Assembly: GCF_038002225.1 (NCBI RefSeq)
Contig: NZ_JBBOCA010000001.1
Location: 3,224,001-3,288,000, forward strand
Direction: 5' to 3'
Length of the DNA stretch: 64,000 bases
Source of the DNA: Paenibacillus sp. FSL R7-0204
GTDB lineage: Bacteria > Bacillota > Bacilli > Paenibacillales > Paenibacillaceae
Shown: positions 1-64,000 of the stretch, piece after piece
Numbering within the stretch: the first letter of the stretch is position 1
How the letters are laid out: every line of letters begins with the position of its first letter
Position numbers and translations under genes: made by a program
The notes under the pieces: generated by a model
Seen by the model: the letters and a program-made list of their open reading frames with translations, nothing else
Databases searched by the model: none
Told to the model about the DNA's origin: nothing

Positions 1-2
1 GA

Positions 3-473
3 AATATGCAGAAGCTGGTCTGCCAGGATGCCGACTATGATGAACTGGTCCAGGTGGCGGGCGCATTGACACTAGATTCCAGCAGCAATGTCGGCATTGG
101 TAAAGCGCCCGCAGATAACTACAAGCTGGATGTGAACGGCAACCTGCGGGCAACGAACTTCGCACAGACCTCCTCCCGGACCTACAAGGAGAACATTGCC
201 AGCCTGCCGGTGAAGAAGGCGCTGGAGCTGCTGAACAAGCTGAAGCCGGTGACCTTCAACTACAAGACGGAGAACGGCAAGCAGCAGAATATCGGCTTCA
301 TCGCCGAGGATGTGCCACAGATTTTCTCCACTGCGGATCACAAGTCTGTAGTACTGATGGACATTATCGGTGTACTGACCACGGTAGTTCAGAAGCAGCA
401 GAAGGAAGCTCAAGACATGCGCAAGCAGGTAAATGAGCTCAAGGTTCAGGTTACGGCCTTGGCCGGCGCTTAA
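3..473 (+). CDS. C-terminal part of a protein ending in a peptidase S74 (intramolecular chaperone) domain; 5' end outside window
   Basis: The frame is open to the left edge, so this is probably the 3' end of a longer gene; the ATG at 6 is unlikely to be the true start. Residues about 52-130 (counted from that ATG) match the S74 intramolecular chaperone auto-processing domain known from phage tail spikes and fibres and from some bacterial surface proteins. Ser56 and Lys61, in SSRTYKENI, sit where the Ser-Lys self-cleavage dyad lies in the family; the usual Asp after the Ser is Ser here. The core 'LKPVTFNYK...IGFIAEDVP' follows, and a C-terminal helix (about 128-150) fits the trimerising coiled coil. 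Such domains help a trimeric beta-helical stalk fold and are then cut off. The upstream passenger domain, and so the biological role, cannot be seen. Confidence 0.8.
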   Translation, partial: NMQKLVCQDADYDELVQVAGALTLDSSSNVGIGKAPADNYKLDVNGNLRATNFAQTSSRTYKENIASLPVKKALELLNKLKPVTFNYKTENGKQQNIGFIAEDVPQIFSTADHKSVVLMDIIGVLTTVVQKQQKEAQDMRKQVNELKVQVTALAGA

Positions 474-502
474 TGGCAACAACTCCTCAGCACATAAGGT
501 GA

Positions 503-546
503 ACGAAGCAGCTCCTGCCGCAATTATGCCGCAGGAGCTGCTTCGT
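503..546 (+). terminator. Rho-independent terminator after the S74 gene
   Basis: A perfect 16-bp inverted repeat (503-518 with 531-546, loop 12) stands about 30 bp after the S74 stop codon. The T-tract is short (TTT at 546-548), so termination is likely but not textbook. Bases 547-681 hold no gene that can be supported. Confidence 0.7.
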
Positions 547-681
547 TTGGAAGAATACCCTAGTCATTTCTTGCTGCATTCCAATCATGGGTGGATTCTC
601 CTCTCCAGATGAATACAGTCTGGCATTAATAATCTGGTCTCCATCCTATAACAGCTTCACTGACAGAGGCTGTCAGTAAGT

Positions 682-1653
682 TCAATCCCCATCGTTCATG
701 TAATGTCTGCTAATCGCACCGGCCAATTCCTGAATCTGGTTCTTGAGCTCCAGAGGCTCATGAATACGTATGGAAGTGCCGAAGCTCAAAAGATATTCGG
801 GAAGATATTTATTCATAGAGGGAGCATCCAGCAGGAACCTCGCCTCCCGGTCCGTCCGCTCCGTCAGGTAGTGCCGCAGATGCCAGTTGCCGCATAGCTT
901 GTTCAGCGCATCCGGCTCCCCTTCGATACGGATCACGAGCAGATGGGCATTTTCTTCCGGCTCCGGCTCCAGCTGGCTGCGGAAATAGTCTGATACCGAG
1001 AAGGGCTCCGGCTTAGGGAAGCTGGCTTCCGTTAACGCAAGCTTGACAATGCGGTCCACACGATAGGTCCGCATGGCCTGTGACCGGTGACAGAACCCAA
1101 CCATATACCATTCCGAACGGTCGTAAGCCAGACCATATGGATCGACTACGCGCTCCTCGTTCTGTGCAGCATTCACTTTCCGGTAGGTGAGGTGGACCGT
1201 CTGGCCCGCCTTCACAGCCTGCTCCAGCTCCCGCAGCAAAGGGACGACAGACGGGGGACGGGACGGAGCGATCACATCGAGACTGCCTGTGTGCAGCGAC
1301 AGGTCTTGGCGCTGTTCATCGTGTAGCCCGTTCTCTACCTTTTTGAGTGCGTTTTCCAGCTCCAGGGCGTAGGGATAGCCAGCGCTTTGCGCGAATTTAT
1401 AGGCATCAAGCAGCGCTCTCAGCTCCATGGAGCTGAAGAACAGGGGCGTCTCACTGAAGCTCTCCAGAATATGTACCCCGCCGTCATGTCCTGATTCGGC
1501 GACCACCGGCACCCCACTGGCACATAAGGCATCGATATACCGGTATACCGTGCGGACGCTGATCTCCAACTGGTCTGCGATCTGAGCGGCAGTAAGCTTT
1601 TTGCCGGACCTCAGCATCCACAGCATTGCGAGCATATTATCCCATTTGGCCAT
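682..1653 (-). CDS. YafY-type HTH-WYL transcriptional regulator
   Basis: The 323-residue protein has an N-terminal winged HTH (about 1-60, 'LTAAQIADQLEISVRTVYRYIDAL') and a WYL domain (about 150-230) with the signature 'EWYMVGFCHR' followed by 'TYRVDRI', then a C-terminal WCX-type region. Family members bind DNA through the HTH and sense a ligand (nucleic acid or small molecule in known cases) through WYL. Length and layout are normal. It is transcribed away from the gene at 1854, and the roughly 200-bp gap between them is the likely shared control region. The ligand and regulon cannot be read from the sequence. Confidence 0.88.
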   Translation of the reverse strand: MAKWDNMLAMLWMLRSGKKLTAAQIADQLEISVRTVYRYIDALCASGVPVVAESGHDGGVHILESFSETPLFFSSMELRALLDAYKFAQSAGYPYALELENALKKVENGLHDEQRQDLSLHTGSLDVIAPSRPPSVVPLLRELEQAVKAGQTVHLTYRKVNAAQNEERVVDPYGLAYDRSEWYMVGFCHRSQAMRTYRVDRIVKLALTEASFPKPEPFSVSDYFRSQLEPEPEENAHLLVIRIEGEPDALNKLCGNWHLRHYLTERTDREARFLLDAPSMNKYLPEYLLSFGTSIRIHEPLELKNQIQELAGAISRHYMNDGD

Positions 1654-1804
1654 CGGGTTATTCTCTCCTAAGTTCTCAATTCGTTAACGGTTGAGTCATG
1701 TATTTCCCTTATATTTCTCGCTGAAACAGTGCCGTCCCTAAAAGGACAGCAAAGCCGTTTCTGCTTAGTCTACCATTTAGTATTCGGCTGTTCCATCTGT
1801 AATA

Positions 1805-1813
1805 TGCTATGAT
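1805..1813 (+). promoter_or_regulatory. Extended -10 promoter for the stalk-domain protein
   Basis: TGCTATGAT gives a TGn extended -10 followed by TATGAT (1808-1813), 40 bp before the ATG at 1854. No good -35 hexamer is present at the right distance, as is common for extended -10 promoters. Confidence 0.5.
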
Positions 1814-1853
1814 AGGAAATATGGTATTTTCTGAGAAATGAAGGGGGTACGTT

Positions 1854-3014
1854 ATGGTTACATTCAAAAAGCTCATGCAGATCATTGGACTCAGTGTTAT
1901 TGTCACGAGCGTGGCACATTCTCCTGCCCCGGCTGTTGCTGCCTCCGGTACAACCCAGTCTGCCACAGCCGGGGCACCTGCGGTTCAGGTCTACCTGAAC
2001 AATGAGCAGATTACTTCACCTGCAGGGGGCGCTACGCTCATCAACAATACAGTTATGCTCTCGCTGGACAAGCTATATGTGCGAGGGGCGAATATTACAT
2101 ATGACGAGCATTCCAGAATGCTCACCATTCAGAATCTGCTCACGCAGGGCAGCATGAAGATCGGCAGCACTCACGCCTCTGTGAACGGGAAGCAGATCAC
2201 CTATCCCGCTGCCTTCCAGCAGGTGAATAAGAAGCTCTACATCCCTCTGCGCTTCGTGAATGATGCGATTGGCGGGTCACTGGAGTGGGATACGCTCAAG
2301 CGTGAAGCGTTCATCAGCTATCCTGAATACACCGGCAAAGGCAGGACGGCCAAGAACGCGTATTTCCTGAATGGGTTAGACGGCACTTTGTATAAGCGGG
2401 ATGCTGAGGGCAAGGTTCATTCCCTGGGAGCTTCTACAGCAAAGCTTGATCCGTATTATATTGCCAACACGGAGATTACGGCTGAGAAAATATCGGCTGA
2501 TGCCGACCTGGTGACCATTCAATATAGCAGCGGTGAGCCTTCCGTGAACCTGACTGTATACAATATGTTTGTGAAAAAAGGGGTCATTCTGCGCCAATCC
2601 AAAGCGAATTACTGGCAGTTCTACCCTGAGGATATCAAGAGCTATGACGGAAACGCCGTGATGAATGACGGTCATTCCGTTCGTTTAATCGCTCCGGATG
2701 GTTCCGTCAAGCAGACCTGGAATATGTCCAAGCTGGCCGGTACACCGGATGCCACCTATGCGATAGAAGGCATTAGCGGGAATGTTCTGATTGTCCGTTC
2801 TTCACAAGACGGCGTACTTACTCTAATCGATACAGTAGCTAAGCAAGCAGTCGTTCTTTACAAGGAATTCGATATCGATCCTAAAGAGTTCGCCGGATTC
2901 ATCTATGATGGAATTCGGTTCACCGGAGTAAGTCCAGATCAAACTGAATTGCAGTTTATGTTCACCAATAACAAGAAGGCGAGCAGGCCATTTACGTATC
3001 GGCTGGGGTCTTAG
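1854..3014 (+). CDS. Secreted protein with copper amine oxidase N-terminal-like (stalk) domain
   Basis: An N-terminal signal peptide (about 1-30, ending near PAVAA) is followed by a copper-amine-oxidase N-terminal-like domain (about 45-165; 'LYIPLRFVNDAIGGSLEWDTLKREA'), a module common in secreted Paenibacillus proteins, where it is thought to be a cell-surface or stalk module and not an enzyme. The remaining roughly 220 residues look beta-rich and match no family I recognise. The ATG is preceded by GAAGGGGG. The last 23 bp overlap the 3' end of the convergent LysR gene. A wall-associated or extracellular role is inferred; no catalytic motif is visible. Confidence 0.8.
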   Translation: MVTFKKLMQIIGLSVIVTSVAHSPAPAVAASGTTQSATAGAPAVQVYLNNEQITSPAGGATLINNTVMLSLDKLYVRGANITYDEHSRMLTIQNLLTQGSMKIGSTHASVNGKQITYPAAFQQVNKKLYIPLRFVNDAIGGSLEWDTLKREAFISYPEYTGKGRTAKNAYFLNGLDGTLYKRDAEGKVHSLGASTAKLDPYYIANTEITAEKISADADLVTIQYSSGEPSVNLTVYNMFVKKGVILRQSKANYWQFYPEDIKSYDGNAVMNDGHSVRLIAPDGSVKQTWNMSKLAGTPDATYAIEGISGNVLIVRSSQDGVLTLIDTVAKQAVVLYKEFDIDPKEFAGFIYDGIRFTGVSPDQTELQFMFTNNKKASRPFTYRLGS

Positions 3015-3924
3015 TGGACTGATCATCGGTACCGGAAGATTCCAACAGATCCATCCAGAACTCCTTCAGATAGCCGATAAAAGTATGGGTGGCCTTGCTG
3101 ATGTAACGGTCTGCCCGGTAAATTAAGCTGAGCTTGCGGATCGGCGGCGAATCCAGGATGGGAATGGAGCGCAGTCCGCTGTTCTTCATCGCGTCCATAA
3201 GACTGCCCGGCTGCACGGTACCGCCGATTCCGGCCTGGACCAGCTGGATCAGCGAGGTGGCCGATCCGGTCTCCATAATCGGTTCCAGTGCAAAGCCGGC
3301 TTCCCGGCAGGTGTTCTCGACCAGCTCTCTGCCGATAAAATTTCGCGGGTACATCACAAGCTGGATGTACTGAAGCTCGGACAACTCGATATGACTCTTG
3401 GCAGCGTAAGGATGATCCTCGCGGACAATCAGATGATACGGCTCCCAGCCGAGATCAATCTTGGTTAACAGTTCATCGCGCGGCCCCTGGAGGCAGATCC
3501 CGATGTCCAGCTTGTTATCCAGCACCTCCTGCTGAATGACCGTCGAGGCGAACACCTGAAGCCGTATATTTGGATAATCCTCGTGGAACTTAACCAGCAT
3601 CGGTGTTAATTGGTAATCAAGGTCGGAGGGCAGCAGGCCGAGCCGGATGGTGCCGCGGTTATCCAGGCGCAGCTCGTCCATGGCCGCCTTGGCGTTGTGT
3701 TCATTCTGGACCATCCGGACTGCGTATTCCTTCAGGAGTGCACCGGCCTCGGTAAGGGCAATTCTTTTGCCGATCCGGTCGAAGAGGGGGAGCCCCAGCT
3801 CACCTTCCAGCACCTTGATCTGCTGGCTTAACGTGGGCTGGCTGATCCCCAGCTTCTCGGCGGCCCGTGTGAAATGCAGTTCTTGACACACAGCCAGAAA
3901 ATAATGCAGATGGCGGGTTTCCAA
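2992..3924 (-). CDS. LysR family transcriptional regulator
   Basis: A standard LysR protein: N-terminal HTH (about 1-60, 'LHYFLAVCQELHFTRAAEKLGISQPTLSQQIKVLE') and a periplasmic-binding-like effector domain (about 90-295). I start it at a TTG (3922-3924) preceded by GGAGTG, because the protein then begins 'ETRHLHYFLAV' as LysR proteins do; the longer ATG form would add 24 residues typical of no family member. It is divergent from the MFS exporter at 4052 with 127 bp between them, which holds a palindrome and a promoter, so it probably controls the exporter and itself. The 3' end overlaps the convergent gene at 1854-3014. Confidence 0.9.
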   Translation of the reverse strand: METRHLHYFLAVCQELHFTRAAEKLGISQPTLSQQIKVLEGELGLPLFDRIGKRIALTEAGALLKEYAVRMVQNEHNAKAAMDELRLDNRGTIRLGLLPSDLDYQLTPMLVKFHEDYPNIRLQVFASTVIQQEVLDNKLDIGICLQGPRDELLTKIDLGWEPYHLIVREDHPYAAKSHIELSELQYIQLVMYPRNFIGRELVENTCREAGFALEPIMETGSATSLIQLVQAGIGGTVQPGSLMDAMKNSGLRSIPILDSPPIRKLSLIYRADRYISKATHTFIGYLKEFWMDLLESSGTDDQSTKTPADT

Positions 3925-3960
3925 ATAAATCACTCCGTTCAGAGAAGGTTCATAGTTATA

Positions 3961-3979
3961 TTCTATTATAATAATAGAA
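3961..3979. promoter_or_regulatory. Palindromic operator candidate between LysR and MFS genes
   Basis: TTCTATTA (3961-3968) and TAATAGAA (3972-3979) form an 8-bp inverted repeat with a 3-bp spacer. It lies in the shared intergenic region of a divergent LysR/target pair, just upstream of the exporter's -35 box, the usual place for a LysR recognition site. The T-N11-A rule is compatible. Binding is inferred. Confidence 0.55.
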
Positions 3980-3988
3980 ATAATAGTA

Positions 3989-4017
3989 TTGAACAATGTG
4001 TTTTACACCCGTATACT
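3989..4017 (+). promoter_or_regulatory. SigA-type promoter of the MFS exporter
   Basis: TTGAAC (3989-3994), a 17-bp spacer and TATACT (4012-4017) closely match the SigA consensus. The start codon is 35 bp downstream. The palindrome at 3961-3979 sits just upstream of the -35. Confidence 0.7.
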
Positions 4018-4051
4018 CAGGTTACTATTCAGAGAATATGGAGTGATAGAA

Positions 4052-5218
4052 ATGCCTTTCCTATTATTAGTTATCGCCTTGCTGGCTGCCTCATTAAATA
4101 TGCGTCCGGTCATTACGTCCGTCTCACCGCTGGTAAGCAATATTCAGGGGGACCTGGGGATGAGCAGCCTGCAGGCCAGTCTGCTGACTACGCTGCCTGT
4201 TCTGTGTATGGGCATCTTTGCACCGGTTGCTGTAAGCATCAGCCGCCGCTTCGGTATGGAGCGTTCAATCTTTGCATCGATGGTGCTAATCGGGGCGGCT
4301 ACTGCCGCACGGGGCGTATTATCCTCGGCCGCTGGGCTAATTCTGACGGCGCTCGCAGCAGGTGTGGGGATCGGCATCGCCGGTCCGCTGCTGTCGGGCT
4401 TCATTAAGCGTTATTTCCCCGGGCGTTCGGCTATGGTAAGTGTATATTCTGCCGCGTTGGTGCTGGGCGCATCGCTGGCGGCAGGCCTGTCTGTTCCGTT
4501 GTACAATTGGCTGGGCAGCTCATGGAAGCTATCGCTGGCAGTATGGGCGGTACTCTCCCTGGCAGCTCTCCCGGCCTGGTGGAGAATTGCAGCGAAGTCG
4601 CTGCAGCCGGAGGCTCAGCGTGTGCATGCCAAGCTGCCCTTGGCGAACAAGCGGGCTTGGCTGCTGACCGTATTCTTCGGCCTGATGGCCAGTGTCTTTT
4701 ATTCGCTGACGGCTTGGCTGGCCCCGATAGCCATGTCTAAGGGCTACAGCCGCCATGATGCAGGCAACCTGCTCACACTGTTCACCCTGATTCAGATTCC
4801 GGTGAGTATTCTGGTGCCGATCCTCGTGGCCAGATTCCAGCGGCGCACCTTATGGCTGGTGCTGTGCAGTCTGTTCGAGCTAAGCGGACTGCTGCTGCTC
4901 CTCGGATCAGGCTCACCATTCCTGAGCGCAGTCCTGCTCGGGATCGGTGCCGGAGGCTTGTTCCCGCTGGCGCTCATGCTGCCGCTGCTCATGACACAGC
5001 GGGCAGAAGAGGCCAGCGCCTGGTCCTCACTGAGCCAGGGCGGCGGCTATATTCTCGGAGCCTTGGGTCCGCTCGCAGTGGGCCGCATCCTGGATGCCTC
5101 GGGCTCATTCCAGTTTGCCTTAACCGGCTTAGCTGTAGTCACTGTGCTCATGATCGCGGTGCAGCTGATGATAGGCAGAAGCTCCCGTGAAGGTACAGTG
5201 TCTAGGGTACGTCCATAA
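4052..5218 (+). CDS. MFS transporter, CynX/NimT-like
   Basis: About 388 residues with 12 predicted membrane segments. The N-terminal 'LLAASLNMRPVITSVSPL' and 'FAPVAVSISRRFGMER' are typical of the CynX/NimT branch of the major facilitator superfamily (cyanate permease, 2-nitroimidazole exporter and relatives). I start at the ATG at 4052, preceded by GGAGTG; the frame stays open 63 bp further upstream but lacks a ribosome site there. It is divergent from a LysR gene, a common pairing for this family, and is followed by a terminator-like hairpin at 5251. The substrate is unknown; export of a small anion or drug is a reasonable guess. Confidence 0.85.
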   Translation: MPFLLLVIALLAASLNMRPVITSVSPLVSNIQGDLGMSSLQASLLTTLPVLCMGIFAPVAVSISRRFGMERSIFASMVLIGAATAARGVLSSAAGLILTALAAGVGIGIAGPLLSGFIKRYFPGRSAMVSVYSAALVLGASLAAGLSVPLYNWLGSSWKLSLAVWAVLSLAALPAWWRIAAKSLQPEAQRVHAKLPLANKRAWLLTVFFGLMASVFYSLTAWLAPIAMSKGYSRHDAGNLLTLFTLIQIPVSILVPILVARFQRRTLWLVLCSLFELSGLLLLLGSGSPFLSAVLLGIGAGGLFPLALMLPLLMTQRAEEASAWSSLSQGGGYILGALGPLAVGRILDASGSFQFALTGLAVVTVLMIAVQLMIGRSSREGTVSRVRP

Positions 5219-5250
5219 TTTCGGACCTGAGTTTCGCTACAGGTAGACGT

Positions 5251-5290
5251 TAACGCGCTCCTTGAGATATGCCCTGGAGTGCGTTATTTG
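5251..5290 (+). terminator. Terminator-like hairpin after the MFS gene
   Basis: TAACGCGCTCC (5251-5261) pairs with GGAGTGCGTTA (5276-5286) with one mismatch and is followed by a T-rich run. A -10-like TATAAT (5292-5297) comes directly after it, so the next gene's promoter probably overlaps this terminator. Confidence 0.6.
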
Positions 5291-5345
5291 TTATAATGGG
5301 AACGGTTGACCAGAGTACAAGTCAGGTGAAGGGGAGGACAAGAAT

Positions 5346-5945
5346 ATGGATAAGGGTATGAATATTAATATGGATATCGAGATGGATGTGGATAGGGTTG
5401 AAGAGCCGGCCGTTCAGCTTATCGGCATGCTGGGACAGCCGTATGACTCCAAGAGGGTCCAAGCCGTGCTTAAGCCCTATGGCGTTAAGCGCATGCCGGC
5501 GCCGAAGAGCTATTTCAACGACACCATGATCTCTTGCGCAAAAGCATCTCTGAGGATGGATCTCTACCGTATACCCAAAATCAATGTGCTGACCGGACTA
5601 CATTATACGAATCCCGATGAATGGATCATCGGCGCCATCCACTTCCTTCCCCCTGGTTCGGGCGACAAGATCGAAGTGCCTTATCCCGTTATTTTACCTG
5701 AGGGAATTACGATGAACTCTTCGCCTGAGGAAGCGATCGCGGCCTATGGCCTTCCGCAGTTGGATGAAGAATGTGAATGGCCCGGATTTTCCGGCCGCAT
5801 TATCGCCTGGCGGGGCGAGGGAATAAACATCGCATTAGAATACGAGTATAGCAGAGAAGGTAGAGTGCTACGAACCTATATCGCCTGCCTAATCGGCTGC
5901 ATCGGCGCTTGGACGAGCGACAACCCGGAGGTTTTTTCACCTTGA
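5346..5945 (+). CDS. Hypothetical protein, possibly immunity-like
   Basis: I do not recognise this 199-residue protein. It is soluble, with no signal peptide or membrane segment. It opens with an Asp/Met-rich stretch and contains 'LGQPYDSKRVQAVLKPYGVKR' near residue 30, and later 'SSPEEAIAAYGLP' (about 125-140) with 'GFSGRIIAWRGEGINIALEYE'. This style of short domain resembles orphan immunity proteins of polymorphic toxin systems, but that is only an impression. The ATG has a strong GGGGAGG site 8 bp upstream, and TATAAT at 5292-5297 is a likely -10. It stands alone. Confidence 0.6.
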   Translation: MDKGMNINMDIEMDVDRVEEPAVQLIGMLGQPYDSKRVQAVLKPYGVKRMPAPKSYFNDTMISCAKASLRMDLYRIPKINVLTGLHYTNPDEWIIGAIHFLPPGSGDKIEVPYPVILPEGITMNSSPEEAIAAYGLPQLDEECEWPGFSGRIIAWRGEGINIALEYEYSREGRVLRTYIACLIGCIGAWTSDNPEVFSP

Positions 5946-6403
5946 GCAGGGGAAATTAGCCTGATAGGAACAAGCTTTTGATAGAATTATAGCCGTTCGC
6001 GTTACGGGGGATGGGGAAGCCAATCAACAAGGAAACTTAGTTGGATAAAAGGCACTTGTTCCCGCTGAATCACACTCCTTTTAAGCAGCAGTTGGAAAAA
6101 AGGCACTTCTTTCAGCCGATTCTATGAAATCGGCTGGATTTGCACAAATTAAGTGTTGTTAATCCAACTGCTACCTCCAACTTCCCTGTTAGCGCTCGAA
6201 TAGTTGTGCTTTTTCCACTAGCTTCCCTCCGCACGCGATAGACTGAACATTCCTTCCTCTCTGCAATTCATACCACTGGGCACACTTGCTGATTTGTATT
6301 TACAAATTATGGAATACATGCTATCTTTGCTATGAAAGCGCAACCATGATCTGATAGGTTAACCAAGGTTTTACCATTTTGTTCATGGGGAGGAAGGAAG
6401 ATT
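5946..6403. other. Intergenic region with a repeat element, no gene
   Basis: No coding frame can be supported in these 458 bp. The middle (6039-6169) holds a repeat element listed separately. The 3' part carries the leader of the mannanase gene; I see no clear SigA promoter in it. Confidence 0.6.
6039..6169. repeat. Intergenic repeat element built of AGTTGG...GGCACTT units
   Basis: Two direct units, AGTTGGATAAAAGGCACTT (6039-6057) and AGTTGGAAAAAAGGCACTT (6090-6108), are followed by an inverted related unit (AAGTGTTGTTAATCCAACT, 6151-6169). Between units two and three lies a perfect 9-bp hairpin (6113-6121 with 6128-6136, CAGCCGATT). The whole can fold into a long stem. It resembles the small MITE or REP-like intergenic repeats that Paenibacillus genomes carry in many copies, but copy number cannot be checked here. 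Confidence 0.6.
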
Positions 6404-8983
6404 ATGAAGAAATGGCTCAAAAGAACAGGAACCATGCTGCTGGCCTGTACGCTGCTGCTTGGAGGGCTTACTGCACCGCCTGCGGCGCACGCTGACCCTG
6501 CACTGATCACCATCGAAAGCGAGAATGCCCAGCTCACTCCAGATCTGCAAGTGACGACCCAGATTTACGGAACGCCGAAGCCCGGCTATTCGGGAAGCGG
6601 TTTTGTCTGGATGCAGAACTCCGGTACGCTAACCTACACCGTAACTGTCCCGGCAACCGGCATGTATACGATCTCGACCCGTTATATGCAGGAGCTGAGC
6701 CCGGATGGCAGACAGCAGGCATTAATCGTTAACGGTGCTGCGAAGGGTTCGTTTATGCTGCCCTACACCACTACGTGGAAGGATTTCAACTTCGGCTATC
6801 ACAAGCTGAATCAAGGCAGCAATACCATTCAGGTAAAAGCAGGCTGGGGATTCGCTTATTTCGACGCCTTAACGGTGGATCATGCGAACCTGGACCCCCT
6901 GATTGTGCAGCCCGTACTCTCTGACGCTCAGGCTACGCCCGAAACCCAGCTCCTGATGAATTATTTGACGGAGGTGTACGGGAAGCATATGCTCTCGGGC
7001 CAGCAGGAGATCTACGGCGGAGGGAATGACGGCAACTCCGAGCTGGAATTTGACTGGATTCACAACCTGACCGGGAAATATCCGGCAGTCCGCGGCTTCG
7101 ACCTCATGAACTATAATCCGCTGTATGGCTGGGAGGACGGCACAACCGCCCGCATGATCGACTGGGTGAATAATAAGGGCGGGATTGCGACCAACAGCTG
7201 GCACCTTACCGTTCCCCGTGACTTCACCGCCTACCAGCTAGGGGAATTTGTGGATTGGAAGAAAGCCACCTACAAGCCTACCGAGACCAACTTTAATACC
7301 GCCAATGCTGTGATTCCCGGAACCAAGGAGTACAAATACTTGAAGCTGGCGATCAAGGACTTGGCAGAGCAGTTGCAGATTTTGCAGGAGAATAATGTGC
7401 CCGTGATCTTCCGTCCTTACCATGAGGCTGAGGGCAACGGGGGATTAAATGGGGAAGGCGCGTGGTTCTGGTGGGCTTCGGCAGGGGCAGAGGTGTACAA
7501 GCAGCTCTGGGATCAGCTCTATACCGAGCTTACGGAGACCTACGGCCTGCACAACCTGATCTGGACCTATAACAGTTATGTGTACAGCACTTCTCCGGCC
7601 TGGTATCCAGGGGATGATCAGGTGGATATTGTCGGCTACGATAAATACAATACCATCTACAACCGCTATGACGGACTGTCCGGCGTGCCGAATGAGGACG
7701 CGATTAGCTCAACCTTTTATCAGCTGGTGGATCTGACCGGGGGCAAGAAGATGGTAGCCATGACCGAGAACGACACCGTTCCCAGTGTGCAGAATCTGAC
7801 CGAGGAGCGAGCGGGCTGGCTCTACTTCCTGCCATGGTACGGTGAGCATCTGATGAGTACGGCCTTCAATTATCCGGCTACGCTGACCACCCTGTACCAG
7901 AGTGATTATGTCATTACGCTGGACGAGCTGCCTGATCTGAAGGGCAATAATCCTCATCCAAGCGCAACCATTACACCATCCATGGTCGAATTTGACAAAG
8001 CTCCGGCTCATCAGACCGACCAGACCGTCACCATGAACCTGAACGGTAACACGTTAACGGCCCTTCGTTCTGGTACCGCCATTTTGACTGAGAACGAGGA
8101 TTATACCGTAAGCGGGAACACACTGCTGCTCACTAAGGCGTTCCTGGCAACGCTGCCGGTTGGCGAGCATTCGATCGTCCTGGATTTCAATCAGGGCCAA
8201 GATCCCGTGTTAAAAGTAAAAGTCATCGATACTACACCAGGCGCTGCCATCTCACCAGACCATGCGGTGTTTGACCGGGCGGCGAATCTTGCACAGGACA
8301 TATCTGTAGCGCTTACCTTACACGGGGACCAGCTGACAAGTCTGAAGAGCAGCAACTACACACTTGTCCCCACTCAGGATTACACGGCCACTGATACTGC
8401 GGTTGTTCTGAGAAAAGCTTATCTTGCCACGCTCCCGCTCGGCCAGCATGCGATCACTTTTCATTTTAGCGGCGGAACAGAGGTAGTGCTTACTGTGAAC
8501 GTAGAGGATAGCAGTGTTCCGCTGCCTTCAGGCGACTTGACCATTCAGGCCTACAACGGCAGCACCGGTGCTTCGACCAATGGAATCGCACCCAAGTTCA
8601 AAGTAATCAACACCGGGAATTCACCGGTCCAGCTGAGCGATGTGAAGCTCCGGTATTACTACACGATTGACGGCGAGCAGCAGCAGAGCTTCTGGACCGA
8701 CTGGGCCAGCATCGGAAATGCGAATGTCACCGGGACCTTCGTGAAGCTGGACACCCCGGCCGCCGGTGCCGACTATGCGCTGGAGCTTGGTTTCACCAGT
8801 GCCGCGGGCACCCTGAACCCCGGCCAGAGCGCCGAGATTCAGACCCGCTTCTCCAAACAAGACTGGTCCAACTACAATCAGGCGAATGACTACTCCTTCC
8901 GCGCCGCCGGTACCCAGTTCGCCGATCACGAGCAGATTACTGGGTATGTGAACGGGCAGCTGGTGTGGGGGTTGGAGCCTTAA
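6404..8983 (+). CDS. Secreted modular beta-mannanase: CBM35-like, GH26, two X2 modules, CBM3-like
   Basis: A secreted multidomain endo-beta-1,4-mannanase. Order: signal peptide (1-30); CBM35-like carbohydrate-binding domain (about 35-160, 'IESENAQL...SGSGFV'); GH26 catalytic domain (about 165-510); two CBM_X2/Ig-like repeats (about 522-612 and 616-703, each with 'LP.GqH.I...F'); and a C-terminal CBM3-type cellulose-binding module (about 710-859, 'IQAYNGST...KVINTGNSPVQLSDVKLRYYY'). The probable acid/base is Glu341 in RPYHEAEG and the nucleophile Glu455 in MTEND, both at the expected family positions. The ATG has a GGGAGGAAGG site. It heads a cluster with a membrane protein and a GH5 glucanase, which fits outside-the-cell attack on plant-wall mannan and glucan. 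Confidence 0.93.
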   Translation: MKKWLKRTGTMLLACTLLLGGLTAPPAAHADPALITIESENAQLTPDLQVTTQIYGTPKPGYSGSGFVWMQNSGTLTYTVTVPATGMYTISTRYMQELSPDGRQQALIVNGAAKGSFMLPYTTTWKDFNFGYHKLNQGSNTIQVKAGWGFAYFDALTVDHANLDPLIVQPVLSDAQATPETQLLMNYLTEVYGKHMLSGQQEIYGGGNDGNSELEFDWIHNLTGKYPAVRGFDLMNYNPLYGWEDGTTARMIDWVNNKGGIATNSWHLTVPRDFTAYQLGEFVDWKKATYKPTETNFNTANAVIPGTKEYKYLKLAIKDLAEQLQILQENNVPVIFRPYHEAEGNGGLNGEGAWFWWASAGAEVYKQLWDQLYTELTETYGLHNLIWTYNSYVYSTSPAWYPGDDQVDIVGYDKYNTIYNRYDGLSGVPNEDAISSTFYQLVDLTGGKKMVAMTENDTVPSVQNLTEERAGWLYFLPWYGEHLMSTAFNYPATLTTLYQSDYVITLDELPDLKGNNPHPSATITPSMVEFDKAPAHQTDQTVTMNLNGNTLTALRSGTAILTENEDYTVSGNTLLLTKAFLATLPVGEHSIVLDFNQGQDPVLKVKVIDTTPGAAISPDHAVFDRAANLAQDISVALTLHGDQLTSLKSSNYTLVPTQDYTATDTAVVLRKAYLATLPLGQHAITFHFSGGTEVVLTVNVEDSSVPLPSGDLTIQAYNGSTGASTNGIAPKFKVINTGNSPVQLSDVKLRYYYTIDGEQQQSFWTDWASIGNANVTGTFVKLDTPAAGADYALELGFTSAAGTLNPGQSAEIQTRFSKQDWSNYNQANDYSFRAAGTQFADHEQITGYVNGQLVWGLEP

Positions 8984-9073
8984 GCGACCTCAACCGTAGT
9001 TGTTGACCCATTCTCCGCTAAATAATGAAAGGATGTGATTTGGCGGGGAATTCATTATACCGGAGGTGTTCTT

Positions 9074-9559
9074 TTGAAAAGAAGGTATAGGTCAACAATA
9101 ATCCTGCTGGCGTTAAATGTACTTTGTATTTTTGCGGTCGATATTGGTACCATTAAGTATAGACTTGGAAAAGGGACTTCAGGTAACGGGAACCCCGGAA
9201 TAGTAGTTCTGATCCTTAGTCTGATGTTGCTTACGATTTTCCTCATACACTTGGTGTTGAAATCGATTGAATCTCTAAGAAAGCTGCCCCCAACAATCAC
9301 ATCAATAGTCATTCCAGCTCTATCACTTGTCACTTTAGTGCTCATGATATTTGGTGAACTACACACAATCAGTGAGTTGGAACAGAACTTAAACGGCTTC
9401 ACAAATGATAAAGATTCCGTAGTCTTTCGTTTCAGCTGGATTAATCAGTATACTAACACTCTGTTTTATAATGGATACATTTTGATGTTCGGAATTTCGA
9501 TAGCGATGCTTGTGTCTTGCCTTGTAGTTAGAATTCAATCTAAGGAACGGAGGTTCTAA
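9074..9559 (+). CDS. Small membrane protein between two glycanase genes
   Basis: About 161 residues with four hydrophobic segments ('IILLALNVLCIFAVDIG', 'IVVLILSLMLLTIFLIHLVL', 'IVIPALSLVTLVLMIFG', 'ILMFGISIAMLVSCLVV'). I start it at a TTG (9074) because GGAGG lies 7 bp upstream; a GTG at 9035 is possible but lacks such a site. The protein is from no family I recognise. Its stop lies 1 bp before the GH5 start, and the GH5 ribosome site is inside its last codons, so the two are co-translated. A function linked to the glucanase is only suggested by position. Confidence 0.7.
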   Translation: MKRRYRSTIILLALNVLCIFAVDIGTIKYRLGKGTSGNGNPGIVVLILSLMLLTIFLIHLVLKSIESLRKLPPTITSIVIPALSLVTLVLMIFGELHTISELEQNLNGFTNDKDSVVFRFSWINQYTNTLFYNGYILMFGISIAMLVSCLVVRIQSKERRF

Positions 9560-9560
9560 T

Positions 9561-10793
9561 ATGTTAACCAAAATCAAAAAATGCGGAGTCTACAGCCTAG
9601 CTCTAGTATTACTGGCATCCACCTTGCTCGGCAGCTCGGGTTCCCGCGCATCTGCATCTGCGGCTGAAGCGTCAGCCGCGCTGACTTCGGACTTCAGATC
9701 TTTGCAGGCTTCGCAGATCGTCAGCGAGATGGGGGCCGGATGGAATCTGGGCAACTCGCTCGAAGCTTCGGTGAACGGAATACCCAGTGAGACGGCCTGG
9801 AATAACCCAACCATTACGCCGCAGTTGATCCAAAAGGTCAAAGCAGCAGGCTTCAAAACGATCCGCATCCCAGTCTCTTATCTGAATTATATCGGCAGCG
9901 CTCCTAATTATACAATTAACTCGGCATGGCTGGACCGTGTGAAAGCAGTCGTGGATTACGCCTACAATGAAGGCCTCTATGTGGTCATTAATATTCACGG
10001 GGACGGCTTCAATTCCGTTCAGGGCAGCTGGCTCCTGGTGAACAGCGGCAACCAGACCGCCATTAAGCAGAAGTACCAGAAGGTATGGCAGCAGATCGCG
10101 AATAAGTTTGCCAATTATGGCGAACGGCTGATTTTGGAGTCGATGAACGAGGTGTTTGACGGCAGTTACAACAATCCGAATCCGGCGTATTACGCTAACC
10201 TGAATGCCTACAATCAGATCTTCGTGGATACGGTCAGACAGGCAGGCGGCAACAATAGTGCCAGATGGCTGCTGATTCCGGGCTGGAATACGAACATCGA
10301 CTATACGGCGGGCAATTACGGCTTCGTACTCCCAACCGACACCTATAGATCCTCTACCATACCTAGCTCGGAAAAAAGAATCATGATCTCTGCCCACTAC
10401 TATTCCCCTTGGGATTTTGCCGGTGAGGAATCGGGGAATATTACGCAGTGGGGTGCGTCAGCGACGAACCCTGCCAAGAAATCTACCTGGGGACAGGAGG
10501 ATTATCTGAACTCGCAGCTCCAATCCATGTACAATAAATTCACGACTCAAGGCTACCCTGTAGTAATTGGTGAGTTCGGTTCAATCGACAAATCTTCCTA
10601 CGATTCCAGCAATAATAACTACCGCGCCGCCTATGCCAAAGCTGTAACGGCAACCGCCAAGAAGTACAAGGCCGTCCCCGTCTATTGGGACAATGGCTAT
10701 AACGGACAGCACGGCTTCGCCTTGTTCAGCCGTTATAATAACTCCGTCACCCAGCAAGGCATTATCAATGCCATTATGCAGGGGATGCAGTAA
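9561..10793 (+). CDS. Secreted GH5 endoglucanase
   Basis: A 410-residue glycoside hydrolase family 5 enzyme with a signal peptide (about 1-34, 'SLALVLLASTLLGSSG'). The motif 'GAGWNLGNSLEA' near residue 58 is typical of GH5 cellulases. Glu197 in SMNEVFDG is the acid/base and Glu338 in IGEFGS the nucleophile; 'HYYSPWDF' supplies the conserved His-Tyr. No binding module is attached. It likely cuts beta-1,4-glucan (cellulose, or mixed-linked or xyloglucan) outside the cell. It follows the small membrane protein with 1 bp spacing and ends in a strong terminator, so it closes the mannanase-glucanase cluster. Confidence 0.92.
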   Translation: MLTKIKKCGVYSLALVLLASTLLGSSGSRASASAAEASAALTSDFRSLQASQIVSEMGAGWNLGNSLEASVNGIPSETAWNNPTITPQLIQKVKAAGFKTIRIPVSYLNYIGSAPNYTINSAWLDRVKAVVDYAYNEGLYVVINIHGDGFNSVQGSWLLVNSGNQTAIKQKYQKVWQQIANKFANYGERLILESMNEVFDGSYNNPNPAYYANLNAYNQIFVDTVRQAGGNNSARWLLIPGWNTNIDYTAGNYGFVLPTDTYRSSTIPSSEKRIMISAHYYSPWDFAGEESGNITQWGASATNPAKKSTWGQEDYLNSQLQSMYNKFTTQGYPVVIGEFGSIDKSSYDSSNNNYRAAYAKAVTATAKKYKAVPVYWDNGYNGQHGFALFSRYNNSVTQQGIINAIMQGMQ

Positions 10794-10820
10794 AGAGGAT
10801 TCCGCCGGTATACAAGTAAG

Positions 10821-10850
10821 AAGCTCTTGGGATGATCCCAAGAGCTTTTT
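10821..10850 (+). terminator. Strong Rho-independent terminator after GH5
   Basis: AAGCTCTTGGGA (10821-10832) and TCCCAAGAGCTT (10836-10847) form a perfect 12-bp stem with a 3-base loop, followed by a T-tract. It lies 28 bp after the GH5 stop and could also serve the opposite strand. Confidence 0.9.
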
Positions 10851-10899
10851 GCTTGCGCGCTGTACACGAGCTTCAAGCTATGCCGATGCTGCGTACAGC

Positions 10900-11538
10900 T
10901 TAGTGCCATACTGTCGTGCGGTCAACCGCCAGGCGGGTGGAAGGGTGGCCGGCGGCCGCGGCTTTGCCAATGGAGATTAACATAACCGGCACATAACGCT
11001 GTGCATCCAGTCCGAAGGCACCGGCAATCTGGTTTTTATTGTATCCGCCTATGGGATTGGTGTCGTAGCCGTGCGCACGCGCAACCAGCATGAACTGCAT
11101 GGACACCAGACCGGCGTCAATTAATACGGTATCGCGTTTTTGTTCCAACGACAAGCTTTGCAGGAGGGGCAAGTAGGCAGCCATGAACTGCTCCTTCACC
11201 TCTTGTGGCATGTAGCCAGATGCAACCGTGTCGCTGAAGATTTCGTCCATATACTCGGGGAAATTCAGGTCACCGAATACAGCCACTACCGCGGAAGATG
11301 TCTCCACCTGGTTGCTGTTGGAGCTGGCCAGCGGAAGTAGCTTGGCTTTGGCTTCAGGACTTTCGATCACGACAAAACGCCACGGCTGCAAGTTGACGGA
11401 GGAGGGGGCCAGCGAAGCTTCTTCCAGCATTTGCGACATTTTCTCCCGGCTGATGGTAACGGAGGAATCATAAAGCTTGACCGACCGGCGGCTTTTAACC
11501 ACTTCCATGAAATCTTGAACTTTTTGTATACTGCTCAT
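10900..11538 (-). CDS. Nitroreductase family FMN-dependent oxidoreductase
   Basis: About 212 residues of the nitroreductase fold. 'VVKSRRSVKLYD' at the start and 'ASLAPSSVNLQPWRFVVIES' supply the FMN-binding residues typical of the family, and 'AHGYDTNPIGGYNK' lies near the C-terminus. It probably uses NAD(P)H to reduce nitro compounds, quinones or similar electrophiles. I start at the ATG at 11536-11538, preceded by AAGGAG; the longer frame reads back into the MarR gene. It lies 22 bp downstream of a MarR gene on the same strand, so expression is probably induced by a MarR ligand such as a toxic quinone. Confidence 0.9.
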   Translation of the reverse strand: MSSIQKVQDFMEVVKSRRSVKLYDSSVTISREKMSQMLEEASLAPSSVNLQPWRFVVIESPEAKAKLLPLASSNSNQVETSSAVVAVFGDLNFPEYMDEIFSDTVASGYMPQEVKEQFMAAYLPLLQSLSLEQKRDTVLIDAGLVSMQFMLVARAHGYDTNPIGGYNKNQIAGAFGLDAQRYVPVMLISIGKAAAAGHPSTRLAVDRTTVWH

Positions 11539-11560
11539 ATTAGACAGCTCCTTCGAGGGA

Positions 11561-11986
11561 TTAGAGATTCTGGGCATTATGGTGCATACGTTCCAGCATG
11601 TCTGCCAAAGCCTGGCGTTCTTCGGGATCGAAGCCGGCAAACAGTCCTTCCACTACTTCTGAATTAGCCTGCAAAAAATGATTAACATGCTGCCGGCCAT
11701 TCTCATTGAGACTTACGAGAGTAATGCGGTTATCGTCCGGGCAGGTACGCCGGTTGACAAATTGGAGTAACTCTAGCTGCTTTAAATGGCGGGTCACCGC
11801 GGCACCGTCAATGCCAAGTGATTTCTGCAGGGCGCTCTGGCTTACTTCCTCGGTAGCAAGAAGTTCTTGCAGCAAACGGAAGCGGGAGGCACTAAGGCCG
11901 GTACAGCCGGAAAAAGCGCTGCTGATCCGGGTATTCAAAGACTGCATCCTTTGCAAAATACACTTTTCAGTTAAGCCCTCATTCAT
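11561..11986 (-). CDS. MarR family transcriptional repressor
   Basis: About 141 residues. The winged HTH ('EVSQSALQKSLGIDGAAVTRHLKQLELLQFVNRRTCPDDNRI') carries the MarR wing pattern D-x-R, and the flanking helices form the dimer interface. The start chosen is the second ATG (11986), which has AGGAGGG upstream. It is the first gene of a two-gene operon with the nitroreductase and sits just downstream of two tandem ATCAATTATTGA sites, which fits autorepression released by an electrophile or a small phenolic compound. The inducer is not known. Confidence 0.9.
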   Translation of the reverse strand: MNEGLTEKCILQRMQSLNTRISSAFSGCTGLSASRFRLLQELLATEEVSQSALQKSLGIDGAAVTRHLKQLELLQFVNRRTCPDDNRITLVSLNENGRQHVNHFLQANSEVVEGLFAGFDPEERQALADMLERMHHNAQNL

Positions 11987-12293
11987 CAGTTCCCTCCTAT
12001 TGAAAATTAATTGACTCATCAATTATTGAGGGATCAATTATTGATACATCAAATAATATAAGGGATGAGATATAAAAAATCAAGCGCTAATTATCCGTGA
12101 TTTTGTACAAGAACCTCCCAGCCAAGCAATACCATTCATGCAATCTTTCGGGTTGTGCCATTGCGGACTATACAGGTTGTTGGGAAAGGACAGGATATGT
12201 TATCGTAGCAGGGGAATTGCAGAAGTGATGAACTATATGAATCTGTTGTCCGTGCAGAAATAGAACCTGGAAGACAAGGAGAGAAGCTATGCT
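11987..12293. other. Intergenic region upstream of the MarR operon and the CPBP gene
   Basis: These 307 bp hold the tandem MarR operator (listed separately) and no complete gene. Around 12230-12270 one frame reads 'YESVVRAEIE', close to the first residues of the broken gene at 12972 ('DSLSVRAEIEE'), so a scrap of a second copy may lie here; the match is short. Confidence 0.4.
12018..12045. promoter_or_regulatory. Tandem MarR operator
   Basis: ATCAATTATTGA occurs at 12018-12029 and again, as ATCAATTATTGAT, at 12033-12045. Each is a near-perfect palindrome (ATCAAT-T-ATTGAT) and the two start 15 bp apart. They lie 32-59 bp upstream of the MarR start codon, where MarR repressors usually bind and block RNA polymerase. 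Binding is inferred from position and symmetry. Confidence 0.75.
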
Positions 12294-12911
12294 ATGAATC
12301 GTGCTACCGGGACCCCGCCACCAGGCAAAAAAGAATTCAATCCGAAAGATGCTGTACTGGTTTTCCTCGCCTTCGCCCTGATCAGCGCAGCCGTTATCTT
12401 TGCCCTTGTTATCTACGATGTCCTGAACCTGAAGGATCTGTTATCCTTTGAAAATCCACTGCAACTGGCAGTATACGTTGCTCTTCCCACAATCAGCCTA
12501 TTGTTATTCGGGATCATCCTGACCCTGCTCATACCAGCCAGCTATATTGACGAGACGAATAAGAGCTATCAGAACTATTCGCTTACTGCGATTCTATTCT
12601 TCACACTCGCAGGCGCTTTATTTGAGGAGTTGCTGTTCCGGGGAATTATACAAAATGTGCTCACCCTCTACCTTCCCAACCCCTGGATCGCTATCGTACT
12701 CACCACGGTGCTGTTTGTGGGAATGCATGTCCAGTACTACACGAAGCCGCTAATGCTACTGAACATCACTATCCCGAGCCTGGTCTTCGGGTGGGTCTAT
12801 GGGCAGACGGATAATTTGCTGGTTCCGATCCTTGTTCATTTTCTGATGAATCTGGGGATTACGCTGTTGTTCAAATATAAGGTGATTCAGATGAGAGGGG
12901 AGAAGGGATAA
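12294..12911 (+). CDS. CPBP family intramembrane metalloprotease (CAAX/ABI-like)
   Basis: A 205-residue membrane protein with about six hydrophobic segments. All CPBP (formerly CAAX protease/ABI) motifs are present: Glu111-Glu112 and Arg116 in FEELLFRG, His145 in FVGMH, and His182 with Asn186 in VHFLMN. Family members are intramembrane glutamic or metallo-type proteases; some process bacteriocin peptides or confer self-immunity, and others have unknown targets. ACAAGGAGAG precedes the ATG by about 13 bp. No bacteriocin precursor is visible next to it, so its substrate is open. Confidence 0.88.
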   Translation: MNRATGTPPPGKKEFNPKDAVLVFLAFALISAAVIFALVIYDVLNLKDLLSFENPLQLAVYVALPTISLLLFGIILTLLIPASYIDETNKSYQNYSLTAILFFTLAGALFEELLFRGIIQNVLTLYLPNPWIAIVLTTVLFVGMHVQYYTKPLMLLNITIPSLVFGWVYGQTDNLLVPILVHFLMNLGITLLFKYKVIQMRGEKG

Positions 12912-12971
12912 CAGGATGGAGGCTGATTCGACTGTCAAAGTCCATTATGTAACTGAAAATGAGGTGAGCCT

Positions 12972-13321
12972 GTGGATTCCCTATCTGTCCGCGCAGAGAT
13001 CGAAGAATTAATCAAGTCGCTGAAGCTGGACCGGAGCGGGCTACATGAAGTTCGCAAAGATCAGTGGAAACGCATTTTGAGAGAGAGATCATCCAGGATG
13101 AATCCATCTGGTTCATTGCCGAGGACCGGTATGATAAGCTGTGGCTGTATGAGGGGAAGACGGTGGCGATTCTCCAGGTGATCCCTGAGTTATGCCACCT
13201 GAATGAGTATTACCTGATCTCCAAAAAGGTTCAATGGCTCCTCTGCGAAGATCACCATGATATGCTCCACCTGAGCGGCCAGCCGATCATTGACCGGTGG
13301 ATGAGATACGAAAGCCCCTAA
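12972..13321 (+). pseudogene. Frameshifted small gene (DUF6756-like)
   Basis: Two overlapping frames read as one protein of about 116 residues. The first starts at a GTG (12972, GAGGTG upstream) and gives 'VRAEIEELIKSLKLDRSGLHEVRKDQW'; the second, shifted, continues from about 13072 with 'HFEREIIQDESIWFIAEDRYDKLWLYEGKTVAILQ' and ends at 13321. The joined product resembles the DUF6756 type of small bacterial protein of unknown function, often found among orphan immunity genes. A single-base indel between about 13060 and 13085 explains the break. Sequencing error is possible. Each half alone would be too short to be a domain. Confidence 0.65.
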
Positions 13322-13345
13322 CCCTTAAGGGATGGGGCTTTCTTC
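13310..13345. terminator. Terminator between convergent genes
   Basis: GAAAGCCCC (13310-13318) pairs with GGGGCTTTC (13334-13342), loop 15, followed by TTC. It overlaps the last codons of the broken gene and precedes the convergent oxidoreductase stop at 13368, so it may act both ways. Confidence 0.7.
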
Positions 13346-13367
13346 ACGCACTTCCTAGTCACGATGT

Positions 13368-14354
13368 TTATCCAAGATTTTTCGATATGATGATTTTTCC
13401 CCGTTTGGTTGACTCTTCACTTTTGCGATACGCCTGAAGCAGGCCTTGGGCAGTGAAGGGATAGGCCTCATGGATATGGATATTCAATTTATTCTCTTGC
13501 ATTTGGCGGACAATGGATTCAAAATCGGTACGGTTAGCTCTTGCCTGGAAGAAGTAGGCGTGAATGCCGCGGATCTTCGGTTGTTGATTAAGCGCGAAGG
13601 CCACCACTGATATATAGGTCCCGCCATCCTTGATGACCGAGTAGTTTTTCTTCCCGATGTCTCCCGGTAACCCTGTCCCGAAAGTAGATGCGTCCATAGC
13701 GGAATCCAAAACAATATCAACAGACTCTGTAATCTGGGTGACGAAGTCGGCTTTCGTATAATCGATCACCTCGTCTGCACCAAGTCCTTTGACGAAATCA
13801 TGATTATAGTCCCTCGCGGTTGCGATAACGTATGCTCCATGTTGCTTGGCTAACTGGACTGCAGCATGTCCTACTCCTCCAGCGCCAGCTTGAATAAGGA
13901 TGCGTTGTCCCGGTTGAAGCTGACCATGCTCAAACAGCGCTTGCCAGGCGGTCAGGGCAACCGTAGGCGCGGCACCTGCCTGTTCAAAGGACAGACTCTC
14001 AGGAATGATGGCAAGGAGATCTTCCTCCACGGCAACATAGTCCATGTAGGAACCTCTCGGAATCATTCCCAAGACACGATCCCCCGGCTTGAAATGACGG
14101 ACTTTCCTGCCAACCTCTTTAACAATGCCGGCTACTTCATTACCAAGAACAAGCGGCAATTGAAATTGATCCGCAAATTTATCGGCCATCGGACTCTCAA
14201 GAATTGCGCCGCTGCGAAATAGAACATCTGCGGGATTGATGGATGAGGCGCGCATTTCGACGAGAACCTGTGTGCCGGTAATTGCGGGAACGGGAACTTC
14301 CAGTTCTTCTAGCACTTCGGGAATTCCAAAGCTTGTTAAAGCAATAGCTTTCAT
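13368..14354 (-). CDS. Zinc-independent MDR alcohol dehydrogenase/quinone oxidoreductase
   Basis: About 328 residues of the medium-chain dehydrogenase/reductase superfamily. An N-terminal GroES-like domain (about 1-120, 'GNEVAGIVKEVGRKVRHFKPGDRVLGM') is followed by a Rossmann domain with 'ILIQAGAGGVGHAAVQLAKQHGAYVIATA' (about 140-170). The cysteine and histidine ligands of the catalytic zinc are absent, which points to the NADPH:quinone reductase-like branch. The ATG at 14352-14354 has AGGAGG upstream. It is divergent from the remains of a TetR regulator that probably once controlled it. Confidence 0.9.
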   Translation of the reverse strand: MKAIALTSFGIPEVLEELEVPVPAITGTQVLVEMRASSINPADVLFRSGAILESPMADKFADQFQLPLVLGNEVAGIVKEVGRKVRHFKPGDRVLGMIPRGSYMDYVAVEEDLLAIIPESLSFEQAGAAPTVALTAWQALFEHGQLQPGQRILIQAGAGGVGHAAVQLAKQHGAYVIATARDYNHDFVKGLGADEVIDYTKADFVTQITESVDIVLDSAMDASTFGTGLPGDIGKKNYSVIKDGGTYISVVAFALNQQPKIRGIHAYFFQARANRTDFESIVRQMQENKLNIHIHEAYPFTAQGLLQAYRKSEESTKRGKIIISKNLG

Positions 14355-14524
14355 GATGATCCTCCTCTTATAATTGAACATAAGAATGATTCACAGATTG
14401 TTTAAGCAACACCTGTCTGATAAGATAATAATATTGCGTGCTTGAGAGTTCAACCGGCAGAGTTAGAGGAAAGTTGCATAGGCAACACATTGTGAATATT
14501 GATGTTTAACAAGGAGATATAGAC

Positions 14525-14957
14525 ATGGTAAATCAGGAAGATCCGAGGGTATTGCGCACACGACAGTTAATTCGAACAGCGTTCAGAGATTTGCTGCAGA
14601 GAAAAGGCTATGATGCAATCACCATTAAAGATATCGCTCAGGAGGCAACCATTAACCGCGCCACCTTTTATGCCCATTTTGAAGATAAATATGCTTTGCT
14701 GGACGAAGTCACAGAACAGGCTTTTCATGAGAGGATTCCAGAGCAAGTGGTGAATGCAGAGGAGTTCACGGAGGATATATGTGACCAGTTGAGGGGTGGA
14801 CATTGATCATATAAAGATCATGGCGGCTATGACAGGTTCAGCCATCTATGGCGCTGCGCATTATTGGTTAAATGCCGGAGAGAAGAGCGGGACCGGTGCG
14901 CTTACAGACATTGCTCGTCCCTATGTAATGAATGGTCTGGGGCTGGTAACCCCATGA
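14525..14957 (+). pseudogene. TetR family regulator, internally deleted and frameshifted
   Basis: Residues 1-75 are an intact TetR DNA-binding domain ('TRQLIRTAFRDLLQRKGYDAITIKDIAQEATINRATFYAHFEDK'). The frame then stops at 14806 after about 93 residues. In another frame, from about 14805 to the TGA at 14955-14957, the sequence reads 'IKIMAAMTGSAIYGAAHYWLNAGE', which is a TetR C-terminal helix. About 40-70 residues of the ligand domain between these parts are missing, so a deletion of roughly 150 bp is inferred. The truncated product may still bind DNA but could not sense or dimerise normally. Its likely target is the divergent oxidoreductase. Confidence 0.75.
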
Positions 14958-15250
14958 ACGATATTAGGCACGCACAAGCTCTAATAACCTGGCATCGAGA
15001 CCCCGGCAAATTTTCAAGAAATGAATGGATACGCGATATCGTAGTTGACTATGGGGAGATCATAGACGGGATCATGCAAGGGGATACCTGGACCGTATTG
15101 GTCAGGATTACAAGTCAAGTGGAGGGTACCTGGGATACGTATGCGGATGTGGCTTTTATTGTGGACGCTGCACCGTGGCATTTGTGGGTACCGGGGTACA
15201 GCTTCAATCTGTGGGCAGGCAAGGACGTTGCCACCGTTCACATTCTATAA
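14954..15250 (+). CDS. Hypothetical protein, 98 residues
   Basis: The ATG at 14954 overlaps the TGA of the TetR remnant (ATGA). The protein 'MNDIRHAQALITWHRDPGK...' is soluble, rich in Trp and Asp, and matches no family I know. No good ribosome site precedes it, so it may depend on coupling to the broken upstream gene, or may itself be the 3' part of a longer gene lost in the deletion. Codon use is normal for the region. Confidence 0.5.
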   Translation: MNDIRHAQALITWHRDPGKFSRNEWIRDIVVDYGEIIDGIMQGDTWTVLVRITSQVEGTWDTYADVAFIVDAAPWHLWVPGYSFNLWAGKDVATVHIL

Positions 15251-15343
15251 CGCTATTTTCATATACTTTACTCATACTTGTTCCATAGAATTCCCGCAAT
15301 CGCCTGCTAAGATGAAGATACTTTCAAAGAAGAGGTGATTGAA

Positions 15344-15652
15344 ATGATCAAATGGACAAGAAGAGTAATCGCAGTATTAGCAGTGGTAAGTGTAGTGGGC
15401 GGCTCCACGAGCGCATTCGCAGCAACGGCGCCTGTTGTGAAATCCGTGAAAGAGGTGAAGGTAACTGCACCAGCGGTGAAATCTGCTACCCCAGCCAAAC
15501 ACAAAGCGGCCGTAAAGACAGCCGTAACCGTTAAACACAAAGCTGCTGCAAAAACAGCCGTAGCCGCCAAACACAAAGCAACAGTAAAGTCAGTAGCCCC
15601 ACATGCCAAACAAAAAACGGCAGCCAAAGCTGTGACACCAAAGAAGAAATAA
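15344..15652 (+). CDS. Secreted Lys/Ala-rich repeat protein
   Basis: A 102-residue protein with a clear signal peptide (about 1-27, 'VIAVLAVVSVVGGSTSAFAA'). The mature part is almost wholly Lys, Ala, Val and Thr, with four imperfect repeats of about 12 residues ('KHKAAVKTAV', 'KHKAAAKTAV', 'KHKATVKSVA', 'KQKTAAKAV') and a Lys-rich end. The composition recalls histone H1-like tails, but the signal peptide sends it out of the cytoplasm, so binding to anionic wall polymers (teichoic acid) or to DNA outside the cell is more likely. The ATG at 15344 has AGAGGTG upstream. A terminator follows at 15700. Confidence 0.75.
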   Translation: MIKWTRRVIAVLAVVSVVGGSTSAFAATAPVVKSVKEVKVTAPAVKSATPAKHKAAVKTAVTVKHKAAAKTAVAAKHKATVKSVAPHAKQKTAAKAVTPKKK

Positions 15653-15699
15653 TGCAGTCATTGCAGTCTTCCGCAGCAGCATACTTATAACCACAGAAG

Positions 15700-15726
15700 G
15701 CGGGGCTCGTGAAGAGTCCCGCTTTT
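15700..15726 (+). terminator. Terminator between the Lys-rich protein and the convergent protease
   Basis: GCGGGGCTC pairs with GAGTCCCGC (15700-15722, one wobble pair, short loop) and is followed by TTTT. It lies about 50 bp after the stop codon at 15652 and 16 bp from the stop of the convergent gene. Confidence 0.75.
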
Positions 15727-15741
15727 GATCTATTCACCTAA

Positions 15742-16647
15742 CTAACTCTGACCTCCGCCAGCGGCGTGTCCGAAAATGGCTTCTGACAAATGGTTATTGT
15801 CGATGAACTGTAAGATAAGCTTCGAACTGGTGGCAAAGGAGCGGGGTTCACCAAGGATCGTGGAGGAGATTACGCCGACTATTTTATCGCTCGAATCTAT
15901 GACGGCACTGCCACTATTCCCGGGCCAGGTCTGCACATTGAATTCCATGGAGTGCGTGTACACATCGGATGTTGACGCATTTTTTGATTTCCGGATAACG
16001 GCCACATCATCGGCGGTGAATGTTCCGTAGAGCGGTGTCCAGAGGTGCCTTTTGGTAGTCACAGTGTCTGAATTTCCTATTGGCTTGGTAGGGTGCCCGA
16101 TGACCGTCACCTTTTCGTTGGCCGTTGGCACAAGATTGAACTCCTTGAAATAGCTGTCCTGATAGGTGTTGGGGATTTTGTTAGCGTCAATCTTCAGCAG
16201 GGAGAGGTCTTCCTTAAGATCTGTTGCCACTAGTGAGCCAAGCAGATACCCGTCCGATTTTTGCGCATAAAAAGTGATTTGGAATCGCAATTTCTTTCCA
16301 TTATAGCTGGCGGGGGCCACGTGATTGTTAGTGACAATGTATCCGCCAGGTAACATGAAGCCTGCACCAATGCCAATCTTTATCTTGGTCCCTTGACCGG
16401 ACAGTACATACTTCTCTATCATAACGACACGTGTCAGATTCTTATATTCACGATAGGCTTTCGCTTGCTCATCTTTGGATAATGCGGGGTTGCTGGTGTA
16501 AGGACGGACCTTGATAACGGATTTGGTAACAGTCGTGGATGTAATGGACACTTTGCTGACAGCAGAAGCTGCGGCGATGTGGATGCAAAGTGTTATAACC
16601 GCAACAGCCAGTAGGCATGAGAGGAATCGGCTAACCCTGCGAGTCAT
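15742..16647 (-). CDS. Secreted trypsin-like (V8/glutamyl endopeptidase-type) serine protease
   Basis: About 301 residues. A signal peptide (about 1-28) is followed by a propeptide-like stretch and a chymotrypsin-fold domain. The triad can be read: His in 'YIVTNNHVAP', Asp in 'LKEDLSLLKI', and Ser in 'TWPGNSGSAV'. 'GNSGSAV' with the preceding Pro is typical of S1B/HtrA-like enzymes; no PDZ domain is present, which favours a V8-like secreted enzyme. The ATG at 16645-16647 has AAGGGGG upstream; a GTG 6 bp before it would overlap that site. It is convergent with the Lys-rich secreted protein, which would be a rich trypsin substrate, but that link is speculation. Confidence 0.85.
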   Translation of the reverse strand: MTRRVSRFLSCLLAVAVITLCIHIAAASAVSKVSITSTTVTKSVIKVRPYTSNPALSKDEQAKAYREYKNLTRVVMIEKYVLSGQGTKIKIGIGAGFMLPGGYIVTNNHVAPASYNGKKLRFQITFYAQKSDGYLLGSLVATDLKEDLSLLKIDANKIPNTYQDSYFKEFNLVPTANEKVTVIGHPTKPIGNSDTVTTKRHLWTPLYGTFTADDVAVIRKSKNASTSDVYTHSMEFNVQTWPGNSGSAVIDSSDKIVGVISSTILGEPRSFATSSKLILQFIDNNHLSEAIFGHAAGGGQS

Positions 16648-16842
16648 AATCACTCCCCCTTTAGTTTTATACTATTGAGGAGTGAGACATGTTGTGACGG
16701 TCAGTCTGCGGATATGTAAGAACAGAGCTTCACATCTTTTTCGAAGAAGGGGAAGGCGGGGCTTAAGACGGGTCCTGTCTTTTATCTGCCTATATAACCC
16801 TGTATGATAGAACTAGATTAGGACGGTAAAGGGGTACACACG

Positions 16843-17556
16843 ATGGCCAAAATAGTAGTCGTAGACGACGATCTTTTCATTTTACAGCTGCTCTCGGAAT
16901 ATTTGCGCAAGGAAGGGTACGAGGTGACTTCGTTCTCGAATGGCCGCACGCTGGTCGAGCATGTCCGTACAGAGCACCCGGATTGCCTGATTCTCGATAT
17001 TATGATGCCGGGGATTGACGGTCTGGCGCTGCTCACCGAACTGCGTACCTTCACCGAGCTTCCTATTATTATGATCTCTGCACGCGGCGAGGAGAGTGAC
17101 CGGATTCAGGGGCTGGAGCTGGGCTGTAGTGACTTCCTGAGTAAGCCGTTCAATCCGCGTGAGCTGGTGGGCCGGGTGAAGTCTATGCTGCGTCTGGCTA
17201 GAGCGGGTAATGCTGCTGCGGAGGAGACCTCCCAGGTGGTAACGGCGAAGCAAGTCTGCAAGTCCGGGAATGTGGAGATTGACGCGGATTACCGGAAAGT
17301 AACGGTGAATGCAGAGGAAGTAAGCTTGACCTCGCGGGAGTTCGACCTGTTGCTTTTCCTGGCCTCCCATCTGGAACGGCCCTTCGGGCGTGAGCATCTG
17401 ATTCAGCAGGTGTGGGAATATGACTTTTTCGGGGATGTCCGGGTTGTAGATGATGTGGTCAAAAGAATCCGCAAAAAGCTCGCCGAGCACCACTCCACAC
17501 TTCTAATTGATACGGTGTGGGGCTTCGGATACCGGGCATCCGTGCGGAAGGTGTAG
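16843..17556 (+). CDS. OmpR/PhoB family response regulator
   Basis: A 237-residue two-domain regulator. The receiver (about 1-120) has the acidic pocket VVDDD, phospho-acceptor Asp52 in LILDIMMPG, Ser/Thr in MISAR and Lys in 'SDFLSKPFNPREL'. A winged-helix DNA-binding domain follows (about 140-237, 'LTSREFDLLLFLASHLERPFGREHLIQQVW'). The kinase gene starts 3 bp after its stop, so the pair is one operon. The signal cannot be told from the sequence. Confidence 0.94.
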   Translation: MAKIVVVDDDLFILQLLSEYLRKEGYEVTSFSNGRTLVEHVRTEHPDCLILDIMMPGIDGLALLTELRTFTELPIIMISARGEESDRIQGLELGCSDFLSKPFNPRELVGRVKSMLRLARAGNAAAEETSQVVTAKQVCKSGNVEIDADYRKVTVNAEEVSLTSREFDLLLFLASHLERPFGREHLIQQVWEYDFFGDVRVVDDVVKRIRKKLAEHHSTLLIDTVWGFGYRASVRKV

Positions 17557-17558
17557 CC

Positions 17559-18884
17559 ATGCGGACCATTCGCGGTAAAATGCTGTTCTCGCTCTGCATT
17601 GCCATGCTCATCACGGTAGCAATTACGGTGATGCTGTTCGTGCATCTGATCGACGACATCCTGATGAATCAGGTGAAGGCTGAGCTGCATGGACAGGTAG
17701 GGAAGGCGCAGAAGCTGCTAAGCGATGGTGACCTCAACAATCTGAACAGCACGCAGTTCAAGTATGTCGTCAAGGGCCTGATGATGAACGCGGACTATAT
17801 GATTCTGGATGGCAACCAGAGGATCGTTGATGCCAGTGATGAGAAGGAGGAAGGGAAGCAACTACAATACACGCCTACGGGGAAAAATGGAATTGCCCTC
17901 CTACACGGCAGGAAGGTCCTATATGCGCAAGAAAAGCTGAGAGGGCTGTCCGATGAAATCTTCATCTACTCGCCGCTATCTTCGCTTAGAGCCTTATACG
18001 GCTCACTCATGCGAACCACCTTGCTGTCCATCGGAGCCAGTTTTGTGGTGATTCTCGCGATCGGGCTGTTCGCCGTCTCACGGGTGGTGCGTCCGTTGAA
18101 CCGGTTGAAGGAAGCTGTTGGGCGATATGAGCCTTCCTATGCACAGGGCAATCCTTTTCCGCAGGGGGACCGGACCGAGATCGGGGAGCTGATGACCACC
18201 TTCCAGTCCATGTCGGGGCGCATCCAGCAGCATCAGCGGAACCAGATTGAATTCCTGCAGAATATCTCACATGAGCTCAAAACCCCCCTGATGTCCATCC
18301 ACGGCTTCGTGTTCGCTATTCAGGATCAGGTGGTCACGCAGGAGGAGGGGCTGGAGGTCATTACCAACCAATCGCAGCGCTTGATTGATATGGTAGACAA
18401 GCTGCTCCAGCTCTCCCGGCTGGAAGCCGTTGACGAGCATTGGCCCGCCGCCAACATTGACCTGCGGACCATGGCCGAAGAAGCCGCCATGCTGCTCATG
18501 CCGGAGGCCAGCCGGAGGGACCTGAAGCTCAGCGTGGAAGGCGAGAGCCTGCAAGTTACGATTCCCGGCGAGCAGCTGTTCCGTATTCTGGTCAACCTGC
18601 TGCAGAATGCGGTTAGGCATACCACAGATCAGGTGGTCATCCGGGTGGAACACGAGATTCCGGGAGCCGAGTGGGCAATCCATATTGAAGATAATGGTCC
18701 GGGGCTGGCAGAAGAGGAGCGGGAAGCGGTCTTCGAGCGTTTCTACACTGGAGCGAACGGAGTCACCGGCCTCGGCCTGGCCATCTGCCGCCAGATCGCG
18801 GCTCGGCTGAACGGGGAACTGACCTATTCCCGCTCGGAGATGGGTGGGGCTCGGTTTAGTTTTAGGAAGAAGGTTGGGGAATGA
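17559..18884 (+). CDS. Sensor histidine kinase (HAMP-HisKA-HATPase)
   Basis: About 441 residues starting at the ATG at 17559, 2 bp after the regulator's stop. Two membrane segments (about 7-30 and 148-170) enclose a roughly 115-residue extracellular sensor. A HAMP domain follows ('SRVVRPLNRLKEAVGRYEP'), then HisKA with phospho-acceptor His238 in ISHELKTPL, and HATPase_c with the N box ('RILVNLLQNAVRHT'), G1 ('EDNGPGLAEEE') and F box ('FERFYTG'), ending in 'GLGLAICRQIAARL'. It is complete. A decayed second copy of its ATPase part lies 1.0-2.0 kb downstream. Confidence 0.94.
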   Translation: MRTIRGKMLFSLCIAMLITVAITVMLFVHLIDDILMNQVKAELHGQVGKAQKLLSDGDLNNLNSTQFKYVVKGLMMNADYMILDGNQRIVDASDEKEEGKQLQYTPTGKNGIALLHGRKVLYAQEKLRGLSDEIFIYSPLSSLRALYGSLMRTTLLSIGASFVVILAIGLFAVSRVVRPLNRLKEAVGRYEPSYAQGNPFPQGDRTEIGELMTTFQSMSGRIQQHQRNQIEFLQNISHELKTPLMSIHGFVFAIQDQVVTQEEGLEVITNQSQRLIDMVDKLLQLSRLEAVDEHWPAANIDLRTMAEEAAMLLMPEASRRDLKLSVEGESLQVTIPGEQLFRILVNLLQNAVRHTTDQVVIRVEHEIPGAEWAIHIEDNGPGLAEEEREAVFERFYTGANGVTGLGLAICRQIAARLNGELTYSRSEMGGARFSFRKKVGE

Positions 18885-18911
18885 GGTGTTACAGACAGAC
18901 GCATTAAAAGT

Positions 18912-18960
18912 AACAGCAGCAGAATAAGACTAAATAAGTCTTAGACTGCTGCTGTTGTCG
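18912..18960 (+). terminator. Terminator of the two-component operon
   Basis: AACAGCAGCAG (18912-18922) pairs with CTGCTGCTGTT (18946-18956); an inner hairpin (TAAGAC...GTCTTA) extends the stem. It starts 28 bp after the kinase stop. The T-tract is poor. Confidence 0.7.
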
Positions 18961-18982
18961 TACAACTTGCGTTTCGTGCTTT

Positions 18983-19456
18983 TCATCTGCATTCTTCATA
19001 CCAATCATCTTCAAGATTTTGAATAGTATCCTGTAAAAGTTCTGAAAAGGTTGGGGCTATAAAATAAACAAAATCAGGGTCATGTACATAAAAGATAACT
19101 TGCCCAGCTGTACCATGTTCTGTCGGGTCAAAGTCTAACATTAGGTACAATGCACCTCCTACAACCTGTGCAAAAGGAAACCAATCCTTGTTAAATAAAT
19201 AGGGCTTAATACGAGAATCTAGCTTACTAATTTCCTCATCGCTATAATATTCGCTCATTAAATTATCGCGATCGCAGAAAAATTTCTTAGTATCTCTAAT
19301 ATCATCTAAGGAAAGCAAGGTAAATGGAATAACACTATCTCCATATGAAGTATACAAAAGATTAAGCGGATAACCACTGCCATTCTTAAGAGTATAAAAC
19401 GCCTTAAAGTCTGTTGGCAATGAACCTATTATTGTACGCACACAACCATATTCCAC
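18983..19456 (-). CDS. SUKH (SMI1/KNR4) family immunity-type protein, short N-terminus
   Basis: About 157 residues with the SUKH pattern: 'LPTDFKAFYTLKNGSGYPLNLLY', then 'FPFAQVVGGALYLMLDFDPTEHGTAGQVIFYVHDPD' and 'FSELLQDTI'. SUKH proteins are widely used as immunity proteins against polymorphic or contact-dependent toxins. The first helix usually found before LPxDF is mostly missing: the frame closes at a TAG three codons upstream of the GTG start, and no good ribosome site is present. It is probably N-terminally trimmed or coupled to the gene before it, which ends 9 bp upstream. No toxin gene is nearby. Confidence 0.75.
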   Translation of the reverse strand: MEYGCVRTIIGSLPTDFKAFYTLKNGSGYPLNLLYTSYGDSVIPFTLLSLDDIRDTKKFFCDRDNLMSEYYSDEEISKLDSRIKPYLFNKDWFPFAQVVGGALYLMLDFDPTEHGTAGQVIFYVHDPDFVYFIAPTFSELLQDTIQNLEDDWYEECR

Positions 19457-19465
19457 CTTAGCCTA

Positions 19466-19819
19466 TTAATTTTCGGGCATTTGCCAACCCGTTTCCTCAT
19501 CCCAAATGGCATCTGTATCATCTAGATGCACATGCCAATCCCCATTAGAAATCCTTCTTCTAATATCCGTCAAACAGGTCAACCAATAAAACAGCGCATG
19601 CACTGTATCTTCAAAATTGTCTGAAAGGGGCAGCTTTGTTGCACCTGCAAAAATTTCTGTCGGTTCATCCTGGTCATAGTCATACACATGAAATGTTTCT
19701 CCAATATCCTTCATCTCAAAATCCGCATTGTATTGATCAATGATGGCCGTGATCTCTTGCTTCTCAATGTCCGTAAGGTTATGATTTCTCATACAAGTGT
19801 AATAAATAGAAATCCCCAT
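19466..19819 (-). CDS. Hypothetical protein, 117 residues, next to SUKH gene
   Basis: Starts 'MGISIYYTCMRNHNLTDIEKQEI' after a good GGAGG site, and ends 'GDWHVHLDDTDAIWDEETGWQMPEN'. It is acidic, soluble and rich in aromatics. I do not recognise a named family; the size, charge and location directly before a SUKH gene suggest another orphan immunity-type protein. Both genes are AT-richer than the kinase upstream and sit between that kinase and the decayed kinase copy. Confidence 0.7.
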   Translation of the reverse strand: MGISIYYTCMRNHNLTDIEKQEITAIIDQYNADFEMKDIGETFHVYDYDQDEPTEIFAGATKLPLSDNFEDTVHALFYWLTCLTDIRRRISNGDWHVHLDDTDAIWDEETGWQMPEN

Positions 19820-19910
19820 GCTACATTCCTCCATTATAAAAAATAATCACTCAAGAACTTACGTCCTCTTTATTATGCCCTATTAATCCAATACAAGTAA
19901 ATTCTCATTG

Positions 19911-20168
19911 AACGTTGACCTGCGGACCATAGCCGAAGAAGCCGCCATGCTGCTCAGCCGGAGGCCACCCGGCGGGACCTGAAGCTCACCGTGGAAGGCG
20001 AGAGCCTGCAAGTTACAATCCCCGGCGAGCAGCTATTCCGTATCCTGGTCAATCTACTACAGAATGCGGTTAGGCATACCGCAGATCAGGTGGTCATCCA
20101 GGTGGACTCAAGAGGTTCCTAGAGCCGCGTGAACAATCCATATTGGAGATAACGGTCCGGGCTTGGCA
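19911..20168 (+). pseudogene. Decayed copy of the histidine kinase ATPase region (part 1)
   Basis: Bases 19911-20168 align with 18453-18710 of the intact kinase gene at high identity (roughly 85-90% by eye), with small indels that break the frame. It covers the region from 'IDLRTMAEEAAMLLMPEA' to the G1 box. No start or promoter is present. It stops abruptly where the P-loop gene region begins. Together with 20851-20939 it is the remains of a tandem or paralogous kinase gene. Confidence 0.85.
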
Positions 20169-20696
20169 TTCGATCTCATAAAAACGTTTCGCTATAGTCG
20201 TCGCATTCGTCTGCCAATCAATGGTACCGTCAATATGTATTACAGGACACGTTAGGGTTTCCACCCATTGTTCAATTTTTGACAGCGAACGCGAAGCCAC
20301 GAAATCAATAAATTTTAAATGCTGCTCGTACATATCACCACCTTTGCGTATGCGTTCTCCATGTTGGTTATACGCACGTTGCTCTATACGTTCCATACGT
20401 ATTTCAATTGGTGCTGAGATAAATACGGCGAGGTTATAAAACTTAGGAATTGTGTCGCCAAAATCACCCGTGACAGCAGTGAGGATAAATGAACGATATT
20501 TCTCAATGTCGGCAAACATTAAACTCAAACACTCTTCATAAGGACGTACTGCGGTATATGGAATTTCTGATTTTTTAAAGTGGTAATCCTCGTGATCCAT
20601 ATGCTTAAAGTTCAATAGGTGCGCCAGTTCACATCCAAGTGTAGTCTTTCCGCTTCCATTTGCCCCGAATACAATTATTCCATGGGGTTTATTCAT
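20094..20696 (-). CDS. P-loop small-molecule kinase-like protein with an aberrant C-terminus
   Basis: About 200 residues. The N-terminus 'IIVFGANGSGKTTLGCELAHLL' is a Walker A motif in the shikimate/adenylate kinase-like setting; 'HMDHEDYHFKK' could bind substrate and 'RMERIEQRAYNQHGER' resembles a lid. It probably phosphorylates a small molecule, but the substrate is unknown. GGAGGG precedes the ATG at 20694-20696. The last 25 or so residues (after about 20168) are read antisense through the kinase pseudogene fragment, so the natural C-terminus has been replaced or extended by a chance tail. It may still be active. Confidence 0.7.
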   Translation of the reverse strand: MNKPHGIIVFGANGSGKTTLGCELAHLLNFKHMDHEDYHFKKSEIPYTAVRPYEECLSLMFADIEKYRSFILTAVTGDFGDTIPKFYNLAVFISAPIEIRMERIEQRAYNQHGERIRKGGDMYEQHLKFIDFVASRSLSKIEQWVETLTCPVIHIDGTIDWQTNATTIAKRFYEIECQARTVISNMDCSRGSRNLLSPPG

Positions 20697-20850
20697 TTTG
20701 CTACCCTCCATTTTAGGCCTGTTACTGCAGAGTCGCTCTTTGAACTCGGTTCAACGACCAAGGCCGTTACCCTTTCTTAAGGATAACCCTTCATTTTTTT
20801 ACTGGATCCGGGTAGATCCGGAGGTTCAGGTAAGTGCATGGACGATCTTG

Positions 20851-20939
20851 ATTGGAAAATAACGGCCCGGGGCTGGCGGAGGCGGTCTTTGAGCGTTTCT
20901 ATACCGGCATGAACGGAGTTACCGGCCTCTGTCTGGCTT
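20851..20939 (+). pseudogene. Decayed copy of the histidine kinase ATPase region (part 2)
   Basis: This piece matches 18683-18783 of the intact kinase (G1 box through 'FERFYTG.NGVTGL'), with about 10 bases missing. It overlaps the end of part 1 by some 25 bases in kinase coordinates (both contain ATAACGG.CCGGG), so the P-loop gene between them was inserted with duplication, or the two pieces come from separate events. No reading frame is preserved. Confidence 0.8.
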
Positions 20940-20993
20940 CGGGTGCATCCACATGCAGAATGGTAAACCTTGACGCAAGGGTAAGCTTTTGGC

Positions 20994-21989
20994 TTACTGA
21001 ATAGGTACTGCTAAAACAACATGCAACAATCGATTTACTTTAAGGTGTTTCGTGATGCATCCGCTATCCTCTAATAAATCAATGAGCTTGGGGAGTAGAA
21101 TAGAATCCTCATCACCTTCATGCGCTGTGCTTCCTTCCCCGTCAATCATCAAATCCGCGACGCAAATCCTTCCGTGAGGTTTTAAGACCCTGCGCATCTC
21201 CTGAATAGAGAGCAGCATTTGGCCGCTCGTCAGATGATGCAGGGCAAAGCTCGAAACAATAAAATCAAATTTCCCGTCAAGGTACGGAAGTGCCAGGAAA
21301 TTGCCAAGCTTGGTCTCCATCTCGGGAAATTTGCGCAGGCACTCTTTTAACATTTCGTTGGACTGATCCACCCCAGCCATCACCGCGCCTTCATGGATCA
21401 GGCGGCCGGCCAAATTTCCCGTACCCGTTCCAATATCCAAGCCCCGTTCTCCATGGATTGGCGAAACCCATTTCACGACGAGGCGCAGCGCCTCATCATA
21501 GTCCCCATATTTCCGTGTGTCCTCTTGAACCAACTGATCGTGAACGCCGGCCAAGCGGTCATACCCCCACTTATCCTTCCATGTCCGTTGTTCCCTCAGT
21601 CTTCTCGAACCCTCCGCCAGAATGTAAATGTCATCAAGGGGAAGGGTATTGTCATTCTTAAGGGTTTCAATCATTTGATCTGTTGTCTCGATAATCTGCT
21701 GCATTTCGACCCACTTGGTGAACATGACGGATCGCTGGAGTTCCAACAGGTATCGTAATTGACTGTTTCCTTTGGCTTCAATATCCAATAGTGCAGTCCG
21801 AATCTCACTAACCGGCATTCCTGATTCCCTGAGTGCAATGATCGTCTGCAAGCGCCAAATATCTTCTTCGTCAAACCTCCGGTACTGATTGTCATCTTGT
21901 TTGGAAGGAGCAATAAGAGCTTTTTCTTCGTAAAACCGAATCGCGCGCTGCGATATTTTCAGCATATCAGCGACTTCTTTTATTTTCAT
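20994..21989 (-). CDS. MerR regulator fused to a SAM-dependent methyltransferase
   Basis: About 331 residues. An N-terminal MerR HTH (about 1-70, 'MKIKEVADMLKISQRAIRFYEEKALIAPSKQDDNQYRRFDEEDI') and its coiled-coil (about 80-120) are fused to a class I methyltransferase: 'GERGLDIGTGTGNLAGRLI' (motif I, about 178-196), 'MAGVDQSNEML', 'FDFIVSSFALHHL' and 'VLKPHGRICVADLM'. The ATG at 21987-21989 has AAGGGGT. It is divergent from an MTA/SAH deaminase gene, with a MerR-type promoter between. The methyltransferase half may act as a SAM/SAH sensor or as an enzyme; its acceptor is unknown. Confidence 0.88.
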   Translation of the reverse strand: MKIKEVADMLKISQRAIRFYEEKALIAPSKQDDNQYRRFDEEDIWRLQTIIALRESGMPVSEIRTALLDIEAKGNSQLRYLLELQRSVMFTKWVEMQQIIETTDQMIETLKNDNTLPLDDIYILAEGSRRLREQRTWKDKWGYDRLAGVHDQLVQEDTRKYGDYDEALRLVVKWVSPIHGERGLDIGTGTGNLAGRLIHEGAVMAGVDQSNEMLKECLRKFPEMETKLGNFLALPYLDGKFDFIVSSFALHHLTSGQMLLSIQEMRRVLKPHGRICVADLMIDGEGSTAHEGDEDSILLPKLIDLLEDSGCITKHLKVNRLLHVVLAVPIQ

Positions 21990-22010
21990 GAGACAGACCC
22001 CTTTATGTTC

Positions 22011-22046
22011 TTGACCCTCACTCAACGTCAAGGTTTAGTATAAACC
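22011..22046 (+). promoter_or_regulatory. MerR-type promoter and operator of the SAH deaminase gene
   Basis: TTGACC (22011-22016) and TAGTAT (22036-22041) are separated by 19 bp, the abnormal spacing that MerR activators correct by twisting DNA. An imperfect dyad CTCAACGTCAAG (22021-22032) is centred in the spacer, as in known MerR operators. A second inverted repeat, GGTTTA-GTA-TAAACC (22032-22046), covers the -10. The deaminase start is 26 bp beyond the -10. Confidence 0.75.
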
Positions 22047-22067
22047 CTAGAAAAGGAGGCTGTCACG

Positions 22068-23354
22068 ATGAAGACGTTAATCAAAGGCGCGACCATCTTA
22101 ACCATGGGAAACGAGGAACCATATATCGGGGATATTCTCATCGACGGGGACCGCATAGCGGACATTCAGTCCATCATATCCACTGGGGCAGATGTGGTCA
22201 TTCATGGCGAGGGTATGGCAGCAATGCCCGGGCTGATCAATGCTCACCAACACTCGTCTATGAGCTTATTGCGGGGCTTTTCCGACGATTTGAAGCTTAT
22301 GGATTGGTTAAACCAAAAGATGCTTCCTGCTGAAGCACGAATGACGCCAGAGGATATTTATTGGGGAGCGAAGCTCGCGATGGCGGAAATGATTAAATCG
22401 GGTACGACTGCCTTCGCCGACATGTACATCCACATGAATGAAATCGCGGCAGCGGTAGAAGAGGTCGGTATGCGGGCTTCTTTAACGCGGGGTTTGGTTT
22501 TCCTCGATAATGACAAAGGGCGGCGAATGTCGGAGGCGCTCGATCTCGTTCGTCACTGGAGCGGTGCAGCAGAAGGCAGAATCACGACCATGCTGGGGCC
22601 GCATTCCCCTTACACAGTTCCTCCGCAGCCCTTTAGAGAGATTATCGACTGGGCGGAGCAGGAGAACATTCCTATACATACTCATTTGGCCGAAACGAAA
22701 GAGGAAGTCAATCAGATTCGGGAAAAGTATAATCAAACCCCAACCGAATATTTGTATCACCTCGGTCTGTTTGAACGGGCACATGTGCTCCTCGCACATA
22801 GCGTGCATCTAAATCGCCGTGATATTGTGTATTTGAAAAGTATGCGGGGTGGCGTGTCCCATAATCCAGTAAGCAATCTCAAGCTTGGCTGCGGCATAGC
22901 GCCGATCAAGGAGATGGCTGACCAAGGGATTACCATTGGTTTAGGCACGGATGGGGCGGGCAGCGCCACCACGTTAGATATGTTCGAGGAAATCCGGGCG
23001 GCAACATGGCTGCAAAAGTTGGATTACGGGGACCCTACGAAGCTTCCCGCTATGGATACTCTTCGCATGGCGACGGCTGGAAGTGCGGAATTGCTCCGCA
23101 TTGCCCATGAGGTGGGCATATTGGAAATCGGGAAGAAGGCAGATATCATCTTGATTGATATGAGAAAACCGCACTTGCAGCCTATACACAACATCCATTC
23201 ACTGCTCGCATACAGCGCTAACGGAGCGGACGTGGACACCACCATCGTTAACGGAAAAGTGTTAATGCAAGGCCGTCAACTGCTCACTATTGATGAAGAC
23301 GAGTTATTGGAGCAAGTGTCGCTGCGCTCTAAGCGTATCGTTGAAGGCATCTAA
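22068..23354 (+). CDS. 5-methylthioadenosine/S-adenosylhomocysteine deaminase-like amidohydrolase
   Basis: A 428-residue amidohydrolase of the TrzA/MtaD/SsnA branch. Metal ligands are complete: His60 and His62 (NAHQHSS), His206 (HTHLAET), His244 (LAHSVH) and Asp295 (GTDGAGS); Glu209 is the expected catalytic acid. Family members deaminate the adenine ring of SAH or methylthioadenosine to inosyl products, or act on related ring amines. GGAGG precedes the ATG. It faces a MerR-methyltransferase fusion whose reaction product would be SAH, so a shared role in SAH sensing or removal is attractive. A terminator follows. Confidence 0.88.
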   Translation: MKTLIKGATILTMGNEEPYIGDILIDGDRIADIQSIISTGADVVIHGEGMAAMPGLINAHQHSSMSLLRGFSDDLKLMDWLNQKMLPAEARMTPEDIYWGAKLAMAEMIKSGTTAFADMYIHMNEIAAAVEEVGMRASLTRGLVFLDNDKGRRMSEALDLVRHWSGAAEGRITTMLGPHSPYTVPPQPFREIIDWAEQENIPIHTHLAETKEEVNQIREKYNQTPTEYLYHLGLFERAHVLLAHSVHLNRRDIVYLKSMRGGVSHNPVSNLKLGCGIAPIKEMADQGITIGLGTDGAGSATTLDMFEEIRAATWLQKLDYGDPTKLPAMDTLRMATAGSAELLRIAHEVGILEIGKKADIILIDMRKPHLQPIHNIHSLLAYSANGADVDTTIVNGKVLMQGRQLLTIDEDELLEQVSLRSKRIVEGI

Positions 23355-23369
23355 TATTCCTGATTACTT

Positions 23370-23400
23370 AAAACGCGGGCAGATTATGTCCGCGTTTTTC
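23370..23400 (+). terminator. Terminator after the deaminase gene
   Basis: AAACGCGG (23371-23378) pairs with CCGCGTTT (23390-23397), followed by more Ts. It lies 17 bp after the stop. Confidence 0.8.
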
Positions 23401-23632
23401 TTTGATTGTTTTTTGCGTTAAACTGCCCGTTTGCTTAACGAAGCGTCCGCACTAGCCCTATAATTTATTTTCTTTAAACATCGGCATATGGGCCTGTTTT
23501 TGTTGGGGGTGTGATTCTATGCGAATACTGCATAAAAAACAATATATACCCGAATTATCAAGTAAACTTGGTATAGAGGATCACTATTATCCACAAGTAT
23601 AAGCGTCACATTCAAAGGGAGGCCTGATAATC

Positions 23633-23908
23633 ATGATTTTGGAGGATTTGTATTATGGGAGTTTGCGTCCCAATGAGCGGATGAAGCCAAACGATCCAGA
23701 ATTGCGAAGGATTAATCAGCGGATTATTGATTCATTAGAAATGCTTAAAGAGAGACTACCAAAAGAAGATTTCGATCAGGTCGAGGAGACGATGGAGCTA
23801 CATAGTGAATCCTGTTCGCTAAATTCGGCATTATCTTTTACCCAAGGCTACAAAATAGGTGCGTTAATGATGATTGAGGTTTTTGGCGAGGACAAAAGCT
23901 CTATTTAA
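23633..23908 (+). CDS. DUF6809 family protein
   Basis: A 91-residue helical protein, 'ILEDLYYGSLRPNERMKPNDPELRRINQRIIDSLEMLKERLPKEDFDQVEE' in outline, with a C-terminal 'FTQGYKIGALMMIEVF'. This is the DUF6809 pattern, common in Bacillota, of unknown function. GGGAGG stands about 11 bp before the ATG. A weak stem (AACCG/CGGTT) with eight Ts follows at about 23935-23965 and may be its terminator. Confidence 0.75.
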   Translation: MILEDLYYGSLRPNERMKPNDPELRRINQRIIDSLEMLKERLPKEDFDQVEETMELHSESCSLNSALSFTQGYKIGALMMIEVFGEDKSSI

Positions 23909-24092
23909 AGAGGCATAAATTTAGTAGTAAAGGAACCGGGGCATAGGCAGCTTCGGTTTTTTTTATTGGGAAATATCAAGTTGAAATAATGTTCGGCAGT
24001 TAGAGAAATAGTTTGAACATTCTATAATACAATCTTTCACGAACTAACGCTCGGCATATGGTTTATTATGGTATTACGTGTTGTAATTACTG

Positions 24093-24168
24093 GACAATTA
24101 TAGACAATCGAAGACAATCTTGAACAAGTGTAGACAATTTCTTGTTTTGATAGATTTCAAATCTATCA
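24093..24168. promoter_or_regulatory. Helically phased GACAAT repeats and a 21-bp palindrome upstream of a toxin-antitoxin-like operon
   Basis: GACAAT occurs at 24093, 24103, 24113 and 24133, exactly 10 bp apart; the missing fourth slot (24123) reads AACAAG, a degenerate copy. Thus five units lie on one face of the helix. A near-perfect palindrome follows (24148-24168, TGATAGATTT with AAATCTATCA around one base). The array is 75-150 bp upstream of the small gene at 24242. It looks like a cooperative repressor site, or an iteron-like array. The rest of 23909-24241 holds no gene. Confidence 0.6.
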
Positions 24169-24241
24169 TTTTAAGACAGTTAGAACAGACAGACTCTGCA
24201 TTCGATATCTTCTAATATGTATATATTAGGAGGTGGGGAAT

Positions 24242-24445
24242 GTGGATAAAGAAGAAAAGGATAAGGAGGAAAAAGACATGGGTGCAATTACTGGAGATCA
24301 GTCAAAAGTGAATAAAACATCTGAAGGTATTAGTAAGTCTTTCCTTAAAACCGCTAAACGATTGCCTAGAAAAGACGGAAAGATAGTATTGGATCGAAAT
24401 AATCCTGAGCATGTATCATGGGCAGAGGGGTACAAGAAGAAATAA
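24242..24445 (+). CDS. Small protein, antitoxin candidate of a PemK-like pair
   Basis: Either 67 residues from the GTG at 24242 (AGGAGG 8 bp upstream) or 55 from the ATG at 24278 (AAGGAGG 8 bp upstream); both starts are well served and I cannot decide. The first residues of the long form are a Lys/Glu run. The rest, 'GAITGDQSKVNKTSEGISKSFLKTAKRLPRKDGKIVLD', is basic and ends 'NPEHVSWAEGYKKK'. Its stop overlaps the next ATG (TAATG), the usual layout of coupled antitoxin-toxin pairs. No named antitoxin family is recognised. Confidence 0.6.
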   Translation: MDKEEKDKEEKDMGAITGDQSKVNKTSEGISKSFLKTAKRLPRKDGKIVLDRNNPEHVSWAEGYKKK

Positions 24446-24856
24446 TGCTTATTCTACCTAAAGACATATACGAAATTTACCGCGAATACGAACAAATATC
24501 CAACCGATGGAAAGTTTAGGCCGAATCTTGTCGTATTCGTTGATGAAGATGATGTATACTGTTTGCCTATTACAGGTTCATCTCCGAATGATCCACCAAG
24601 ACATAAGGGGGATTACTGGAAGGTGGGAATTGAAGAGTGGAGAGAGATCCCTCTAAAGAAGAAATCCTGGATAGTTATCAATCAAGCTAAAATTGTTGAT
24701 AGAGAAGACATAGAAAATGCTAAATACATAGGTCCATTACAGGAAGACGATTGGATTAAAGTTATTGAGAAAACAGAAGAGTATGAGAAGTGTTTGGAAC
24801 AAATCAAAAATACTCGCAGTGTTCGCTCTAAAAATAATCGCACTACGAATACTTAA
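24444..24856 (+). pseudogene. PemK/MazF-like toxin gene, frameshifted
   Basis: The ATG at 24444 overlaps the upstream stop and reads 'MLILPKDIYEIYREY' before stopping at about 24518. A second frame, from about 24490, continues 'NKYPTDGKFRPNLVVFVDEDDVYCLPITGSSPNDPPRHKGDYWKV' and on to 24856. Joined, this is a protein of about 135 residues with PemK-like features: a basic-loop start, 'FRP.LVV.VDED', 'ITGS', and 'WIVINQAKIVDRE'. Such toxins are sequence-specific RNases. One indel near 24490 breaks it, so the toxin is probably dead unless the frameshift is a sequencing error. A terminator overlaps its stop. Confidence 0.65.
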
Positions 24857-24886
24857 AACCACTCAATTAATTGAGTGGTTTTTTTA
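24855..24886 (+). terminator. Strong terminator of the toxin-antitoxin-like operon
   Basis: AAAACCACTCAATT pairs perfectly with AATTGAGTGGTTTT (24855-24882), followed by more Ts. It overlaps the toxin stop codon. Confidence 0.9.
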
Positions 24887-24941
24887 GAAAAATAAAAATC
24901 GATCAAGGCTCTAACAAAGTGATTTATGAGGAGAGTACACC

Positions 24942-25349
24942 ATGAAACTAGGAGCAACCTTATACATTAAGAATACCACTGAAGCTGTAGCATTTTATTC
25001 AGAAGCCTTTGGACTTACCCTGGGCTATCATGAGAGATTCCCGGATGGCACATTTATGCACGCATCATTACTTAGAGATGGACAAGAAGTATTTGCTGTC
25101 AGCGAATCACACAATGATAATTTGGTTAGAATTATGCTCTCATCATCACTAGAGGGATCACGTCCAACTATGAGTTATGGGATTAACTTTGAGCGTGAAG
25201 AAGAAGTGAACAAGGCATACGAAATGCTAGCGAAGGGCGGCACGGTGTTATTTCCGTTAGGCGCCCTTCCCTGGAGCTCCTGCTGTGCTGAAGTCGTCGA
25301 TAAGTACGGTGTGTACTGGTATATCACGGTAGATCCTTCTTCTCAATGA
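24942..25349 (+). CDS. VOC family (PhnB-like) protein
   Basis: 135 residues of the vicinal-oxygen-chelate fold in the PhnB/3-demethylubiquinone-like subtype: 'LYIKNTTEAVAFYSEAFGLTLGYHERFPDGTFMHASLLRDGQEVFAVSE' and 'FPLGALPWSSCCAEVVDKYGVYWYI'. The family's typical metal ligands are only partly present, so it may be a non-enzymatic binding protein. GAGGAG precedes the ATG. Its last 26 bp overlap the 3' end of the convergent second VOC gene. Confidence 0.82.
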   Translation: MKLGATLYIKNTTEAVAFYSEAFGLTLGYHERFPDGTFMHASLLRDGQEVFAVSESHNDNLVRIMLSSSLEGSRPTMSYGINFEREEEVNKAYEMLAKGGTVLFPLGALPWSSCCAEVVDKYGVYWYITVDPSSQ

Positions 25350-25674
25350 AGCTAACCGTATTGCCGTCGGGATCAAGGAACCAGAAGGAATAGGCGCCCC
25401 ACGGTCTGCGCTCAGGTGGAGAGGTAATCCCGATACCGGGGATGGCTTGCTTCAGACGGTCATATTCAGCCAAGACATCATGAACATAGAACATTAGTGA
25501 CATATTCTTGTCATTGACCACATTCACTTGGCCCGGATTGTAGACCGCAAGCTGGGCGCTGTCGAATCCATAATGCTGACCTTCAACAACCGGAGACTCC
25601 TTGAGCACGATTTCATAAAAAGCAGCCAGGCGCGGCGCATTGTCAGTCAGAATACAGACTCCACAAAGCTTCAT
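25324..25674 (-). CDS. VOC family (glyoxalase/bleomycin-resistance-like) protein
   Basis: 116 residues: 'CGVCILTDNAPRLAAFYEIVLKESP' and the closing 'AYSFWFLDPDGNTVSFIEKK' are the two beta-alpha-beta-beta-beta halves of a VOC protein. The C-terminal Glu ligand and 'DPDGN' are kept. Substrate unknown; drug binding or detoxification is usual for the family. GAAGGT stands before the ATG. It is convergent with, and overlaps, the other VOC gene. Confidence 0.85.
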   Translation of the reverse strand: MKLCGVCILTDNAPRLAAFYEIVLKESPVVEGQHYGFDSAQLAVYNPGQVNVVNDKNMSLMFYVHDVLAEYDRLKQAIPGIGITSPPERRPWGAYSFWFLDPDGNTVSFIEKKDLP

Positions 25675-25706
25675 GTGTATACCTTCTTCCTATTTTTGCA
25701 TTTATT

Positions 25707-26027
25707 TTAATTTTCTGAATAGCGTGCCTGAAGCTTTTGCTTATGCGATATCAAGATATCTTCAAGCGATATATCATATTTATTGGCGATGACAATGAGA
25801 TTTCCTAGAACATCTCCAAGTTCTTCTGTTAATTCAGCTTTATTCTCTTGAAATGTGCCTGCAACCTCGTCTGGACGATCCCTGCCAATCTCTAATGCAC
25901 GAATTGCGCGGGCGACTTCCCCAGTTTCTTCAGCAAGAAATCCAATACGAACAAATATATCTAAGTCCGACCAGTTACGATTCTTGTAATATTCCCTAAC
26001 CCATTGTTGAAATTCAGTGATATCCAT
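25707..26027 (-). CDS. MazG-like nucleotide pyrophosphohydrolase
   Basis: 106 residues with the all-alpha NTP pyrophosphohydrolase motif: 'FLAEETGEVARAIRALE' and 'KAELTEELGDVLGNLIVIANKY', giving the EExxE...ExxD metal-binding pattern. Enzymes of this type hydrolyse (d)NTPs to the monophosphate and pyrophosphate for pool cleaning. GGAGGG precedes the ATG. It lies 32 bp downstream of the VOC gene's start on the same strand side and may be independent. Confidence 0.88.
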   Translation of the reverse strand: MDITEFQQWVREYYKNRNWSDLDIFVRIGFLAEETGEVARAIRALEIGRDRPDEVAGTFQENKAELTEELGDVLGNLIVIANKYDISLEDILISHKQKLQARYSEN

Positions 26028-26133
26028 GTTTCCCTCCGGTATAAGAAGATTGATAGACTCAAAAACTCGAATATAATAATACCATAACTACGCTCATTGT
26101 AATTTGCTTTCGGTGTTAGCTGTTACCATTCAA

Positions 26134-27987
26134 CTACTTACTCCGCCCAATGAAAAACGAATATTTATCTGCCGTCCCCAGCGCGGTAGTCTCTGTACGA
26201 TCCATAAGCTGTAATGCCTTCAATAGAGACCCGACTTGTTCGTGCATCAGATTCACATCGAATTTATCCATTTCTCTGTCTGCGCTATCTACCAGGAGAT
26301 AATCCGGCATGGGGATGAGTCCAATCATTGGAATCCCGGCATTGAACAGGGGCTGACTCTCACCGAATTGAAACTTATTATGTCCGCGTAAGATAACGGT
26401 CCTGGTGTTACTTCTATCTTCAACGGCTTTCTTCCAAATGGCTTCCATGATTTCATTTCCTGCATAGGCAAATTCAGTGCTTATTTCTCCAGTGGGTCCA
26501 TATTGTCCGGAAGCATTGTCCTTCCATTCCAAGCTGCCTAGATGTTCTACAGTGAGTCCTGCCACGGCTTTCAGGTGCCCATCTGTACCATCCCACAGTT
26601 CAGGATGTGCCTGCATCCAGGTTGAGGTTGCCTGCGAGGTACCTTTGAATTCGGGCAATCTGAAATGTCCTGTTACAAAGGCGAAGATCATAGTCCGTTC
26701 TGGCTGCTCCTGCTGCTGCAGGTAACGAATCATGGAGAGCATTCCAATCGCACCGTCTTCTTCTACCACATTTACACCGTCAGTATGCGTATTAACGATG
26801 ATCGATTCCTTTTTGTTCTTTCCTGCAATTTTCACATAAAAAGATTCAGTCGGCGCATTTTTCTGTGTTTCTGCCTCTAAAATTACTGTGCCCACTTTAA
26901 GCTCCTTAGCTGCGTTGACCACTCTCTGCCCATCTGTTTTATTGACCCATACTGCCGGGATTCCGAAATAATGCTCGGTGAAGGGGAGGTATTGCTTTTC
27001 AGCCTTTTCATCTGAAACACCATCCCAGACGATAATGACTGCTTTGACGCCCTGTTCCTTGGCTTCGTCCAATTTAGCATGCTTCAAAGCTGTGGTAAGG
27101 ACCAGATCGCCCTCATCTGAAGGAATACCGCCTGGTGCCCGAAATTTTTCGTGTATATTCATCACCAGTGCCATGGGGAAATTCTTAAAGTTCTTGATTT
27201 CAACGACGGCTATTTTGCCCTTGGCTTCCTCATATTTACCAGGTTTGGTGTAGACAAACTCTCCGGTAACTCCATTTGTATCGGTCTCGCCTGAGTAAGG
27301 AAACGCAGAGGATACATGAATATCCTCGTTATCTATGGTCACAGAGCTGCGCTTCTCTTCCCAGCGATCAAAAGTATACTTATCACGGTACACAGTAAGC
27401 CCCATATCCGTCACCTGCTGCTGTAACCAGGCAATGAACCGATTGTGACCTTCTGAGCCCGTTGTACGGCTGCCGTAGGAATTCATAGTTTCTATATTTT
27501 TCAACATGGTGGTTGGAGAATCAAGCTGGTCATTGTTGACTTCAGCAGTTAAATCAGCTGGCAGAGTAACGGACCGGGTAATCGGCTGAGCATAGATATT
27601 AACGATCCAAACTACACTGGAAACTAAAGCGACAATACCGTACAGCACTCTCCGAACTACTAGCAAAACCTTCCCGCTCTTACGCACTTCACCAGCCCAA
27701 AACACATTCCATGCCCCTGCGACGATAAGCAGTAAAGTAGCGAGTATGAACAACCAAAACTCATTAGTGACTAAGAATAAAATCTCGGTTACGAGGGCAA
27801 CTGCATAGACCCAGAACAGTTTACCTCTTTCTTTGAGGTGAAAAGTATAAATACCTAATTGTGCCAATAGAACCATAATTGCTAGTACAGCGAATAACAT
27901 TTCTTTCCCGATAAATACAGAAGCACCAAACGCTAGAATCAGGAATAGAATCCCCGACAATTCTCCATTAAATTTACTTCTCATCAT
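26134..27987 (-). CDS. Membrane-anchored M28-like peptidase with PA domain, catalytic residues altered
   Basis: 617 residues. Four or five N-terminal membrane segments (about 1-135) are followed by an extracytoplasmic part with an M28 aminopeptidase-like fold, split by a PA-type insertion (about 225-375). 'IIVNTHTDGVNVVEEDGAIGMLSMIRYL' (about 393-420) matches the first zinc region (H-x-D, then the bridging acidic residue). The expected Glu-Glu of 'F...EE.GL.GS' is replaced by 'FAFVTGHFRLPEFKGTS', so the general-base Glu and a zinc ligand seem to be lost. It may be an inactive or altered peptidase. The start ATG is one of two (MM). Confidence 0.75.
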   Translation of the reverse strand: MMRSKFNGELSGILFLILAFGASVFIGKEMLFAVLAIMVLLAQLGIYTFHLKERGKLFWVYAVALVTEILFLVTNEFWLFILATLLLIVAGAWNVFWAGEVRKSGKVLLVVRRVLYGIVALVSSVVWIVNIYAQPITRSVTLPADLTAEVNNDQLDSPTTMLKNIETMNSYGSRTTGSEGHNRFIAWLQQQVTDMGLTVYRDKYTFDRWEEKRSSVTIDNEDIHVSSAFPYSGETDTNGVTGEFVYTKPGKYEEAKGKIAVVEIKNFKNFPMALVMNIHEKFRAPGGIPSDEGDLVLTTALKHAKLDEAKEQGVKAVIIVWDGVSDEKAEKQYLPFTEHYFGIPAVWVNKTDGQRVVNAAKELKVGTVILEAETQKNAPTESFYVKIAGKNKKESIIVNTHTDGVNVVEEDGAIGMLSMIRYLQQQEQPERTMIFAFVTGHFRLPEFKGTSQATSTWMQAHPELWDGTDGHLKAVAGLTVEHLGSLEWKDNASGQYGPTGEISTEFAYAGNEIMEAIWKKAVEDRSNTRTVILRGHNKFQFGESQPLFNAGIPMIGLIPMPDYLLVDSADREMDKFDVNLMHEQVGSLLKALQLMDRTETTALGTADKYSFFIGRSK

Positions 27988-28186
27988 ATACCTCTTTCGT
28001 TAAAAGCATATTTGCCCGTTTTTTAAGTGTACCATTAACTATATTTCACTATAAGGGTTGAAGTATACTTCAAGGTCAAGGCAAGCTTTTGGATTTACCC
28101 TCGTTGTGCAGGGAAGGGCTGCTTCAAGGCGTCTTACTAGATAAGTTCATAATGAACCAGACGACCGATCTTGAAGGAGTTTAATC

Positions 28187-29665
28187 ATGAAGAAGACAAC
28201 GCGAAGAACAGAAATGCTGCTAAAAGGTATTGCGATGATGCTGATCGTGATCCTTGCTACGGCTGCATGTTGGCATGAGATTGGAACTCTTTTGGCCTCA
28301 GGGGAGGTTGACAGTGAGTCCGCTATGGTGCAGAGTATCATGGACAAAACAGCGACCCCAGGTGTAGCGATCCTATCTACCAGTAACGGTAAGACCGAAT
28401 TTAAAACCTACGGCTACGCCGATAAGGAGCAGCGAAGGCAAGTTACAGCGGAGTCGCTTTTTGAAATAGGCTCAACGACCAAGGCGTTCACGGCTCTGGC
28501 CGTGATTATGCTACAGGATCAGGGAGCCTTGAAGTATACCGATGATGTCTCGCAATACCTGCCAGAGTTTGCTCCGGCCTATAAGGGGGAGAAGGCCAAG
28601 ATCACAATTAACCACCTACTCGCACATACCAGCGGTATTCCGTCTTGGAGCATCCGCCTGATCCCCGAAGGTTCGGGTAAGGAGCAGCTTACATCGACCA
28701 TACATAACATATCCAGCCTTGCGCTGGATACCCAGCCGGGCAGTGCCTATCAGTACGCAACGGTGAATTACGATATTCTGGCAGCGGTCATTGAACGGGT
28801 GACAGGGATGAGTTATCAGGATTATGTGACGGAGCACATCCTTAAGCCGCTGGGGATGAACGACAGCTATTTCTCGACAGGACAGGAACGGAAGCCGGGG
28901 CAGTTTGCGCAGGGGTATCGGGTGTTTTTTGGCAAAAGCATGGCCTACGATGCTCCCAGATACTACGGCAATATAGCCGCAGGGTATCTGGTGACCAACT
29001 TGAACGATTTGCAGCACTGGGTTAATGCCCAGATGGGAAGCAGCAAGATCCCGGATGATCTGCAGAAGGCCATTGGGCAATCGCATGATCCTGACCACCG
29101 TACAGCGGGGCAAGAAAGTGAGAATCTATTCTATGCCTTCGGCTGGAGCCAAAACTCGGAGACGCATGAAATCCGTCATAGCGGAAGCAACCCGAATTAT
29201 TCCTCCCAGGTAATCATCGATCCGCAGCGGAAGGAGGGCGTGTTCGTACTGGCTAACCTGAACTCTACCGCACCCACGCTCATTGCCCAGAATATCTATG
29301 ATCAGATGCAAGGGCAGCAGATGAAGACCTTTAAGTATGATGATACCTATATCCTAATGGATGGGATAGCTTCGTTGTTAGTTGTGTTCACTGTGATTGG
29401 GATTGCGTTTAAACTCATCCGGCTGGCAGGAGGGAGAAGCGATTTTGCCACAGAGAAGGGAATCCGTCGTCAAAAGATCAAGGCTCGTGTTACCCTGTTT
29501 ATCAGAGCGCTGTTGTTACTATTGGTGCTAGGCTGGCCTTTTTTGGTAAACTACAATTACACCATGATTAGTGTATGGATGTCCTATTCGATATTGCTGT
29601 GGATGGGGCTGGCTTCGCTTAGCTGCGTGTTGTCTATGATTCTGGCAGGCAGACATTGGCGTTGA
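28187..29665 (+). CDS. Beta-lactamase family (class C-like) serine hydrolase, membrane-anchored
   Basis: 492 residues. An N-terminal signal or anchor segment (about 12-30) precedes a serine beta-lactamase/DD-peptidase fold with SxxK at Ser96-Lys99 (GSTTKA) and 'RHSGSNPNYSS' for the HxG motif. The YxN motif reads YAT (about 190-192), a variant seen in this family. 'HLLAHTSGIPSW' is typical. The C-terminus carries three further membrane segments (about 390-490). GAAGGAG precedes the ATG. Role: probably D-amino-acid ester or peptide hydrolysis at the cell surface, not antibiotic resistance as such. Confidence 0.88.
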   Translation: MKKTTRRTEMLLKGIAMMLIVILATAACWHEIGTLLASGEVDSESAMVQSIMDKTATPGVAILSTSNGKTEFKTYGYADKEQRRQVTAESLFEIGSTTKAFTALAVIMLQDQGALKYTDDVSQYLPEFAPAYKGEKAKITINHLLAHTSGIPSWSIRLIPEGSGKEQLTSTIHNISSLALDTQPGSAYQYATVNYDILAAVIERVTGMSYQDYVTEHILKPLGMNDSYFSTGQERKPGQFAQGYRVFFGKSMAYDAPRYYGNIAAGYLVTNLNDLQHWVNAQMGSSKIPDDLQKAIGQSHDPDHRTAGQESENLFYAFGWSQNSETHEIRHSGSNPNYSSQVIIDPQRKEGVFVLANLNSTAPTLIAQNIYDQMQGQQMKTFKYDDTYILMDGIASLLVVFTVIGIAFKLIRLAGGRSDFATEKGIRRQKIKARVTLFIRALLLLLVLGWPFLVNYNYTMISVWMSYSILLWMGLASLSCVLSMILAGRHWR

Positions 29666-29693
29666 CTATAAAGAAGGAGATGATCCTTATTAA

Positions 29694-30041
29694 TCGTTTT
29701 CCTTTGCATTCGAGAAAAAGAATCCTTCAGACATTCAATATTTGAAAAATGGCGAAGAGATTTCAATAGATTTTGGATCGAATCCGCCTGAAACACTTTC
29801 CATAAGCGATGGATTACTTGATGCTAATGGAGATTATTTATATACATCCAAAGAAATCACTAATGTTCCCTATGTTACAAAGAAAGGTGTGTATAGCTTC
29901 AAATTAGACACGCACATCGCTTCTGCTTTAAGCTCTTACTATGAAAAAGATCAAAAGGAATTTAGAGGTTTTATCATAAATGCAAGCTGGGAGAAGCAGG
30001 AGAAGAACTATGCTTTTGCGATCCAATCAAACGCTCTCTGA
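29694..30041 (+). pseudogene. 3' fragment of an unknown gene
   Basis: The open frame after a TAA at 29691-29693 reads 'FAFEKKNPSDIQYLKNGEEISIDFGS' and goes on to 30041, but no ATG, GTG or TTG with a ribosome site is found; the TTG at 29742 has none. The 115 or so residues look like the C-terminal beta-rich part of an exported protein whose signal peptide is gone. I treat it as a 5'-truncated remnant. No family is recognised. Confidence 0.5.
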
Positions 30042-30055
30042 AAGGAGCAAATCCC

Positions 30056-30406
30056 ATGATCTACATAACAGGCGACATTCACGGTTCCATCAGTGTGGCC
30101 AGCCGTTTTAATTCAAGGAATTTCCCTGAAGGCAGGACGCTGACGAAGCAGGATTATGTCATAATCGTAGGGGATTTCGGCTTGTTGTGGGCAGATGACG
30201 CGGAGGATCGCTTTTGGCTAAAATGGCTTACTGAGAAACCATGGACCACCCTGTTTATTGACGGGAATCACGAGAACTTTGATCTGCTCGAATCCTACCC
30301 AGTCTTCGAATGGAACGGCGGTCGGGTGCATCACATTACTCCTAGTATCATATCGGTTAAACCAAAAAAAGGAGCAGAAAAAAACTGCCCCTCTAAGACT
30401 CATTAA
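30056..30406 (+). pseudogene. Metallophosphoesterase, 3'-truncated
   Basis: Starts with AAAGGAG and ATG at 30056. It carries the first metal motifs of a calcineurin-like phosphoesterase: GDIHGS (residues 6-11), GDFG (about 39-42) and GNHEN (about 71-75). It then breaks after 'VHHITPSIISVKPKKG', and the last residues are read through the terminator of the opposite gene. The His-rich motifs (GHxH) needed for the second half of the active site are missing, so it is a truncated, most likely inactive gene. Confidence 0.8.
30364..30391 (-). terminator. Terminator of the lipoprotein gene
   Basis: On the minus strand GGGGCAG, a T7 loop and CTGCTCC form a stem (one wobble pair) followed by seven Ts, 19 bp after the stop of the gene at 30410. 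Confidence 0.75.
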
Positions 30407-30409
30407 TAA

Positions 30410-30895
30410 TCATTTTGCCATAACATTAGAAATCTGATTTTGAACCTCATCTATTGTAAATTCGCCGCTAAATCCTTGAAGACTAGATGAAATGACTCCA
30501 TTTTTTTCGATTAAAAGAGAGTTATACGATTTTTGTGTATAGTAAGAGCCGGTATCCTCTAAGAACATAACATACTTAGAATCAGAACTAACATAATATG
30601 AAGGATCTGTTAGTTTTAAGGATATTGTTTTATTCGTTTCGTCACCTTTCAACACTTTCAAAACATTCAGATTTGATTCTTGTGAAGGAGGGTCACCGTC
30701 AAGATTTTTAGTGTCAGTGATTTCTCCATAAACAACCAATTCTGAATTCGAGACTAATTCTTTAAAGGTGTAAGAAGGCCAATCTCCAGTATTGCTATTG
30801 TTTCCAGTACTAGGTTCAGTCGAGGATTGACATGAAGTAATCAATAGTGCAAACAAAAATAATAATAGTAATTTTGTAGGTCTGGTTCTGTTCAT
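30410..30895 (-). CDS. Lipoprotein sharing its domain with the adjacent metalloprotease
   Basis: About 161 residues. A lipoprotein signal ends in the lipobox LLITSC (about 13-18), so the protein is anchored to the membrane. The mature part ('DWPSYTFKELVSNSELVVYGEITDTKNL' and 'DEVQNQISNVMAK') is clearly homologous to the C-terminal 140 residues of the neighbouring broken protease ('DWPEYNFNELISKQSDVVVQVKVIDTQE'). The ATG at 30893-30895 has GGAGATG. The domain has no name that I know; it could be a targeting or inhibitory module. The gene lies 63 bp downstream of the protease gene in the same direction. Confidence 0.75.
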   Translation of the reverse strand: MNRTRPTKLLLLFLFALLITSCQSSTEPSTGNNSNTGDWPSYTFKELVSNSELVVYGEITDTKNLDGDPPSQESNLNVLKVLKGDETNKTISLKLTDPSYYVSSDSKYVMFLEDTGSYYTQKSYNSLLIEKNGVISSSLQGFSGEFTIDEVQNQISNVMAK

Positions 30896-30958
30896 CTTTA
30901 TTTCATCTCCTTTTATCATAAAAGGACGGAGAAGCAAATGAAATAGTTTCTTCTCGGC

Positions 30959-31847
30959 TTATAAACTTAATTTCTTGCTGGCAAACGTTGACTTAAAAGT
31001 ATCGAACTCTGTGAATTTTCCTTTGAAATCAGGGATGTTACTATTATATGTGCCATTTTGATCTATAAGAATAGAGTTTTTATCACTTTCATAATAATAA
31101 TCGCCTTGCTTTTTTAAGATCATAATGTAGGTATTTCCGTTTTCTACAAAATCTAAGGCCTGATCTAAAATAATTTCGCCAGATACATCACCTTGAATAG
31201 TATCCAGAATTTTGAGAGTTGATAGTTGAGCTGGTGGGAGATTGTCATCAACTGGCTTTTCCTGCGTATCTATGACTTTTACTTGAACTACTACATCTGA
31301 CTGTTTAGAAATAAGCTCATTAAAGTTATACTCAGGCCAATCGGCATGCGGTATTGGATTGTAATTGTCTGGGCTGGTCGAGGATTTTGCGCTGGATCTA
31401 TAAGGGTTTATATCGTTAATGTCATGTGGCTGTGGAGTGGTTATTGTAGTTCTATCTCTTTCATAACTCATAATGGAAGTGTTACCGTATCCGCTCTCAA
31501 TGTCATTTAAAAACTGTGCATGTCCGAATTCGTGAGTTGCTGAACTAATTGCACATGCACCTGGGTTGCTATTACACCCTTGATACTCATGTATGGCCTT
31601 GGTGTTAACGTAAACATGGAAATATTTAGTTGGAGTGCCTGTAGGGGAATATAAGCCAAACCAGCTATAAGCTAATTCCCCGTAGTGGGCAGCATTTAGA
31701 GAGGTTGAGTTTTGTGATATCGTTGTCCCTACAGAACTTGTCCAATTGGAGCCAGCGGTTGTCCAAGCAGTGTGCGGAAGAAACTGAACCCATAATAAGC
31801 GATAAAAATCCGAAAAGTAGAAACATTCTTGTTAACTTTTGCTTCAT
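30959..31847 (-). pseudogene. Matrixin-like secreted metalloprotease with C-terminal lipoprotein-like domain, frameshifted
   Basis: The ATG at 31845-31847 (AGGAGGA upstream) starts a good signal peptide ending VSSA, then the frame shifts. The other frame reads 'HTAWTTAGSNWTSS', then 'SSATHEFGHAQFLND' with the zinc-binding HEFGH, and 'SIMSYERDR' as the Met-turn, then 'PQPHDINDINPYRS', and ends in a domain shared with the next lipoprotein. This is a metzincin of the matrixin or M57 type. A 2-base loss in a CACAC run at 31770-31774 restores length (889 + 2 = 891) and joins 'SA-HTAW' correctly. An HxxGxxH third ligand is not obvious (the third His or Asp may be in 'ND'). Confidence 0.7.
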
Positions 31848-32252
31848 TTAATTTACTCCTCCTTAAAATTTTAATGAATTTTACATACGATTAATTGACA
31901 AAAAAATTCTAATCGTGAATCATAAATTCAAAATATCCCCTTTTATCTCTATGCGGAAATCTATGGAAAACAATCTTTACTCATATTTAGGCATCCAGTT
32001 TGCTTAAGGAGGGAGTATCTGATTCAACATAGTGAGGGATGACTTTTATGAGGAATTCCGAGTGCCTTAGGATATGATTAAGCCTCCGGTCTATAGCCCA
32101 CATAGGAAATACTATTTATGTACTTCGTATATAGGGAATAGAATATTATTAATAATATCCCAACTGCCAGCTTCATCGAGCCTTTTATACAATATAAATA
32201 CAAAATAAATATTCAACTATATGCTAAATAGTAACGAAAGTGATGATACCTG
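31848..32252. other. AT-rich intergenic region, no gene seen
   Basis: Apart from the promoter and leader region of the protease gene at its left end, these 405 bp hold stop codons in every frame and no hairpin of note. Nothing can be supported. Confidence 0.5.
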
Positions 32253-32696
32253 ATGAAAAAGACAAAGCTTACAGATATACTTCATAAACGAAATATTCAA
32301 TATACTGAGGTTGGTAGATGGGGGAAGTATCTTAGAGGCGTCTGGGAGAAGGAATTTGCTGAGACTATAAGCAGCGATGAGAAAAGGAAAATATATTTGA
32401 ACGACTTTTTATGGAATCTATTCAGCTACAGTAGGGTGAAAGCTTACGAGAAGGACTATGCAAAAAATGCATTTAACAATGAACTGAAGAATCGTGTATA
32501 TGTGTTTTATCAACATTCTGATCTTGCATTAACTATAGAGAATGCGAAGGATATTGTTGCTGAAAATATTAAAAATGAAGACGATATTTATATCGTAGAT
32601 ACTGAATTTCAATGGACGTATGTGAACACTCATGAATCATTTACTGGACCTTATTTTTATCATAAAAAGAAGAATATTCACATGACCAACGGTTAA
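32253..32696 (+). CDS. DUF4275 family protein
   Basis: 147 residues. The pattern 'FLWNLFSYSRVKAYEKDYAKNAFNN', 'VYVFYQHSDLALTIENAKDIV' and 'DIYIVDTEFQWTYVNTHESFTGPYF' matches DUF4275, a small soluble family of unknown function often found among orphan immunity genes in Bacillota. The gene is AT-rich like its neighbours. The ribosome site is weak. No toxin is seen nearby. Confidence 0.75.
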   Translation: MKKTKLTDILHKRNIQYTEVGRWGKYLRGVWEKEFAETISSDEKRKIYLNDFLWNLFSYSRVKAYEKDYAKNAFNNELKNRVYVFYQHSDLALTIENAKDIVAENIKNEDDIYIVDTEFQWTYVNTHESFTGPYFYHKKKNIHMTNG

Positions 32697-32770
32697 GTGC
32701 TGGGTCAGTTTCCGCTCATCATGATTTCATCATTACTAAAAAAATTGTAGATATGCTTATGATTGAGTTG

Positions 32771-32800
32771 AGACTAGATGAGTAGAGACTAGATGAGTAG
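32771..32800. repeat. Tandem 15-bp duplication upstream of the methyltransferase
   Basis: AGACTAGATGAGTAG occurs twice in a row (32771-32785, 32786-32800), 18 bp before the start codon at 32818. It may be a simple slippage duplication in the leader. Confidence 0.8.
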
Positions 32801-32817
32801 AGGAAAGGTGAGCTGAG

Positions 32818-33510
32818 ATGAGCAAAGAGATTAAATTGGATTTAAGACGTATCGTGTTTATTGGAAGGACTTTTGAAGAATACATGTCCATGTTTAATTT
32901 AACACAGAGGGAATTGAAGGGACGGTCTATTCTGGATTGCCCCGCTGGAGCATGTTCGTTCACGGCCTATGCAAATAAACTAGGTGCCGACGTAACAGCA
33001 ACGGATATCGCTTATTTTCATGATTATGAGGATCTTCACACAAAAGGCCTGAAAGACTTGGAACACGCCATGACCAAAATGGAAAGTGCCCAAACCAACT
33101 ACTTATGGGATTATTTCCAATCCGTTGACGAACTGAAACAACATCGATCCCGCGCCTTAACTGATTGTGCAGAGGATATGAAAAACCATCCCGGGCGTTA
33201 TATCGCATCGGCACTGCCTACGCTCCCATTCAAGGATAAGCAATTTGATATGACTCTGTCTGCACACTTTTTGTTTATGTATTCAGATAGGCTTGATTTT
33301 TATTTCCATAGGCAAACGATCCAAGAGCTACTTCGGGTAACCAAACAGGAAATTCGGATTTTTCCTTTAGTCGGCCTTTCAGGAGAGAGATATCGTCAAT
33401 TGGATGAGCTGCTCACCTTCTTACATCAACAGGGTTGTTCAACTGAAGAAATAACGGTCGGATACGAGTTTCAAAAGGGAGCAAACAGCATGTTGAAGAT
33501 CACTCTTTAG
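32818..33510 (+). CDS. Class I SAM-dependent methyltransferase
   Basis: 230 residues. Motif I reads 'ILDCPAGACSFTAYANKLGADVTATDIAYFHD' (about 39-70), with Pro-Ala-Gly in place of the usual Gly-x-Gly, and 'LPFKDKQFDMTLSAHFLFMY' supplies motif III-IV. A C-terminal helix-strand region follows ('LLRVTKQEIRIFPLVG'). The family resembles the small class I enzymes annotated as SAM-dependent methyltransferases; substrate unknown. AGGTGAG precedes the ATG. A tandem 15-bp repeat lies in the leader. Confidence 0.82.
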   Translation: MSKEIKLDLRRIVFIGRTFEEYMSMFNLTQRELKGRSILDCPAGACSFTAYANKLGADVTATDIAYFHDYEDLHTKGLKDLEHAMTKMESAQTNYLWDYFQSVDELKQHRSRALTDCAEDMKNHPGRYIASALPTLPFKDKQFDMTLSAHFLFMYSDRLDFYFHRQTIQELLRVTKQEIRIFPLVGLSGERYRQLDELLTFLHQQGCSTEEITVGYEFQKGANSMLKITL

Positions 33511-33538
33511 ATTATGGTCTAAACTGAGTTAAATCGAT

Positions 33539-33569
33539 AAAGACGCTAACTCCATGTTAGCGTCTTTTC
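33539..33569 (+). terminator. Terminator after the methyltransferase
   Basis: AAAGACGCTAAC (33539-33550) and GTTAGCGTCTTT (33556-33567) form a perfect 12-bp stem with a 5-base loop, with a T-run in the right arm. Confidence 0.88.
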
Positions 33570-33682
33570 GTTTTTTCCCAAGCTTCGCCATACTTCCGCC
33601 ATGTTCTGGTTCCATCTACTCTGACATAATACGGTAATAGAACAGAGGATGGTTTTACACCAGCTCTTAAGGAGGAATTGGC

Positions 33683-34609
33683 ATGTTTCATAAAACAGTG
33701 ACGCTGCAGCCTTTTGCAGATATTTCGATGTATACTGAAGGGTTCAAGATCGTCTCGGCTCAATTAGGTGGAGATGGCTGCGTATATGTCCTGCTGATTA
33801 ACCAGATCCCGGAACGGAAACGAGGAATGTTCGTCCAACCGGCTTTGAAGCAACCGCATACCTACAAGGTCCTGATGGTAGAAAGTAAAGATTATATCGA
33901 TGAAATTATCATAGAGGATCAACATTTCAATTATCATTATGTTCAGCCCCTTCGCAGACATCTCCTACTGGTTGGAGCGCGCTGCTCGCATTATGGTGCA
34001 GGCAGATATGATCTGAACGCCAAAGTGTGTGATTATACAGGACGTACCGTTCGTGAGTTCCTGCTTGGAGACGGGATTCAGAATGTTCAAGTGACGGAGA
34101 AAGGTACCATCTGGACCAGTTATTTTGACGAAGGCGTGTTCGGGAACAACGGGTGGGATCAGCCTGTAGGTGAACACGGCCTTGTGGCCTGGGATGAGCA
34201 TGGGAACAAAGTATACGAAGATCATGTGTCGGATATTGCCGATTGTTACGCTTTGAATGTTGTCCGTGAAGAGGAGGTCTGGTTTTATTATTATACGGAC
34301 TTTTTGCTCGGCTGTATCTCAGGCGGACCCACTCAGCCCAAGGTCACATTTATCAATCCTGAGATTTCCGGTTCGGCCGGGTTCTGCACGGATGGTTGTC
34401 ACTTCTTGTTCGATGGCGGTTACGGCAAACACGGAGACTATTATATCAAAAAGCATGAAAAAGCAAGCATGACCAAGGGGCATAAGATACAGTTTCTGAA
34501 TGAAAAATCCGAGCCGCTTGTGCCAGTCACGCAAGATTTTCGGGAAGATCTCGTGCTGTTCTGTGCAGATGATATGTTGTATCAGGTTTCGATTAAAGAA
34601 TTGCTGTGA
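33683..34609 (+). CDS. Hypothetical protein, beta-propeller-like
   Basis: 308 residues, no signal peptide or membrane segment. The protein alternates short beta strands with turns ('GDGCVYVLLIN', 'RHLLLVGARCSHYGAGRYDLNAKVCDYTGRTVREFLLGDGIQNVQVTEKGTIWTSYFDEGVFGNNGW'), a pattern like a WD or NHL propeller, but without strict repeats. Similar hypothetical proteins are common in Bacilli. AAGGAGG stands 9 bp before the ATG. Function unknown. Confidence 0.75.
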   Translation: MFHKTVTLQPFADISMYTEGFKIVSAQLGGDGCVYVLLINQIPERKRGMFVQPALKQPHTYKVLMVESKDYIDEIIIEDQHFNYHYVQPLRRHLLLVGARCSHYGAGRYDLNAKVCDYTGRTVREFLLGDGIQNVQVTEKGTIWTSYFDEGVFGNNGWDQPVGEHGLVAWDEHGNKVYEDHVSDIADCYALNVVREEEVWFYYYTDFLLGCISGGPTQPKVTFINPEISGSAGFCTDGCHFLFDGGYGKHGDYYIKKHEKASMTKGHKIQFLNEKSEPLVPVTQDFREDLVLFCADDMLYQVSIKELL

Positions 34610-34705
34610 CGCTGCGGTTACCTTATGATTGTAATACGATAAGGAATTGAGGCTATGGTTTCGTTTTCCAATCAAATCTTTTGTAGTTTAATAGGAGTGA
34701 ATTCA

Positions 34706-35254
34706 GTGAAATTAGAAGATTACGCATGGAATAAACATGAGCAAAAATTAAAAGAAGAACAAACAGAATTCAAGCATAGTAAACCTAAGATAAAAATTAT
34801 AGATAACACCGAATTGCGTAATAAAATTGAAGAGGCTCTTGAAAAAATACCGCAGAAGTTAGTTGCTCAATGGATTTTAAAAGTAGCAACTCCGTACTTG
34901 TATTACTTAGATGACCATTTAAAAGATGACTCACGAATAAATTTAGGGATAGAAACTTTACAAAAACGAATAGACGGAAGCATTAGAGCCTCCGATTTAC
35001 GGAAGGTTGGATTTGTAGTTAATGAATTGGCGAAAGAATCCAAATCAGACATTAGCAAGTATTCTGCACGTTCCTTTGCCCAAGCCATTGCTACAGGACA
35101 TATGAGAGGACATGCTTTAGTTAGCAGTGATTACGCAATAAAGGCAACAAATGTATTAACTGATAACTCCACAGATTCTTCGACAAAGGAGAGGGAAAGA
35201 CAATTGAATTTAATACATGAAGTAATTCTAACGCCTCCAGATCTTCAAGCTTGA
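34706..35254 (+). CDS. Imm5-like putative immunity protein
   Basis: About 182 residues, largely helical. I start at the GTG (34706) with AGGAGTG upstream. The C-terminal 'YSARSFAQAIATGHMRGHALVSSDYAIKA' matches the His-containing helix of Imm5-type proteins (usually 'AARAAGxAxATAHxxxHAL'). The N-terminal half is less similar. Imm5 proteins are found with polymorphic toxins; here it is an orphan. The last bases overlap the MerR fragment that follows. AT-rich. Confidence 0.65.
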   Translation: MKLEDYAWNKHEQKLKEEQTEFKHSKPKIKIIDNTELRNKIEEALEKIPQKLVAQWILKVATPYLYYLDDHLKDDSRINLGIETLQKRIDGSIRASDLRKVGFVVNELAKESKSDISKYSARSFAQAIATGHMRGHALVSSDYAIKATNVLTDNSTDSSTKERERQLNLIHEVILTPPDLQA

Positions 35255-35418
35255 AGCATTACACCGAAGAAGGTATGCTGCCTTTTGAACAGGCTGAAGA
35301 GAATCTAACACGCAGATACCAAAGAGAGGAAACCGTCGCACGCATTAATTGGATCAAAGAGCTGAAAGCGAACGGTTTATCGATCCCGCAAATTAAAGAA
35401 GCGATAGGCCTCGGATGA
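35251..35418 (+). pseudogene. Fragment of a MerR family regulator HTH
   Basis: The frame reads 'KHYTEEGMLPFEQAEENLTRRYQREETVARINWIKELKANGLSIPQIKEAI' and stops at 35416-35418. This is the second half of a MerR winged HTH ('YYxxxGLLxPxR...R.Y...D...L.FI..L..lGlsLeeIk'). The first helix is missing and the C-terminal effector part is absent, so it is a remnant cut at both ends. Confidence 0.7.
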
Positions 35419-35562
35419 AACTTTCTTAGAATGTGATACGTACACCATAATATGGTAGGGTTATTGCATTGTGCGGAAATTGAGGGCTTCAACTTCTATT
35501 GAGTATAAGATCGTTTTCGAGGATTATGTGAAATAATATCCATTTAGAATGAGGTGAATGAT

Positions 35563-36423
35563 ATGACGATACTGCCTGTTATAATTTTTATCTTAGTATT
35601 TGTACCTTCCATTGTACTCATCGTGAGTATGCCGTATTTAACAAAAGAGACGATTAGTTTCGGAGTCACCGTCAACGCTGTCCAATTCCACAGTGAGCCG
35701 CTGCGTCAGATGCGGAAGTCGTATGCTAGGATTAGTGCAATTTTACATACCATCCTATTCATTGTTGGCATCTTATGCCTAATCTACAGCGATGAACATT
35801 CGAGGCAAATCAGTTGGGTCATTATCTCCTATTCACTCGCCATGCTCGTAATCTCCCTGGTTATTAACTTTAGGTATCATTTGAAAATGAAAAGCGTACT
35901 GCCGATGCTGCCTGCTGCTCCCGAATCATCGATCATGGGACCTGGACCCCGGAAAGGAAATGTTGGCCTGCCCAGTCATTGGTTCCTCATTCATGCTGTT
36001 ATTATTGTGGTTAGTATTGTAACAGTGCTGCGTAACTACGATCTGATTCCTGACCAGCTTCCGGTCCATTTCAACAGCAGTTGGACCGTAGACCGCTATG
36101 TAGATAAATCTTATAGTATCGTGTTTATACCTGCGATCATGCAGGTGTTAGGGACCTTTCTGTTCATATTTGAGTATTGGAGTATCCGCAGAGGGAAGCA
36201 GCAGGTTAGGGAAGACTTAACTTACCGCCGTGCCTGGTCGAATTATATGATTACAGCAAGCTTCTTGTTCGTTATCCTGTTATCCGTAGTGCAGCTAAAT
36301 ATGATGTCTCTGCTTAATATTAATTTTGTTATCCCCGTTGTCCTAAGCATAATAGCCTTTATCATCCTATACGCCTGCACCTTAACGTTCTGGAATGGTC
36401 AGCGCGAAAGCCGCCTTACATGA
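35563..36423 (+). CDS. DUF1648 domain membrane protein
   Basis: About 286 residues with seven or so membrane segments. 'YDLIPDQLPVHFNSSWTVDRYVDKSY' (about 166-191) is the DUF1648 signature seen in SdpI-like and related proteins; SdpI gives immunity to the SdpC toxin in B. subtilis, but most DUF1648 proteins have unknown roles. The ATG at 35563 has GAGGTG upstream; a GTG three codons before is possible. No HTH autorepressor is adjacent. Confidence 0.8.
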   Translation: MTILPVIIFILVFVPSIVLIVSMPYLTKETISFGVTVNAVQFHSEPLRQMRKSYARISAILHTILFIVGILCLIYSDEHSRQISWVIISYSLAMLVISLVINFRYHLKMKSVLPMLPAAPESSIMGPGPRKGNVGLPSHWFLIHAVIIVVSIVTVLRNYDLIPDQLPVHFNSSWTVDRYVDKSYSIVFIPAIMQVLGTFLFIFEYWSIRRGKQQVREDLTYRRAWSNYMITASFLFVILLSVVQLNMMSLLNINFVIPVVLSIIAFIILYACTLTFWNGQRESRLT

Positions 36424-36545
36424 GCATACGATTGAGCGCTGGATCAGCCGCACGCACACACCCGGAGTGCCGCTGATCCAATGCGCTACATCGCAACAAA
36501 GCTGCTTTTACCCATAACCTAACGTTATTTCCTCAAATTGAGTCC

Positions 36546-37037
36546 TCAATTTGCCTTCCGCTTCTTCACCGGCACCCATACTTCAACTTCGGCATCCATT
36601 GGGTTGCCATTGGTTAGTACCTCCGCAATCGGGTGTCCGGTATACACATACTCATAGTTATCGTTCAGGATATCACCGAATGCCTCGTCCTCCAGCCGGT
36701 CAAATGCGAGACGCGACAACCCGCCCTGGCCTGACAACACCAAATACTCTCCTCCCGGAAAAAGCACTTCAACCGCAGCCTCCGGCTGGGGCCTGGGCGA
36801 CTGAACGCCTGCAACATACAGGATCTTTCCATCTTCCTGGGTAATCGCGGCGAAGCCGTAGGGGCTTTCGGACAGAGGACGCAGGGAGGCCATAGAGCCG
36901 TTCTCCAGCGTGCTTTTGAAATAAGCCGTTTTGAGCGGAGAATACGCTGGATCGTGCACTGCTCCATCTTCACTTAGTGTGGCCTTGAACCCAATGATGC
37001 GGAATGCTTCCTTCGTTTCAATTCTGGTCGAAATCAT
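36546..37037 (-). CDS. GyrI-like / AraC effector-binding domain protein
   Basis: About 163 residues of the SOUL/GyrI-like effector-binding fold: 'IETKEAFRIIGFKATLSEDG' at the start, 'AFDRLEDEAFGDILND' in the middle, and 'VYTGHPIAEVLTNGNPMDAEVEVWVPVKKR' at the end ('E.w.P'). Such proteins bind hydrophobic ligands and act as free-standing effector domains. The ATG at 37035-37037 has AGGAGGT. It is divergent from a YafY regulator, with about 100 bp between, and may be its target. Confidence 0.85.
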   Translation of the reverse strand: MISTRIETKEAFRIIGFKATLSEDGAVHDPAYSPLKTAYFKSTLENGSMASLRPLSESPYGFAAITQEDGKILYVAGVQSPRPQPEAAVEVLFPGGEYLVLSGQGGLSRLAFDRLEDEAFGDILNDNYEYVYTGHPIAEVLTNGNPMDAEVEVWVPVKKRKAN

Positions 37038-37136
37038 GACAATGTACCTCCTGGATAGTGGGATTGGTGTATTCCAAGCAAGCATAATCTACCAACTGTG
37101 ACACCTGTATGGCATACTTGATTAGAGGTGGTCATC

Positions 37137-38063
37137 ATGAAAATGGATCGCTTAATTGCGCTCATTATGATCCTGCTGGAGCATGAGCAGATTAGTGCGC
37201 GCGAGTTAGCGGAGCGTCTCGAAGTCAGCAGGCGAACGATTTACCGGGATATTGATACGCTGAACAGAGCCGGCCTGCCCATCTATACGCTTATGGGAGC
37301 ATGGGGCGGTGTCGGCTTGATGAAATCCTACAAAGTGGGCAAAACCCTGTTCACCCCGCAAGAAATTCAGAACCTGCAGAATGGATTGCACAGCTACAAG
37401 CAGCTGTTCGGGCGGCGGGAGACGGTCTACGCGGCGGAGAAGCTGCAGGCGCTCTATCCTGACAATGCAGAGGGCAGACCGGTTGCACCGTTCGTGATGG
37501 ATCTGTCTTTAAATAAGGGGAACGAATCGCTGCGCAGCCTGTTTGGGCTGATCGAGACGGCGATGAATGAGCACGCTGTGTTGGCTTTTGCGTATACGGA
37601 TGCGCTGGGGCAGAGCAGTGAACGGCGGGTGGAGCCGTATCAGGTGGTTTTTAAGGAGAGCAGTTGGTACTTGCAAGGTTATTGTATGGATAAGCAGGAC
37701 TACCGGATCTTCAAGCTGGCCAGAATGAACGGTCTCCAGGTGACGAAGGAGCAGTTCGTTCCGAGAGCGTTCACCCCTCTCCCCATGGACGGAGGAGATT
37801 GGCTGAACCAGGGATGGGTGGAGGTTACGGTCCGGCTGGACCGCTCTGTCATGGATCGGGTGATCGAACGGTTCGGCGCCGACCATATCCTGCGGGTGGA
37901 TGAACACCACTGCTGGGCCAAGTATCCTATTATTGCAAATGACTATGGCTACGACCGGCTGCTTGCTTTTGGAGATAAGTGTGAAGTGCTGGGGCCGCCA
38001 GAGATACGGAATGGGTTCAAGGCATATGTGCGGGGGATTATGAGGAAGTATGAGGGGGATTAG
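37137..38063 (+). CDS. YafY-type HTH-WYL transcriptional regulator
   Basis: About 308 residues: N-terminal HTH ('LIALIMILLEHEQISARELAERLEVSRRTIYRDIDTLNRAGLPIYTLMGAWGGVGL') and a WYL domain ('SSERRVEPYQVVFKESSWYLQGYCMDKQDYRIFKLARM') followed by the WCX region. The ATG at 37137 follows AGAGGTGG. It is the second WYL regulator in the window (the other is at 682). It is divergent from the GyrI-like gene and probably controls it, a frequent arrangement for YafY regulators. Confidence 0.9.
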   Translation: MKMDRLIALIMILLEHEQISARELAERLEVSRRTIYRDIDTLNRAGLPIYTLMGAWGGVGLMKSYKVGKTLFTPQEIQNLQNGLHSYKQLFGRRETVYAAEKLQALYPDNAEGRPVAPFVMDLSLNKGNESLRSLFGLIETAMNEHAVLAFAYTDALGQSSERRVEPYQVVFKESSWYLQGYCMDKQDYRIFKLARMNGLQVTKEQFVPRAFTPLPMDGGDWLNQGWVEVTVRLDRSVMDRVIERFGADHILRVDEHHCWAKYPIIANDYGYDRLLAFGDKCEVLGPPEIRNGFKAYVRGIMRKYEGD

Positions 38064-38121
38064 CGGTCTAAATGGGTTAGCGTGGCGGGGATGAGATTTT
38101 TGCATATGAAGGAGAATTTAA

Positions 38122-38805
38122 GTGAACTGGAGGATGCGGCTGATGGGGGATACCGGGATGGCAGAGAAGAAGGTTGGAGCGAGCGATTATCTGGCTTTAG
38201 CATTGTATGCGTTTGCAGGGTTTGGTCTTGAAGTGGTATTGTTGATGATATTACCATCCGTCTTGGGGGTGAAAAGTTCTGATTATACGCTGCTTCATCA
38301 ATGTATTCATTGGGGAATTACCTGCTTGTTGTGGGGGAGTATGGCCGTATTTCTGATCCAGCTCTCCAAGCGGAAACACGATTTTGACATCATGAAGTTG
38401 AACGCTACACCGGACGCCAGGGGGTGGTTGCTCGCGATTGTGGTTTCGGTGATCGCCATTGCAGCGACTACTGTCGTATGGGAGGGCTTTAAGCCGGTTC
38501 AGGAGTACAAGGAAGCGGTAAGATTCGTTTTTCAGAATATCTATTACTTATTCGAAGCGGCTCTGATCCTGTTAACGATTGCGTTTGGGCAGAAATTCGG
38601 TGAGACGCTTTTCAAAAGAGACGGTCTGCCCTACGGCGGGATGTTCCTCGCACTCACTTGGGGCCTGATTCACATTCTGCTCCAGGGCGGACCGACGGGG
38701 ATTTATGCGTTCTTCATGTCACTACTTTACGGAACGATATACATAATGTTGAGAAAGAATGTGCGGTATTCGTATTTGGTGATTGCGGTTGTGTTTATTT
38801 TGTGA
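38122..38805 (+). CDS. Multi-pass membrane protein, possibly CPBP-like
   Basis: About 227 residues from a GTG (38122, GAAGGAG upstream) with six hydrophobic segments. 'LIHILLQGGPTGIYAFFMSLLYGTIYIMLRKN' near the end recalls the CPBP C-terminal motif region, but the Glu-Glu-x-x-x-Arg motif is missing ('GQKFGETLFKRDGLPYGGM' stands in its place), so any protease function is doubtful. It follows the YafY gene by 58 bp and may be in its operon. Confidence 0.65.
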   Translation: MNWRMRLMGDTGMAEKKVGASDYLALALYAFAGFGLEVVLLMILPSVLGVKSSDYTLLHQCIHWGITCLLWGSMAVFLIQLSKRKHDFDIMKLNATPDARGWLLAIVVSVIAIAATTVVWEGFKPVQEYKEAVRFVFQNIYYLFEAALILLTIAFGQKFGETLFKRDGLPYGGMFLALTWGLIHILLQGGPTGIYAFFMSLLYGTIYIMLRKNVRYSYLVIAVVFIL

Positions 38806-38905
38806 GGCGGGCTTGGGGAGGGGCTAGGGTGAATGAAATGAAGTATTCGATTTGGATTGAAAGTGACACTAGGTTGTGAAAAACTATTTTATGAGGAGTA
38901 GTCGC

Positions 38906-39622
38906 ATGTTTACAGATCTTATTCACAGACTTGGTCTTTCATTGCCTGTTGCATTAGTTGAGGAGTTGGAGCTGCACAAGGAGAAACAAAAGAATCAAAA
39001 CTACTTTTTGAGATTAATGGAAGCTGACGAAATTGTTGAATTAGTTGATTATATGTCCAAAATAGAGGCTTATCGGGATATGATTCCTTTGTGGAGTGAC
39101 GATCATTCAAACTATATTGGCTTGTACGTACAAGGCGCATGCAAATACAGGATATGTTATATCGATCATGAGGAAACGGATGTATCTCCGGCCTTTAGAA
39201 GTATACCTTCATTTATAACGAAAATCGAAGAATATCCTGATCTGGATTGGCATGATTTGAATAAAGACTATCCAGCAGAATTTGAAGTTAGTCAAACTGA
39301 AATGAATGAAGACCTCGCTTGTATTGACGAGTTGAATCGAATGATAAGCTCTGACCAACTTATAAGCGATGATATTCGCTGTCAGTATATTTTTTCGATT
39401 ATGGCATTAACGCCAAAAGGAAATCTTAATTCCATCATAAAATATCTAGACGATGAAGATATGTTTGTTCAAGAAAGAGCATGTGAGATTATTGGATTTC
39501 ATACTTATATACCAGCTAAGGAAAAGCTGGTGAAGATCTCCAAAAACGGAATGCATAATGGGAAAATAGCAGCCAAAAGAGCATTAGAAAGGATAAGGGA
39601 AGACCGAAAAAATGAAATTTAA
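38906..39622 (+). CDS. SUKH-like immunity protein with C-terminal HEAT-like repeats
   Basis: About 238 residues. GAGGAG precedes the ATG at 38906. 'MIPLWSDDHSNYIGLYVQGACKYRICYIDHEETDVSPAFRSIPSF' (about 60-107) is a SUKH/SMI1-type core. Residues about 155-235 carry HEAT-like helical pairs ('IMALTPKGNLNSIIKYLDDEDMFVQERACEIIGFHTY'). This combination is found in SMI1/KNR4-related bacterial proteins. It is probably an immunity protein, but no toxin partner is close. It is AT-richer than the upstream regulators. Confidence 0.7.
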   Translation: MFTDLIHRLGLSLPVALVEELELHKEKQKNQNYFLRLMEADEIVELVDYMSKIEAYRDMIPLWSDDHSNYIGLYVQGACKYRICYIDHEETDVSPAFRSIPSFITKIEEYPDLDWHDLNKDYPAEFEVSQTEMNEDLACIDELNRMISSDQLISDDIRCQYIFSIMALTPKGNLNSIIKYLDDEDMFVQERACEIIGFHTYIPAKEKLVKISKNGMHNGKIAAKRALERIREDRKNEI

Positions 39623-39736
39623 AAGCTCTGAATTGCTCTGTAAATCGACTCGAACTACTAGGAAATAGAGTACACAAAAGTGAATTTGTAAATGAGATAA
39701 GAACTAAAATTATGGAATTAATTAAGGAGATACAAT

Positions 39737-41113
39737 ATGCTGCCATCACTAACGTTTCTGAAACATCAATTAGAGGGAATTCTGCGTAATAAATTTGCAC
39801 AGGGGCATCAAACCTCCGGTTTTTTGGCCCGGTTGGAACAGCTTCCCGCAAGCTATGATGCTTATCTGGAATTCGCCCATAGTTTAGCTGACATTCCAAT
39901 GCGGGACAACTGGCCCTACTATGAGCCGGACGATTTGGAGGAGATATGGCGGGAATGCGACCCGGATAGACCTTTAGGCCAGATCGGAGTCTTGAATCTG
40001 AAGGACAGTGCCAAGCGTATAGAGGCAGGCTTCCTCGCTTCAGTCTGTGGTTCAATGCTGGGCAAGCCGATCGAGGTCAATCCCACGTTGTCGGAATTAC
40101 GTCAAGCGTTAACCGCTGTGGGGGAATGGCCGCTGAATGATTATATTTCGGAAGAAGCTCTCCATGCGTTGGATCGTCGTCATTGGTCCTGGTTCGAGAC
40201 GGCGAGGGGGAGAATTCGCTATGTGGCACCTGACGATGATATCAACTACACCTTAATGGGCATGATGGCGTTAGAGCAATTTGGTAAGGGTTTTACGAAA
40301 AGAAACCTAAGAGATTTATGGATAAATCATCTTCCGATAAGTACAACATGGGGGCCGGAGAGGGCTATCCTGGTCCGGTCGGGAATTAGCTATTTGGAGC
40401 ATGACCGGGAATTATTCAATCATTCTGAGATAGAGTCTTGGCCCGACTTCCTGGTGCAAGATACAGAATTATGCGGCGCGGCGATTCGTGCAGATGCTTA
40501 CGGCTATGCCTGCCCCGGTCAACCTGCTCTTGCGGCTGAGCTGGCTTGGCGTGATGCAAGCTTTACACATCGCCGGACGGGGAATTATGCCACGATGTTC
40601 ATTGCCGCTGCAATTGCTGCCGCACACGTGCTGCGCGATCCGCTTGAAATAATTAGTACTGCCCTGCAATTCGTACCTAGAAGGAGCCGATTCTATGAGA
40701 TTACCGAGGATTGCCTGCAGATCGTAGCGAATGCAGATAACTGGCTGGAGGCGTATCAGGGCATTCATCAGAAGTACGCGAATCATTCCCACTGTCAGGT
40801 GTATCAGGAAATCGGCACCTTGATCAATACCTTTCGATTTGCTGAGAATGCCGGAGACGGAATATGCAAGCAGGTCATGCAAGGTAACGATACCGACAGC
40901 TTCGGAGCAACAGCCGGCTCGCTGCTTGGGGTGTATTTCGGCCCGGACAGCTTGGAACCTAGATGGCTTGAACCTTTCCAGGACCGGATTCATACGGGCT
41001 TATCTAATTTTCATGAGCAACAACTCTCCCGCTTGGCTGAGCGCATAGGGCGTTTGCCAGAGCTGCTGCACACCGGCCAGCACCGAATTCAACCCAGCGA
41101 GCTGTATGTATGA
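39737..41113 (+). CDS. ADP-ribosylglycohydrolase family protein
   Basis: 458 residues. The family's two metal-binding motifs can be read: 'APDDDINYTLMGMMALEQFG' (about 165-184) and 'GNDTDSFGATAGSLLGVYFG' (about 386-405), and 'GSMLGKPIEV' near residue 105 is the usual N-terminal start of the fold. The roughly 90 extra N-terminal residues are unusual. The enzyme removes ADP-ribose from proteins or from small molecules; target unknown. AAGGAG precedes the ATG. It directly precedes the defence island, with 159 bp between. Confidence 0.87.
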   Translation: MLPSLTFLKHQLEGILRNKFAQGHQTSGFLARLEQLPASYDAYLEFAHSLADIPMRDNWPYYEPDDLEEIWRECDPDRPLGQIGVLNLKDSAKRIEAGFLASVCGSMLGKPIEVNPTLSELRQALTAVGEWPLNDYISEEALHALDRRHWSWFETARGRIRYVAPDDDINYTLMGMMALEQFGKGFTKRNLRDLWINHLPISTTWGPERAILVRSGISYLEHDRELFNHSEIESWPDFLVQDTELCGAAIRADAYGYACPGQPALAAELAWRDASFTHRRTGNYATMFIAAAIAAAHVLRDPLEIISTALQFVPRRSRFYEITEDCLQIVANADNWLEAYQGIHQKYANHSHCQVYQEIGTLINTFRFAENAGDGICKQVMQGNDTDSFGATAGSLLGVYFGPDSLEPRWLEPFQDRIHTGLSNFHEQQLSRLAERIGRLPELLHTGQHRIQPSELYV

Positions 41114-41272
41114 AAGAGGTGAGTAACATAGCGAGTATAAGAAATGAAATAACAGAAGCCATTGGAATAACATCTGCTAATCCCATAACTAATTAGGATT
41201 ATCGTTGGATATAAAAGTAATAGATTTTATTCGTCAGTACTTTCGATGACTTAAACTTGGGAGGAATAAATA

Positions 41273-44200
41273 ATGCCATTTAGTAAATCTGATTTAGGAG
41301 CACAAGCCTCATGGAAAGGTTATTCTTCCCAAACTTTATATATTGCTTCTCGAGTAGTTGCGGATATAAACTCACTAGAGTATTTTCCGGAACACCTTGA
41401 AGATTTACTGATTAAAAGTGATGATGAAGTTTCAGAAATAGTACAGATTAAAGACTTAGGCTCTGATTTGAGTATATCAAGTCTTGCTTCTACTAGCGCT
41501 TCATTGAAAAATGAAGGTTTCTTTCGGAGAGTGTTAAGTTTGCGAAAGCCAGAATCAAAAAGAATAGTCGTAAAGGTTGTACATTTTGGGGAATTGGGAG
41601 ATGAATTGGAAGGTTTTATAAATGGGGTCACTAGTTCTTTAGAAAGTATTAAGGACAAACTTGTAAGGAACCACCATCTATTGTTAGAAGAAGTAGAATG
41701 GATTACGGAAAGAATGATATTTGAGAAAGTTGATAAAGAGGTTCTTCAACTTAAAATAGCTGAACAAATTAAAAGTCATATTCCAACAATGATTGCCCCA
41801 TCTATAATGCAGGATTTATTAATTCAGTATATCTCTGATTTATCAAAAAATAAGGGTTATACTTCTAAAAGTATTTGGCAAGAAAAAATACATCAAATTG
41901 GTAGAGATATGGCTTCAATAGATGGATATTTTAGAGAATATGGAAGTTCTCTTATAAGGTTATCTGATATTGAGAATTTTAAAAGTTTTGAAGAAATGAA
42001 ATTAGAATACGAACAAGGTATTTCTGCGCATCCTGCTCATATACGCTTTTCACTGGATTTCGAACGGATACACTGGCTGGAAAAAATTGAAGCTGCGCTT
42101 GTTGGAGATAAAGTTGTTATTGTTAAAGGGGCTTCTGGACAAGGGAAAACTTCATTATGTTATAAATATTTGATAAAAAATTATGCTGAAGAACTTGTGT
42201 TTTGTATAAGACAACTTCAAACACAAGGGCAAGCTGAAAATTTAGTAAAAGCAATATTTGGACTATCAAAACATTCAACAAATATTATTTTATATATTGA
42301 TGTTAATCCAGGACAAACATATTGGACTTGGTTAATTAGGGAGCTTCAAATTAGAGGGATTTACATACCACTTCTTATATCAATTCGTGAAGAAGATTTT
42401 AAACAGTCAAATGTGGATCAAAATGTTGTATCTTTTGAAATACTTGAATTGTCTTTAACCCAAAAAGAAGCGCAAAAAATATATGATAAACTAACAGTAA
42501 ACAAGCCTCATGAACTTTATCGTACTTTTGATGAAGCTTGGCAAAAATTTGGTGGGGAAGGCCCCCTGTTGGAATTTATGTATTTACTTAATAATCACCA
42601 AACTTTAAAACAACGTTTAACTTTTCAAATTAATAGATTAATTGATGAGAGTGTAGAAGACTCTTGGTTGGATCTATTGGTGCTTGTATGTTATGTTGGC
42701 AGGGTAGATGGCTCTATTCTATTTGAAAGAGCAAAAAAAATAGTACAATGTTCAAATACTATAAGTGCTTTACGGCGAATGAGTGATGAATATTTAGTTA
42801 GAAGCTCAGTAGATGGGAAATATATTGAGTCATTGCATTCAATAAGAGCAGAAATCTTATATTCTATATTAATAAAAGAGATGAGATTGGAAGAAAATGA
42901 GGTGCTCCTTAAAAGTTTGGCTTGTGTAGATGGAAATGTACCTCAAGTTCTTCTTTTTTACTACTTTACGAATAACGAAATTGAAATGGGGTTGATAGGC
43001 CAAATAGCAGGTGTTGGATATCCTGATTGGGTAGCATATGGTAGAACATTGAATGCAATGCTTTGGTTAGACGTAATGCAATATGTAGATCAAAATAAAG
43101 AAGTGTTTGATTTAGTGTTCAAAGAAAATGGTTCTGGATGGCCTATGTTTGTTCCTATGGACATTACTGGAGAAATTGCTCCAGGAAAGTTTGCTGCATT
43201 TGATCTATTAGAATATGTTTATTCAAAAACGGAAATGTTTACTCATCTTGAAATGGTCAAAGAGTCGTTACATAGTCATGTATTATCATATCTAATCACT
43301 GATAAATGGTTGGATATGTCAGTTGCCCCTAAAAAAATTCCCATGAGTGATCTAGAATGGACGAATTTTGGATACGTATTATATTGGGCTAGCTTAAGAA
43401 AAAAGAAATGTGAAATGGAATTTTCTTATAATGAATTATTATCTGCAATGATTGAGGGGAAAACGGAGAGTAAAATTGATGCCACTCTTGGCTTGTTCAA
43501 ACAGGGCTATTTAAAATTATACGATGAATGTGAAATTATCTTGAGAAAAAGACTTATCCATCAGCATAATATATTGTTATTGGACATTACTGATGAAGAA
43601 GTTATATGTTACTTTATTCCACCATACTTTCAAAACCCAAAAGCTAATGAAGTTATTGAACAATCTAATCATTATTGGACAAAAAATATGGTTGGGCTCT
43701 TAGATAGATTATATCCTAATAAAGAATTTATTACGGTAGAATTATTAGGAGTTGATATATTTAGAGATTTTGGAATTAACTCATTTGATAACAAACGAAG
43801 GATATCAAAAGAAAACCGTCGAGATTGGTGGATTACTCAAGTAAATTCTTGGTTACTTATGCGAGTGAATTTGAAGCATCGGCATGATAATTGGGATGCT
43901 TATATAAAGGAAATCATTTCTTTACGAAAAACAGTCTTTGAAACCTTAAGTGATTTTAAAAATCTTATTGAATTTTTTTATAAGCATAAGTATTGGAATG
44001 TTTCAAAATCTAAATCTTTTTTCTCTAAATTAGATAATCTAAAATTATTAATGCGTAAAGAATATCTTTTGCCGATTATTGTTGTAGATAACTTTGGAAT
44101 AAGTAGTGAAGGTTTTAAAGAGGTTCCAAGTTCTCATATTTCTACTAGTATCTCCACACATCCATATAAAGAATACAGAAAACATTTGCAGGGAGTTATA

Positions 44201-45289
44201 TCTGCGATAGGTAATTTCTTTGCACAATTTCACGAAGTAATAGTTGCAAGACAAAAAGGTGAAGAGATTGAATCAAATTTATCATTAATTAATCTTTACG
44301 AAGCTTCAAAATCCATGTTTTTTTTGCAGGTTGAATTCGAAAAACTCTTTCGCCCTTATCTAAATAATGATTATTTCAAATTCGCGAAAATAGAACTTGA
44401 TGAATTCTTAATCAATTTAAATATGTGGGAAAGTGTGTTAGAACAAAAGCCTAGAGGTGTCGGTTTGATTTACAGTGCTAGAGAGAAAATGAAAATAACA
44501 CCCGACTTGATACTTCAAAATTTTCAAGATAAAGTTTCTCATTTTAAACCGGATATTACAATAATAGATACCTACGAAGATAATACTAGATTTGTAATTT
44601 ATAATGGAATAATATCTGAAACATCAACAGTTGAAGATCAGTATTATCATTTTTGTTTAGAGTTCAAAGACTTATTAAAAAAAGCTAGGAACTTTAATAA
44701 TTCAAGGTGGATAGTGGAGACTAGTTGGCCAGATATTGTTTTTGTCCCTCTACTTAATGGGCTTCCAATACTTGGTGGTTTTAAAGTACCCTTATATCAA
44801 CTAATTGGTAAGTATGAAATAGAATCAAATAACATATTTTTTCCTGTAATACTTTCAGAAAAAGTATATGATTTTTATAATATAAATTCAATAATATACA
44901 AAAAGTGGAGAGAAATGCTGGGAGAAATCGGTTCTATAAGACTGAGGTTGCTCCAGTACAATCAAATTATTGAAGTTCTAATTTCATTAGATGACAATAT
45001 CATTAAAGAAACTCTAGAAAATTATTTGGAGGATTTTTTATCCGAAATTTCAGGGAATATAAAATCGGCAAACACTATAATTCTAGAGGTCATGAAATTA
45101 TTGAGTTCAAAAGAATCATATGAAGCAGTTGAGTTAATTTGTAATGCATTACAAAATATAGGTTCTCTAGAATTTCTAAATGATTTCGTTAGTGAATTGC
45201 AGGTGGTAGAAGGAATTCCTGAGGCCCTACTTCAATCATTAATAGAATTGATTCAAGTTACGCCATATTTAAAGAGTGGCAGCGATTAA
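41273..45289 (+). CDS. Large nuclease-NTPase protein, Avs/STAND-like defence candidate
   Basis: 1338 residues, strongly AT-rich, GGGAGGA before the ATG. The N-terminal 110 residues look like a Cap4/DUF4297-type PD-(D/E)xK nuclease: 'GAQASWKGYSSQTLYIASRVV' followed by Glu43-Asp44 and Gln58-x-Lys60 (VQIKD). Then comes a helical stretch (about 120-265) and a P-loop NTPase with Walker A GASGQGKTS (286-294, Lys292) and Walker B 'NIILYIDV' (about 338-345), with 'LLISIREEDF' as a possible sensor. The last 800 residues are helical and unassigned; no clear TPR is visible. The layout fits anti-phage STAND proteins, where the C-terminus senses a phage protein. Not matched to a named Avs type. Confidence 0.65.
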   Translation: MPFSKSDLGAQASWKGYSSQTLYIASRVVADINSLEYFPEHLEDLLIKSDDEVSEIVQIKDLGSDLSISSLASTSASLKNEGFFRRVLSLRKPESKRIVVKVVHFGELGDELEGFINGVTSSLESIKDKLVRNHHLLLEEVEWITERMIFEKVDKEVLQLKIAEQIKSHIPTMIAPSIMQDLLIQYISDLSKNKGYTSKSIWQEKIHQIGRDMASIDGYFREYGSSLIRLSDIENFKSFEEMKLEYEQGISAHPAHIRFSLDFERIHWLEKIEAALVGDKVVIVKGASGQGKTSLCYKYLIKNYAEELVFCIRQLQTQGQAENLVKAIFGLSKHSTNIILYIDVNPGQTYWTWLIRELQIRGIYIPLLISIREEDFKQSNVDQNVVSFEILELSLTQKEAQKIYDKLTVNKPHELYRTFDEAWQKFGGEGPLLEFMYLLNNHQTLKQRLTFQINRLIDESVEDSWLDLLVLVCYVGRVDGSILFERAKKIVQCSNTISALRRMSDEYLVRSSVDGKYIESLHSIRAEILYSILIKEMRLEENEVLLKSLACVDGNVPQVLLFYYFTNNEIEMGLIGQIAGVGYPDWVAYGRTLNAMLWLDVMQYVDQNKEVFDLVFKENGSGWPMFVPMDITGEIAPGKFAAFDLLEYVYSKTEMFTHLEMVKESLHSHVLSYLITDKWLDMSVAPKKIPMSDLEWTNFGYVLYWASLRKKKCEMEFSYNELLSAMIEGKTESKIDATLGLFKQGYLKLYDECEIILRKRLIHQHNILLLDITDEEVICYFIPPYFQNPKANEVIEQSNHYWTKNMVGLLDRLYPNKEFITVELLGVDIFRDFGINSFDNKRRISKENRRDWWITQVNSWLLMRVNLKHRHDNWDAYIKEIISLRKTVFETLSDFKNLIEFFYKHKYWNVSKSKSFFSKLDNLKLLMRKEYLLPIIVVDNFGISSEGFKEVPSSHISTSISTHPYKEYRKHLQGVISAIGNFFAQFHEVIVARQKGEEIESNLSLINLYEASKSMFFLQVEFEKLFRPYLNNDYFKFAKIELDEFLINLNMWESVLEQKPRGVGLIYSAREKMKITPDLILQNFQDKVSHFKPDITIIDTYEDNTRFVIYNGIISETSTVEDQYYHFCLEFKDLLKKARNFNNSRWIVETSWPDIVFVPLLNGLPILGGFKVPLYQLIGKYEIESNNIFFPVILSEKVYDFYNINSIIYKKWREMLGEIGSIRLRLLQYNQIIEVLISLDDNIIKETLENYLEDFLSEISGNIKSANTIILEVMKLLSSKESYEAVELICNALQNIGSLEFLNDFVSELQVVEGIPEALLQSLIELIQVTPYLKSGSD

Positions 45290-45362
45290 AATATAAAAGA
45301 AAGGTAGGGAGGATGATAATTATGGGTGGTAACTCATTTCATATACCATTACCTTTTTCAAT

Positions 45363-45573
45363 TTCCCTACGCCTTCCCCCAACAGTTTGGATAACCTTAT
45401 CCCTAGAAAACATTTTACCCAAATTATCGAAAATAAGGGGACGCCCAGTGACAACTCACAAAACACCTATTAGATTAACGATTGAAAAATCGCTCTACAT
45501 GTTGCAACAAAACCAGAACCCTGTGGATTGGTAACCATGGGGGAGGGAGGCCAATGTGCATACGGAGAACAAG
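45363..45573 (+). pseudogene. Decayed copy of the 5' end of the DUF255 gene
   Basis: This stretch aligns with 50878-51085 at roughly 80% identity by eye. It includes the leader, the GTG start region ('GTGACAACTCAC' is identical) and about 40 codons ('TIEKSLYMLQQNQNPVDW' against '[18 protein letters not shown]'), then a TAA where the intact gene has TAT. It covers no functional domain. It marks the left side of the Gabija segment. Confidence 0.85.
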
Positions 45574-45640
45574 TAGATCCTTCTATCCGCTGGCTACTCA
45601 ACTTACCATTGAAATCAAAACATTATACATATATTTATTA

Positions 45641-45668
45641 AAGCTGCCTTATGAAGGTAGCTTTTTTG
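45641..45668 (+). terminator. Terminator-like hairpin
   Basis: AAGCTGCCTT (45641-45650) pairs with AAGGTAGCTT (45654-45663) with one mismatch, 3-base loop, followed by a T-run. It could end a transcript entering from the large NTPase gene. Confidence 0.75.
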
Positions 45669-45699
45669 ATTATTGCTTTAGTCAGTTGAGCGCGTGAAA

Positions 45700-46360
45700 C
45701 GCGGGAAACAAAAAACCACCCGCTATGCGGATGGAGGGAGCGAGGGTTTGACCACTAAGACCATTCCGATAGAATTGAGATGTTCAGGCTCAATCGAAAG
45801 GAATGTCAAAGATGGCAAACAAAAGCTATAGTCTAGCTCACACGAAGTGGATATGCAAATATCATATCGTGTTCACCCCGAAGTATAGACGCAAAGAAAT
45901 CTATAATCAAGTGAGAATAGATTTAATCGAAATTTTCAGACGACTATGTAAGTATAAGGGAGTCGAAATTCTAGAAGGCCACATGATGTCCGATCATGTT
46001 CACATACTGGTAGCGATGCCACCGAAAATTGCAGTCTCGACATTTATGGGGGATCTAAAGGGGAAAGTTCGCTGATGATCTTCGAGAAGCATGCCCAACT
46101 CAAGTATAAATACGGAAATCGAAAATTTTGGGCAGAAGGCTACTATGTAAGTACAGTAGGACTGAACGAGGCCACGGTAGCCAAATATATTCGTGAACAA
46201 GAGGCACATGACCAGGCAATCGATAGACTGAGTGTAAAAGAGTATGAAGATCCATTTAGCGACAAAAGAAACAAAAAGAAATAAACCCGTTTAACGGGTA
46301 AGTAAAAAGATAAATTTGAGCCTGAACACAATTGCTGTCAGGCTAGCGTTTTTAGGCGCA
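45700..46360 (+). mobile_element. IS200-type insertion sequence, probably dead
   Basis: A single transposase gene of the Y1 (HuH) type, without a TnpB gene, is flanked by short subterminal hairpins: ACCACCCGCTATGCGGATGG around 45715-45735 at the left and AACCCGTTTAACGGGTAA around 46285-46305 at the right. IS200 elements have such imperfect end hairpins and no terminal inverted repeats or target duplications, so the exact ends cannot be fixed; the coordinates are approximate. It sits just left of the Gabija genes. Confidence 0.75.
45803..46284 (+). pseudogene. tnpA: IS200/IS605 family transposase TnpA, frameshifted
   Basis: The first frame reads 'SLAHTKWICKYHIVFTPKYRRK' and 'EGHMMSDHVHILVAMPPK', which has the HuH motif (HVH), and stops after 'GDLKGKVR' at 46072-46075. 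The second frame starts 'MIFEKHAQLKYKYGNRKFWAEGYYVSTVGLNEATVAKYIREQE', with the catalytic Tyr in 'GYYVSTVG'. In intact relatives 'KGKSSLMIFE' is continuous, so one A is probably lost in the run at 46064-46066. Without the second part the Tyr nucleophile is missing. It starts at ATG 45803 or 45812. Confidence 0.85.
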
Positions 46361-46585
46361 CTTTGGCAATAAGCGGTTATACCAAACTACCTATTAGACG
46401 AGTGGTCCTGATTTTTGATGTAAGAGAGGACCTCTGTTTTCTGAAAGATAATGATGTATATAAACGTTCTTTCAACGGAAATAATAATTAATCTCAAAGA
46501 CAACTTTTGTTGAAGGTAATATCTAAATTATGTCGAAACATGTATATGTTGAAGATTTTATAATTTAAATGCGGGATGTGAAATT
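46285..46585. other. Region between IS element and Gabija-like operon
   Basis: The right end of the IS element (to about 46360) is followed by AT-rich DNA with no gene. TATAAT at 46559-46564 is a possible -10 for the Gabija operon, without a clear -35. Confidence 0.5.
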
Positions 46586-48739
46586 ATGTACATTTCAAAC
46601 CTTTCGATTACAAATTTCAGGAATTTTAAAAATAGTAATTTCATCTTTAAAAAAGGAATTAATACTTTAATTGGTGAAAATGGAGCCGGGAAAACAAATG
46701 CATTTTATGCACTACGACTTATGTTAGATGGAAATTTACCAATTAATGCTTCAAAGCTTATTGAGACAGACTTTAATAAGGGACTTAATGATTGGAGAGG
46801 ACACTGGATCGCAATTAAATTAGAATTTAAGGATTTAGATTCTAGTGAGGCTACAACCATGTTAGCTCATAAAATGGAAAATGTTCTGGAAGAGGAATCT
46901 AAAGGTACGTATATTATGTACTTTAGACCAAATAAGAAATTAAGAAAATTACTGTATGAATTATCCGAGAGTTCAGATAAAAACGCTGAAGCTCTTAAGA
47001 TAATATTGTCTGAAATAACTATAAATGACTATGAAACAGTATATTGTTTTAGAGGAAACGTAGACTTAAATGATGAGTTAGTATACAAAAAAATAGTTGG
47101 GGATTTTGAAACTATAGAATTTTCTGATCCTGATAAAGATGATCAGGATGAGCTAGGAAATCCAACTTCTCAAACATTTTTAATTCGCAATGAAATTGCT
47201 TGCACCTTTATCAAGGCATTACGAAACGTAGTAGGTGATTTAAAGCAAATAAAACATAGTCCTTTATTAAACTTATTAAGAGGTACTGCAAATGACATTA
47301 AAGTTAAAGATTCACAATCCATTACAAACAAGGTAGTGGAATTGAATGCAACAATAAGTGAATTAGAAGAAATCAAGCAGCTAACCAATAAAGTAAAATC
47401 GTCATTGAATGATACATTAGGTTTTACATATGCCCCAAGTGTAAATATTAAATCTGAATTGCCAGAGGAGATAAATAAACTCCTAACTTCTTTAACATTA
47501 TGGGTAGGTGATGGCGAAGAAGATCAAGAAGGCAAGTTAGAAGATCTTAGCTTAGGTGGGGCAAATTTAATTTATATAACTTTGAAGTTATTAGAATATG
47601 AGTATAAAAAACCAAAGGAAGAAAAGGCTGCACATTTTCTTTTAATTGAGGAACCAGAGGCTCACATTCATACTCATATTCAAAAAACTTTGTTTGATAA
47701 GTATCAATTTGAAAATACACAGGTTATTGCTTCTACTCATTCGACACACATTTCATCCGCTAGTAAAATTAGTGCTGTAAATGTTCTCAGTAAAGATATG
47801 AACCAAACGTACGTTTGTAATCCGAGTAAATCGCTCTTACCAAAAGAATGTATGAGAATTGAGCGCTACCTTGATGCTACTAGATCTACTTTATTGTTTG
47901 CAAAAGGTGTAATTTTAGTAGAAGGTGACGCTGAACTTATTCTTATTCCAGAGATGTTTAAAAAAGTTTTTGGAATAAGCCTTGATGAAATAGGAGTTAG
48001 TATAATTAATATGAGTAGTACTGTTTTTGAACATATAGCTAAGCTATTCCACGATGAAAGAATTCATAGAAGGTGTTCTGTTATTACAGATAACGACATG
48101 TCTTTAATCGACCTTCCAGAAGATTCTTTTACAGACAACAAGGAGCAGAAAAAAGCAAGGGATTCTCAAACTAAGGGTATTGAAAGAAGAAGCAAGCTTG
48201 ATACAGTTTATAAGGATAATCAATGGGTTCGGCCTTTTTATGCAAAGCATACTTTTGAGGTTGAATTCATTCTTAGTGGTAACGAAGATGAAACAATTTC
48301 TACATTGGATAAAATCTATACAAGAGAGGCAGATAAGACAAATTCACGATTAAAGTTAACGTCTGTTGATTCACGAACTAAAGGTTTAGAAATTCTGAGA
48401 CTTGTAGAAAAAGAAGGGAAAGGTTGGTTTGCTCTATTAATGGCAGAAGGATTGTCTCCAAAGACACTAATCCCAACGTATATTTTAGAAGCTATTGCTT
48501 TTGCTTCTAGTCATATTACTACAAAGCACTTTATAAAAATGGCAAAGCATATCACGGAGGATAGGTTAGATAAGTCTTTATTTGAGGCACTACTTGAACA
48601 AGCAAAAGTAGAGGCTCTTGAAGACGATGCAATTCTTGCTGATATCTTAAGTGCTCTTGATAAACTAGATTCGGAAAATCAATTATTCAGGTTCTATAAG
48701 ATGGTTAGTAAGGAAAGGGAACTTCAATATGCTGAGTAA
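46586..48739 (+). CDS. gajA: GajA-like OLD family nuclease (ABC ATPase plus TOPRIM)
   Basis: 717 residues. N-terminal ABC-type ATPase: Walker A GENGAGKTN (30-38, Lys36), signature-like 'LSLGGANLIYITLKL', Walker B 'HFLLIEEPEAHIH' and 'ASTHSTH'. The C-terminal TOPRIM half has Glu446 in 'ILVEGDAELILIP' and Asp502-x-Asp504 in ITDND. These are the parts of Gabija GajA, a nucleotide-gated DNA-nicking enzyme. It is longer than the founding GajA (about 580 residues), mainly at the C-terminus and between the halves. It overlaps the helicase gene by 11 bp, so the pair is co-translated. AT-rich, so probably acquired. Confidence 0.85.
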   Translation: MYISNLSITNFRNFKNSNFIFKKGINTLIGENGAGKTNAFYALRLMLDGNLPINASKLIETDFNKGLNDWRGHWIAIKLEFKDLDSSEATTMLAHKMENVLEEESKGTYIMYFRPNKKLRKLLYELSESSDKNAEALKIILSEITINDYETVYCFRGNVDLNDELVYKKIVGDFETIEFSDPDKDDQDELGNPTSQTFLIRNEIACTFIKALRNVVGDLKQIKHSPLLNLLRGTANDIKVKDSQSITNKVVELNATISELEEIKQLTNKVKSSLNDTLGFTYAPSVNIKSELPEEINKLLTSLTLWVGDGEEDQEGKLEDLSLGGANLIYITLKLLEYEYKKPKEEKAAHFLLIEEPEAHIHTHIQKTLFDKYQFENTQVIASTHSTHISSASKISAVNVLSKDMNQTYVCNPSKSLLPKECMRIERYLDATRSTLLFAKGVILVEGDAELILIPEMFKKVFGISLDEIGVSIINMSSTVFEHIAKLFHDERIHRRCSVITDNDMSLIDLPEDSFTDNKEQKKARDSQTKGIERRSKLDTVYKDNQWVRPFYAKHTFEVEFILSGNEDETISTLDKIYTREADKTNSRLKLTSVDSRTKGLEILRLVEKEGKGWFALLMAEGLSPKTLIPTYILEAIAFASSHITTKHFIKMAKHITEDRLDKSLFEALLEQAKVEALEDDAILADILSALDKLDSENQLFRFYKMVSKERELQYAE

Positions 48740-50528
48740 ACTAAACCCTCAACAGAGAGAAGCTGTTAAGTTTCAAGAGAATGCATTAGTCATAGCTTGT
48801 CCTGGTAGTGGGAAAACGCGTGTACTAACATCCAAAATAGCGTATGAATTAGAAAAAATGACTACAAAAAAGAAGATGGTTGTCGCTCTGACTTATACTA
48901 ATCGTGCTGCTGAGGAAATAAGCAAAAGAATTGATGAAATGGGTATATTAACTGAGCAACTTTGGGCTGGGACTATACATTCTTTTTGTTTTCAGTGGAT
49001 TCTAAGTCCATATTCAAGTTATTTATCAGAGCTTAAATATGGTTTTAGTATTGCAGATGAATTTATGGTAGACGAATTAAAGGAACAAATAATTGAAGAG
49101 TATAATTTGCCGGGATACACTGAGATAAATACTAGGATAAATAGGCAGGGAAGTTATGATTTTATAGGTGCTGGTAATAATCCAGCAGAAGAGCTACATA
49201 AGCGGTTATTAAAAAATCGGATGATTGATTTTGACCTTTTACTATATTTCTCCTTTCAACTATTAATGAAATATCCTAAAATTTCGTTACATCTAGGGAG
49301 AATTTTCACATATATTTTAATAGATGAGTTTCAAGATACACAGGACTTACAGTACGCCGTAGTGGGTCAAATTATAAAAGCCAGTCAAAGAAATTGTAAA
49401 TTGTTGTTAGTGGGTGATCCCAACCAGGCAATTTATAGTTCGTTAGGCGGAACAGCGAAAGAGGTTTCTGAAATAGCAGAAGAAATAGGATGCGAGATAA
49501 AAAAGTTAGAGCTATCTGGGAATTATCGTTCAATTCAAAGGATAATTGATTATTATACATTATTTCAATGGCATGAGACAAATGTGAAATCAATGATTGA
49601 TGATGGAAGAGATAAAGGAATAGTGAAGTTTAATAATACAACACATAAAGATAAATTATATCAAGAATTAGCGACTATTATTCGTCATCATCTTAATAAA
49701 GGAACTGAGCCAAACGAAATATGTGTTATTGCTCCTCGTTGGGATCATTTAACTACCATTTCAAGAAGATTAAAGTCACTACTGCCAGATGTGCCATTTG
49801 AAGCACCTGGATTAACCCCTCTTCCTCGTTCTCTAGATAATTTTTGGTATAAGCTTGCAAGACTATTATTAACTGAGCCATCTTCAAAGATGTATATGAC
49901 TAGAATGAGATGGAGTAAGCAAGTGCTCGAAGAAATTAATATTTTTACAAATATGAATTATGAAATTAATAGTAACCAATCCCGTAAGTTTCTAAGGTTA
50001 ATTAACGGAATAAAAATAGACGAATCAAATGGTATTCTATATTTAAAACAAGCATTTACATTGTTATTTTCATTATTAAATATTGACTCAGAAGAACATA
50101 AAGTTCTAAACGAACATTGGGAGTCTTTTTTTTATGGGATTGAGAGAAGGTATTCTAAACCTGACTTTGAAACCATACCAAAGGATATATCTTATTTTCG
50201 TTCGATGTTTCAAATTGCTAAAGGAGTTGTTGTAAATACTTGTCATGGTGTAAAAGGTGAGGAATTTGACACAGTCATTGCATTTGGACTACTAAGAGGT
50301 TTTGTGCCACACTGGAACAGTATAATAAATCAACACTATATGGTAGAAGAAGAGCAATCAAAAAAGCTACTATATGTTATTGGTTCACGTGCCAAAAGAA
50401 ATCTTTATTTATTTGCAGAAAAAGGTAGGTTAACTCAAAGTGGAAATGATTATGAAGTTAATCGACAACTAGGAAGGGTGAATTTTGAGTATAATGATTT
50501 TGAGAAATCATTAGTTTATGGAATCTAG
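48729..50528 (+). CDS. gajB: GajB-like UvrD/PcrA family helicase
   Basis: 599 residues of superfamily 1 helicase. 'LNPQQREAVKF' is the Q-motif, Walker A is ACPGSGKTR (Lys29), motif II is 'ILIDEFQDTQDLQ', motif III 'LLLVGDPNQAIYSSLGG', motif IV-like 'LELSGNYRS', and 'VVNTCHGVKGEEFDTVIAFGL' is motif V, followed by 'KLLYVIGSRAKRNLYLF' for motif VI. The length fits GajB (about 500) with extra sequence. In Gabija the helicase acts together with the GajA nuclease tetramer. It overlaps the upstream stop and ends before a terminator at 50613. Confidence 0.88.
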   Translation: MLSKLNPQQREAVKFQENALVIACPGSGKTRVLTSKIAYELEKMTTKKKMVVALTYTNRAAEEISKRIDEMGILTEQLWAGTIHSFCFQWILSPYSSYLSELKYGFSIADEFMVDELKEQIIEEYNLPGYTEINTRINRQGSYDFIGAGNNPAEELHKRLLKNRMIDFDLLLYFSFQLLMKYPKISLHLGRIFTYILIDEFQDTQDLQYAVVGQIIKASQRNCKLLLVGDPNQAIYSSLGGTAKEVSEIAEEIGCEIKKLELSGNYRSIQRIIDYYTLFQWHETNVKSMIDDGRDKGIVKFNNTTHKDKLYQELATIIRHHLNKGTEPNEICVIAPRWDHLTTISRRLKSLLPDVPFEAPGLTPLPRSLDNFWYKLARLLLTEPSSKMYMTRMRWSKQVLEEINIFTNMNYEINSNQSRKFLRLINGIKIDESNGILYLKQAFTLLFSLLNIDSEEHKVLNEHWESFFYGIERRYSKPDFETIPKDISYFRSMFQIAKGVVVNTCHGVKGEEFDTVIAFGLLRGFVPHWNSIINQHYMVEEEQSKKLLYVIGSRAKRNLYLFAEKGRLTQSGNDYEVNRQLGRVNFEYNDFEKSLVYGI

Positions 50529-50612
50529 AATTACATATCGATGAGTACTTAATAGTGGCAGAAGCTTTTGGAAAAATGTTTTTTATATTGTTTGATAAGT
50601 AAGCCTCAAACG

Positions 50613-50645
50613 GCCCTCACCGTTGCTTCAAGGTGTGGGCTTTTT
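50613..50645 (+). terminator. Terminator of the Gabija-like operon
   Basis: GCCCTCACC (50613-50621) pairs with GGTGTGGGC (50632-50640) with one mismatch, 10-base loop, followed by five Ts. It lies about 85 bp after the helicase stop. Confidence 0.8.
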
Positions 50646-50877
50646 GGTGGCAGGAAGAAGCAGAGGTATGGATTGACTATGTCTGTGTAGAATGTAATAA
50701 GGTAGATCCTGTTCGAATTAATAGTAGAAGAGTTGGTGTCTACGACTTTTGAAAATGGAGAATCCCCAGAGTTTGCCTGCCTAGCTTTTAACGGATCTTT
50801 GGTGCGAAAAGAGAAGCCAGCGGATAAATAATCACTAGCTAGAAAGATAGTCACTCAGTAGGGGGATTTTGTTCTTC
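50646..50877. other. Unassigned DNA between the Gabija operon and the DUF255 gene
   Basis: Frames here are short. One reads 'WIDYVCVECNKVDPVRINSRRVGVYDF' (about 50669-50750, plus strand), with a Cys-x-x-Cys that could come from a zinc ribbon, but it has no start and no homologue I know. It may be debris of an earlier gene. Confidence 0.35.
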
Positions 50878-50900
50878 TCCCTGCGCCCTCCCCCACCAAA

Positions 50901-50935
50901 TTGGGTAAACTATCCCTAGACAACACTTTACCCAA
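50901..50935 (+). promoter_or_regulatory. Conserved hairpin in the leader of the DUF255 gene
   Basis: TTGGGTAAA (50901-50909) and TTTACCCAA (50927-50935) form a perfect 9-bp stem with a 17-base loop, 26 bp before the GTG start. The decayed copy upstream has the same place, but the left arm is changed (TTGGATAAC), so the stem is weakened there. It may be an operator or an RNA stem that affects translation. Confidence 0.5.
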
Positions 50936-50960
50936 ATCATCCGAAATGAGGGGACGGCCC

Positions 50961-53063
50961 GTGACAACTCACAAGTCACCCAATAGATTAGCGAACGAAA
51001 AATCGCCTTACCTGCTCCAACACGCCTACAACCCTGTGGACTGGTATCCATGGGGAGAGGAGGCTTTTGCCAAGGCTAAGGCGGAGAACAAGCCGATCTT
51101 CTTATCCGTCGGCTATTCGACCTGCCATTGGTGCCACGTAATGGAACGCGAATCCTTCGAGGACGCCGAAGTCGCCCAGCTCCTCAACAATCACTACGTA
51201 GCGATCAAGGTAGACCGCGAGGAGCGGCCGGATATTGATGCGCTGTATATGTCGGTGTGTCAGGCGCTGACGGGGAGCGGGGGATGGCCGCTGACGGTGC
51301 TGCTGACGCCGGAGAAGAAGCCGTTCTATGCGGGGACGTATTTCCCGAAGCGGCAGATGTTCGGACGGATCGGGCTGATGGATGTGCTGGAGCAGATTCA
51401 TACGAAGTGGGAGCAGGACGGTGAAGCACTGGATAAGCTGGGCGACGACCTGCTGGCAGAGCTGCATACGCTTGACCGCAAGAATGCGTACAACCCGGAA
51501 GCCGCAGGCGGGATTCCCGGCGCGGAGCTGCTGCATGAGGCATATGAGCTGTACCGGCGTCAATTTGACGAGGAATATGGCGGGTTCGGTAATGCGCCGA
51601 AGTTCCCTTCGCCGCATAATTTGTCGTTCCTGCTGGCGTACAGCCAGCTGCATGATCAGCCGGAAGCGCTGCGGATGGTGGAGCATACGCTGGAGTCGAT
51701 GTACCGGGGCGGCATGTACGACCATGTGGGCTTCGGCTTCGCTCGTTATTCAACAGACCGGGAGTGGCTGGTGCCGCATTTTGAGAAAATGCTCTACGAT
51801 AACGCTCTCCTCGCGAATGTCTATCTGGAAGCCTTCCAGCTTACGGGGAAGCCGCTGTATGCGGAGATTGCCGGGCAGATCTTCACGTATGTGCTGCGTG
51901 ATATGACTTCGCCGGAAGGCGCGTTCTACTCCGCAGAGGATGCCGATTCCGAAGGGGTGGAAGGCAAGTTCTACGTCTTCTCCCGTGAGGAGATTGAGGA
52001 AGCGCTTGGGCTGGAGGATATGCATTCCTACTGCAATGTGTACGGGATTACGCTGGAAGGCAACTTCGAAGGGGAAAATATTCCGAATCTCCTTCACGGT
52101 CTGCCGGAAGAGATGGCGGAGCGTATGGGCATGAATCCGCTTGGTCTGCGGACCCGGATGGAGGAATGGCGTACGAAGCTATTCGAGTACCGGGAGCAGC
52201 GCATTCATCCGCTTAAGGATGACAAGGTGCTGACCTCGTGGAACGGCCTGATGATTGCTGCGCTGGCCCTGGGAGCCAAGGCCCTCCAGAAGCCGGAATA
52301 TGCCAAGGCCGCCGAACGTGCAGCGGACTTCATCTGGGACAAGCTGCGGCGTGAGGATGGGCGGCTGCTGGCCCGTTACCGTGACGGGGAGTCGGCGATT
52401 CCCGCATATCTGGACGATTATGCCTTCCTGATCTGGGGTCTCAGCGAATTATATGAGGCTACAGGTCAAGCGGTCTATCTGGAGCGGGCGCTGACGCTTA
52501 AGGATGGGATGCTGGAGCTGTTCCTAGATACCGAAGGAGGCGGGTTCTTCTTCACCGGGCATGACGGGGAGAAGCTGCCGGTCCGCTCGAAGGAATTGTA
52601 TGATGGGGCGATTCCGTCCGGGAATTCGGTGGCGGCGAAGCTTTTGTGGAAGCTGTCGGTTATTACCCAGGATATGGAGCTGAAAGAGATTGCGGAGCGC
52701 ACCGCTGCGGTGCTTGCTTCGGCTGCGGCGGAGTATCCGCCGGGGTATGCGATGTATTTACAGGCCCATCTGGGGATGGTCTCTGGCGGCAGAGAATGGG
52801 TCCTCTCCGGCAAAAAAGAAGATCCCGCGCTGCACGCCATGCTCGCTCAGGTCCAGCAGACCTATCTGCCGGACGCAGCGCTCATCGTGAACTGGGAAGG
52901 GGACGGCGGAGAGATGCTCCGCCTGCTGCCGCATCTGGCTGATAAACCGGCCGTCCGGGGCGAAGCGACCGCTTATGTCTGCCGTAACTTCGCCTGCCGG
53001 GCCCCGCTTACGAATAAGGAAGCGGTCCGGGAACTGTTGGCTTCCGGCAGCCGTGAGGAGTAG
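50961..53063 (+). CDS. DUF255 thioredoxin-domain protein (YyaL/SPATA20-like)
   Basis: About 700 residues. Start GTG at 50961 with GAGGGG 7 bp upstream; the protein then begins '[35 protein letters not shown]', typical of the family. The thioredoxin-like N-terminal domain (about 1-165) has the CxxC-type motif STCHWCHVM and '[11 protein letters not shown]'. The rest is an alpha/alpha toroid like that of N-acylglucosamine 2-epimerases and glycoside hydrolases ('[39 protein letters not shown]'). Function is unclear; a role in redox or sporulation has been suggested for relatives. A 5' fragment of the same gene lies at 45363. Confidence 0.92.
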
Positions 53064-53074
53064 TTCATATACGA

Positions 53075-53104
53075 AGAGCAGCCCGGAGTCCGGGCTGCTC
53101 TTTG
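53075..53104. terminator. Terminator between convergent DUF255 and PaaX-like genes
   Basis: AGAGCAGCCCGG (53075-53086) pairs perfectly with CCGGGCTGCTCT (53090-53101), 3-base loop, followed by TT. It lies between the two stop codons and can act for both. Confidence 0.85.
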
Positions 53105-53111
53105 CCATACC

Positions 53112-53900
53112 TTATTGGACGAAGGGCGCATAGGAAGAATCCGCAGGTATCGCCTGAGCGGCTCTAACCATGTATTCCCTCATGTCTGAGAGGACCCGTT
53201 TGCCCGGCCAATGGTCTGGCAGCAGCTCATCCGGGAGATAGGGGTCAGCCATGAACAATCCGCTTAACTCCTCTCCCATTTGCAAATATAGCAGGAAGAG
53301 CTGTAACGGCTGCCCCGCCTGAAGGGTATCCGCCAATCGCGGAGCGAATTCTTCCTTCAGCCAGACTGATTTCTTCTGGTATAAGGCTTCAATGTCGTCC
53401 AGCTGCCAGATGGCCCGCGCTTTGAGCGGTGTAATGGTACCTTCCTGAAATTGGCCTTGGAGGATCGACACCTTGCCTTCGAGCTCCAGCTTCTGGATCT
53501 GGGCTGCGACTTCGTCCTGATAGTTCCATGGTGAGATGTACACACTGTTATATAAAAGCCCATAACCCAGCTGCCCGAGTGCTGTGCGGAACAGATCGCG
53601 CTTCTTGCGTTCGGATTCGGGAACCTCCAGCATCACCACATCCCAGGTATGATCCCACTGCTCCTGATAACGGGCAGGCTTGCTGTTAATCGCCTTAATG
53701 TAGGCGAGGCCCTCGGCAGTGACGTTATACCAGGAGCGTGCCGGGGAAGCGATATAGCCCTCTTTTTTCAAGCGGGATAGGGCATTGCGGATATAGGTGG
53801 AGGTGTACCCCCTTTGCTCATAGATCTCGACAAACTGCTGGGCGCCCATCTGCTTCACCTTAGATAACAGAAACAGCATAGTTTTCTCAACGGACAGCAA
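53112..53900 (-). CDS. PaaX-like transcriptional regulator
   Basis: About 262 residues. The N-terminal winged HTH ('LSVEKTMLFLLSKVKQMGAQQFVEIYEQRGYTSTYIRNALSRLKKEGYIASPARSWYNVTAEG') is followed by the PaaX central and C-terminal pattern 'DHTWDVVMLEVPESERKKRDLFRTALGQLGYGLLYNSVYISPW'. In E. coli PaaX represses phenylacetate catabolism; Bacillota homologues have various roles. The start is unclear: a TTG at 53898-53900 with AGAGGTG 8 bp upstream is my choice; the ATG seven codons on (53879) is an alternative. No phenylacetate genes are nearby. Confidence 0.82.
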   Translation of the reverse strand: MLSVEKTMLFLLSKVKQMGAQQFVEIYEQRGYTSTYIRNALSRLKKEGYIASPARSWYNVTAEGLAYIKAINSKPARYQEQWDHTWDVVMLEVPESERKKRDLFRTALGQLGYGLLYNSVYISPWNYQDEVAAQIQKLELEGKVSILQGQFQEGTITPLKARAIWQLDDIEALYQKKSVWLKEEFAPRLADTLQAGQPLQLFLLYLQMGEELSGLFMADPYLPDELLPDHWPGKRVLSDMREYMVRAAQAIPADSSYAPFVQ

Positions 53901-54104
53901 CTTCTTCACACCTCTCTTGACAGCTGGCAGGAATAGATATATCATAAAAAACAACGAACGTAATAATTTATGTTATATTCGTCAATCGCACTGCTGGATT
54001 TGGATTTAGAGCAACTTGCTGTCATTGTATCGTAAACCTTGGGTTTTTGCACGATGCATTCCTTAGTACCTATTGAAATTAATCAAGAAGAGGAGAGGAT
54101 ATCT

Positions 54105-54794
54105 ATGAAAATTACCTACCACGGCCATTCCTGTGTTCAAATTGAGGTGAATGGCAAATCGCTGATCATCGACCCATTCATTAGCGGTAACTCTGCGGCG
54201 GTGACGAAGGTAGAGGATATTAAGACAGATGCTGTTCTGCTGACTCATGCCCATATGGATCATATCCTGGACGCTCTGCCGATTGCCGAGCAGAATCAGG
54301 CGGTGGTTGTAGCCAACGTGGAACTGGCGGGCCATCTGGGGGGCCAGGGAGCGAAAAAGACCATCGGGATGAACATTGGAGGGACGGTGGACCTTGGTTT
54401 TGCCAAGGCGACGATGATTCATGCCTTCCACACCTCAAGCATCACGCTGGAGGATGGACAGAGGATCTATGGCGGAACCCCGGCGGGTTTCATTATTGAG
54501 GCGGACGGACACACGGTGCTGCATGCAGGGGATACAGGGCTGTTCGGTGACTTGAAAATGTTCGGGGAGCTGTATGAGATCGACCTCGCGATCCTGCCAA
54601 TCGGCGGACACTTCACCATGGGGCCGGAGCATGCGCTTATCGCGGCGAAGTGGCTGGGTGCAAGACAGGTCCTTCCGGTTCACTACAATACCTTCCCGCC
54701 AATCAAGCAGGATGCCGGGGCCTTCGTTCAGGCGCTGGAGGAGGCAGGAATCCGAGGCTCGGCGCTTGCATATGGAGAGACGCTGGAGCTGTAG
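54105..54794 (+). CDS. Metallo-beta-lactamase fold hydrolase (UPF0173-type)
   Basis: 229 residues. 'MKITYHGHSCVQIEVNGKSLIIDPFISGN' at the start and 'TDAVLLTHAHMDHILDALPIAEQ' carry the HxHxDH metal motif; 'VLHAGDTGLFGDLKMFG' and 'LPVHYNTFPPI' complete the site. The family is the UPF0173 hydrolases with unknown natural substrate. The ATG at 54105 has GAGGAGAGG upstream; the frame before it is open but without a ribosome site. The gene is divergent from the PaaX-like gene; whether they are linked is not known. Confidence 0.92.
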   Translation: MKITYHGHSCVQIEVNGKSLIIDPFISGNSAAVTKVEDIKTDAVLLTHAHMDHILDALPIAEQNQAVVVANVELAGHLGGQGAKKTIGMNIGGTVDLGFAKATMIHAFHTSSITLEDGQRIYGGTPAGFIIEADGHTVLHAGDTGLFGDLKMFGELYEIDLAILPIGGHFTMGPEHALIAAKWLGARQVLPVHYNTFPPIKQDAGAFVQALEEAGIRGSALAYGETLEL

Positions 54795-54834
54795 AGCTTC
54801 TCATTCGCACACGCACCTACGCCTGCGAATCAAC

Positions 54835-54880
54835 ACAGGACTGCCCCATGAAGCTATTTCTTCTCGGGCAGTCCTGTTCT
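54835..54880. terminator. Terminator between convergent hydrolase genes
   Basis: ACAGGACTGCCC (54835-54846) pairs perfectly with GGGCAGTCCTGT (54866-54877), 19-base loop, followed by TCT. It sits 16 bp from the stop of the convergent gene. Confidence 0.8.
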
Positions 54881-54895
54881 GGCTAGGCGGATGAT

Positions 54896-55705
54896 CTACT
54901 GGGCGAAACTGGACAGCTCCCGGTTGAACCGGTCCCGCTCGTCATAGAATAATCCGTGGCCGCTGTTCTCAAAGGGAATAAGGACCGAATGCTTAATCCC
55001 TTGATGCTGTGCCTCGGCCAGCGGGAAGAAGCACACCTGATCATGAACCCCGTGCAGAATAAGGGTAGGCAGCTGTATCCGGGGGAGATCATCGAACAAC
55101 TCTTCGGCCAGCCAGGCGTTGGAGACTGCGATAGTGGACCAGCTTGCCGCCTCCAGTCCTAACAGGAAGAACCAGTCCGAGAACGGCTGTGATACCGGCT
55201 GATAGAAGAAAATATCGCCGAAATCATGCAGCATCTTGGGGCGGTCCTTGTAGGTGGACTGGATAATCTGCTCTATAGCTTCTCTGGTCGTGCCATAAGG
55301 GAAGCCCGGCCGCTGAATCAGACTGGGGGCTGCGGAAGCGAATAAGGCCAGCTTGGAGACACCATATCCCTTGTGCCGGGCCATATACCGGATCGCTACA
55401 GCTCCGCCGGTAGAGTGCCCGCCGAGTGTAATATTGTGCAGTCCCAAGGCGCCGATTACACAGCGGATATCATCTGCGAGACGGTTGTAATCGTACCCGT
55501 CAAGCGGTTTGTCAGACCGGCCGAAGCCTCTCATATCCATTCCAATGCAGCGGTAACCCATGGGCACAAGCTGATTGTACTGGTATTCGAACATTTGGTG
55601 ATTTGCTGGCCAGCCGTGAATGAAGAGTATTGTTTTGGTGCCAAGCGGGTTAAGATCATTCACATACACCTTCACATTCGGTTCTACTCTAATCCAATGT
55701 TCCAT
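54896..55705 (-). CDS. Alpha/beta hydrolase
   Basis: 269 residues of the alpha/beta-hydrolase fold: 'ILFIHGWPANHQMFEYQ' (oxyanion His-Gly), nucleophile Ser98 in GGHSTGGAVAIRY, 'LILHGVHDQVCFF' with the likely catalytic Asp and 'FENSGHGLFYDERDRFNREL' with the His. The closest types are haloperoxidase-like and proline-iminopeptidase-like esterases. GAGGGATG stands before the ATG. Substrate unknown. It is convergent with the UPF0173-type gene and divergent from the APH-type gene. Confidence 0.92.
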   Translation of the reverse strand: MEHWIRVEPNVKVYVNDLNPLGTKTILFIHGWPANHQMFEYQYNQLVPMGYRCIGMDMRGFGRSDKPLDGYDYNRLADDIRCVIGALGLHNITLGGHSTGGAVAIRYMARHKGYGVSKLALFASAAPSLIQRPGFPYGTTREAIEQIIQSTYKDRPKMLHDFGDIFFYQPVSQPFSDWFFLLGLEAASWSTIAVSNAWLAEELFDDLPRIQLPTLILHGVHDQVCFFPLAEAQHQGIKHSVLIPFENSGHGLFYDERDRFNRELSSFAQ

Positions 55706-55848
55706 TTCGCATCCCTCAATTCACTGTTGATTGGTATAGTTGGAATATGTTATTCATTGGAATAGGGAAAATGCCTAGAATATGGTCTGAGGGATTCGCA
55801 GCAGTATAATGAGCAGCAGATCGTTCCTTGGAGAGGGGAATCATAACT

Positions 55849-56718
55849 ATGAATAATGTTCTGAGCGGTATCCGCTGGCAAGAGCAGGGCGCAGATAGTG
55901 AACGGCTGCTGGCAAGGCTGGAAGAGGCGGCCGTTACCCCGATGAAGGGGGGACTGGAAGCTGAGGTGTGCGGCATTACACTGCCGGATAGGAAGCTTGT
56001 ACTGAAAATATGGAACCGCGAGTCCCGGCCGGACGTCTCGATCCAGTATCAAGTGCTGGAGCAGCTGTTCCGGCAGGGCTGCGCGGTCTCACAGCCGTAT
56101 GCCTGGGGTCTAGACGCTGAGGGTCATCAGGTGCTGTTAACCAGCTTCGATGGTATGCCTGTTAAGAAGGTAAATGCGGATAGTCTTTCCGCCATAGCAG
56201 CCAATCTGCTTGATGTACATAAGCTGCACATTGATTCAGCCAGCGGCTTGAAGGTACCGGCTTATGATTTCGCAGATTACTTCTTCCCTGCCTGGGCGGA
56301 GCAGCCGGAGATCCGAACGCTGGCGCAGGAGCTGGCGGAGCGGGGCAAGCTGACTGCCCACCAGCTGATTCATGGTGATTATCATCTGGGCAATATTCTG
56401 GAGGCTTCCGGGGCATTTACCATCATAGACTGGACGAATGTTCAGCTTGGCGATCCGAGGTATGATATTTCGTGGTCTATTTTGCTCTTTAGAGTGTATT
56501 TGGCGGAGCGGAATGCCAGTCTATACCGGTCAGCCTTTGCCGCCAACAGCAGGTATAGCCCGGCAGAGCTGGAGCTATTCGAGGCATTGGCTGCCCTGCG
56601 CTGGCTTCAGCTGCACCGGACAACGGGTGTCCCGATTCAGCGGAACACGCTGAAGGCGATCCGGGCGCTAATACGGGAGAACCGGTACGTGCCGGATAGT
56701 CTGACTGAATCCTTGTAG
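55849..56718 (+). CDS. APH family phosphotransferase
   Basis: About 289 residues of the aminoglycoside phosphotransferase/choline kinase fold. 'HQLIHGDYHLGNILEASGAFTIIDWTNVQLGDPRYDISWSIL' contains the Brenner motif (HGDYHxxN, catalytic Asp) and DFG-like DWT (Asp about 194). The N-lobe has 'LEAEVCGITLPDRKLVLKIWN' with the ATP-binding Lys. The ATG at 55849 has GAGAGGGG; the ORF is open further up without a site. It could phosphorylate an aminoglycoside, choline, a sugar or homoserine. A terminator follows at 56788. Confidence 0.88.
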   Translation: MNNVLSGIRWQEQGADSERLLARLEEAAVTPMKGGLEAEVCGITLPDRKLVLKIWNRESRPDVSIQYQVLEQLFRQGCAVSQPYAWGLDAEGHQVLLTSFDGMPVKKVNADSLSAIAANLLDVHKLHIDSASGLKVPAYDFADYFFPAWAEQPEIRTLAQELAERGKLTAHQLIHGDYHLGNILEASGAFTIIDWTNVQLGDPRYDISWSILLFRVYLAERNASLYRSAFAANSRYSPAELELFEALAALRWLQLHRTTGVPIQRNTLKAIRALIRENRYVPDSLTESL

Positions 56719-56787
56719 CGGGATACCCCGCTTGGATATTACCAGTCCTAACAAGCTCACCGTTCTCCGACCGACTAGTGCAAGCAG

Positions 56788-56827
56788 AAACGGCTACGCC
56801 ATCCTCTTAAGGACGGCGTAGCCGTTT
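56788..56827. terminator. Strong bidirectional terminator
   Basis: AAACGGCTACGCC (56788-56800) pairs with GGCGTAGCCGTTT (56815-56827); an inner TCC/GGA pairing extends the stem. It lies between convergent APH-type and small hypothetical genes, with A-run and T-run on the two sides. Confidence 0.88.
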
Positions 56828-56913
56828 GTGTCTCCATGATAACAAAGGTTGCGGGAAGCCCGCTAGCTGGGAGAAATGTGCTCCCATGGAATGCGAAGCA
56901 TGCAGCGGTTAAG

Positions 56914-57144
56914 CTACTTCTTATTTCGTTCCGGGTTCTGCGGCTTCACGCGGGCGGGCCGGGTGACCCAGTTGCTGCGGTTCATCGGCTTGACGGTATC
57001 AATCCGCTCGTTAATTACCTCGGCGCTGTGGTCCTCTGGCGCTGCGGTCTCGGCCACACCCTCGGATTCTGCGGCAGCCGGGGCTTTTTTGGACAGACCG
57101 GCACCATTATGCTTGCCCCGGTTCCATACTCTGTTCTTGCTCAT
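56914..57144 (-). CDS. Small hypothetical protein, basic
   Basis: 76 residues from the ATG at 57142-57144, preceded by GGAGTG. 'MSKNRVWNRGKHNGAGLSKKAPAAAE' is basic, then an Ala/Glu-rich linker, and the end 'NRSNWVTRPARVKPQNPERNKK' is again basic. Likely disordered. The type is common in Paenibacillus but has no named function. It stands alone, between the APH-type gene and degV. Confidence 0.65.
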   Translation of the reverse strand: MSKNRVWNRGKHNGAGLSKKAPAAAESEGVAETAAPEDHSAEVINERIDTVKPMNRSNWVTRPARVKPQNPERNKK

Positions 57145-57295
57145 CTTAATACACTCCATTTCTGTAACCATATGCTTCAACCATATCACAACTAGGACTA
57201 AGCACAAAAGTCCGATTTTGACAAGTTATAAATTGTACTATTGATCTCCGGAAAGGGTAACTATAATGGTATAGAATTGAAAGGAGAGCATTCTG

Positions 57296-58135
57296 ATGCC
57301 CATCAAGATAATTACGGATAGCGGTTCGGATCTACCCCCTGAATACACGAAGCAGTATGACATCTCCATTGTTCATTTGCCGGTCCATTTCGGCCATGAG
57401 CTAATGCCGGATGATATGAATGCCAAGGATTTCTATGACAAAATGCATGAAACGAAGGAGCTGCCGACGACTGCAAGCCCGAGTCCGCAGACCTTCCTGG
57501 ACAGCTTCAAGCAAGTGGAAGCAGGCACTGACATTCTGGTCATCTGCATGTCCTCTAATATTAGCAGTACTTATCAGACCGCAATGATCGCGAAGGAGAT
57601 GTACGAGGAAGAAGGACATCCGAATGCGATTGAAATTATAGATTCCAAGCTGTTCTCCGGCGGCTTGACCCTGATTGTCGCTATGGCGGCCAAATGGTCA
57701 CTTACCGCAGCAAGTCTGGCTGAACTGAAGGACAGAGTGCTGAAAAAGGTCGAAGAGACGACTGCGTACTTCACGCTGGATACCCTGGAGAATGTAATCA
57801 AGGGCGGACGGCTGAGCCGGATCTCCGGCGCTGTGGCTTCCGTGCTGAACATCAAGCTGCTGCTGAAGATCAGCGACGAGGGTATCGTTGAAGTGGTCGA
57901 GAAGACGCGCGGACTGCCCAAGGCGCTGACCCATTTGCTCGCTAAGCTGGACCAGAAGCAGCATGATTATGAGCAGGCGGTAATCGCCATTGTGCATAGC
58001 AATTGTGAGACGCTGGCGCTGGAGATCAAGCGGCGTATTCTGGAGAAGCATCCTTTCAAGGAGGTTCTGCTGTCCACGATGGGACCCGTGATGGGAACCT
58101 ATGCCGGCCAGGGCGGGATAGGCGTGGCTTTTTAA
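57296..58135 (+). CDS. DegV family fatty-acid-binding protein
   Basis: 279 residues with the DegV pattern: 'IITDSGSDLPPEYTKQYDISIVHLPVHFG', then 'TTASPSPQTFLDSF', 'ICMSSNISSTYQTA', 'IDSKLFSGGLTLIVAMAA' and 'LENVIKGGRLSR'. DegV proteins bind a fatty acid in the cleft; they act as FakB in the fatty acid kinase complex FakA/FakB, which feeds exogenous fatty acids into lipid synthesis. AAAGGAGAG precedes the ATG. No fakA is seen in this window. The terminator at 58170 closes it. Confidence 0.93.
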   Translation: MPIKIITDSGSDLPPEYTKQYDISIVHLPVHFGHELMPDDMNAKDFYDKMHETKELPTTASPSPQTFLDSFKQVEAGTDILVICMSSNISSTYQTAMIAKEMYEEEGHPNAIEIIDSKLFSGGLTLIVAMAAKWSLTAASLAELKDRVLKKVEETTAYFTLDTLENVIKGGRLSRISGAVASVLNIKLLLKISDEGIVEVVEKTRGLPKALTHLLAKLDQKQHDYEQAVIAIVHSNCETLALEIKRRILEKHPFKEVLLSTMGPVMGTYAGQGGIGVAF

Positions 58136-58169
58136 GCGTTCTGAACGCACAGCACTTTAAAGTATTGAT

Positions 58170-58209
58170 AACAGCCGTATACCGGACTTTCCGGTGTACG
58201 GCTGTTTGG
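58170..58209 (+). terminator. Terminator of the DegV gene
   Basis: AACAGCCGTATACCGG (58170-58185) pairs with CCGGTGTACGGCTGTT (58191-58206) with one G-T wobble, loop of 5 bases, followed by a T. Confidence 0.82.
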
Positions 58210-58313
58210 TCTGTGTATGCGGATCGAATGAACGGCGGGGAGCAGGCTGGGCACACCGGACTGGGCAGGTGCATAGTATGAAGCAAATCCAATTACACGG
58301 AGGTCATACACCT

Positions 58314-58682
58314 ATGTCGACAACTTCTTCCGGCACACAAACGCCGGTGATCTATCAGGCAGACCCGGCGGTGGTCCAGCATCTGAACGGGGTTCGCGAT
58401 TCCCTTCACCAGTCCTGTAAGCCGTATCTGAATCACCAAGTGCAGGTGCAGACCCTTGACGGTCAGATGCATGAGGGCACGCTTGCCGGTATGGACAGTA
58501 AGAATATGTACCTGGTTGTAACCATAGCCACAGATATGGGCCGCGGATATTACAATCCTTATTACAAGCCCTATCCAGGTCCGGGATATCCGGGCCCGGG
58601 CTACCCATATCCCGGTACAGTGAACAGCAATGTAATTATGCCGCTGGTCTTGTTCGAGCTGCTGACGATTTCCTTGCTCTAA
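58314..58682 (+). CDS. Small Sm-like protein with Pro/Gly/Tyr-rich C-terminus
   Basis: About 122 residues from the ATG at 58314 (GGAGGT upstream). Residues about 25-75 ('LHQSCKPYLNHQVQVQTLDGQMHEGTLAGMDSKNMYLVV') have the pattern of an Sm-like beta barrel, and a Gly/Pro/Tyr-rich tail (about 80-105, 'YYNPYYKPYPGPGYPGPGYPYPG') follows, ending in a hydrophobic helix. In Bacillota such proteins are found in spore coat or surface layers. A spore-coat role is inferred from composition only. An upstream in-frame ATG at 58278 is possible. Confidence 0.65.
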   Translation: MSTTSSGTQTPVIYQADPAVVQHLNGVRDSLHQSCKPYLNHQVQVQTLDGQMHEGTLAGMDSKNMYLVVTIATDMGRGYYNPYYKPYPGPGYPGPGYPYPGTVNSNVIMPLVLFELLTISLL

Positions 58683-58712
58683 GCAAGGCTCATAGCCCCA
58701 GGATGTGAACAG

Positions 58713-58746
58713 ACCGGATCAGCCTATCGCTGGTCCGGTGTTTCTT
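58713..58746 (+). terminator. Terminator after the Sm-like gene
   Basis: ACCGGATCAGC (58713-58723) pairs with GCTGGTCCGGT (58729-58739) with one mismatch, 5-base loop, followed by GTTTCTT. It lies 30 bp after the stop. Confidence 0.82.
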
Positions 58747-59210
58747 ATTGTTAAGAGTCAGACGCTGGACGCGCTGGAATAAGGGTAACTGTACTTTGTA
58801 CAATGGAACGCTGTAAAAACGGCTAAAATATAGGCTCTATTGTATTTTGTACATTTGAATTTCGAGAAACGGCCCCATTTCAGCTCATATGCAATATTCT
58901 AATGTACGAACTACAATTGAATATGATTTGGCGGCCAAATCGGAGGTTTTGAATGTACAAAATACAATTGGTTAGTCAAAAGCTGCTCCAGCCACGATAG
59001 AACATGGATTGGTTAGAAGGCGAAGCTAACACGTTCCGTGCCCGCCATACCTGCCTTACCTGCCATATAGGGAGTTCTACTGCGTATAATGAAGGGCTGA
59101 ACGGCTTCAACGAGCCCTTTTGCAAATTGCACACGTGAAAATAATCATGGAACCGCATTTATGAAAGCGCTATAATTTAATAGAGTCTATCAAATCAAAG
59201 GGGAAACACA
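58747..59210. other. Intergenic region carrying a four-unit repeat, no gene
   Basis: No gene is supported here. The repeat cluster is listed separately (58790-58969). TATAAT at 59171-59176 may be the -10 box of the AraC-type gene at 59211, but it lacks a clear -35. Confidence 0.6.
58790..58969. repeat. Intergenic repeat cluster of TTGTATTTTGTACATT units
   Basis: Four related units lie here: TGTACTTTGTACAA (58790-58803), ATTGTATTTTGTACATT (58839-58855), AATGTACGAACTACAATT (58901-58918) and AATGTACAAAATACAATT (58952-58969). The first two and the last two are in opposite orientation, so the cluster can fold into a large cruciform. Between units two and three, AAACGG occurs twice (58818, 58867). 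It belongs to the same class of small intergenic repeats as the one at 6039 but has different unit sequence. It precedes the AraC-type gene. Confidence 0.6.
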
Positions 59211-61466
59211 ATGAGCAAAGGAAGAATGTTCTACAGCATTTTTATACCTATACTAATTCTGGGCGTGGGACTGGTGACCGGCTTCGGAAGCTATATCTAC
59301 ATCAGTACCATCGATTCTGTGGTCGAGCGGTTCTCCAGCAGCAAGCAGAGCTATATCGAGCAGATTAAGAACAATTTGGAGCATAAGATCCAAACGATAG
59401 AATACGCGTTCAACACCTATAGCACCACCAGCTCTTTTCAGGAGGTTGTGACCCATCCGATTACCGAGCAAGACTTTATCGCCTACCGGAATGTGAATTC
59501 GCAGCTGAATTATATCGCCTCCATGGCGGCTGAAGGGACGGAATATTCGCTGATCAGTCTGGTGCAGAACTGGCAGATCCTGAATGAGAAGCTCAGCAAT
59601 CTCAGTGCCGGGGAGGTTCAGCAGCTCCGGGAGCAGTATATTGAGAATCAGGAGCAGAGCCTCTTCTGGATGAAAACGGACAAAGGCATCCGGTTCGTGA
59701 ATACACTGCCGGTGTTCTCCAGTAAGAAGCAGGCGATTGCCTTATCCGACATTTCATTACATACCCTGAATGCCACGATAAACAGCGGGGAGGATGCCTA
59801 TGTCTACATTTTGAACAAGCATGGTGAACTGATGTATGAATCCGATCCTGGCAACGGGCTGATAGCCCCGGAGCAATTCGGCAAGCTTGCCGGAACGATC
59901 AATTCCATGGAGGACAAGGGGACGGTCCAGCAGGAGGTCTCCGGCCGCGGCAGTCTTAAGCTTATCTACGCCAAGTCCTCGTATAATAACTGGATCTATC
60001 TGACCGTGCTGGATCAGGCGGAGATTACCCGCTCTCTGGAGATGACCAAGTTCGGGATCTCCGCGATGGGGCTGCTGTCGATTCTCCTGATCTGGGTGGT
60101 GGCTTATATGATCTCCCAATATTTCACCAAGCCGATTGAGCAGCTTAAGCGCAGTCTGCCCGTTATTCCACAGGTGAACTCCAGGAATGAGCTGGAATAT
60201 ATCCGGCATTCGATTGATACGATTATCTCGGAGAAGGCTTCGCTTGAGAGTCTGATCGAATCGGAAATGCCCCGGCTGGAGACGCAGCTGATCCTGAATC
60301 TGTTCCGCAGCCGCGTCTCGGCTGAGGAGCTGGAGCAGAGTCTGCTCCGGTTCGGGTACAACCTGTCAGAGAAGCACCGTTATGCGGCGATGCTGATTCA
60401 GCTGGACAGCCTGGGCGACCGGGAGGCCTCGGACAAGGATGTTCTGCTGCTTGCCGTCAATAAGATGGTGGAGGAGCTGATCCCCGCAGGTCAGCGGCTG
60501 CAGCCGATTATCCTGAATGATGATACCCAGGCCACGATCCTGACCTTCACCGGGTCCAGCGATGCCGCAATGAATAAAGAAGTGCTGGATTATGCCACGG
60601 CACTCCTGAAGGCGGTGCGCGATTATCTGAAGGTGTCGATCAGCATCGGCATCAGCAACTTTTACAGCAATCTGTTAGAGAGTAAGGAAGCCGGAGAGAT
60701 GAGCAAGCAGGCCCTGCATCAGCGGCTGAATCTGGGCAAGGAATCGATTATTTTCTATGAGGATATCTCCATGGTTGTCTCCGGTCCGGTGTCGCTGCAT
60801 TATCCGGCAGAGCTGGAGACGCAATTGTTCAATGCCATCCGGCTGGGGGATAAGGAGCAGGTCACCGCTGCGCTCTATCCGTTCCTGGCGGAGCTGATGG
60901 GCAAGAACAAGAGCACTCTGAAATTCGAGGTCATGCTGGTGCGGCTCGTGAATAATCTGATTCAGCTGGAGCAGCATCTGGGGGTTAGCGTCCTGTTGAC
61001 CCAGGATAACAATAAGCTGTATCACCGCCTGCTGGACATCCGCAATCCCGAAGAGATGGAGCGGATGCTGGTGCAGGAGGTTATTTACCCCATGATGTAC
61101 AGCATGAAGGACAAGACCAGCCAGCAGTTCCGCTGTCTCTCGGATAAGATCACCGATATTGTGCACGCGGAATATGACCGTGAGCTTACGCTGGAGGGGA
61201 TCGGCGAGCGGCTTCATTACAATCCGAATTATCTGAGCAGCATCTTCAAAAAAGAGTACGGCACCGCCTTCAGCGAATACCTCATGAACTACCGCCTGGA
61301 GATGGCCAAACGGTGGCTGACGGAGACGGATATGACGATCAAGGAGATTGCCGAGCGGCTGCAGTATCATAATCCGCAGAATTTCATCCGCTCCTTCCGC
61401 AAGAAGGAGCAAGTTACGCCTGGCGCTTACCGGAAGCTGAAGCAGGGCGAGCAGCAGATATTTTAG
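59211..61466 (+). CDS. Membrane-anchored AraC family regulator (YesN-like)
   Basis: 751 residues. TM1 (about 8-30), an extracellular sensor (about 31-280), TM2 (about 281-303), a HAMP-like linker ('YFTKPIEQLKRSL'), a central domain with degenerate GGDEF-like features ('RYAAMLIQLDSL' and 'KVSISIGISNFYSN', about 385-500), and a C-terminal AraC HTH (about 645-745, 'LTLEGIGERLHYNPNYLSSIFKKEYGTAFSEYLMNYRLEMAKRWLTETDMTIKEIAERLQYHNPQNFIRSFRKKEQVTPGAYR'). Such proteins sit next to LplB/LplC-type sugar transporters in Paenibacillus and control them. AAAGGGG precedes the ATG. It is convergent with the permease at 61599. Confidence 0.92.
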   Translation: MSKGRMFYSIFIPILILGVGLVTGFGSYIYISTIDSVVERFSSSKQSYIEQIKNNLEHKIQTIEYAFNTYSTTSSFQEVVTHPITEQDFIAYRNVNSQLNYIASMAAEGTEYSLISLVQNWQILNEKLSNLSAGEVQQLREQYIENQEQSLFWMKTDKGIRFVNTLPVFSSKKQAIALSDISLHTLNATINSGEDAYVYILNKHGELMYESDPGNGLIAPEQFGKLAGTINSMEDKGTVQQEVSGRGSLKLIYAKSSYNNWIYLTVLDQAEITRSLEMTKFGISAMGLLSILLIWVVAYMISQYFTKPIEQLKRSLPVIPQVNSRNELEYIRHSIDTIISEKASLESLIESEMPRLETQLILNLFRSRVSAEELEQSLLRFGYNLSEKHRYAAMLIQLDSLGDREASDKDVLLLAVNKMVEELIPAGQRLQPIILNDDTQATILTFTGSSDAAMNKEVLDYATALLKAVRDYLKVSISIGISNFYSNLLESKEAGEMSKQALHQRLNLGKESIIFYEDISMVVSGPVSLHYPAELETQLFNAIRLGDKEQVTAALYPFLAELMGKNKSTLKFEVMLVRLVNNLIQLEQHLGVSVLLTQDNNKLYHRLLDIRNPEEMERMLVQEVIYPMMYSMKDKTSQQFRCLSDKITDIVHAEYDRELTLEGIGERLHYNPNYLSSIFKKEYGTAFSEYLMNYRLEMAKRWLTETDMTIKEIAERLQYHNPQNFIRSFRKKEQVTPGAYRKLKQGEQQIF

Positions 61467-61513
61467 CAGGAATAGGGGCTTGGTTCAGGAGAGAGCCTGG
61501 ATCAGGGGGTCAT

Positions 61514-61557
61514 GCAGAAACGGTACCGTCCTTGCTTCAAGGCGGTACCGTTTCTGC
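61514..61557. terminator. Strong bidirectional terminator
   Basis: GCAGAAACGGTACCG (61514-61528) and CGGTACCGTTTCTGC (61543-61557) form a perfect 15-bp stem, with a small inner CCTT/AAGG helix. It lies between the convergent AraC-type and permease genes. Confidence 0.85.
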
Positions 61558-61598
61558 ATATGTTCTAACCATTTGGATGGACACTGAACGGCGGGCCG

Positions 61599-62483
61599 TC
61601 AGCCTTTGACTGCTCCGAGCAGGGCGCCTTTGGTGAAATGCTTCTGCACAAAAGGATAAGCGGCCAGCATCGGCACAGTAGCGATGACAATGACTGCCAT
61701 TTTGATCGTCTGGGCCGGCGGTACAATATCGACCGAGCTTCCTTCCGCCTGCATCCCGCTGGAGACAATGACGATCTGGCGCAGCAGCACCTGGATCGGC
61801 CATTTTGCCGAATCATTCATATAGAGGATCGCGTTCATGTACGTATTCCAGTAAGCAACCGCATAGAACAGGGAGATGGTGGCGATGGAAGGCAGGGCCA
61901 GCGGCAGCATGATCCGCATGAAGATTCCGAAGTCATTGCTTCCGTCGATCTTGGCGGACTCCTCCAGACTGTCAGGCAGCGCCTGGAAGAAGTTGCGCAT
62001 GATAATCATGTTGAAGGCATTGACGGCAACCGGGAAGATCAGGGACCCGTACGAGTTGATCAGGCCGACGCTTTTGACGACCAGGAAGGTGGGGATCATT
62101 CCGCCGCTGAACAGCATGGAGAAGACGACGATGAAGTTAATCGTATTGCGGGCAGGCAGGTATCTCCTGGACAAGCCGTAGGCCATCAGCGCGGTAAGCA
62201 GCATACTGACTACGGTTCCTGCAATAGTGACACCTACGGATACCCCGAGTCCCCGGAAGATGGTAGGCGTTGAGAGAATGTAGCGGTACGCGTCCAGGGA
62301 GAAGGTAGTCGGGAATAGGATGAACCGCTTGGCCATGACCTCCTGGGTGGTAGCGAAGGAGCTGGCAATGATATTGATGAAGGGCAATAAGCAGACAAGC
62401 GCAATCAGAACGAGTATGGCTGTATTAACGAAGGTGAAGATCCTTCCGCCGACCGATTCTTTTCTACGTGAGCTATGGTTCAT
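61599..62483 (-). CDS. Carbohydrate ABC transporter permease, LplC/YtcP-like
   Basis: 294 residues with six membrane segments. The cytoplasmic EAA loop reads 'LEESAKIDGSNDFGIFMRIMLPLALPSIATISLF', and the N-terminal 'VFTFVNTAILVLIALVCLLPFINIIASSFAT' is typical of LplC-type permeases for oligosaccharides (pectin or hemicellulose-derived). It should partner with the LplB-like permease at 62762, yet is transcribed divergently from it, with 278 bp between; normally the two are in one operon. GAGGAGG precedes the ATG. Confidence 0.92.
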   Translation of the reverse strand: MNHSSRRKESVGGRIFTFVNTAILVLIALVCLLPFINIIASSFATTQEVMAKRFILFPTTFSLDAYRYILSTPTIFRGLGVSVGVTIAGTVVSMLLTALMAYGLSRRYLPARNTINFIVVFSMLFSGGMIPTFLVVKSVGLINSYGSLIFPVAVNAFNMIIMRNFFQALPDSLEESAKIDGSNDFGIFMRIMLPLALPSIATISLFYAVAYWNTYMNAILYMNDSAKWPIQVLLRQIVIVSSGMQAEGSSVDIVPPAQTIKMAVIVIATVPMLAAYPFVQKHFTKGALLGAVKG

Positions 62484-62535
62484 TCTGTGATCCTCCTCGG
62501 TTTTCAGTACCTCTTCACTGTAACAAGGAGCGGAA

Positions 62536-62722
62536 ATTACGTATATAATCCGGGCATGAGGTGTTCGCAGTCCAGCCCTGTGCAGCCCGTCTCCGCAGAA
62601 TAATCATTAGCCTAGGCGGGTAATCCTCAGAGGAGATCTGATCGGCCTTAACCGCGCAGCCACGCGGGTTCTGTAAACGCTATCACATAATGATTATATA
62701 CGTAATGTAAGAAATTTCTTAC
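62536..62722. promoter_or_regulatory. Mirrored 15-bp promoter motif and a 16-bp palindrome between divergent permeases
   Basis: GATTATATACGTAAT occurs on the plus strand at 62692-62706 and, as its exact reverse complement, at 62536-62550. Each copy faces its own permease gene, so both transcription units have the same element about 55-70 bp before their starts. On the plus side it runs directly into the perfect palindrome GTAAGAAATTTCTTAC (62707-62722). The TATATA within the motif may be a -10. A regulator, such as the AraC-type protein at 59211, may bind here. Confidence 0.6.
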
Positions 62723-62761
62723 GCTGAGAACGTAACAGGAACGAGCAAAGGAGGCTGACAT

Positions 62762-63721
62762 GTGAAAACAACAAGCATCACCGCAACACCAAATCTGACC
62801 ATAGAAAAGGGGAAAGGCGCACGCGCTCTTACGGCTCTGAACAAATACAAGCTGCTGTATCTGATGATCCTGCCCGGGCTGCTGTATTTCATCATCTTCA
62901 AATATTTGCCCATGGGCGGGCTGATCATTGCGTTCCAGAATTATCAGCCGTTCCAGGGAATTACCGGGAGTGAGTGGGTCGGTCTGAAGCATTTCATCCG
63001 GTTATTTACGGAGCCTACGTTCATGCAGCTGCTGCGCAATACCCTGATTCTGTTTGCCATGAACATTGTGATCTTCTTCCCTCTGCCGATTATTGTAGCC
63101 TTGATGCTGAACGAGTTGAAGGGACGCTATCTCAAGAACTGGATTCAGACGATTATCTACATCCCGCACTTCATGTCCTGGGTCATCATTGTCTCTATTA
63201 CGTATGTGTTCCTGACGGTGGATGGCGGGGTCATCAATGAGCTGATCGCAAGTCTCGGCGGCACCAAAATCAGCTTCCTCACCTCCTCCGAGTGGCTGCG
63301 GACGATCTATATCCTGCAGATTATCTGGAAGGAGCTTGGGTGGTCGACCATTATCTATCTGGCAGCCATTACTGTAGTGGACCCGCAGCTCTATGAAGCC
63401 TCCGAGATGGACGGGGCAAGCCGTCTGCGCAAGACCTGGCATGTTACACTGCCGGCGATCCGTCCCGTGATTATTACCCTGCTGATTCTCAAAATTGGCA
63501 GCACGCTGGATCTCGGCTTCGAACATATGTATCTGCTGCTGAATTCGCTGAACCGCAGTGTCGCTGAGATTTTCGATACCTATATCTATACGGCGGGCCT
63601 CAAGAACGGGCAATTAAGCTTCAGCACCACGATAGGCTTGTTCAAGGGCGTTGTCGGGTTAATTCTCGTGATGCTCTCTAACAAGCTGGCTAAAAGAATG
63701 GGCGAAGACGGCGTGTATTAA
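62762..63721 (+). CDS. Carbohydrate ABC transporter permease, LplB/YteP-like
   Basis: About 319 residues from a GTG at 62762 (AAAGGAGG upstream). Six membrane segments and the EAA loop 'PQLYEASEMDGASRLRKTWHVTLPAIRPVIITLLI'. 'YKLLYLMILPGLLYFIIFKYLPMGGLIIAFQNYQPFQGI' is the LplB signature. It is followed 41 bp later by a solute-binding lipoprotein gene. It needs an LplC-type partner, most likely the divergent gene at 61599; the ATPase is usually a shared MsmX-type protein encoded elsewhere. Confidence 0.93.
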   Translation: MKTTSITATPNLTIEKGKGARALTALNKYKLLYLMILPGLLYFIIFKYLPMGGLIIAFQNYQPFQGITGSEWVGLKHFIRLFTEPTFMQLLRNTLILFAMNIVIFFPLPIIVALMLNELKGRYLKNWIQTIIYIPHFMSWVIIVSITYVFLTVDGGVINELIASLGGTKISFLTSSEWLRTIYILQIIWKELGWSTIIYLAAITVVDPQLYEASEMDGASRLRKTWHVTLPAIRPVIITLLILKIGSTLDLGFEHMYLLLNSLNRSVAEIFDTYIYTAGLKNGQLSFSTTIGLFKGVVGLILVMLSNKLAKRMGEDGVY

Positions 63722-63762
63722 GGCTAAGGCTAACTATTTCTATCTACCAAAGGAGAAGTGTT

Positions 63763-64000
63763 ATGAACAAAAGATGGGTCACGCTAATTGCAATCGCTAC
63801 AATGGCTACCACTATGCTCTCGGCATGCGGCGGAGACAAGGAAGAGAAGAAGAATGCCGCACCAGAGGATCTGAACTCGAAGCTGGAAGTAAGCTGGCTG
63901 AATATTCTGCACACAGCTTCGCCGCCGACCGATACGATCAAATCGCTGCTTGAGGAATATACCAACAGTAAAATCACCTTCAACTGGGTACCTGATGCTT
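63763..64000 (+). CDS. Extracellular solute-binding lipoprotein, 3' end outside window
   Basis: Starts at ATG 63763 with AAAGGAG. The signal peptide ends in the lipobox LSAC (Cys about 22), then a Lys/Glu-rich linker and 'LEVSWLNILHTASPPTDTIKSLLEEYTNSKITFNWVPDA', the beginning of an LplA/YtcQ-type substrate-binding protein. The gene runs off the right edge. It belongs to the operon with the LplB-like permease. Confidence 0.88.
   Translation, partial: MNKRWVTLIAIATMATTMLSACGGDKEEKKNAAPEDLNSKLEVSWLNILHTASPPTDTIKSLLEEYTNSKITFNWVPDA

Follow-up and report, generated by a model that had tools for sequence, protein, structure and literature searches.

A nuclease-STAND protein with a predicted C-terminal sensor arm at a variable defence site of Paenibacillus

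An intact gene of a widespread family

In the window, by which we mean the whole 64,000-nucleotide stretch of Paenibacillus sp. FSL R7-0204 DNA that was analysed, a nuclease-STAND-sensor gene occupies positions 41273..45289 (all genes and motifs given below lie on the + strand). It starts with ATG, is preceded by GGAGG, continues for 1338 codons without interruption and is present as a single copy in the 7.7-Mb genome. The original prediction had described a strongly AT-rich single gene, and its GC content is indeed 28-35% in 300-base steps. The protein search returned at least 35 further homologues of similar length (E ≤ 0.001, 7,991 best candidates scored). A chance open reading frame could be ruled out, because the homologues have 1317-1392 residues and 21-64% identity and because loci occur in many phyla.

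The few homologues with any source name are all 'hypothetical proteins', and among the homologues and loci listed, the nearest named relatives belong to Paenibacillus. When a single genome of each species was searched with a profile, 63 loci were found, in Bacillota, Bacteroidota, Thermodesulfobacteriota, Planctomycetota, Myxococcota and Pseudomonadota, as well as in two archaeal metagenome-assembled genomes (Thorarchaeota, Methanobacteriota). We aligned the 54 of these 63 loci with a usable long open reading frame, which together with the query gave 55 rows; the other nine (L018, L023, L028, L033, L051, L053, L057, L058 and L064) are split, truncated or partial and were not used. Alignment A2 comprised 52 of the 54 loci and the window copy (L013 and L039 omitted), and alignment A3 comprised 53 and the window copy (L032 omitted). 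Among 72,556 plasmid records 8 match, but only two do so over at least 70% of the query; among 50,697 phage records a single one matches, over 70% of the query. Within the genus, 4 of 100 genomes carry the gene, its own included. The family is widespread, and it is named in none of the libraries searched. We found no paper naming it in a literature that left most subscription journals, and bioRxiv outside PMC, uncovered.

Nuclease, switch and sensor in one chain

The protein was folded as two separate halves, and Foldseek was run on residues 1-600 and 440-1338. The predicted fold of residues 1-215 (41273..41917) is that of a Cap4/DUF4297/LmuA-type nuclease with the PD-(D/E)xK fold, and Hachiman and Lamassu LmuA are among its closest matches. 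A nuclease of this type had been expected at the N-terminus from the sequence; its fold and motif were found as predicted, but the domain ends near residue 215 and not at 115. Cap4/DUF4297 nucleases carry a conserved acidic residue together with an (E/Q)xK motif. The corresponding motif, E40..E43-D44..Q58-x-K60 (41390..41452), supplies these as D44, Q58 and K60; the 55-row locus alignment shows E40, D44, Q58 and K60 in 54 rows and E43 in 53, and the lone row without D44, Q58 and K60 has a gap there. The positions assigned beforehand to Glu43-Asp44, Gln58-x-Lys60 and Lys292 were right, and none of these residues varies in the protein alignment of 36 members. The profile search gave no Cap4_nuclease match in the query itself, and Pfam matches neither a Sir2 nor an AlbA family in the query or in any of the 36 members. 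From the model, residues 1-215 would act as a nuclease that cuts DNA.

Residues ~220-600 match SAMD9, NLRC4 and Apaf-1 in fold. STAND proteins are marked by an NB-ARC/NACHT-like module followed by a winged helix, with a GxP motif and a switch histidine, and each of these elements has a counterpart here. The P-loop NTPase (nSTAND3/nSTAND_NTPase5; residues 263-445, 42059..42607) contains a Walker A motif, G286-x-S-G-Q-G-K292-T (42128..42151), whose residues S288 to K292 are present in 55/55 rows; the P-loop lysine named beforehand, Lys292, is among them. It also contains a Walker B region (42287..42304) with D343 in 47/55 rows and in 36/36 of A1, and R372-x-E374-D375 (42386..42397; R372 and D375 in 55/55 rows, E374 in 54/55), of which we take R372 to be a sensor-1-like arginine. 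G427-x-x-G430-P431 (42551..42565; P431 in 52/55 rows, G430 in 49/55) is presumably the GxP-like motif. Secondary structure and structure matches place a winged-helix-like domain at residues 463-537 (42659..42883), with H522 and R525 in 55/55 rows of the locus alignment; we read H522-x-x-R525 as MHD-like. By VIA-align, residues 440-543 match winged-helix repressors such as SqrR and HlyU. Profile searches recovered nSTAND3 in 51 of 53 members (E ≤ 0.01); the query itself scored 18.1 bits, under the Pfam cut-off of 27.2 bits, and a precomputed Pfam STAND assignment exists for only 9 of 36 members. We infer that the protein switches with nucleotide and oligomerises.

The remainder, residues 601-1338 (43073..45286), is the putative sensor. 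The model of residues 440-1338 (pLDDT 89.4, pTM 0.86) consists mostly of helices and ends in a helical bundle; the C-terminal part of about 800 residues, predicted to be helical, is thus mainly so, but it includes two alpha/beta stretches at about 767-845 and 1095-1192. Foldseek with residues 440-1338 found no match at E ≤ 0.001 in the PDB or among BFVD viral models, and Avs3 came first among the PDB matches at E 0.012 and probability 0.25, above that cut-off. VIA-align matched designed four-helix bundles to approximately the last 130 residues and barely tested the middle of the arm. A new fold for residues 601-1338, in line with the earlier suggestion that the sensor part may be new, is thus possible, but not more. 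Mean pairwise identity over the 55 rows is 38% for residues 1-120 and 39% for 263-470, then 22% for 601-800, 25% for 801-1060 and 17% for the last 278 residues (1061-1338). Such a drop from nuclease and NTPase towards the C-terminal end would be as expected of a receptor arm, and relaxed constraint instead of receptor selection could lie behind part of it.

Recombination within the gene and around it

Comparison with close relatives located a breakpoint in the NTPase domain, at about residues 381-394 (42413..42454). In 60-residue blocks, identity to the protein of Paenibacillus spiritus (L003) is 85-92% throughout residues 1-360 and drops to 57% in the block that follows; from residues 361-420 onward, most blocks are closer to Paenibacillus sp. 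RC73 (P0002). DNA identity to L003 is 83-93% up to 42412, except for one 72% step at 41813, drops to about 60% at 42413 and then ranges over 32-73% to the gene end. There are 355 informative residues; up to position 389 they favour L003 by 76 to 14, and from 394 onward P0002 by 202 to 63 (maximum chi-square 103.8; 0/2000 permutations as high). Replacing P0002 by L002 put the break at residues 345-349 (chi-square 47.5, 0/2000 permutations). The trees, from which P0002 is absent, place the query as sister to L003 for residues 1-600 and to L002 for residues 601-1338, each with support 100/99. Recombination joined an N-terminal part common to P. spiritus with a different C-terminal part. Shuffling is visible only among close relatives, since deep groups are largely alike in both trees. 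A weaker break near residues 75-78 in the L002/P0002 comparison (8/2000 permutations) was left uninterpreted.

The gene lies in a low-GC block (41140..50690; fuzzy edges at 41100-41210 and 50690-50940) that is shared with another species, congener G103, with 53 mismatches in 9550 bases (99.4%). Block GC is 32.8%; the window outside it has 48.7%. Identity to G103 is 91-93% in the adjoining flanks and 80-97% in other aligned 500-base steps or pieces nearby. Near-identity is not confined to the block, since the piece 38860-39731 reaches 98.4%. The cargo of the block is the 1338-codon gene, in which 20 of 4017 bases differ between the two species, and a Gabija pair (46586..50528), GajA at 46586-48739 (PADLOC E 1.9e-279) and GajB at 48729-50528 (E 5.6e-228). 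The pair had been called a Gabija-like neighbour of the gene; it is a real Gabija, but 1.3 kb lie between, containing a remnant of the 5′ end of a PF03190 (DsbH/DUF255) gene (45364..45611, a direct repeat of 50878-51130) and a transposase split over two frames (45803..46284; translations judged by eye), which we take to be IS200/IS605-like. The pattern is most simply read as a recent joint movement of gene and Gabija. No neighbour cluster occurred in more than 4 of the 54 loci within four genes, as counted on mechanically called open reading frames; the neighbour scan covered 110 of 379 called neighbours (within two genes, 150-1300 residues, complete). Because no cluster is common to more loci, the gene probably works alone.

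Upstream, the site is flanked by an ADP-ribosylglycohydrolase gene (39737..41113; Pfam PF03747, E 1.6e-30), found in 10 of the 12 congener loci fetched around it, and downstream by the PF03190 (Thioredox_DsbH/DUF255) gene (50901..53063; Pfam E 4.3e-78), found in 12 of 12, but these loci were picked by flank genes. Ten congeners have both flanks, with an interval of 2.8 to 11.9 kb. Proteins with strong PADLOC matches sit at the site in 6 of the 12 loci: Tmn in G088 (E 5.3e-70), RT_I-B (a retron-type reverse transcriptase) and ATPase-Toprim_I-B in G104 (2.8e-102 and 1e-191), MkoC of Mokosh with GajA and GajB of Gabija in G101 (7.6e-167, 4e-215 and 2.2e-88), HerA in G070 (5.8e-135), an OLD-like protein in G110 (1.4e-35), and LmuB and LmuA of Lamassu in G067 (1.8e-202 and 3.6e-80), a genome with no ADP-ribosylglycohydrolase match. 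The site scan comprised 20 cargo open reading frames, mostly picked by size, from 10 of the 12 loci, and excluded the cargo of G102 and G081 and small open reading frames; the STAND frame of L123 was identified by blastn. At 1e-5, PADLOC matched nothing in eight of the 20, and one further frame matched weakly. In G057, taken to be P. spiritus (L003), a relative of the 1338-codon gene stands directly before the PF03190 gene, and the fetched stretch has no match to the window's Gabija.

The 5′ part of PF03190 that is repeated after the 1338-codon gene recurs as a remnant in G101, G110, G057 and G003. Identity of the PF03190 gene to the window copy is lower at the 5′ end than in the body in G104 (78% and 93%), G069 (79% and 91%) and G067 (78% and 87%), and no more diverged there in G057 (73% and 73%). 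These comparisons fit repeated insertion at the PF03190 5′ end with stacked cargo; we identified no recombinase for it. Location in a defence site makes the antiphage reading firmer than the sequence alone would.

Relation to Avs proteins and alternative readings

With residues 1-600, the best Foldseek match was Avs3 bound to terminase (E 3.1e-10), and Avs5 (1.2e-7) and Avs4 (3.1e-7) were also listed. Like Avs3 (PDB 8dgc) of the Avs/AVAST systems, the query joins nuclease, STAND NTPase and long C-terminal sensor in one chain, although the solved Avs3 chain has ~2000 residues and the query 1338. PADLOC and NCBIfam both contain Avs models. None of the nine PADLOC families listed for the 36 members at E ≤ 0.01 is Avs-named, and the query has no NCBIfam match at E ≤ 0.1, in agreement with the initial failure to assign it to a known Avs type. 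The protein would work like Avs3, but we kept it out of Avs1-5 because it matches no curated Avs profile and its sensor has no significant match to the Avs3 or Avs4 arms. In Avs5 (EfAvs5 9jap, AVAST5 9nc9) the effector is a Sir2 NADase, whereas here it is a predicted nuclease. HerA-DUF4297, Lamassu LmuA and Hachiman, as we understand them, pair the nuclease with HerA, an SMC-like protein or a helicase, and CBASS Cap4 presumably fuses it to a cyclic-nucleotide receptor; the query differs from all four in fusing it to a STAND module. Human SAMD9 (PDB 9zjr, 9zjs, 9zjz) lacks the Cap4-type nuclease that the query has in place of AlbA and Sir2-like parts before the STAND module; SAMD9 is reported to have AlbA, Sir2-like, TPR and OB parts (PMC5445408).

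Predicted folds and conserved motifs support the initial reading of a single-gene nuclease, switch and sensor of the antiviral STAND kind. The falling identity towards the arm, the recombination, the lack of a recurrent partner, the patchy occurrence, the block shared with Gabija and the defence proteins at the site also speak for it, and we consider it likely that the protein is an Avs-like antiphage receptor that destroys DNA upon sensing a phage component. At rest, the STAND module (residues 220-600) with bound nucleotide would keep the protein inactive. The C-terminal arm (601-1338) would bind a component of the phage, probably a protein that is produced as infection proceeds, whereupon the NTPase module would rearrange and the protein oligomerise. 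Nuclease domains (1-215) would then meet and cut DNA in the cell, and the phage may be stopped at the cost of the host cell.

A STAND nuclease of this build might instead degrade DNA in response to a different sign of danger, for example invading plasmid DNA, DNA ends or inhibition of the host by a phage. Hachiman and LmuA among the closest nuclease matches speak for this, Hachiman being linked to DNA-damage sensing in PMC12278908, as does the lack of a significant match between the sensor and the Avs3 or Avs4 arms. We nevertheless regard it as unlikely, since a long, fast-diverging arm on a STAND module is a feature of protein-sensing Avs/NLR proteins and Pfam and PADLOC find no helicase or SMC-like part in the query. 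The patchy occurrence in 4 of 100 congeners, the variable defence site and a nuclease motif intact in 54/55 rows make a housekeeping or regulatory role very improbable, in which a MalT-like STAND protein with a nuclease-like domain would control transcription or stress; the query's Pfam matches also include no regulator-type DNA-binding domain. The broken transposase and gene remnant nearby, and relatives that are split or short (L018, L028, L057), would suit a gene that, decayed or silent, has no function of its own and simply travels with the Gabija block. We give this very little credence, given an intact window copy with all motifs kept, the few differences between the two species, and the P. 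spiritus relative that stands at the site apart from this Gabija.

Avs proteins revealed that NLR-type receptors for viral proteins serve bacteria as they do animals and plants. As an Avs-like receptor, the family would add a widespread member with effector and switch of the Avs kind and an arm matched by no solved structure searched. More tentatively, and with odds we would put somewhat against it, the family could form a separate cross-domain branch of Avs-like receptors, with a 740-residue sensor whose fold is new and which recognises a phage component other than those read by Avs1-5, sensor swapping behind a constant nuclease and switch, and a switch that is the nearest known prokaryotic counterpart of that of SAMD9. 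Moderately surprising are the broad unnamed family, the unmatched sensor, direct evidence of within-gene recombination and the defence site. One gene and no recurrent partner make the system easy to test, and from the junction near residue 390 one would expect specificity to reside C-terminal of that point. More defence systems of Paenibacillus can readily be sought at the site before the PF03190 gene.

A variable site between two flanking genes

In this genus, the ADP-ribosylglycohydrolase gene and the PF03190 (DsbH/DUF255) gene enclose a variable defence site, which in the window lies between 41113 and 50878. Of 12 congener loci fetched around it (L112-L123), six carry defence proteins at the site, namely Tmn, a retron-type RT, Mokosh, Gabija, HerA, an OLD-like protein and Lamassu. 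Upstream of the site, 37128-38063 encodes a regulator with a WYL domain and 38876-39622 a protein with weak likeness to SUKH (E 0.0081); positions 38860-39731 are 98.4% identical to congener G103.

Repeats of the PF03190 5' end

Directly 3' of the STAND gene we found a second copy of the 5' end of the PF03190 gene, a remnant at 45364-45611 that repeats 50878-51130 (81% over 154 bases). Comparable remnants are present in four congeners (G101, G110, G057 and G003). This pattern suggests that DNA has inserted repeatedly at the 5' end of the PF03190 gene. Between the STAND gene and Gabija we further noticed a transposase gene split over two frames (45803-46284), which was assigned by eye as IS200/IS605-like.

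The STAND module and plasmid-borne relatives

The closest solved STAND structure to residues 220-600 of the STAND-gene protein (41930-43072) is the human SAMD9 module, which in likeness stands well ahead of NLRC4, Avs5 and Apaf-1. The profile of this protein family also matched hypothetical proteins on two plasmids, one from Hymenobacter tibetensis (L081:5155-9132; E 4.5e-103) and one, pAt, from Agrobacterium tumefaciens (L080:5314-9153; E 1.7e-26). A gene for an MmeI-type restriction enzyme lies close to the Hymenobacter relative, and an integrase gene close to the Agrobacterium one.
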